Part shown: piece by piece, positions 1 through 32,087 of the stretch
Position numbering within the stretch: position 1 is the first letter of the stretch
How the letters are laid out: each line of letters begins with the position of its first letter
Origin: Nitrososphaerota archaeon
GTDB lineage: Archaea; Thermoproteota; Nitrososphaeria; Nitrososphaerales; Nitrosopumilaceae
Assembly (NCBI GenBank): GCA_028867615.1
Contig: JAGWGC010000007.1
Span: forward strand, 1 to 32,087
DNA length: 32,087 nt
Direction of reading: 5' to 3'
Translations under genes and position numbers: made by a program
The notes under the pieces: generated by a model
Databases searched by the model: none
Told to the model about the DNA's origin: nothing
What the model saw: only the letters and a program-made list of their open reading frames with translations

Positions 1-202
1 TGACAAAAACATGGCCAAGACCATCTTGTAATATGTTAAGATTTGTCTCAACAGAAACTGGTTTTCCTGCAATGACCTTCATCACATCGTCAAATTTTTT
101 CCCGGGCATAATAATACAAGGCACTTGCTTTCCTTCAAAATCAAATAATGTTACATCCTTGTGTCGTTGCAAGAGAAGCTCTTCAAGTTCGTTGTTCACC
201 AT
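1..202 (-). CDS. Partial hypothetical protein (N-terminal part; runs off the left edge)
   Basis: Open minus-strand frame from ATG at 202: MVNNELEELLLQRHKDVTLFDFEGKQVPCIIMPGKKFDDVMKVIAGKPVSVETNLNILQDGLGHVFV, no stop before the edge. The frame is also open upstream of this ATG, back to about 257, so the start is uncertain. Confidence 0.55.
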   Translation of the reverse strand, partial: MVNNELEELLLQRHKDVTLFDFEGKQVPCIIMPGKKFDDVMKVIAGKPVSVETNLNILQDGLGHVFV

Positions 203-245
203 AAAAGAAATCCGTGTAGACTTTTTAAAAAGATAACCGATAAAA

Positions 246-1844
246 TCATATGATGCTTAGAGTTTTTGCCAAAAGTTCTATTCTCTCATTGTCTTCTTCT
301 GTGATTTTTTTGCCATTATACTTGTTATTGAAGTATATCAAGTCCACCACTTTGGACTTGTCCATGTTTACAACTGTGGCATTGTATGGAGTCTGAATCT
401 TTTTGTTTGTAAGTATGACTAGCCTGTCAACTACTGCAGATTTTGATATGTCAGAGATTTGTTCCAAGTCAGGAATACCTAATTCATTAGCAATCACGGC
501 CAATCCAACTTTTGATCCAAAGTTGTCTTGATAAACTGCATCAAGAAGTAGATTTTTTTTCTCTAGTTTTTGTATATTACCCATTTCCTGAGCAAAAACA
601 GTTAGACTTTTTACTGCGTTTTTGATCTCCTTTTCATTATTTCCTTCATTTCTGCGTATTGTCAAGAAATCAGATATTGGTATATTCATTATACTTCCTC
701 TCACTCTAAGTCCTGGATATGATTGCCTTATCGCATCATCAATTACAGATTCGTCAATTTTTTTAGAATTTGACTGGGTTGCCTTTTCCATTGCCTGATA
801 CAAGATATTGATGACAGAGCGTACATTTCGAAATTCTGTAAATTCATCATACAAGACCTGAATTTTTTCATTCAATTCTTGTTGCTCTTCAGATCCAAAT
901 TTACCATTTTTATCACTGTGTTTTATGTACTCTGTAACAATCTCGGCAAGTTCATCTTTAGAGTTTGATCCTGCCAGATCAATTTTATAATTTGCTTTTT
1001 CCAGCCTATCAAACACAGATGGATTAACGTTTTGAATTTCCAAGTAACCGGATGGTGTAGTTATCAATAATAGCACAGATGCCGGAAGATGGGCATTTAT
1101 CACACCCTTGACGAATTCAATTGAATCCTTATTTCCGTCAAGCTCGTCTATTTCAAAGACTAGAATTTTTCCCAAAAATCTATGAGTCAGTTTAGATACA
1201 GAGGACAGCATTCCAATTAGTGTCTCCAGATTTTTGATTTCATCAAATGAGTTAGATATAACATTTTTAATCAAGATAGATTCATGATAGTCAAATTTGT
1301 GAATTAGAAATTCGGTCAAGTGTTCTAAAGATACAGACTGTTTTCCAGATAGTATATACTCAGTTTTTTCTTTTATTGTCATGCCAGTAAGTTTATTTAC
1401 AAATGTATAATCAAGCGCCTTTTTTGCAGAGTTATCCCCTTGTTCCGCATTTTCTTTCAGATAATTCAAGAACTTTGATCGTAATTGCACAAAGAATTCA
1501 TTATCAAATCCCTTCAATATTGCATCATAAATTCCGGATACGGTCTTTGGTGAAATTGTAGACAAGTCAACATAGGAACATTCTGCATTGTATCTACCTT
1601 TGAGGCTCTTGACATGCAGAGCCAAATGAGTTTTGCCAGAACCCACATCTTGTACAACGGTGATCATACGAAAATCGCCATTTTCAGCAGTCTTGCCCTC
1701 TACTTTTCTATTTAATTCCTTTATGCATTCAACCACGGCAGCTTTTGCTTCCTTATGTCTCTTGCCTCCAAGTATCTTTGCATCTTTTTCCGTGGGGGTC
1801 GGGCTGCTCGGATACGGATTTAGATCTAAATCATAGGGATACAT
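246..1844 (-). CDS. AAA/P-loop ATPase, Orc1/Cdc6-like or DUF2791-like
   Basis: Walker A-like VVQDVGSGKTHLA, Walker B-like ILVFEIDELDG, sensor-like LLLITTPSG. 532 aa, TGATG overlap with the upstream gene. Confidence 0.8.
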   Translation of the reverse strand: MYPYDLDLNPYPSSPTPTEKDAKILGGKRHKEAKAAVVECIKELNRKVEGKTAENGDFRMITVVQDVGSGKTHLALHVKSLKGRYNAECSYVDLSTISPKTVSGIYDAILKGFDNEFFVQLRSKFLNYLKENAEQGDNSAKKALDYTFVNKLTGMTIKEKTEYILSGKQSVSLEHLTEFLIHKFDYHESILIKNVISNSFDEIKNLETLIGMLSSVSKLTHRFLGKILVFEIDELDGNKDSIEFVKGVINAHLPASVLLLITTPSGYLEIQNVNPSVFDRLEKANYKIDLAGSNSKDELAEIVTEYIKHSDKNGKFGSEEQQELNEKIQVLYDEFTEFRNVRSVINILYQAMEKATQSNSKKIDESVIDDAIRQSYPGLRVRGSIMNIPISDFLTIRRNEGNNEKEIKNAVKSLTVFAQEMGNIQKLEKKNLLLDAVYQDNFGSKVGLAVIANELGIPDLEQISDISKSAVVDRLVILTNKKIQTPYNATVVNMDKSKVVDLIYFNNKYNGKKITEEDNERIELLAKTLSII

Positions 1845-2422
1845 CAGATTTTCCTCACATAGCCATGAACTAGTCCGCGCATTACAATACCCTCTTGACC
1901 TCCTGATGATATTTCATACCTATCTTGGTGGTTCTCAATCAAACTTGTTGTCATTTGATAGAATTTTTCTTTAGATAGATTTTGATTCTCACAAACCTTT
2001 TCTCTGATTTTATTAAATGGAATCCATCCAATAGATGTAGAAGATTCATTTAACGAACTGTTAAAGACTCCTTCAAAATCATCATTTTTTGACACATTCT
2101 CACGTAGCGAAGATCGTTCCAATTCTTCTTGTAGAACGTCTGTATGCGCCTTCACTTTTGCGATGGATTGATTCACACCTGCTAACATGTTAAGCATTAG
2201 TTTGAATTTTGGATCATTTTGTGTTACATGCTGAACATAATTCTCTTTTGTCCAAACAAAGTATGCCACGCCTTTTTTTTCAATAAAGATTTGCTCATCG
2301 GCCTTTAATTCCTCAAGTATATTCTCACAGTCTTTTCCAAATATTTTTTTCAGATCAACCTTCTTTACCCCACTTATTCCAGAAGCGCTGATTTTCTCCA
2401 ATATTTCCCCTTTCACATACAA
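1844..2422 (-). CDS. Hypothetical winged-helix-type protein, partner of the AAA ATPase
   Basis: 192 aa; N-terminal HTH-like ILEKISASGISGVKKVDLKKIFG, central coiled-coil-like segment, C-terminal second wHTH-like segment; translationally coupled to the ATPase. Confidence 0.7.
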   Translation of the reverse strand: MYVKGEILEKISASGISGVKKVDLKKIFGKDCENILEELKADEQIFIEKKGVAYFVWTKENYVQHVTQNDPKFKLMLNMLAGVNQSIAKVKAHTDVLQEELERSSLRENVSKNDDFEGVFNSSLNESSTSIGWIPFNKIREKVCENQNLSKEKFYQMTTSLIENHQDRYEISSGGQEGIVMRGLVHGYVRKI

Positions 2423-2451
2423 GGCTCTACAAAATTTTATTTAATATCCAA

Positions 2452-2498
2452 GGTGACATAGGATAACAATTTGGTGAAGATTTGTTATCTCTGACACC
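2452..2498. promoter_or_regulatory. Imperfect long inverted repeat (candidate operator or hairpin)
   Basis: GATAACAA (2462-2469) - 12 nt - TTGTTATC (2482-2489), perfect 8-bp arms, flanked by GGTGaCA (2452-2458) and TGaCACC-type sequence (to 2498). Confidence 0.5.
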
Positions 2499-2579
2499 AG
2501 AACAGGCGTTATGCATAAGAAATTATCCTAAAAATGCCAGATCAGTCACAATATAAGGCATAATAAGATAAGGTGTCAT

Positions 2580-2643
2580 TGCAGAATGATGATTGGGTAT
2601 TCTGATATCATTTGATGAATTATACCTGGGGTATCTGACTGCA
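2580..2643 (+). ncRNA. C/D-box sRNA (2'-O-methylation guide) candidate
   Basis: TGCAG (2580-2584), C box ATGATGA (2586-2592), D' CTGA (2602-2605), C' TGATGA (2613-2618), D CTGA (2635-2638), CTGCA (2639-2643) pairing with TGCAG. TATA-like ATATAAGG about 25 nt upstream. Confidence 0.75.
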
Positions 2644-2709
2644 TGAAAAATATGATACTAGGCATGTTAACTCAAGAATTAAATCCCAAATGGCCCAATA
2701 GAAGAGTCA

Positions 2710-3087
2710 ATGGAACCACAAAATGATCCATGGAAAGGCAAACTTACCTCGGATCAATATTTTGTGTGTAGAATGAAAGGTACAGAACCACCTTTTACTG
2801 GAATATATCATGATTCAAAGGAGAAAGGGATTTACAAATGCCTATGTTGTGGGACCGAATTATTTAGCTCAGAGACAAAGTTCGATTCTGGAACCGGATG
2901 GCCAAGCTTCTGGGAACCAATTGCAGACAATGTAAAGACAGAAGAAGATACAAGTCACGGCATGTTAAGAGTGGAGGTATTATGCAAGAAATGTGGTGCC
3001 CATTTAGGACATGTCTTTGATGACGGTCCGGATCCTACAGGTTTACGATATTGTATAAATTCTGTGTCTCTGAAACTTGAAAAATAA
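2710..3087 (+). CDS. msrB: Peptide-methionine (R)-S-oxide reductase MsrB
   Basis: [13 protein letters not shown] / [16 protein letters not shown] zinc site, catalytic RYCINS. Confidence 0.96.
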
Positions 3088-3151
3088 ATTATGCCGTGTG
3101 GTAATAGCAAAGTTACCTTGTTATTAATAGTACCGTATGATACCGTAATAT

Positions 3152-3259
3152 ATGTTAAATTGCGAATTTTGTCCAAAACAGTTTTTTGAAACTGCAAACG
3201 GGTTGGTAGCAAAGACATTTCACGAGAGTCTCCACGATCCAGAATTAGTGAATAACTAA
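3152..3259 (+). CDS. 35-aa mini zinc-finger-like protein (not in ORF track)
   Basis: ATG to TAA: MLNCEFCPKQFFETANGLVAKTFHESLHDPELVNN; CxxC-x16-HxxxH; AT-rich upstream. Confidence 0.5.
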   Translation: MLNCEFCPKQFFETANGLVAKTFHESLHDPELVNN

Positions 3260-3332
3260 GTCTGGTTCTTTTTTTGTACCATACAAAATCAAACCCTAAC
3301 TCTTTTATCGGTTGCCTTCATTCTAATTTAAA

Positions 3333-4874
3333 GTGACTAAAGCAAAACGTGTAGAATCAAAACCAAAAGATTCTACACATGATGTTGTCAAGAAAATGTC
3401 TTCAATTTCAGACGCTACCAAGACGCTGGCTTCTGAAGTGAAAACAATGTCAAAAATATTTGCAGAAAATCAAAAAATCCTAATCTCCCTTAAAGATATG
3501 ATATCATCAGTAAACTCTGCATTAGATCAGATTCAGAAAAATTCTAGACAAATAAACATAATTGAAGAAGACACACAGCGCCTGTTTTCTGGAATGACTC
3601 AAGTCAAAGCACATTCCAACTTGATAGACAAAATAAATAGTCAAATAAACAAACTTCAAGATCACGTAGAGAAAATTCGAGATAAACAAGAATCTATGCC
3701 AGATACCAATAAAATCATGCAGAGTATTGCCGATAATCTAGATTCTACTAGGAATAATACCAAAATGATAATGCATGTATCAGAAAAAACGGAGAAGGTG
3801 CGTGAAGAGATTAAAAATGTAATGACTAGTTCAGAATCATTATCCAATATTAGTAATGAGATTGAAGAATTACGAAAAAGTACAAGTGACATATCAACCA
3901 AAACAGAATCACTTTCCAACCTACATCAAGAGATTGAAGAGTTACGAAAAAGTACAAGTGACATATCAACCAAAACAGAATCACTTTCCAACCTACATCA
4001 AGAGATTGAAGAGTTACGAAAAAGTACAAGTGACATATCAACCAAAACAGAATCACTTTCCAACCTACATCAAGAGATTGAAGAAATAAGACAAAATACA
4101 AAGGAAATATCCTCAAAAACTGAAAAAATGTCAGAATTAGAGGAGAGCATGTCAAACTTAAAAGGCGAGATTGGCACCATATCTACAAAGACAGATTCCA
4201 TATCAGGTTTGAGTTCTCAAATAAGAAATGTCGGTTCTGAGATTGATTCGCTTATAAAGAAAACAGATTCTTTGTCTTCATTTGGGGATGACATTAGAAA
4301 CATAAATTCGGAGTTTATCAACTTCCAAGAAAACATGATTAATAAGAGTAAAAATCTTGACGAAAAAATATCAGATTTTGCAGAACTACTAAATAAAAAC
4401 TCGGCATCCATATCAGAGTTTAACAAGAAAACATACGAGATTGCACAACAACTACAGGATGTTCGCAATGTTACCCACAAGACGGCTCAAAACACATCGC
4501 ATGAGGTCATGGGCCTGCTTCGCTTGTCAGAATTCCAGTCAAACATTAGAATGCGCTCTGAATCAAAGTATGGTACGCTGGATGATATTGAGAAAATGGT
4601 GGTGCAAACTAAAGACATTGTGAATCTGTTTGATCGAATTTCTATCGAAGTGGAATCAAAGATGCCATTGCCTACAGAGGTAAAACAATGGAGTATATCC
4701 AAAATTCTTGACTGTGCAGACAGGTGGGAGATAAGGTTTACAGATGTATTCAGACTTTTGATTACAGAACTTGGTTCAGACATTGTAAAAAGAACAATTA
4801 GAATAGAACAGGTTCGTGATCTTTTCGGAATACGAGCAGTTGACGAGATAAGACGTGAATTGAATATTACCTAG
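3333..4874 (+). CDS. Long coiled-coil protein with heptad-like repeats and a conserved-looking C-terminal domain
   Basis: 513 aa, Ser/Lys/Glu-rich helical repeats (IEELRKSTSDISTKTESLSNLHQE x3 plus degenerate copies); globular C-terminus from about SEFQSNIRMRSE. Confidence 0.85.
   Translation: MTKAKRVESKPKDSTHDVVKKMSSISDATKTLASEVKTMSKIFAENQKILISLKDMISSVNSALDQIQKNSRQINIIEEDTQRLFSGMTQVKAHSNLIDKINSQINKLQDHVEKIRDKQESMPDTNKIMQSIADNLDSTRNNTKMIMHVSEKTEKVREEIKNVMTSSESLSNISNEIEELRKSTSDISTKTESLSNLHQEIEELRKSTSDISTKTESLSNLHQEIEELRKSTSDISTKTESLSNLHQEIEEIRQNTKEISSKTEKMSELEESMSNLKGEIGTISTKTDSISGLSSQIRNVGSEIDSLIKKTDSLSSFGDDIRNINSEFINFQENMINKSKNLDEKISDFAELLNKNSASISEFNKKTYEIAQQLQDVRNVTHKTAQNTSHEVMGLLRLSEFQSNIRMRSESKYGTLDDIEKMVVQTKDIVNLFDRISIEVESKMPLPTEVKQWSISKILDCADRWEIRFTDVFRLLITELGSDIVKRTIRIEQVRDLFGIRAVDEIRRELNIT
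3858..4073 (+). repeat. Three 72-bp tandem direct repeats inside the coiled-coil CDS
   Basis: Copies 3858-3929, 3930-4001, 4002-4073; copies 2 and 3 appear identical, copy 1 differs at gaagaa/gaagag; a fourth diverged copy starts at 4074. Confidence 0.95.
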
Positions 4875-6889
4875 CTTTCATCGTCCTTGTCAAGGCTCTG
4901 TTTTTTCTTCTTCAAAAGTGCAAAGATTCCAATAATTACTGCAACCCAGACAACACCAAATAACATGTTAGAAATGCTGACGTACATGTACGGCGTAGCA
5001 TCAAGCAAATTGAATGTTATAGTAGTAGCTTGAGAATGAATGTTCAGCATGCCAGTGTGAAATGCGGCAGTATCTGCAGAAGTAGTTGAAACTTTGTCAA
5101 GTGTAGATGACATGGTACTAAGATCTCTTTGCATCATTCCAAAGTCTGTATCTTGTGTAGGAAATATCCAAACAGGATTCCCAGATTTTGGAAGTAGTTG
5201 TTGAACGGTTTTGATATCATCAGCAATGATTTGTGGATCAGAGGTAGCCTGAATTCTACTCAGAATTCCTCTAGATTGATCAAGTGGATAAATGGTACTA
5301 CCATATTCCTCAAAGGCCATGACCACACCTATTACGATCAATCCAATTATGCCTGCCAATGCTATTTTATAGTAATTGTTTGCCATTTTTTCTGCCTTTG
5401 ATTCGACTCTACCTCTTGATTTGCCTTTTTTAAATGTTGAATGAGAGATGCTAAGATATGCAATGTAAAGAAATCCAGCTACCTGAATTCCAATTATTGG
5501 TACGAATATAGGATTATTAGAAAATATTGCGACAAACATACCAACTATTCCATACACACCAAAAAATATCTCAAGAAGAGTAGTTTTTGTAAATGGAAGA
5601 GCATAAGCCTTGTCTCTCCAATCGTCATCATTTTTTATTATTCCAAATTTTGGTGTACGTAGAAACTCATTTTTTTTTCCAAAGAGCGCATCAAAAACTG
5701 CCACGGTGTTGTTGACAGACATGCCAGCAGAATAGATTATCAAATACAGATAGGAAAGTGTCTTTGATCTCCATTTTTTTGCATACATTTGTTGAATGAC
5801 CAAGATGTATGCCACAGGTCCCATTGCCAAGTAAGCAACTATGGTGAGTGCTGGCAATCCACTTATCACATAGAGATTTATTTTTGAAGCCAAAAGTATT
5901 GGTAAAATTAAAAATTGTGCCAGAACTAGTGGATGCACAATATGTCGTGTGAGTTGAACAAACGCCTGAATTTTTGTGTCAACAGGCATCTTCTTTATTG
6001 CAACATCGCCAAGTAATTTGACTGCACATTGAATGGAACCTTTTGCCCATCGAAATTGCTGCCTTTTTGCCGAATTCATTTGCACTGGGAGTTCTGCATC
6101 TACTACAATATCAGGAATAAAGACACACTTCCAACCTTTCATCTGTGCCCTATAACTTAGGTCCAAGTCTTCAACCAGTGTAGCAGTGTGCCACCCTCCA
6201 GCGTCCTCAATGCATCGTGTTCTCCATATACCAGCAGTGCCATTAAAACTCATAAAGAGATGAGAGTTGCTTTTTGCTTTTTGTTCCACTAGGAAATGAA
6301 AATCAAGGCTGAGTGCTTGTGCCTTTGTCAGTGGAGAATATCTCTCATTAATATGGCCCCATCGACATTGAACCAATCCAATGTTTGAATTAGAAAAGTA
6401 TGAGAGAGCTTTTTTGAGGAACCATGTTGGTGGAATAAAGTCAGCGTCAAAAATTGCAACAAAATCACTCTTTGCAAACTTCATTGCATTTCGAAGTGCA
6501 CCCGCCTTGTATCCTTTCCTGTTTGATCTTCTTATATGATGTATGTCAAATCCTTTGTTTTTGTAGTTTGAAATTAGATTCTCAAGTAGATCATATGTCT
6601 CATCAGTAGAATCATCAAGCACTTGGATGCATAGTTTATCTTTTGGATAATCCAATGCACAAACTGCATCGACCAATCTAGATGCAACATATTTTTCATT
6701 ATATATCGGAAGTTGAAGTGTGACAGTCGGAGTCTCTTTTAGTTCTATAGAACTATTTTTTTTATGGCGCCTAGCAATTACAACAAGATAATAAAAATTA
6801 CATGTATAAAGTGTAATTATCATTGCCATTCCAATGAAAACATTCCAGAGAAATTGTGTTAGAGTATTAGGAAGAACGTGTGTAAGCAT
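4871..6889 (-). CDS. Family 2 glycosyltransferase, membrane-embedded (cellulose-synthase-like)
   Basis: QLPIYNE, DDSTDET, IFDADF, TLVEDLDLSYR, QQFRWAKGS (QxxRW), multiple TM segments. Confidence 0.92.
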   Translation of the reverse strand: MLTHVLPNTLTQFLWNVFIGMAMIITLYTCNFYYLVVIARRHKKNSSIELKETPTVTLQLPIYNEKYVASRLVDAVCALDYPKDKLCIQVLDDSTDETYDLLENLISNYKNKGFDIHHIRRSNRKGYKAGALRNAMKFAKSDFVAIFDADFIPPTWFLKKALSYFSNSNIGLVQCRWGHINERYSPLTKAQALSLDFHFLVEQKAKSNSHLFMSFNGTAGIWRTRCIEDAGGWHTATLVEDLDLSYRAQMKGWKCVFIPDIVVDAELPVQMNSAKRQQFRWAKGSIQCAVKLLGDVAIKKMPVDTKIQAFVQLTRHIVHPLVLAQFLILPILLASKINLYVISGLPALTIVAYLAMGPVAYILVIQQMYAKKWRSKTLSYLYLIIYSAGMSVNNTVAVFDALFGKKNEFLRTPKFGIIKNDDDWRDKAYALPFTKTTLLEIFFGVYGIVGMFVAIFSNNPIFVPIIGIQVAGFLYIAYLSISHSTFKKGKSRGRVESKAEKMANNYYKIALAGIIGLIVIGVVMAFEEYGSTIYPLDQSRGILSRIQATSDPQIIADDIKTVQQLLPKSGNPVWIFPTQDTDFGMMQRDLSTMSSTLDKVSTTSADTAAFHTGMLNIHSQATTITFNLLDATPYMYVSISNMLFGVVWVAVIIGIFALLKKKKQSLDKDDES

Positions 6890-6940
6890 TTGGAGTTTTT
6901 CAACTCTAGAGTCTTTATAGCCGTACCGCTAAAATTTTCA

Positions 6941-7894
6941 TTATCCTTTCTTTGATATTTTTATTGCTTGAACTGGGCATACGTTTTCACAAGCTAGACA
7001 AAATATACAATCAGGCTCTCTTGCCATCAACGGTTTTTTATCAGAGGCAGGATTGCCTGCAAACTCGGCCCATTCGTAAACTTTTACAGGGCAAGCATCT
7101 ATGCATGCACCATCGCCTACACATATGTCATAATCAACTGAAACAAATTCTCCCCAAATTCCAAGTATTTCGTTACCCTTTCGTTGACCAAATACTTTGA
7201 TCTTGTGACTAGACGGTGCGGTAAAGGTCTCAACAACTTTGAGTTTTGATTTAAAGTCAACGTCGATTGGACCTGGCTTGGCTCCAGAAGGCGTCTCAGG
7301 TTCTTCCGCTTGTGCTACCTGCTGTCCAGGCTGTGGAGCTGCTGGTTTTGGTTTGGGTTTTGCGTTAGGAACTATCTGAGCTAATGGAGTCATCTCTTCC
7401 AATGTCTTCAGAGCTTGCTCTTGCGACATTTGTTTTATTTTTACATCGTGCTCTAACATTTTATCAGCAAGAACACTATTTCGTAAAATCGTATCAATTA
7501 TCATCTTTGCATTTGCATCAGCTTTCTTTCGGTAATCTTTAACCCAGAGACCATCACCATATTTTTCAACGGGATATATTTGATAGATCATATCTACTAC
7601 TTCTCCAGTTACTATCTCAACCTGAACCTCGAGATCTATAGACTTGTATCCTGAATCATCAGGATCTGGCAAGTTTTCTTCTTTCCAGCGATATGTGGCA
7701 TAAATCCTATCAGCAAATTTATCCATTTCAAAGACTTTCTTAAACCCAGAAACAATAGAATCAATTTCATAGCTATCTTCAAGTTTTATAGGAAGACGAT
7801 AAAGACCAAGTTTATAGCTGTGTAAAGGATAGACTCCTCTTTTTGATGTGGCCGATTGAACTGTATACACTTTATCCTTCAACAGGAGTGACAT
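6941..7894 (-). CDS. 4Fe-4S dicluster ferredoxin-domain protein with long N-terminal domain
   Basis: C-terminal CVGDGACIDACPVKV and CIFCLACENVCPVQAI; Pro/Ala-rich linker KPKPKPAAPQPGQQ. Confidence 0.88.
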   Translation of the reverse strand: MSLLLKDKVYTVQSATSKRGVYPLHSYKLGLYRLPIKLEDSYEIDSIVSGFKKVFEMDKFADRIYATYRWKEENLPDPDDSGYKSIDLEVQVEIVTGEVVDMIYQIYPVEKYGDGLWVKDYRKKADANAKMIIDTILRNSVLADKMLEHDVKIKQMSQEQALKTLEEMTPLAQIVPNAKPKPKPAAPQPGQQVAQAEEPETPSGAKPGPIDVDFKSKLKVVETFTAPSSHKIKVFGQRKGNEILGIWGEFVSVDYDICVGDGACIDACPVKVYEWAEFAGNPASDKKPLMAREPDCIFCLACENVCPVQAIKISKKG

Positions 7895-7931
7895 CTGTTT
7901 AGTGTAATGAAAAAGAGTTTAAAAATGCTTC

Positions 7932-8264
7932 CTAATAATCAGGACAGGTCTCTTCTCGGATCTTTCTATATCGCTGTTCTATCTCAGTTGCGTACTCTAG
8001 TACTTTATCAAAACTATACTTGTCCCTTGGAAAGTACCATCTGATTCCCACCTTATGTCCTATTCCATCCATATCATAGATCATTCCTTTATCCGAATAG
8101 ACACCGTATTTCTCATCAACTGATCTTTCTTGTACAGTCAGACCACGTTTAGTCTTGTCTTCTAATATGATATGGATTGGATCATCAAGCATAGCATAGA
8201 ATATACCTTTTTTTAGAATTGGCAGTTCTTGGCCTGTTTCGTTATTTTTCGATTGGGTTTCCAA
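7932..8264 (-). CDS. Conserved hypothetical protein
   Basis: 110-aa ORF overlapping the end of the rhodanese gene by 23 nt on the same strand. Confidence 0.7.
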   Translation of the reverse strand: METQSKNNETGQELPILKKGIFYAMLDDPIHIILEDKTKRGLTVQERSVDEKYGVYSDKGMIYDMDGIGHKVGIRWYFPRDKYSFDKVLEYATEIEQRYRKIREETCPDY

Positions 8265-9084
8265 TCATATTACCCCATTCAGTCCATGATCCATCATAGT
8301 TTCTAACTTGAGGATATCCAAGTAAATATTTTAGAACAAACCAAGTATGTGAAGATCTCTCTCCAATTCTACAGTAACATATGACATCCTTGTCTGGCGT
8401 AATGCCTTTTGTTTCATAAATTTTCTTTAGTTCCTCTACTGATTTGAAAGTACCATCAGTGTCATTTACCGCGCTGGCCCAAGGAATATTGTTTGCAGTT
8501 GGAATATGTCCACCTCTTTGAGCATGCTCCATCGGATATTCCGCAGGAGCAGTTATTTCACCGGAGAATTCTTTGGGGGAACGCACATCAACTAAAACAG
8601 TATCTTTTTTGTCAAGTGATCTTCTTACATCAAAGAGATATGCACGGAGTCCTTCATTTGGTGGCTGTGCAACATAGTTTGTTTTTTGTATTTGTGGTTC
8701 ATCTTTTGTATAAGATCTGTTTTCAATTTCCCATTTTTTTCTTCCACCATTCATTATCTTCACATTTTCATGTCCGTAATACTTGAATATCCAAAACACA
8801 AATGCGGCAAACCAATTATTGAAATCACCATACAGAATAACTTCAGATTGCGTTGTTATTCCATTTCTTGACAATAAATCCTCAAACTGTGATTTGCTAA
8901 CAATATCCCTGGTTACCGGATCATTAATGTCTCGCTTCCACCAGATAAGACTTGCCCCTTGTAGATGTCCTTGTCTGTATGCGTTCTCAGGATCATAGTC
9001 CACTTCTACAATTTTCAAAGAGTTATTGCCCAGATTCTTTGAGATGGTTTCCGTATCAACTAAAACTTGTTGTACATAATTCAT
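8242..9084 (-). CDS. Sulfurtransferase (tandem rhodanese domains)
   Basis: Active-site loop CYCRIGERSS; N-terminal inactive-type rhodanese domain (VILYGDFNNWFAAFVFWIFKYYGHENVKIMNGGRKKW). Confidence 0.92.
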   Translation of the reverse strand: MNYVQQVLVDTETISKNLGNNSLKIVEVDYDPENAYRQGHLQGASLIWWKRDINDPVTRDIVSKSQFEDLLSRNGITTQSEVILYGDFNNWFAAFVFWIFKYYGHENVKIMNGGRKKWEIENRSYTKDEPQIQKTNYVAQPPNEGLRAYLFDVRRSLDKKDTVLVDVRSPKEFSGEITAPAEYPMEHAQRGGHIPTANNIPWASAVNDTDGTFKSVEELKKIYETKGITPDKDVICYCRIGERSSHTWFVLKYLLGYPQVRNYDGSWTEWGNMIGNPIEK

Positions 9085-9173
9085 TTTGTCTCTATCATAC
9101 TAGGCTTGAAGGGTTCTTAATATTTTATGCTCATCAGATGCTTTTTAAGTGAAATTAAAATTAGTACTTTCTA

Positions 9174-9989
9174 TTGGAATTACACAATGTTGCACTAGTA
9201 AGCAAAGTTGGTTCAAAGGAATCAGAGGACGCAGTAAAAAAAGTTGCAAAGAAGCTACTTACAAAAAAAATCAAGGTATACACCGTTTCGCCTGTGGATG
9301 TGGATGGAGCCAAAAAAATCAATGATTTGGAAGATCTCAAGACCACAAAACTTGATTTGACAATCACTTTGGGAGGAGACGGAACAACTTTACGAACTTT
9401 TAGGTATTTAGAAAACGAGGTACCAAATCTTGCAATAAATGTGGGAGGAAATAGAGGAATATTATCAGAAATAACACTTCCTCAAATCGATACCGCCATT
9501 GAACAAATTATTGCAGACAAGATTTTTTTTGACAAGCGAATTCGAGTAGTTGCTTCTTGTGGAGGACAAGACTTTCCTCCAGCACTAAATGAGATTTACA
9601 TTAACAGGCAGAATTTGACAAAGACATCATTGTTTGAGATCAAATTCCAGAGTGATACCGTAACACAGAAAATGGACGGAGTAATTGTTGCAACTCCGAG
9701 CGGTTCAACTGGCCATTCATATTCATTAGGAGGTCCAATTCTTCATGAAAGTTTAGATGTCCTAATCATAACGCCGGTTGCACCAGTCAACAAATTACCA
9801 TCAATTGTGGTGCCTGATGAGAAAATTGAGATCATAAGTAATCATGATTCAAACATAATCATGGATGCCCAAGTTATCAAAACTGCCAGATTTGATGAAG
9901 TGATAACCATTAGAAAATACAAGAAACATGCAGTATTTGTAAGACTGAAAAAACAGGGCCTAAGACAGATGAGTAAGCTTGGTTTCTAG
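9174..9989 (+). CDS. nadK: NAD kinase
   Basis: TLGGDGTTLRTFRYL, NVGGNRGIL, VIVATPSGSTGHSYSLGGPI; TTG start. Confidence 0.93.
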   Translation: MELHNVALVSKVGSKESEDAVKKVAKKLLTKKIKVYTVSPVDVDGAKKINDLEDLKTTKLDLTITLGGDGTTLRTFRYLENEVPNLAINVGGNRGILSEITLPQIDTAIEQIIADKIFFDKRIRVVASCGGQDFPPALNEIYINRQNLTKTSLFEIKFQSDTVTQKMDGVIVATPSGSTGHSYSLGGPILHESLDVLIITPVAPVNKLPSIVVPDEKIEIISNHDSNIIMDAQVIKTARFDEVITIRKYKKHAVFVRLKKQGLRQMSKLGF

Positions 9990-10497
9990 AATATTAGATG
10001 CCACCTCATTTTATGCAGGGGTACCATTCTCTTCACAAGAACAAGGATTTACAACTCCTCTAGTTTTTGAAGAGATTAAACACATCAAAAAAAGTCATGG
10101 TGCGGTGCAAACTCTTATCGATTTAGGCAGATTAAAGATCATAGAACCAGAAGAAAAATTCACTAGTATTGTTTTGGAAAAGTCAAAACAAACAGGAGAT
10201 CTTTCTGAATTATCAAAAGAAGACATATCGGTACTTGCATTGTGCATGCAGTTAAACGGTGAATTAGTGACTGATGATTATACCGTATCAAATGTTGCCA
10301 GACATTTGAATTTCAGAGTCATCCCAATAATGACCAAGGGGATATTCAAGGCGTTGGATAGCGTGTATTCTTGTCCTGCTTGTAACAAGAACTTTGAGAA
10401 AATGTCAGATTGCCCAATATGTGGAAGTAAATTAAGGAAAAAATCATCCCAGCGGAAGTCTTCTTCCAACCCAGTCCGCAAAAGAGCCATCATATAG
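9979..10497 (+). CDS. nob1: Nob1-like PIN-domain endoribonuclease with zinc ribbon
   Basis: ILDATSFYAG, LSKEDISVLALC, VTDDYTVSNVA, CPACNKNFEKMSDCPICGSKL. Confidence 0.88.
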   Translation: MVSRILDATSFYAGVPFSSQEQGFTTPLVFEEIKHIKKSHGAVQTLIDLGRLKIIEPEEKFTSIVLEKSKQTGDLSELSKEDISVLALCMQLNGELVTDDYTVSNVARHLNFRVIPIMTKGIFKALDSVYSCPACNKNFEKMSDCPICGSKLRKKSSQRKSSSNPVRKRAII

Positions 10498-11202
10498 CTT
10501 TACGTTTTCATATCCAGCTAGTCGTAATTGAGTAAAAACATTTGCGGCCCTATGGCCAAGTGCACAGTAGCATACCAATTCTTTGTCTCGCGATATTTGT
10601 TGCTCATTAAAAATTCTCAAGAGTTCATTTTTGTCTTTAAAGAGATAGCCCTCTTCTCCCGAACCATCAGTAAAAGGAAAAAGTATTGCGTGTGGTATTC
10701 TACCTGCCATAAATTCTTGAAGAGATCTAGTATCAATAATAGTGACGGTATCAAGTTTTTTATAAAGTTCCTCTGCTTCAATTCTTATCAAAGAATTTAT
10801 TTTTGGAACAAATGTTACGGCCGTAGGTTTTGAAATATCTCGGGTAATTGGAAGACCTTTTTTCTGCCATGTCATCATTCCGACATCAAGAATTTTTGTC
10901 TTTTCGTGCCCAAAATATAAAAACGTCCAAGCTATTCTGGCAGCAGATGGATCCAGATAGTCTCCATATATTATGACAGTTTTTGATTCATCAATCCCAA
11001 GTGAGCCAAACAGAGTTGCCGCTTGATCGTTCTCAATTACGAGATTTGCCCCATACTGATTAGTTTGTACAACTTTTTCAATTCCCAAAGGTTGAGAGTT
11101 TGGAATATGAGCATACGAGTATGGAATATTTCCACGAGAATCCAATATCACAAGATCCGGATCATTGTAGTGTTCTGCCAACCACTGATGTGAAGAAATC
11201 AA
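10444..11202 (-). CDS. Sulfurtransferase (second tandem-rhodanese protein)
   Basis: CYCALGHRAANV active-site loop; WTFLYFGHEKTKILDVGMMTWQKKGLPI. Confidence 0.9.
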   Translation of the reverse strand: MISSHQWLAEHYNDPDLVILDSRGNIPYSYAHIPNSQPLGIEKVVQTNQYGANLVIENDQAATLFGSLGIDESKTVIIYGDYLDPSAARIAWTFLYFGHEKTKILDVGMMTWQKKGLPITRDISKPTAVTFVPKINSLIRIEAEELYKKLDTVTIIDTRSLQEFMAGRIPHAILFPFTDGSGEEGYLFKDKNELLRIFNEQQISRDKELVCYCALGHRAANVFTQLRLAGYENVKLYDGSFADWVGRRLPLG

Positions 11203-11242
11203 TTATTTGATTAGAATAATTGTGACATATTTGAATAGCGTG

Positions 11243-11929
11243 TCACACATCATGTAATGTTTTTTGATCGGTCTTTTTTTCATCCTTGTCTTGGGCATCA
11301 AGTATTTTGCGTATCTTTTGAGCACGAGCTTCTCCCATTCCATTTATTTTTGATAGTTCTACAGACGATGCATTCAACGAATTGCTCGTAGAGCCAAATT
11401 TTTCCAGCATTCGCGTAGCAAGTTTTTCTCCAACACCAGGCAAACTGCACAAAATTGATAGTTGTTGCTGTTTTAGATTACCAGACTTTCTAATTTTTTT
11501 AAGAAATGGTCCCTTTACTGCGCCTTGTCTTGCACACATGGATATCAACAATTTAGCAGTATGTGATGCATTAGGAGTCGGGATTACAGGTATTTTAAAA
11601 TCCAATATTACAGATGACATTGCGCCATAAAATACAAGTGGATTTTCCGTAATTTTGTCTATTTCGTCAACATTTCCTTCAATCACAATAGCAGGATGCT
11701 CAAAGTGTTCTTTTAGTCTACTACATTGATCAAACAATCGCCCGTCAAAAACTGACGAGATAAAGTCATTAACGCTTTTTCTTTCTACTATGGTTTCAGG
11801 TGCGACAATATAGTCTCCAACAGGCAAAGTCACCATCTCCACTTTCACTCCAATGTGTTTTATGAGATCAGGGATTCCACTCTTTCTTTCCCTTTCGTCA
11901 ATTACCATTCGAAGATCGTCAATTTTCAT
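11243..11929 (-). CDS. XPF/ERCC4-type nuclease, short (helicase-less) archaeal form
   Basis: VIDERERKSGIP, VGDYIVAPETIVERKSVNDF, C-terminal (HhH)2: LCSLPGVGEKLATRMLEKFGS ... INGMGEARAQKIRKIL. Confidence 0.92.
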   Translation of the reverse strand: MKIDDLRMVIDERERKSGIPDLIKHIGVKVEMVTLPVGDYIVAPETIVERKSVNDFISSVFDGRLFDQCSRLKEHFEHPAIVIEGNVDEIDKITENPLVFYGAMSSVILDFKIPVIPTPNASHTAKLLISMCARQGAVKGPFLKKIRKSGNLKQQQLSILCSLPGVGEKLATRMLEKFGSTSNSLNASSVELSKINGMGEARAQKIRKILDAQDKDEKKTDQKTLHDV

Positions 11930-11956
11930 TAAACCATCATGTTTCTGTAAAATATT

Positions 11957-12352
11957 TTATTTAGGAGCATCTGTCTTTTGCGGTCCTGACGGCGCAGTAG
12001 GTCCTCTCAACATTTCTCGTATTTTGGTTTCGGCTTCTTTGAGGTTTTCTTTTATTCTAGATTCCTGTTTAGACAACACTGTAAGCCTTGTATTTGCAAG
12101 CTCTTTTTTTTCTTCTAATTCTGAAACTAGTATAGTCTTGGTAGATTTGACAAGAATTGATCCTGCTGTTTTGTAAACAGTATCATCATCAGTTGTCTTT
12201 TGTAGAACTTCAAGTGCTCTCTCAGTTTCCAAATGTTCTGATTCAAGATGTTGTTTTTGCATCATTATGGACTGGAGATTTTGTTGCAATTGTTGCAGTC
12301 TGCCTACTTGTTCTTGCAACCACGGAGGAATTTGTTGTTCTCCTGCAGACAT
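11957..12352 (-). CDS. pfdB: Prefoldin beta subunit
   Basis: Two long helices flanking VYKTAGSILVKSTK; gene order in exosome superoperon. Confidence 0.9.
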   Translation of the reverse strand: MSAGEQQIPPWLQEQVGRLQQLQQNLQSIMMQKQHLESEHLETERALEVLQKTTDDDTVYKTAGSILVKSTKTILVSELEEKKELANTRLTVLSKQESRIKENLKEAETKIREMLRGPTAPSGPQKTDAPK

Positions 12353-12375
12353 GACTGTCTGACCATCTGTTTTGC

Positions 12376-12621
12376 TTATATCTTTACCGATTCAATCGAG
12401 TCATTGCTTGCTTGTACAAGCCTCAATGTAGAATTCAGATTGGCGCGTAGGTGTGAAATTTCTTGTGCATCAATCATAATCATTATTTTTTTATCAAGTG
12501 AAAAATTTGTTTTTGTCGGATTCTCATCGTAAAATTTGTTATCAGTTTCAATAGAGTGAAAAATTGATTTTGTTCTTTTTCCAGCAGAGATTTCTATTTT
12601 GGCGCTATAGTTTGACATCAT
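12376..12621 (-). CDS. KEOPS complex Pcc1-like subunit
   Basis: 81 aa; IMIMIDAQEISHLRANLNSTLRLVQAS motif; position between L37Ae and prefoldin. Confidence 0.75.
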   Translation of the reverse strand: MMSNYSAKIEISAGKRTKSIFHSIETDNKFYDENPTKTNFSLDKKIMIMIDAQEISHLRANLNSTLRLVQASNDSIESVKI

Positions 12622-12820
12622 ATGCCAAGCCTGCTACTTTAAAACTACATTTTTTACAAGCCCAGATTCCTACTGCCTCTCTTCCAAATCTCTCAGAACC
12701 ACATTCAGGGCATTTTCTCTGTGCTTTTAGTTGTCTATGTACTGAGGTATATTTTTTTCTTGGTTTGAGACCATATTTCTGACCAAGTCCTTTGAGTGAG
12801 GCAGTTTTACTTTTTACCAT
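12605..12820 (-). CDS. rpl37ae: 50S ribosomal protein L37Ae (eL43)
   Basis: LGQKYGLKPRKKYTSVHRQLKAQRKCPECGSERFGREAVGIWACKKCSFKVAGLAY. Confidence 0.95.
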   Translation of the reverse strand: MVKSKTASLKGLGQKYGLKPRKKYTSVHRQLKAQRKCPECGSERFGREAVGIWACKKCSFKVAGLAYDVKL

Positions 12821-12822
12821 AT

Positions 12823-13626
12823 CTACATCAACTGCTCAAATTGCTTCCTTATTTTTCTTCCTACAACAAGTGCCATTTCAGAGCACTGTAAGAGCTGTTC
12901 AGCTGTAAATCCATCGCTTCCCCCCTTTTGCACAGCACAAATGTTGCCATCAGAATTGGTCGTAATTGTAATTCTTGCATCCATGCAAGACTCCTCATCT
13001 CTAGTAGGATCAATGACAATATAGTCACCAATTCTTGCCATGGTAACAGATACAGGCAATGTCTTTATCGGAGGCTTGGATGTTACCCCCTCTACAAGAA
13101 CAGGCGCATCATTTGTTATTTCATATTTTGGAACAGAGCAAGAAAGAATACCAGCTACCGATGCATAAGAACAGGCATCAAATAGATTTCCGCCAGAATC
13201 AATCACGCTGCTGTCAATGAACATTCCAATGACAGATTTATTTTCAATTAAAACTAGTTGATGTAAATCAATCATTTCAGTTTCTCTTATTCCCCTGTCA
13301 ACAACTCTTGCAAGTTCGATGACTTCTTCATTTGGTGGCCCAGGTTCTGCATTTGGATCTGCCAATGGTAGAATCTCTGCAGTACAGATAAGAATTCCCT
13401 TGTCTCCAAGATCTGGAAATGGTTTATCAGGTTGTATTTTTACGCCAGTTATAATTTCAGTATCTCCTAGTTTTACTCTGGCAGAACCATTGGCCTTTGG
13501 AATAACTCCGGTTTCAATAACTAGTGGCCTTTGTTCATCAAGTGCCCTCCCATCAATTCTTTTTCCCGTCTTAAGGAGATCAAGAATTTTATCTCGTTTT
13601 AGTTGATCTAGTATTTGAGAACCCAA
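12823..13626 (-). CDS. rrp42: Exosome complex RNase PH-fold subunit Rrp42
   Basis: RIDGRALDEQRPLVIETGVIPKANGSARVKLGDTEIITGVK; downstream of Rrp41. Confidence 0.95.
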   Translation of the reverse strand: MGSQILDQLKRDKILDLLKTGKRIDGRALDEQRPLVIETGVIPKANGSARVKLGDTEIITGVKIQPDKPFPDLGDKGILICTAEILPLADPNAEPGPPNEEVIELARVVDRGIRETEMIDLHQLVLIENKSVIGMFIDSSVIDSGGNLFDACSYASVAGILSCSVPKYEITNDAPVLVEGVTSKPPIKTLPVSVTMARIGDYIVIDPTRDEESCMDARITITTNSDGNICAVQKGGSDGFTAEQLLQCSEMALVVGRKIRKQFEQLM

Positions 13627-13628
13627 TT

Positions 13629-14369
13629 TTATTGCTCACCGTTTTGAAAGTATTTTTCCATTAATGCTTTTCGCTGAACTTCATAAACACGTTTGCAACC
13701 TACTAGAGCAGTTTGCATGCATGTTTTGAATTCTTCTGGTTTTAGCATACCATCAAGCTGCAAAAGCGTAATTTTTCCCATATTTGGCATCAATGCCACT
13801 GGCATGTCTGCTTGTCCTTCCTGATCTTCCTCATTATTTACATCTAAGACTATCCTGTCTGCGACCTTACCTGCTGCACAAGCAGATACCAAGTCACGCA
13901 TTGGTATACCAGCATCTGCAAGAGCAACAGCTGCTGCATCAAGGGCAGCACATCTTGAACCCCCATCTGCTTGAAGAACTTCAATAAATACATCAATTAC
14001 CGTACGCGGATAGTCTTTCAGTATTACTGCAGGTTGCAATGCCTCCTTGATAACTTTGGAAATCTCAATCTCTCTTCTTGATGGAGCAGGATTCTTTCTT
14101 TCTGTTACAGAGAAAGGAGACATGTGATACCTGCAGCGAAGAATTCCAGAATCTGGATTTGCCATATGTTTTGGATGAACGTCTCTGGGGCCAAAAACTC
14201 CTGCTAAAATCTTATTTTTTCCAAATTCAATATATGCAGAACCATCTGCATTCTTTAGTACTCCAACTTTAATAGAGATATTTCTAAGCTCGTCTAATCT
14301 CCGTCCATCACATCTAATTCCATCTTCAGTCATTAATTGTGTCATTATTTTCACCATCTGATACCCCAA
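13629..14369 (-). CDS. rrp41: Exosome complex exonuclease Rrp41
   Basis: GIRCDGRRLDELRNISIKVGVLKNADGSAYIEFGKNKILAGVFGPRDVHPKH; the true start may be an internal Met. Confidence 0.95.
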   Translation of the reverse strand: MGYQMVKIMTQLMTEDGIRCDGRRLDELRNISIKVGVLKNADGSAYIEFGKNKILAGVFGPRDVHPKHMANPDSGILRCRYHMSPFSVTERKNPAPSRREIEISKVIKEALQPAVILKDYPRTVIDVFIEVLQADGGSRCAALDAAAVALADAGIPMRDLVSACAAGKVADRIVLDVNNEEDQEGQADMPVALMPNMGKITLLQLDGMLKPEEFKTCMQTALVGCKRVYEVQRKALMEKYFQNGEQ

Positions 14370-15030
14370 GCATGGATTTGACTCTTTCAGTCAAGTTCGG
14401 CGTATGCGCAAGGGCATCAATCATTTTCACTGCTTCTACTGCCTTTAATAATCCCTCGGAATCCTCACAGGATATTACTATCCATCCATTTTGACCTATT
14501 GTTATAATTGCTTTAGTAGCCATCTCTATTGTTTGAATCATAGAACCGCGTTTACCAATCAGTCTAGGTACTTTGCTTGGTGATATCGTTACTAGCTCAC
14601 CTGATTCAATTTTGCCAAGATCTCTGTCCTGTACTGTAAGAAGAGGATCTCGAGATCTATCAAAATTAGCAATTCTAGTTGCAACCAAATCACCAATATC
14701 GAGTCTTTGTTTTAGTTCATCTTTAGTGGGAGAATAGTCCCTGCCAAAAACATCTTGTGCAGGTAAAAATCCAACAAAACATGAGTTTATGTCAAATTCC
14801 CAAGAAAGTGGCGAAGTCCCAATTACTTTACCAATGACCAAGTCATTTGTCTTTGGCATGTATCCTCCAGTAAGAGGAATCACTTTAACAGAATTTTCAA
14901 AAATTTCAGATATTCCAACGCATGTTGAAATCATTCTATCGCCATCTTGATACACGTTTTGTTCAGGTCGTAAAGGCCCAGTGGCTATCACATCACCTGG
15001 AATAACGTATCTTCTTTTTACATCCATCAT
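14326..15030 (-). CDS. rrp4: Exosome RNA-binding subunit Rrp4 (S1/KH)
   Basis: VIPGDVIATG, VGDLVATRI, KH motif VPRLIGKRGSMIQTIEMATKAIITIGQNGWI. Confidence 0.95.
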   Translation of the reverse strand: MMDVKRRYVIPGDVIATGPLRPEQNVYQDGDRMISTCVGISEIFENSVKVIPLTGGYMPKTNDLVIGKVIGTSPLSWEFDINSCFVGFLPAQDVFGRDYSPTKDELKQRLDIGDLVATRIANFDRSRDPLLTVQDRDLGKIESGELVTISPSKVPRLIGKRGSMIQTIEMATKAIITIGQNGWIVISCEDSEGLLKAVEAVKMIDALAHTPNLTERVKSMLGVSDGENNDTIND

Positions 15031-15731
15031 TTTGCAACCTCAATAGAAGCAGTACCCTTCGTTACAGAGCCTAACCTATCCATTACATTTGCCCTTGCCG
15101 CCGCCGGTATATCTAGTATTACTTTAAGTGCACCATTTGCTTGCCATTCTTCTTTTTTCAAAGTTCCAAATGACTTTAAGACAGAGTAAGATTGAGCGGC
15201 AAATTGTGCTGGCACCAAAATTTCAAGAAGCATGTTTTCAGATTTTAATGGAATTATAGAACGAATCTGTTCAATTATTTCTTTGATCTGTTCATCAGTA
15301 TTTTTGAAAGGATCAATTGATACTCTTGCATCGTCCATAGCTTGTTCTATTCTAAGGGGCGGATGTGGCAGATGTGATCTTGGATCCACATATGTTTTGG
15401 AGATAAAATCCACTATCTGTTTACGTTTTTCAGAGACCATTTTTCTTCGTTGATCTGTAGTAAGATTCAGATCTCCTTTCTGAAGCATTATGGTTGCAAC
15501 CGCAGTTGCATCAGTAGTTTTGAATGCCTTCATCAATTTCTCTGTAGACGCTCTAGTACCTTTATTAGAATCAGAGTAAATCTCATCTGAAATCATGATA
15601 CCTGAAATATCCTTTCGCTTGCCTAGCTTGAACTCCAAGGCAGGATCCGGTTTTACCAATATCTCAAATTTTTCGCCTTCTACTGAAAATCTGACAATTG
15701 TTACTTTAGTATCCATAATTGAGGTAATCAT
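15027..15731 (-). CDS. SBDS family ribosome maturation protein
   Basis: FEILVKPDPALEFKLGKRKDISGIMISDEIYSDSNKGTRAS; IVDFISKTYVDPRSHLPHPPLRIEQAM. Confidence 0.95.
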   Translation of the reverse strand: MITSIMDTKVTIVRFSVEGEKFEILVKPDPALEFKLGKRKDISGIMISDEIYSDSNKGTRASTEKLMKAFKTTDATAVATIMLQKGDLNLTTDQRRKMVSEKRKQIVDFISKTYVDPRSHLPHPPLRIEQAMDDARVSIDPFKNTDEQIKEIIEQIRSIIPLKSENMLLEILVPAQFAAQSYSVLKSFGTLKKEEWQANGALKVILDIPAAARANVMDRLGSVTKGTASIEVAK

Positions 15732-15801
15732 GCTTGGTATTTATCTATAAAGAAAAACTCGCTAGATTTTTATTTGGAATTTCAGTCCTTTTTCGTAAGA
15801 T

Positions 15802-16437
15802 TTGACTTCTTTAGAGATTGTACAGGAAAGTGGTAACAATATGGTTGTTAAGTTAAAGGGTATACCTGTTCAATATGCTAATGCGCTTAGGCGAATTTGC
15901 TTGGCAGGGATTCCTACATTTTCTGTTGACGATGTTATAATTATCGAAAATTCCTCAGTTCTGCCTGATGAGGGAGTAGCCCACAGGCTTGCAATGATGC
16001 CGCTTAGAACAGATCTTGAAAGATTTGTGGAACCATCAGCATGTGATTGCCACAGTGAACTTGGCTGTAGTCGATGCAGAGTATTGCTCATGCTAGATTC
16101 TGGCAATTCAGATACAACTCGCACTATTACCTCAGCAGAAATCAGCTCAGAGGATGAAATTGTCAAGCCAGTTAGCCCCAATATTCCAATTGTCGCACTG
16201 GCTCCAAGTCAGAAATTAAAAGTAGAGGCATATGCAAGACTAGGCAGAGGTAGCGATCATGCCAAGTGGAATTCCGCTACAGTTTCAGCCCTAACATCTA
16301 CAAATAATCCCGACGAACATATTTTGACCATAGAGACTACAGGTAGCTTGACTCCAAAAGAAGTCCTACGTGCATCCGTTGAAGAACTCGAAAAAAGACT
16401 AGGCGAATTCCAAAAGAATGTAGCTACACTTGATTGA
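15802..16437 (+). CDS. rpoD: DNA-directed RNA polymerase subunit D
   Basis: GIPVQYANALRRICLAGIPTFSVDDVIIIENSSVLPDEGVAHRLAMMPL; four-Cys insert CDCHSELGCSRC; TTG start. Confidence 0.95.
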   Translation: MTSLEIVQESGNNMVVKLKGIPVQYANALRRICLAGIPTFSVDDVIIIENSSVLPDEGVAHRLAMMPLRTDLERFVEPSACDCHSELGCSRCRVLLMLDSGNSDTTRTITSAEISSEDEIVKPVSPNIPIVALAPSQKLKVEAYARLGRGSDHAKWNSATVSALTSTNNPDEHILTIETTGSLTPKEVLRASVEELEKRLGEFQKNVATLD

Positions 16438-16453
16438 AGCATATATTAGGTCT

Positions 16454-16488
16454 GTCAAGTTTGCTGCAGATAAATCTCATCACTTGAC
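16454..16488. repeat. Inverted repeat at the 3' end of the tnpB remnant
   Basis: GTCAAGT (16454-16460) / ACTTGAC (16482-16488), perfect 7-bp arms spanning the TnpB stop. Confidence 0.5.
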
Positions 16489-17608
16489 TGTATCGACTAG
16501 ACAGATTACAGGTTCCCCATTACCAAGTTCTGTCATCGCCGCTTCACTTGCAGCCCCGTTTGGTACGACCCGTGTGCCTCGAAGCAAGATGTTATGAGCA
16601 GCATTGATGTCTCTATCAACACTTCTCTTGCAGGTGAGACAGAATATCGCTCGGTGCTCTTCGGGTACTAGTCTTGACCCACATACCGCACATTTTGAGC
16701 TTGTCCACCTGGTCTGATGTATCGTACCGGCAGACCAACCATCTTGCCTTGTACTCGATCTGTCGTTGTAGTTCATAAAATGACCGAGTTCATCTTTCTT
16801 CTGTATCTTTTTCCTTGACCATTTCCCTTTCTGTACAGTCTGCGTAGTCCCTTGAGATCTTCCATCATGATTCCACAATTTTGCGATACGATCTTCTTTG
16901 ATTCATGATGCAAGATATTGTGAACTCGGTTCTTCTGCAGTCTACCATATTTTTGAAATATCTTGTCTTATTCTGGAATCGTTGCGCCTGAACCTGCTCT
17001 TTACTGTACTATATGAAGTAATTATCTTCTGAATTTTTGATAGATCATGAACAACATATTTTCCTTGAGAATCACATGTAGTTACATTATCCAAGTTTCT
17101 ATCTACACCAATAAAATTAGATGGTCTCTGTTGTGTGACATTTTTAGAGTATGAGATTATCAGCTTGTCATCAGTCATGGTAACATTTCCAAGCTTTGTA
17201 CCCATGATCTTCTCACAAACATATCTTGTCAACTTGATGAAGATATACCTAGTAGGCTCTGTTGGTATTCGGACGGTATCATGTTTGATATCATATAACT
17301 GGTTGTCAAGTATCAGATGATCCTTTGAAATATAGGGTTTCTTGGCATTTGGCTTTTTCTTGTGTCCTTTCATACAGTTTTAGTTTCGAGGCAGCACATT
17401 CTAGTGCACCATAGACATATTTTGAATGGAACTTAGAATCTAGACGCAATTCATGGTACAATTGGTAGTGCAGTTTGTACTTTGATGACAGGTTCTTTTC
17501 TATGCCAACTCGAATTGCCTCGTTTGCACAGTATCTGAAATAATCAAAGATTGGTTCTAGATCGCCTTTTCTGTCATGATATTGCCAAACGCATTGTGTC
17601 ACCTTCAC
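16480..17608 (-). pseudogene. tnpB: TnpB (IS200/IS605-family OrfB) remnant broken by several frameshifts
   Basis: Pieces in three frames: N-terminus (17306-17608), RuvC-I GVDRNLDNVTT (16942-17373 ORF), RuvC-II readable as CGIMMEDLKGLRRLYRKGNGQGKRYR in a frame not called as an ORF (~16800-16880), SFYELQRQIEYKARWL in another, then CAVCG...CLTC zinc finger and RuvC-III VDRDINAAHNIL (16480-16878 ORF). Confidence 0.9.
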
Positions 17609-17611
17609 AGT

Positions 17612-17629
17612 ATTGCCAAAAAGGGCAAT
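17612..17629. repeat. Hairpin just 5' of the tnpB remnant (possible IS left-end hairpin)
   Basis: ATTGCC-AAAAAG-GGCAAT. Confidence 0.45.
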
Positions 17630-17651
17630 TCACATTAAAATATCTGGCAAT

Positions 17652-17693
17652 TATGACATATCGCGATAACTCGAGTGTCATATATTATATATT
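17652..17693 (+). promoter_or_regulatory. Nested palindromes and TATA-like element upstream of rpl18e
   Basis: TATGACA (17652-17658)/TGTCATA (17676-17682) enclosing TATCGCGATA (17659-17668) and CTCGAG (17670-17675); TATATTATATAT follows, about 30 bp before the ATG at 17719. Confidence 0.45.
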
Positions 17694-17718
17694 TGGGTAA
17701 AAGTGGGCGTTATTACAC

Positions 17719-18066
17719 ATGACTAATCAGATTGTCATTCAGATGGTAAAGACCTTGCGCGGAGCTTCAAAGAAAAACAATGCTCCCATATGGGAAAGAT
17801 TAGCAGATCTGGCGTTAAAACCAACCAGAGCAAAAAGAACGATAAACTTGGGTCAACTAGACAAATTTGTGTCCGACAATGATATCATCATAGTTCCAGG
17901 CAAAGTTTTAGGGACTGGAAATCTCTCACATAAAATAACATTATGTTCATTTTCAATATCAACTACTGGCGCAAAAAAAATAACTCAGTCAGGCGGAAAA
18001 ATATCAGACATATCTCAGATCATTAAGGATCACCCAACTGGAAAAGGAGTAAAAATAATTGGCTAA
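17719..18066 (+). CDS. rpl18e: 50S ribosomal protein L18e (eL18)
   Basis: IWERLADLALKPTRAKRTINLGQLDKF, VVPGKVLGTGNLSHKITL. Confidence 0.94.
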   Translation: MTNQIVIQMVKTLRGASKKNNAPIWERLADLALKPTRAKRTINLGQLDKFVSDNDIIIVPGKVLGTGNLSHKITLCSFSISTTGAKKITQSGGKISDISQIIKDHPTGKGVKIIG

Positions 18067-18541
18067 ACAAGTTACTGAAGTAAAATCATCAGAAAAGAAC
18101 ACGGCATCATCACAAACAATCATAGTTGATGGAACAAACATGATTGCAGGTAGACTTTGTTCCCATGTTGCAAAATTACTCATAAAAGGAAACAGGGTAT
18201 CAATTGTCAATTCTGAAAACATCATGATTTCAGGAGACAGAAAAACAATTATCGAAGAATATAGAAAATTCTTGGAAATTGCCAGCATCAATAATCCTAA
18301 ATTTGGTCCATTCCATCCCCGAAGACCGGACACCATGATAAGCAGAATGGTACGAGGGATGTTACCAAAGAATAAACCATCTGGTAAAACAGCTTTGAAA
18401 AGATTAAGAGCTTATCTCGGTGTACCAAATGAATTAAGATCAAAGAAAACAACACAGTTTGACGATGCTAAAATTAGAAGACCTTCTCCATATTATACAA
18501 CTCTTGGAGAATTAGGCAAAATGGTTGGGTGGCACGAATAA
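18059..18541 (+). CDS. rpl13: 50S ribosomal protein L13 (uL13)
   Basis: IVDGTNMIAGRLCSHVAKLLIKGNRVSIVNSENI, MVRGMLPKNKPSGKTALKRLRAYLGVP; annotated start uses an alternative codon. Confidence 0.95.
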   Translation: MAKQVTEVKSSEKNTASSQTIIVDGTNMIAGRLCSHVAKLLIKGNRVSIVNSENIMISGDRKTIIEEYRKFLEIASINNPKFGPFHPRRPDTMISRMVRGMLPKNKPSGKTALKRLRAYLGVPNELRSKKTTQFDDAKIRRPSPYYTTLGELGKMVGWHE

Positions 18542-18984
18542 TGGTAAAATTAGAAAGTTATTATGCATCTAGAAAGACCGCACGTGCACATGCATATATC
18601 ACAAAGGGCGTAGGTCGTGTGAGAATTAACAACATTCCAGTAGAAATGGTTCAACAAGAGGTAGCACGAGAAATCATGCTTGGTCCATTGGAGGTTGCGG
18701 GAGATCTCAGGAACAAGATTGACCTTTCAGTAAAGGTCAAAGGTGGAGGTTTTGTCGGACAATCTTATGCAAGCGCAATTGCAATTTCAAGAGCCATGAC
18801 AGGTTGGACAAAGTCTAGAAAAGAACCAAAAGATCATCCACTCACAAGAACCGTAAGAGAAGACCTTAGAAAACGATTGAGCGAATTTGACAAGCACCTG
18901 TTAAGCGGAGATGATAGAAGAAAGGAACCAAAGAAATTTGGAGGTCCTGGTGCCAGAAGAAGAAAACAGAAATCATATAGATAG
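18529..18984 (+). CDS. rps9: 30S ribosomal protein S9 (uS9)
   Basis: SRKTARAHAYITKGVGRVRINNIPVE, C-terminal GGPGARRRKQKSYR. Likely true start MVKLESYY at 18541. Confidence 0.95.
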   Translation: MARIMVKLESYYASRKTARAHAYITKGVGRVRINNIPVEMVQQEVAREIMLGPLEVAGDLRNKIDLSVKVKGGGFVGQSYASAIAISRAMTGWTKSRKEPKDHPLTRTVREDLRKRLSEFDKHLLSGDDRRKEPKKFGGPGARRRKQKSYR

Positions 18985-18986
18985 AT

Positions 18987-19718
18987 TTGAAAGCTGTAAT
19001 TTTGGCAGGAGGCCGCGGAACACGCGGACGGCCATTTACAGATTACATTCCAAAAGCAATGATTCCAGTCAATGGAAGACCACTGGTTTATCACATTGCC
19101 AAGTACCTTTCCAAGTTTGACATAGTCGATGAAATAATCATACTAGGTAACTTTTCAGGCATTGGAAAACAGATAGAGAAATACTTTGAAAATCACATCT
19201 CGTTTAAAAAAACTATAAAATTCATACAAGATTCACAGAGTGGAACAGGAGGAGATCTTGTTCACTTGAGATCATCTCTTGGCAAAAGCAAAGAATTTCT
19301 TTTATGGTTCGTGGATAACTTGTGCCCAGTTGACATAAACAAGATGTATCAGTTTCATAAGGATTCTAAGACATATGCTACAATAGCTGTGAGAAGATAT
19401 AGAAAGGAAGAGACAGGATTTGCCATAGTCAAGAACGGGATAATTCATGAATTCAAGGAAAAACCCATAATTGAATTACAGATGGCAGAGTGCCTGGGAA
19501 TATACATAATAGATTCCAGAATAATCAATACAATAAAGGCCAAAAGACAACGAAAAAAAGATCTGAATCTTTCTTATGATATTTTGCAGCCACTATCCAA
19601 GAGAGGAAAAATTGCGGCATATGATATAGGAAAAATTCAGTGGCTAGACATTGATTCTCCGACACGTGTTGAGAGAAACAAAGAGTTGATTAATTCAATA
19701 ATAAAGAAATTCGACTAG
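18987..19718 (+). CDS. Sugar-phosphate nucleotidyltransferase
   Basis: MKAVILAGGRGTRGRPFTDYIPKAMIPVNGRPLVYHI; IQWLDIDSPTRV. Confidence 0.92.
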   Translation: MKAVILAGGRGTRGRPFTDYIPKAMIPVNGRPLVYHIAKYLSKFDIVDEIIILGNFSGIGKQIEKYFENHISFKKTIKFIQDSQSGTGGDLVHLRSSLGKSKEFLLWFVDNLCPVDINKMYQFHKDSKTYATIAVRRYRKEETGFAIVKNGIIHEFKEKPIIELQMAECLGIYIIDSRIINTIKAKRQRKKDLNLSYDILQPLSKRGKIAAYDIGKIQWLDIDSPTRVERNKELINSIIKKFD

Positions 19719-20284
19719 ATTTTGTGAGATTTTTCATAGATCGCAATCTTATCTTCGTGTAGCAAGGTCATTGCAATATCATCCAAGCCTTCAAGCAGAA
19801 TTTTTTTCCTATACGGTTCTATGTGAAACAAGATTGGCACATTATCTACCATTAGAGATTGATTCTCCAAGTCTACTTCAATTTCTGATTTTGTTGAGAA
19901 CAATTTTTGCAGAGTTTCATCAGAGACTTGTATCGGAAGAATTCCATTTTTGAAACAATTATTGTAAAAAATATCAGCAAACGATGTAGAAATTATCACC
20001 TTAAAGCCATAGTCATCAAGGGCCCACACTGCATGCTCTCGGCTAGAACCACAACCAAAGTTATCTCTTGCAAGCAAGATCTTAGAGTTTTTGTATGCAG
20101 GATCATTTAAGACAAAATCTTTTCTCGGAGTGCCCTTCTCAAACCTCCAGTCATAAAACAAGTATTGACCAAATCCAGTTCTTTGAATTAGTTTTAGAAA
20201 TTGTTTTGGCACTATCTGATCAGTGTCAACATTTACCTTGTCAAGTGGTGTGGCAATGCTTTTTATTTTTTGGAATGGCTGCAT
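19715..20284 (-). CDS. leuD: 3-isopropylmalate dehydratase small subunit (bacterial-type)
   Basis: [44 protein letters not shown]; 189 aa. Confidence 0.94.
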   Translation of the reverse strand: MQPFQKIKSIATPLDKVNVDTDQIVPKQFLKLIQRTGFGQYLFYDWRFEKGTPRKDFVLNDPAYKNSKILLARDNFGCGSSREHAVWALDDYGFKVIISTSFADIFYNNCFKNGILPIQVSDETLQKLFSTKSEIEVDLENQSLMVDNVPILFHIEPYRKKILLEGLDDIAMTLLHEDKIAIYEKSHKI

Positions 20285-20285
20285 T

Positions 20286-21698
20286 CTAATTCAAATCCAA
20301 TTCCCGTACATCGACAAAATGTCCATGTATTGCAGCTGCTGCTGCCATTACTGGACTGACAAGATGTGTTCTTCCTCCAGTACCTTGTCGTCCCTCAAAG
20401 TTTCTATTTGAAGTACTTGCGCATCTCTCTCCTGATGCCAGAATATCAGGATTCATGCCAAGACACATGCTACAGCCAGATTCTCTCCATTCAAATCCAG
20501 CATCTTTGAATATTTTATCAAGACCAATCTCTTCTGCGTTTTTCTTTACAAGTTGAGACCCTGGTACCACCATTGCCCGTACTCGTGATGAAACCTTTTT
20601 CCCTTTTACAACTTTTGCCGCCTCCATCAAATCTTCCAATCTTGAATTGGTGCATGAACCAATGAATACTCTGTCAATTGCAATATCAGTAATTGCCATA
20701 CCAGCCTTTAGATTCATGTATTGGAGAGCTTTTTCTGCACCCTTTTCCTCTTCAGAATTTCCTTTTCCGTATTCGTCCGGGAATGGAACAACACCAGTAA
20801 CATCAGTTGTCATTGCAGGGTTTGTACCCCAACTCACTTGAGGAGCAATGTTTTCTGCACTGAGTGTAAAGGATTTGTCAAATCTTGCTCCGCTGTCTGT
20901 TTTCAGGGTTTCACGCCAGAGACTGACATATTCGTCATAATTTTTCGGGGCATATTTTCTTCCTCGGAGATATTGGTATGTCTTTTCATCAGGGGCAATC
21001 AATCCAGCACGTGCTCCTGCCTCAATAGACATATTACAAATGGTCATTCTCTGTTCCATTGTCAATTCAGATATTGTTTCACCACGATATTCAATCACAG
21101 TTCCTGTTCCCCCAGATGTTCCAATTTTTCGAATGATTGAGAGGATGATATCCTTTGCAGTTACAGCATGTGGATTCTTTCTCTTTCCATTAATGTTAAT
21201 TTCAAAAGTTTTTGGTTTTTCCATCATTATACATTGAGTTGCCAATACATGTTCGACATCACTTGTACCTATTCCAAATGCAAGTGCTCCAAAGGCACCA
21301 TGTGTAGATGTATGGCTATCCCCACAGACAATAGTTGTTCCAGGAAGCGTTATCCCCAATTCCGGACCTATAACATGCACTATGCCTTGATTTGGACTGT
21401 GAATGTCAAAGAGAGTAATTCCAAATTCCTTGCAGTTTCTTTCCAGTGCTTTAATTTGAGTTGATGATGTCTGATCTATAATAGGTAATGATCTATCACT
21501 AGTAGGTACATTGTGATCCATGGTGGCAAAAGTAAGATCAGTGCGCCTGACTGTTCTCCCATTGAGGCGTAAACCATCAAAAGCTTGCGGAGATGTAACC
21601 TCGTGAACAAGATGCCTGTCAACATAAAGTAATGATCTTCCATTTTCTTCCACAACAATATGTGAATCCCAAATTTTCTCAAATAACGTCTTTGACAT
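20286..21698 (-). CDS. leuC: 3-isopropylmalate dehydratase large subunit (bacterial-type)
   Basis: [79 protein letters not shown]. Confidence 0.96.
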
Positions 21699-21745
21699 TT
21701 AGATCATCATAATCAAGATCGAGATATAATAGTATAAGATCCAAA

Positions 21746-22228
21746 CTAGGGTTTGTAATTGAACAATCCGCCGGCTTCTATTATTTTGCCGATTAGTTCT
21801 GGAAAAGGCTTCATTTTGTATATCTTGTTCTTTGTCAGATTTTTAATCTCGTTTGTAGATATGTCAACTTCAAGCAAATCAGTATCAGAGATGTCCTTGT
21901 ACGCGCCCTCATCTATCTCAATTGGGAGTAAAAAGGCTCCATCTACCGCATTTCTGTAAAATATCCTTGCAAAAGACAGGGCCAAAACTGCCTTTATTCC
22001 AGAATAAGATAGTGCAATTGGAGCGTGTTCCCTAGAAGAACCGCATCCAAAGTTTCTTCCTGCAACGATGAAATCACCAGGCTTGACACGCTTGTGAAAG
22101 TCCTTATCCAACCCCTCCATAGCATGTGTTGCCAACTCTGCATAATCATGAATTTTCAGGTAAGGACCTGGTAGGATTACATCAGTATCAATATTGTCAC
22201 GTTCATATTTTATTACAGAGCCCTTCAT
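21746..22228 (-). CDS. Isopropylmalate isomerase/homoaconitase-family small subunit (archaeal-type)
   Basis: [33 protein letters not shown]; 160 aa. Confidence 0.92.
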
Positions 22229-23496
22229 TTTAGATCCCTCGGATCAGTTATTTTTCCTGTAACTGCAGATGCTGCCGCAACAAGAGGGGATGCAAGATAT
22301 GTCTGTGATTCTACATGCCCCATCCTTCCTGGAAAATTTCTATTTGTCGTACTGATGCAAATTTCATCTTTTGCTAGAACACCCATGTGAGCACCACAAC
22401 AGGCACCACATGTAGGAGGTCCTACAACCACTCCAGCATCCATGAAAATTTTCAACAGTCCAGTATCCATTGCTTTTCTAAATATGGACATTGCCGCAGG
22501 CAATATTTCAGTTCTTATTTTTACCGTCCTTCCCTTTAGAATTTTTGCTACAGCTTGTAAATCTTCTAGCTTTGCGCCAGTGCATGAACCAATGTATGCC
22601 TTGTCAAGTTCAACAGAAGATAGATCTCTTGCAACAGCAGTATTTTCAGGTGAGAATGGTTTTGCAACAATAGGTTCCATTTCAGAACCTTCATACTCGT
22701 AAATTTTTTCATATTGTGCATCTGTATCACCATGAACTTCATCATATTTTGTAACCCCTCTTGCTGCAAGATATTCTCGTAGTTTTAGATCTGGCTCAAC
22801 TATACCACTTTTGGCACCAGCTTCTGTAGTCATGTTTGTCAAAGTCAATCTACTCTCAACAGACATTTCAGATATTCCAGTTCCACCAAACTGCATAGTC
22901 TTGTATGCTGCCCCATCAGTTCCAATATCGCCAATTATTTTCAATATCAAATCTTTTGCCATCACATGATCTGGAAGTTTTCCATTAATCTTAAAGAATA
23001 ATGTCTCAGGCACCTTGAACCATATTTTTCCATTCAATAAGACATATGCAACATCGGTATGTCCAAGACCCGCTGCAAATGCACCAAGAGCTCCGGTTGT
23101 ATTTGTGTGAGAATCGCCTCCGACATATACTTCTCCTGGGAGCACCATTGCTTCCTCGTGTGATAAAGTATGACAGATTCCATACTGGCCCATGCCATAT
23201 TTGAAATGTCTCTTAATTCCAAATTGTTTTGTAAAATTTGTCAATAGTACAACATTTTGTGCAGATATTTTGTCAGCTGCAGGTACAAAGTGGTCTTCTG
23301 CAACCCACACTCTTTCCGGATCCCATACTTTGTCAATCACCATTCCTTTCTTTCTCAATTTTTCAAATACTGCTAATACTCCTGGTCCTGATACATCGTG
23401 AACCATTACCTTATCCACATTGACAAAGACTACATCCCCTGGTGAAACTTGTGTCTTGCCAGAAGCACGAGCTAGAATCTTTTCAGTAATGTTCAA
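22225..23496 (-). CDS. Isopropylmalate isomerase/homoaconitase-family large subunit (archaeal-type)
   Basis: [69 protein letters not shown]; 423 aa. Confidence 0.94.
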
Positions 23497-23570
23497 CAGT
23501 AAAAATCAACTTTGAAGAAATTAAAATGTTTGCAGAACGCTAAATAGTAATTACCATCTAAAAAGGACAC

Positions 23571-24341
23571 ATGCCACTAACAGTTTTGCCCGTAAAATCT
23601 ACATTGAAAAAAGAACTATTCCATTTGTTTGAAAGCATTGTAGAAGATCTAGCGGATGCCGGCATCGTTCCCCAAAACGGTGATGTAGTGGTAATCTCGA
23701 GCAAGTATATTGCAAACTCACAGGGAAGAGTTTTAGAATATAGTAAGGTAGTGCCTTCATCTAGCGCAAAAAAAATTGCCAAGAGGTTCCGCATGAGGCC
23801 CAGCATTGTAGAGACAATTCTGAGAGAATCAGATACAATATTTGGTGGAATTCCAGGATTTGTCATAACATCGTCAGATAATATCATGGCACCAAACGCA
23901 GGAATAGACAAGTCTAATACAAAAAGTGGGACCCTGGTTTTATATCCAAATGAGCCATATCTCGGAGCAGAACATCTCAAAAGAAAATTTCTGCTAAAGT
24001 ATAATGTTCACGTGGGCATAATCATTGCAGATAGCAGACTAATGCCGGGCAGGATTGGGACTGTTGGAGTTGCAATAGCATGTTCAGGCATAGAACCCAC
24101 GTCCGATCTCCGGGGAGAAAAGGACTTGTATGGAAATGCTCTCAAGGTCACTTTTCAAGCGGTTGCAGATGATCTTGCATCAATTGCCAATCTAAAGATG
24201 GGGGAGGGTTCAGACGCAACTCCATGTGTACTTATTAGAAATTCAGATGCAATGATTACTGACAGGAAGATAAGAGAAAATGAGATGGCAATCTCGTATG
24301 AACAATGTGTCTATGTTCGTGGACTAGGAACAAGAATTTAA
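23571..24341 (+). CDS. cofE: Coenzyme F420-0:L-glutamate ligase
   Basis: GDVVVISSKYIANSQGRV, ADSRLMPGRIGTVGVAIACSGIEPTSDLRGEKDLYG. Confidence 0.92.
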   Translation: MPLTVLPVKSTLKKELFHLFESIVEDLADAGIVPQNGDVVVISSKYIANSQGRVLEYSKVVPSSSAKKIAKRFRMRPSIVETILRESDTIFGGIPGFVITSSDNIMAPNAGIDKSNTKSGTLVLYPNEPYLGAEHLKRKFLLKYNVHVGIIIADSRLMPGRIGTVGVAIACSGIEPTSDLRGEKDLYGNALKVTFQAVADDLASIANLKMGEGSDATPCVLIRNSDAMITDRKIRENEMAISYEQCVYVRGLGTRI

Positions 24342-24382
24342 AACAACTATAGTTTTAATAGAGCTAAAATGGACGCCAAGCT

Positions 24383-24934
24383 ATGGTAGAATTCCTTACA
24401 AGATATCCCAAGACCATGTACTTTCTCGATGGTAAGAGAGACAAAGTCAAGGTAGATACAAAAGGAGTTGAGCAACTCACCATAGTTGTAAAGAAAAGTG
24501 TGGAGGAAATGCTAAAAATCTTTTCCAATGAAGGTTTTACTCACGTAAAGTTTGAACACAAGCAAGAAACGCAGATCGGTAGCGGTCTTTCATTGAAGCT
24601 GAAAAAACCATGGGAGATGCATGTTAGACTTTTAGAAATGAAAAAAGGCCTTGTTGCAATTCAAGCAGAGGTAGAGGTTTCACGCGACTATCTGCAACAT
24701 CTTTTCTGTCAGAGAACTCCCGTATTTTATGAGATAGAGACACTATTAAAAAAACACCAGATCGAATACAAAATTTGGAATGATCGAATAAGAAAATATG
24801 TCAACACAGTTCTCGACAATTATAAAATTAAACTTGCAACTCCAAGTTTTCCAGTATTAGCATGGAAGCCCATGGTATATGTAATTTCTACAATAGGCGG
24901 ATTGTACCTGTTCAAGTATCTAATGACAGTTTAG
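24383..24934 (+). CDS. Conserved hypothetical protein with C-terminal hydrophobic segment
   Basis: 183-aa ORF; C-terminal MVYVISTIGGLYLFKYLMTV. Confidence 0.75.
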   Translation: MVEFLTRYPKTMYFLDGKRDKVKVDTKGVEQLTIVVKKSVEEMLKIFSNEGFTHVKFEHKQETQIGSGLSLKLKKPWEMHVRLLEMKKGLVAIQAEVEVSRDYLQHLFCQRTPVFYEIETLLKKHQIEYKIWNDRIRKYVNTVLDNYKIKLATPSFPVLAWKPMVYVISTIGGLYLFKYLMTV

Positions 24935-24995
24935 AACAGTCAAGCAACAAGCTGATTAAAAATAAATCATTTGATTTTTTTACAATATCGTGTTC

Positions 24996-25052
24996 GATGA
25001 TAATCAAGATTATCATCACATCTCCTACCGATTGTTCTGAAAGTAACAATCG
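24996..25052. other. Two adjacent strong perfect hairpins
   Basis: GATGATAATC-AA-GATTATCATC (24996-25017, 10-bp arms) and CGATTGTT-CTGAAAGT-AACAATCG (25029-25052, 8-bp arms), followed by the T-rich tract ctttgttttc. Confidence 0.7.
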
Positions 25053-25152
25053 CTTTGTTTTCAAATTTTAAAAACGGGATATATTGCTTGTGTAATTTTG
25101 TTGCATAAAATTTAAATTTCTATTTTTCTATCATTGCGGTGAAACTAAAACT

Positions 25153-26184
25153 ATGCGCTCTATAAAACTAAGTGTAATCATAATATCATGTATGATTTTG
25201 ATTGGAATGCCCACCATTTGGTACTCCCTTCAAGCCTCTGCACAAGAACCCGCAATTCCAGGCTGGGTAAAAAACACTGTAAAGTGGTGGTCACAAGGTC
25301 AAACTACCGATTCAGATTTCTTGCAGACCATGCAATATTTGATTGACAACAACATTCTTCAAGTTTCTAGTCAGTACACTCAATCAAACTCTGTCGATAA
25401 CATGTCAGGAGTTTCAAGCAATCAACTTGCTGTAAAATTAAACGATTTACAGACTAGATATGATACTCTTGAAACAAAATACAATTTACTAGTTCAACAA
25501 GTAAGAAACCTTGGTGATCATTCATCAAACGAGGAGAATAATGCAACAATATCTGCTGTTGCAGTAAGCCCAGTGATTCAAAGTGATGGCTTTTTTGAGA
25601 CTACGACATACCGGGGGGCAGTACTCAAAATTACAGTAGATGTCAGAGATGGTACAGGACTTGTTTTGGTAAATACCGCCATTCCAACAGGAGTGGATTT
25701 TCAGACCTCTGCAAAGACAGCAGTAACAGTAGCTCATAACATTACCGGAATTGATCTAGCCAAGAAAGATGTTATTTTTTCAATCAGTACTGGAAATAAT
25801 CAAAACTTACAGGCGGTGGATGGAGGTAGTGCAGGGGGTGCTATGACAGTTCTTCTCATCTCAGACATACTTGGCAAATCCATAAACAGCCAAGTATTGA
25901 TGACAGGAACCATCCAAGCAGACGGAACAATAGGACCAATTGGTGCTGCAACAGAAAAAGCAGATGCGGCAGGACAGTTTGGTGCAAAGATCTTTCTAGT
26001 CCCGCAAGGACAGGGTGTAATGCCAGTTCAAACATGCAATCAAACAAACGAAGGTCCTGTCATGTATCAAACGTGTACTACAGAAGAAAAACCACTTTCT
26101 CCAGCAATGGAAAGTAAATATGGAATGAAAGTAATTGAGATAAACACCATCCAAGACGCATTAAAGTATTTCAATTCATCCTGA
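25153..26184 (+). CDS. Membrane-anchored/secreted Lon-type (S16) Ser-Lys protease domain protein without ATPase
   Basis: N-terminal signal/anchor; IPGWVKNTVKWWSQGQTTDSDFLQTMQYLIDNNIL domain; Lon-like DGGSAGGAMTVLL (Ser) and GPIGAATEKADAAGQFGAKIFLVP (Lys). Confidence 0.88.
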   Translation: MRSIKLSVIIISCMILIGMPTIWYSLQASAQEPAIPGWVKNTVKWWSQGQTTDSDFLQTMQYLIDNNILQVSSQYTQSNSVDNMSGVSSNQLAVKLNDLQTRYDTLETKYNLLVQQVRNLGDHSSNEENNATISAVAVSPVIQSDGFFETTTYRGAVLKITVDVRDGTGLVLVNTAIPTGVDFQTSAKTAVTVAHNITGIDLAKKDVIFSISTGNNQNLQAVDGGSAGGAMTVLLISDILGKSINSQVLMTGTIQADGTIGPIGAATEKADAAGQFGAKIFLVPQGQGVMPVQTCNQTNEGPVMYQTCTTEEKPLSPAMESKYGMKVIEINTIQDALKYFNSS

Positions 26185-26264
26185 TATCCATATTTGTCAG
26201 AGAAACTAACCAAGAATATTCCAGTAGTGAACCTTTAATTAGAAATTTTCATCATCATCTGTAA

Positions 26265-26795
26265 ATGAGTGCACCAAAACTTCCACTTTCCTTGAAATTT
26301 TATGGTATCTCCCCATGGGAGTTGGAAGTTCTCTACAGTCTATTACATAATTTATTCAACGTACAAGAATATCCCAATGCAGAACAAGAAGAAGATTTTA
26401 CAACTATGATTGATGTTACATACCCACTAGCATTCAATGAGATTTTTTTCAAACAATTTGGAGTTGCACGATGGGACAAGATGAAGGGCATTATAAAAGA
26501 GATGAAGCGGCGAAGAGGAGGAGGAAAAAGTTTACGTGTCTACATCAGATTCAGTGCAAATCCAAACATTGTATTTGTGATAGATCTTGATGATAGACAT
26601 TCATTTGATACTGCAGTAGATAAGATAGATTTCGTGTTGGAGCTATTGCCATATCATCTAGATCCAAACAAAATTCCAAAAGTGATCACGCAAGTTTCAT
26701 ATCAATTTGATGACACAACTGGGAAATGGAATATTAATGCAAATTCAGAAGACCAAACATATCACTTTACAGAAAATGAATGGAAAGTTACTTGA
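26265..26795 (+). CDS. Conserved hypothetical protein
   Basis: 176-aa ORF with normal composition and its own upstream intergenic region. Confidence 0.75.
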   Translation: MSAPKLPLSLKFYGISPWELEVLYSLLHNLFNVQEYPNAEQEEDFTTMIDVTYPLAFNEIFFKQFGVARWDKMKGIIKEMKRRRGGGKSLRVYIRFSANPNIVFVIDLDDRHSFDTAVDKIDFVLELLPYHLDPNKIPKVITQVSYQFDDTTGKWNINANSEDQTYHFTENEWKVT

Positions 26796-27222
26796 TTTCT
26801 TTTTCTAGAGGTTCTAGCATAGATTGTAATTCACGATATTTTTTTTCAATAAAATCTATGGATTCTTCCAATTTTTTGGATTTACCATACTTGTATCGGA
26901 TGAGCTCTCTATGTCTCCAAAAGTTTTTTCCCTCTCCAACAGATAGCGTGCTAAAGTAATCAGGACCCTTCAGGCTATCAGGAATTTTTATACTATAAGG
27001 AAAAAGAAACTCTGCCATAAACCATTCATCGCCATCAGGATAATCAGAACCCGTATCGATGTCAAAAAAAAGATGCAAGATGTTTGTCTGCATTAATCCA
27101 TCATCTCTAATTGTTGGATGTTTTATATTCGATTTTTTAAAATCTAGTTTTACAAGGTTTGGTTCGAAATATCCATCGATGATAGATTTTCGAAATATCT
27201 TGTTTACTTCTTCCAGATTCAA
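26788..27222 (-). CDS. Conserved hypothetical protein
   Basis: 144-aa ORF, convergent 8-bp overlap with the preceding gene. Confidence 0.7.
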   Translation of the reverse strand: MNLEEVNKIFRKSIIDGYFEPNLVKLDFKKSNIKHPTIRDDGLMQTNILHLFFDIDTGSDYPDGDEWFMAEFLFPYSIKIPDSLKGPDYFSTLSVGEGKNFWRHRELIRYKYGKSKKLEESIDFIEKKYRELQSMLEPLEKEIK

Positions 27223-27315
27223 ACTAGAACTATTCTTTTTTAGAACATGCTAATAACTTATATCATTATTAGAAACAAAAAATCTAACAAATTAGGTTTG
27301 AGTGGCTAGCAAAAA

Positions 27316-28281
27316 CTATATTTCTAGTGCATCCAGCATTTTAGATATATCAGTCAGTGACTTGCCTGCATACGAAATCTCTTGGTATGCAGGAGGATTT
27401 TCAAGATAGTTGGGAATCCTTGCGGACATTCGCTCATCATATGGTGCAATTATTTCATTTTTGTAGAATATACCAGTTGGAATTTTTGAATCCCATTCAT
27501 TTGATTTTATCAAAGCCTGAGTTAGTTTTTCATTTTCTTCGTCAGGTGAATCAATATGAACAAACGCATCATATCCAGTGTCTTCAAGTTTATAGATTCT
27601 TGGTCTAGGCTTGTTGGTCATCTCATCAATGTTATCCATTCCTGAAAACCAATCCCTAGTATTGATATCATTGTAAGTTGGACATGGTTGTAACACATCA
27701 AGAAATGAGAGGCCCCTATGTTTTACTGCTGCAACTATTAGATCCTTGAGTTGTCTAACATCATATGCATATCCCCTTGCAACAAATGTATATCCACTTG
27801 CAATTGCCAGTGCGATCGGATTTACTGATTGGTTGACATTTGGTTCTGGGAGAGACTTTGTCTTCAATCCTAGTTTGAGTGTAGGTGATGCCTGTCCCTT
27901 GGTCAGGCCATAAACTCCGTTGTTGAATATAATGTATGTCATATCCACATTTCTTCTACCAGCTGCAACAAAATGTCCTGCACCAATTCCCAACCCGTCT
28001 CCATCTCCGCCTACCGCAACTACCGTCATCTCAGGATTTGCAAGCTTTGCTCCTTGCGAAAATGGTAATACTCTGCCATGCAAAGTATGGACACCATATG
28101 TGTTAAGATAGTGAGATGTCTTTCCGGAACATCCTACACCAGAAAATACTGCAGCTTTGTGTCTTGGGATTTCCATTTCTGCAAGAGCCATTTGAATTGC
28201 ACTTACTATCCCAAAATCCCCACAACCAGGACACCAGTCATTGTGGACATCAGTTTTGTAATCAGCTACATTAGATACCAT
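27316..28281 (-). CDS. korB: 2-oxoacid:ferredoxin oxidoreductase, beta subunit
   Basis: [76 protein letters not shown] (TPP motif). Confidence 0.94.
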
Positions 28282-30184
28282 ATGTTAACACCTGTTTTTT
28301 CTCTGCCTTGTTGTCGATAATTTTTTTGATAGAATCAAAAACTTCATTACAAGTAATCGGTCTTCCGGTGTATTTTAATATGTAATAATCAACTTTTCTG
28401 TCTAAATATTCATTAAGCAACGAACCCATTTGTCCGGATTGATTTGCTTCGATATCAATTATTGTCTTGACTCCAGAAAGCAAGGATTGAATATACTGGG
28501 CTGGAAATGGATGTAACATTTTAATCTGAATAAAGCCAACCTTAAGCCCTTCTTTCTTAAGCATATCAATAGCATCCAAGATTGGACCCTTTGTGGACCC
28601 CCAGCTGAGAATGCAGAAATCCGATATGCCATAATTTGTAGCCTGATCTTCTTTAGGTATTTTCTCTAATGCAACCTCGAGTTTGTGAGCACGTTTATCC
28701 ATCTTGTAGATGCGATTTTCAGGATCTTCTGATATATGTCCTGCTTCATCACTTTCGTCTCCAGTATTCCAGAATATTCCATTTTCAAGCCCTAGTCTTG
28801 ATCTTGGAGATATCCCATCTGGAGACGGCGTAAATCGCTGATATCCAGATTCTCCAATTTTTTCCAACAGTTTTCCACGTTCTATTGTTATTTTTGTAGA
28901 ATCAAATCTCTTCACGGTTGAAACCGTGCTTGCAATAAATTTGTCCATCATGTGAATTACTGGAATTTGATAAACATCGGCAAAGTTGAAACATTTTGCA
29001 GTATCATAAAATCCCTCTTCAGTATCCCCGGAGGCATAGACAATTCTCGGAAAGTCACCATGCCCAGCATGTATTGCAAATTGTAGATCATCTTGTCCAT
29101 GTCGTGTAGGAAGACCTGTTGAAGGACCACTTCGTTGGTATAAAGTTATAACTATTGGAACTTCATTTATCCCAGCCCAGCCAAGAGCTTCTGCCATAAG
29201 AGAAAAGCCAGGTCCGGAGGTACTTGTAGAAGATCTAGTCCCAGTCAGGGCAGAGCCAATAACCATGCCAATTGCAGATATTTCGTCTTCTGTTTGTACA
29301 ACTAACGTAGATCCAGGTCGATTGTTTTCTACCTCAAAGATTTCATTTGATTCCAAAAATACGCTTTCATCCGATGCAGGTGTGATTGGATAATACGATT
29401 GGAATCTACAACCACATGCTATTTTTCCAAGACTTGTTGATTGAAAACCTTGAACCAGCATAGTATGATCCTCTTTTGGAATTTGTGATAACTGATACCT
29501 GAATTTGGAGTATTTTACAGTAGCAAGATTATAAGCATAGTTTGCCGCAATTTTATTCATCTCTGCGATATCGGCTTTTCTTGAAAATATCGATCCTACT
29601 GATTTCAATAATGTTTCTGGTGGTAGTCCCAACAGTCCAATTGATACAGAGACAGCAAGAACGTTCTGCATGCGAAACATGCCGCGTATCTTGGGGTTTT
29701 TGGTTTCATCAGATAGATTAGCCAAGATTTCTTTGAACGATACGGGATACAGAGTGATTCCTCTTTCCTTGGACTCGTCAAGCAATCCTTGAATGGTAAA
29801 TGGTTTGTTTTTAGATACAAGGTGTTTTTTTAGGCGTGCCTTGAATTGTGCATCAAGAGTAGGAACCTCATCAATTTGCATTGCAACCAAGTTAGATTCG
29901 TACACTATAGCACCATCATCAAATACTTCATCTGCATGCCTGAATAGAGTCTCAGCATCAAAACCTACAAGCATTGTAATTCCACTCACATTTGATCGGA
30001 TTATTTTGTCAGAAACTCTGACTCCAAAGTAGCTGTGTTCACCTTTTATATTGGAATAATATTCCCTTTTCCCAAATACTTTGAGGCCGCAACCAGCACA
30101 TGCACCAGCAAAGATATTTGCAGCAGTTTCTACACCACCGCCCTGAGGACCGCCAATAACCCAAGTTAGATCAATGGAAGACAT
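28271..30184 (-). CDS. korA: 2-oxoacid:ferredoxin oxidoreductase, fused gamma-alpha subunit
   Basis: [94 protein letters not shown]. Confidence 0.95.
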
Positions 30185-30240
30185 GTCGGATCTAAACGCT
30201 CATCAAATATTAATAATACTATAAATCCCAATACAAAAAT

Positions 30241-30381
30241 TTATCCGCCAGTAGCTGCATCAAACAATGCACATTCACACTTGTCGCGTTCACCGCAAAA
30301 CGGGCAAACACATACACATTTTTCAATAGGATTTCTACATTGTACACAAATAGCAAATTCTTCTTTGTGTTTCAATTGCAT
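30241..30381 (-). CDS. 46-aa Cys-rich (8 Cys) small protein, probable metal-binding (not in ORF track)
   Basis: ATG(30381)-TAA(30241): MQLKHKEEFAICVQCRNPIEKCVCVCPFCGERDKCECALFDAATGG; CxxC-x6-CxCxCxxC-x5-CxC. Confidence 0.7.
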   Translation of the reverse strand: MQLKHKEEFAICVQCRNPIEKCVCVCPFCGERDKCECALFDAATGG

Positions 30382-30511
30382 ATGGTTACCAGGATTAATT
30401 ATAAATGAGTTGTTGTGGCAAAAATGCTTCTTATTTACAGGATTTTACTTGCGGTTCACTGATTTTTTATCATAATACGCTTAAAATTGCCATTTGTCTT
30501 TAGCAAGATAG

Positions 30512-31474
30512 TTGAAAATTTTACTTACCAGAAAACTACATGATTTTGCCTTGAAGGAGCTCAAAAAGAGATACCATGTCGAAGTCCATGCAGGAAGCAT
30601 TCCAATGCCAAAGAAATTATTGATATCAAAAATTAAAGACAAGGACGGTCTTATCTGCTATCCTTATGATTCAATAGACTCGGATGTGATCAATGCAGCA
30701 ACCAGACTCAAAGCAATCTCCACATACAGTGTAGGCTATGATCACATAGACATCAAGACTGCCTCAAAAAGAGACCTAGTCATCGGGTACACACCAGAAG
30801 TGTTGACCAGAGCCACTGCAGACCTAACCATGGCTTTGATGTTATCTCTTTTAAGAAAAATACCAGAAGGCGACAAACTTGTTCGAGACAACAAATGGAA
30901 AACGGTGTTTGGTCCATACGAGTTTCTTGGAACTGACCTGTACCAAAAAACTCTAGGAATACTCGGAATGGGAAGAATAGGAAAAGCAGTAGCGCAAAGG
31001 GCATCAGGTTTTGAGATGAATGTAATATATCACAACAGAACTAGATTGACAAAAAAAGAAGAAGAAAAACTTGGAGCAAGATACGTATCGCTAGAAAGTC
31101 TGTTCAAGACAAGTGACATATTGAGTATTCACTCCCCACATACTCCACAGACACATAAAATTATAAATTTGAAATTATTAAAGAAAATGAAAAGAACAGC
31201 ATTTTTGATCAACACATCCAGAGGTAAAATAATAAATGAAAAAGATCTTGTCATTGCATTAAAAAAGAAAATAATTTCAGGTGCAGGTCTTGATGTATTT
31301 CAAAAGGAACCAATAGATTCCACAAATCCAATTACAAAACTTGACAATGTCATATTGATGCCTCATAGTGGAAGTGCAACCACGGAAACAAGAAAAAAAA
31401 TGGCAGAGATTGCAGTCAAGAACCTAGTGCTGGGGCTTGCAGGCAAAAAAATGATTTATCAAGTTAAAATGTAA
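30512..31474 (+). CDS. D-isomer-specific 2-hydroxyacid dehydrogenase (glyoxylate/hydroxypyruvate reductase-like)
   Basis: LGILGMGRIGKAVAQRASGF, FLINTSRGKIINEKDLVIALKKKIISGAGLDVFQKEP, LMPHSGSAT; TTG start. Confidence 0.94.
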   Translation: MKILLTRKLHDFALKELKKRYHVEVHAGSIPMPKKLLISKIKDKDGLICYPYDSIDSDVINAATRLKAISTYSVGYDHIDIKTASKRDLVIGYTPEVLTRATADLTMALMLSLLRKIPEGDKLVRDNKWKTVFGPYEFLGTDLYQKTLGILGMGRIGKAVAQRASGFEMNVIYHNRTRLTKKEEEKLGARYVSLESLFKTSDILSIHSPHTPQTHKIINLKLLKKMKRTAFLINTSRGKIINEKDLVIALKKKIISGAGLDVFQKEPIDSTNPITKLDNVILMPHSGSATTETRKKMAEIAVKNLVLGLAGKKMIYQVKM

Positions 31475-31495
31475 GATCAGAAAATCAATTACAAA

Positions 31496-31756
31496 TCAAA
31501 GCTCGATCAAGTCATTTGGATCTACTTTGATACAGCTGGTACCTACAGGTTTCAGACCAGTAAAATTAATTGTGCCTTGTGGAACCTTACCTTCCTTTTG
31601 TAGTGATTCCAACTTTTCTGTAAATGTAGCTTTGTGTATGTCACATGTTACCCCAACCATATATTCACCATCATTTGATTTTACAGAGATTACAAACTCT
31701 GGAGGCATTACACAGTCTCGTCCTTTTTTGCGGACAGAGCAACGTTCTGGAAACAT
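31496..31756 (-). CDS. Conserved hypothetical protein
   Basis: 86-aa ORF, 22 bp from the convergent dehydrogenase stop. Confidence 0.65.
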   Translation of the reverse strand: MFPERCSVRKKGRDCVMPPEFVISVKSNDGEYMVGVTCDIHKATFTEKLESLQKEGKVPQGTINFTGLKPVGTSCIKVDPNDLIEL

Positions 31757-31844
31757 GAGATATCTTTTTCATTTTAGAATATTAATCTATGAAATATCAC
31801 ATGATAAACAACAAACGAGATGAACAGGTTGGACTAAAAAGGCG

Positions 31845-31956
31845 CCGGGAGTGCATATAACCATTCCGGAATCTCACAATGAATAATTTAGTTGACGTAT
31901 TAAGCCCCTTGAGGGGGTATTTCCATGATCCGTTGAGACCTCATGAATGAGGCTCA
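31845..31956. other. Cluster of three predicted hairpins in a long intergenic region
   Basis: CCGGGA(31845-31850)/TTCCGG(31864-31869); CCCCT-TG-AGGGG (31905-31916); TGAG-a-CCTCA-TGAA-TGAGG-CTCA (31934-31956). Confidence 0.5.
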
Positions 31957-32013
31957 TGATATCTTTTAGTTTTTGGATTTTTAAGAGTCTTTCTACTCAA
32001 AGTGTAACTTTTT

Positions 32014-32087
32014 TTATGTCGTATCTTGAAGTGCGAATATTACATCTGCCGTGGGTCTATAGTAGACAGCTGTTCCTTCCCCATATT
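32014..32087 (-). CDS. Partial CDS (C-terminal end) entering from the right edge
   Basis: Open minus-strand frame ...YGEGTAVYYRPTADVIFALQDTT* ending with TAA at 32014-32016. Confidence 0.45.
   Translation of the reverse strand, partial: YGEGTAVYYRPTADVIFALQDTT

What the first reader, a model, noticed from the sequence alone, without database searches (positions are those of the whole stretch)
2580..2643. Uncalled C/D-box sRNA upstream of msrB
Seen directly: a 64-nt unit with C ATGATGA, D' CTGA, C' TGATGA, D CTGA and perfect terminal pairing TGCAG:CTGCA, in an intergenic region with a TATA-like ATATAAGG at the right distance. This is the standard archaeal C/D guide architecture. Guides read TTGGGTATT (D') and ...TACCTGGGGTAT (D), so predicted target complements are AATACCCAA and ATACCCCAGGTA. 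Both guides share GGGTAT, and the D guide can self-pair (ATACC-TGG-GGTAT); either could be functionally relevant.
Basis: partly seen in the sequence, partly recalled or inferred. Interest (0 to 1): 0.7.

Follow-up and report, generated by a model that had tools for sequence, protein, structure and literature searches.

The report
Conserved archaeal rRNA-methylation guide RNA
This is a real small guide RNA gene of an ammonia-oxidising archaeon (Nitrosotalea) that very probably directs a methyl group onto one nucleotide of the ribosome's catalytic centre, and the same guide turns up in many other archaeal families, which is unusual for guides of this kind.

Summary
Window 2580-2643 is a C/D-box sRNA gene. 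A covariance model finds it in 166 of 200 Nitrosopumilaceae genomes (19 of 22 genera). Its boxes are invariant in the genus, its terminal stem shows compensatory changes in 4 of 5 pairs, and in Nitrosotalea a TATA box is conserved 27-29 nt upstream.

The D guide pairs over 9 Watson-Crick bp (13 of 15 nt in all) with 23S rRNA UUACCCCAGGGAUAA at the peptidyl-transferase centre. The +5 rule points to C2441 (E. coli numbering). Units with the same guide core occur in 77 of 398 Thermoproteota genomes (39 genera, 20 families), against none for the reversed pattern. In 36 genomes where guide and 23S were both read, positions 2-10 pair by Watson-Crick or wobble, except for one A.C mismatch in four genomes of one family.

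The D' guide has no supported rRNA or tRNA target. The shared GGGTAT is lineage-specific. The D guide's self-pairing follows from its quasi-palindromic target.

This is a new, unusually conserved member of a known kind. Transcript and methylation were not tested, and hyperthermophile orthologues may already be in published sRNA sets that I could not read.

The parts
2544..2558 (+). Conserved promoter-like element (AGTCACAATATAAGG region; TATAA at 2552-2556, 28 nt upstream of the sRNA stem)
   Evidence: 86% mean identity in 30 Nitrosotalea loci versus 45% further upstream; TATAA lies 27-29 nt before GCAGAATGATGA in 27 of 30, the other three having TATAT
2580..2643 (+). C/D-box sRNA gene, whole unit
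   Evidence: Covariance model R1: 88.1 bits here, matches in 166/200 Nitrosopumilaceae genomes, 19/22 genera
2580..2584 (+). Terminal stem, 5' strand (TGCAG)
   Evidence: 94.2% of cells paired, 4 of 5 pairs with changes on both sides, 0/500 shuffles reach the covariation score
2586..2592 (+). C box ATGATGA
   Evidence: Invariant in 30 Nitrosotalea loci; RTGATGA in all 24 rows of A2
2593..2601 (+). D' guide TTGGGTATT (no supported target; probably an empty or lineage-specific guide)
   Evidence: Varies between lineages; no complement in N. devanaterra rRNAs or tRNAs
2602..2605 (+). D' box CTGA
   Evidence: Invariant in 30 Nitrosotalea loci
2613..2618 (+). C' box TGATGA
   Evidence: Invariant in Nitrosotalea; relaxed to TGAGGA, TGTAGA or TGAAGA in other genera
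2619..2634 (+). D guide ATTATACCTGGGGTAT; positions 2-10 (2625-2633, CCTGGGGTA) pair with 23S rRNA; position 5 is G2630
   Evidence: 100% conserved to the rounding shown in 30 Nitrosotalea loci (one T-to-C in L028); 9 contiguous WC bp and 13/15 WC with 23S UUACCCCAGGGAUAAC
2635..2638 (+). D box CTGA
   Evidence: Invariant
2639..2643 (+). Terminal stem, 3' strand (CTGCA)
   Evidence: Covaries with 2580-2584

Best explanation
The locus is an independently promoted C/D-box sRNA gene. The transcript would fold into a terminal k-turn (C/D) and an internal one (C'/D'), bind L7Ae, Nop5 and fibrillarin, and use its D guide to base-pair with the peptidyl-transferase-centre strand of 23S rRNA (nt 2539-2554 in N. 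devanaterra; E. coli about 2437-2452). Guide positions 2-10 form 9 Watson-Crick pairs, with mismatches at positions 1 and 11 that would limit the duplex. By the +5 rule fibrillarin would 2'-O-methylate C2543 (N. devanaterra 23S numbering; E. coli position 2441). The D' guide has probably no rRNA target. Shown here: architecture, conservation, stem covariation, promoter-like element, guide-target complementarity and its upkeep across families, presence of Nop5 and fibrillarin genes. Inferred: transcription, RNP assembly, methylation.
For: Conservation: DNA similarity in 33 of 61 genomes, all in the genus, and a covariance-model match in 166/200 genomes of the family. Variation is concentrated in the D'-C' spacer (39% identity) while boxes and D guide are at 100%. 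The terminal stem covaries. Target: the best site for the D guide among 16S, 23S and tRNAs is the PTC strand; 8 of 3000 shuffled guides reach 13/15 WC anywhere, and 57 of 3000 reach the run-of-9-plus-13 score. Breadth: the guide core in a C'-like plus D context occurs in 77/398 Thermoproteota genomes with no reversed-control hit in the table, and units with C box and terminal stem are visible in Bathyarchaeota, Calditenuaceae, Sulfolobus-like genomes and others. Pairing upkeep: in 36 genomes with both sequences, positions 2-6, 9 and 10 always pair WC and 7-8 by WC or wobble except A.C in 4; changes at positions 9 and 10 found by the covariance model are C-to-U, which keep wobble pairs. Machinery: adjacent nop5 (PF01798, 9.9e-68) and fibrillarin (PF01269, 3.2e-88) genes in the same genome. 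It meets the nine-base-pair criterion of PMC4644070.
Against: No RNA data were available. The window's own assembly lacks rRNA genes, so the target was read in congeners. Free scanning with GU pairs allowed is not significant (58/300 shuffles). Guide position 7 changes to A in both f18 and f20 genomes but the target follows only in f18, so that covariation is partial (Fisher p=0.03, not corrected for relatedness). Nearly all 16 nt of the guide are invariant within Nitrosotalea, more than the 9-bp pairing requires.
Confidence: 0.86

Rival explanations
1. A C/D sRNA whose D guide mainly acts as a folding chaperone for the PTC strand (helix 74/89 region) during ribosome assembly, with methylation absent or secondary.
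For: The target strand is quasi-palindromic and lies at a multi-helix junction (junction from general knowledge). In four f20 genomes the duplex carries an A.C mismatch plus a wobble, close to position 5, but is still retained. Chaperone roles for C/D sRNAs are discussed in PMC4644070 and PMC7994747.
Against: Positions 2-6, which include the +5 site, are Watson-Crick in all 36 genomes examined, as expected if methylation is selected.
Confidence: 0.06
2. A C/D sRNA whose conserved D guide has another main target (mRNA or other RNA), the 23S match being incidental.
For: The whole 16-nt guide is nearly invariant in Nitrosotalea, including nucleotides that do not pair with 23S. An rRNA match of this length is not overwhelming by itself.
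Against: The part conserved across families is the part that pairs with 23S; positions 1 and 11-16 vary between families. Substitutions inside the core mostly keep pairing. No exact second site was listed in N. devanaterra or G006.
Confidence: 0.05
3. A cis-regulatory L7Ae-binding k-turn in the msrB leader rather than a separate sRNA.
For: It lies 66 nt upstream of msrB on the same strand, and msrB is the neighbour in 28 of 30 Nitrosotalea loci.
Against: No msrB is found in the held DNA around the homologous units outside Nitrosotalea. The TATA-like element fits a start at the sRNA, and a second TTAAAT element lies about 26-31 nt before the msrB start codon. A guide matching rRNA is not expected of a leader k-turn.
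Confidence: 0.02
4. Chance arrangement of C/D-like motifs.
For: The boxes are short and AT-rich intergenic DNA yields TGATGA and CTGA often.
Against: No such arrangement in 60 resampled windows; genus- and family-wide conservation; stem covariation.
Confidence: 0.01

Closest known systems
Archaeal C/D-box sRNAs (double-guide 2'-O-methylation RNPs of Sulfolobus, Pyrococcus, Pyrobaculum, Ignicoccus; PMC4644070, PMC7994747)
   Same: C, D', C' and D boxes, ~60-65 nt, short terminal stem, guides next to D and D', rRNA target near the PTC satisfying the 9-bp and +5 rules.
   Different: The D guide is kept across at least 20 families of one phylum, whereas the literature stresses rapidly evolving guides and few shared sites. 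It has a conserved promoter-like element, which only about 20% of the surveyed genes have (PMC7994747). The D' guide seems empty in Nitrosotalea.
Rfam archaeal C/D families (sR39, sR34, sR17, sR2, sR3)
   Same: Box architecture; weak sub-threshold matches of the sRNA or its homologues.
   Different: All below gathering scores, and none of the displayed consensus sequences contains the CCTGGGGTA guide; no Rfam family describes this RNA.
Eukaryotic snR38/SNORD38-type guides near the same PTC strand (from memory, not tested)
   Same: C/D guides believed to modify a nucleotide in the same rRNA strand.
   Different: Different nucleotide and different guide; recalled only, a lead and not a result.

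Membership tests
Archaeal C/D-box sRNA | C (RUGAUGA), D' (CUGA), C' (UGAUGA) and D (CUGA) boxes in order within ~50-70 nt | tested here: met
   invariant in Nitrosotalea and kept with relaxed C' in other genera
Archaeal C/D-box sRNA | Terminal stem bringing C and D together | tested here: met
   94.2% of cells paired and 4/5 pairs with compensatory changes in alignment A2
Archaeal C/D-box sRNA | At least one guide with 9 or more bp to rRNA or tRNA, ending next to D or D', with the +5 nucleotide paired | tested here: met
   D guide positions 2-10 with 23S nt 2540-2548 of N. devanaterra, position 5 G-C; target read in congeners because the own assembly has no rRNA
Archaeal C/D-box sRNA | Second (D') guide with a target (common, not required) | tested here: not met
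   No supported complement for any D' variant in N. devanaterra 16S, 23S or tRNAs; guides without targets are described (PMC4644070)
Archaeal C/D-box sRNA | Host encodes Nop5 and fibrillarin | tested here: met
   nop5 and fibrillarin are adjacent in G000 contig 232
Archaeal C/D-box sRNA | Host encodes L7Ae | not tested
   Not searched
Archaeal C/D-box sRNA | Expressed as a stable ~60-nt RNA bound by L7Ae, Nop5 and fibrillarin | not testable with these tools
   No transcriptome data were available
Archaeal C/D-box sRNA | 2'-O-methyl at the predicted nucleotide | not testable with these tools
   Needs RiboMeth-seq or primer extension
Known Rfam C/D families | Score at or above the family's gathering threshold | tested here: not met

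The most novel reading that the evidence does not exclude
A single C/D sRNA guide aimed at 23S C2441 (E. coli numbering) in the peptidyl-transferase centre was present early in Thermoproteota and has been inherited ever since in Nitrosopumilaceae, Bathyarchaeia, Calditenuaceae, Sulfolobaceae and others, while its D' guide was replaced repeatedly. That would be a rare deeply conserved archaeal methylation guide and would mark Cm2441 as an ancestral ribosome modification.
Probability: 0.5. Interest if true: 0.55.

Novelty: new member of a known kind. Interest (0 to 1): 0.42.

Why it matters
Archaeal C/D guides are thought to turn over fast, with few methylation sites shared between species. Here one guide to the ribosome's catalytic centre is kept across some 20 families, mesophiles included. 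It supplies a testable ancestral modification site (C2441), a seed for an Rfam family that does not yet exist, and a marker for finding C/D sRNAs in ammonia-oxidising archaea, where I found no annotation of them.

Tried and rejected
Rfam at gathering and relaxed thresholds: no family. Targets for the D' guide: the best was a partly wobble match at 23S nt 139 that is not kept by the sister-clade guides; no hit for TACCCAA or TGACCTA in rRNA or tRNA of N. devanaterra. A second D' site within ~150 nt of the D target: none better than interrupted matches scoring 7. tRNA targets for the D guide: runs of 7-8 at best, including wobbles. Strong guide-target covariation at position 7: looked compensatory in f18 Bathyarchaeota (guide A with U2443), but f20 genomes have guide A with C2443, so it is only partial. 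Literature search for the guide sequence or the methylated position: no relevant hit. The first alignment attempt on unoriented loci was discarded. The pattern search in Nitrosopumilaceae suggested absence from most genera; the covariance model showed that this was due to relaxed C' boxes. The invariance of positions 2-10 in the pattern hits is partly built into the pattern; the covariance-model and DNA-similarity hits are the less biased evidence.

Full report
What is there. It lies between a minus-strand ORF and msrB (SelR, E=1.3e-52). The four-box pattern occurs once in the window and never in 60 resampled windows. Rfam and ARAGORN have nothing at threshold.

Which organism. The genome belongs to Candidatus Nitrosotalea: congener G035 has the same chromosome length and coordinates as N. 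devanaterra LN890280.1, and G013 matches N. bavarica.

Is it a real RNA gene. DNA similarity finds the unit in 32 of 36 congeners and in none of 24 genomes outside the genus. In 30 aligned loci the C, D', C' and D boxes and the D guide are conserved at 100% (one T-to-C change in the guide of L028); the D' guide is 87%, the D'-C' spacer 39% and flanking DNA 45-56%. A TATA element sits 27-29 nt before the stem in 27 of 30 loci, and the other three carry TATAT. A covariance model built from the Nitrosotalea sequences matches 166 of 200 Nitrosopumilaceae genomes in 19 of 22 genera, including a genome with the chromosome length of Nitrosopumilus maritimus SCM1 (G128, 1,645,259 bp; the identification by length is mine). 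In the cross-genus alignment the terminal stem shows changes on both sides in 4 of 5 pairs, for example GCAG:CTGC, CCGG:CCGG and CTGG:CCAG, and no shuffle reaches the covariation score.

Target of the D guide. Among 16S, 23S and tRNAs of N. devanaterra the best site is 23S nt 2539-2554, UUACCCCAGGGAUAAC. It has nine contiguous Watson-Crick pairs at guide positions 2-10, a mismatch at 11, then four more pairs, with -19.5 kcal/mol for the duplex against -2.2 for the guide's own hairpin. With wobble pairs allowed the match is not exceptional (58/300 shuffles). With Watson-Crick pairs only, 13/15 is reached by 8 of 3000 shuffled guides. The sequence is the peptidyl-transferase-centre strand that ends in the catalytic GGGAUAAC; in E. 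coli numbering (from knowledge: A2451 in GAUAAC) the target spans about 2437-2452, and the +5 rule selects C2441, paired with G2630 of the window. The window's own assembly lacks rRNA contigs, so the target was read in congeners, where it is identical.

How far it reaches. An exact search of GTDB species genomes for TGATGA-N-CCTGGGGTATCTGA returned 71 stretches. The archaeal ones, apart from an Altiarchaeota hit, show full C/D units with their own terminal stems in Nitrosotalea, Nitrosopumilus, Nitrosotenuis, Bathyarchaeota, Calditenuaceae and HR02. The bacterial ones lack a C box and are background. A looser pattern matched 77 of 398 Thermoproteota genomes in 39 genera and 20 families, with no reversed-control hit in the table. 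These include Sulfolobus-like genomes, one with the chromosome length of S. acidocaldarius DSM 639 (2,225,959 bp; identification by length is mine), and the hits displayed are complete C/D units. Outside the core CCTGGGGTA the guide varies: position 1 is U, A, G or C and position 11 is A, C or U.

Does pairing persist. In 36 genomes with both guide and 23S, positions 2-6, 9 and 10 are Watson-Crick in all; position 8 is U-A or U.G; position 7 is G-C, A-U or G.U, except in four f20 genomes where it is A.C. The A-U combination in f18 Bathyarchaeota looks compensatory, but the f20 exception makes the covariation partial (Fisher p=0.03 without correction for relatedness). Core changes found by the covariance model in other Nitrosopumilaceae (C9 to U in two, C10 to U in one) preserve wobble pairing.

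The other guide and the side remarks. No variant of the D' guide has a convincing site in rRNA or tRNA; guides without rRNA targets are known (PMC4644070). The GGGTAT shared by both guides is confined to part of Nitrosotalea; relatives have GGGTTT or TAGGTCA. The D guide's self-complementarity mirrors that of its target (CCCCAGGG).

Mechanism. The likeliest function is guided 2'-O-methylation of C2441 by an L7Ae-Nop5-fibrillarin RNP; nop5 and fibrillarin genes are adjacent in this genome. Transcription, RNP assembly and methylation are inferred. A leader k-turn regulating msrB is unlikely, because msrB is the neighbour only in Nitrosotalea among the loci held. A chaperone role remains possible.

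Known or new. It is a member of the archaeal C/D sRNA class. Reviews stress fast-evolving guides and few shared sites (PMC7994747; PMC4644070), so a guide shared by about 20 families is unusual. I could not open the supplementary sRNA lists for S. acidocaldarius or Pyrobaculum, so the hyperthermophile orthologues may already be catalogued; sequence searches of the paper library found no relevant mention.

Noticed in passing
L292-L302, L305, L306, L309-L311 (Thermoproteia and others): The homologous units in many Thermoproteia share a second conserved guide, GAGTCATGCC, before D'; no target for it was found in Nitrosotalea rRNA or tRNA. In those lineages the RNA may be a true double guide.
   Followed up: partly
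L345-L361 (other Nitrosopumilaceae): The D' guide of Nitrosopumilus and relatives is a fairly constant TTAGGTCA, whose complement TGACCTAA is absent from N. devanaterra rRNAs and tRNAs; either an orphan guide or a target outside rRNA and tRNA.
   Followed up: partly
G006 23S rRNA (L063): A 691-nt insertion, probably an intron, interrupts the 23S gene of this Nitrosotalea genome near 23S nt 2037.
   Followed up: no
window 3333-4874: Predicted coiled-coil protein with near-identical in-frame repeats (SNLHQEIEELRKSTSDISTKTES), about three copies in tandem.
   Followed up: no
f20 genomes (L265-L269; 23S in L271, L272, L275, L276): The guide has A at position 7 opposite C2443 in 23S, an A.C mismatch plus a U.G wobble inside the duplex, yet the unit is retained in about 11 genomes.
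   Followed up: partly
window 2606-2612: The own lineage has a 7-nt D'-C' spacer (TATCATT), while many other Nitrosotalea have a shorter one; the internal motif tolerates this change within one genus.
   Followed up: no
L192 (Nitrosotenuis): The minus-strand gene upstream of the sRNA in Nitrosotalea is also found near the unit in this Nitrosotenuis contig, hinting at older synteny on that side than on the msrB side.
   Followed up: no
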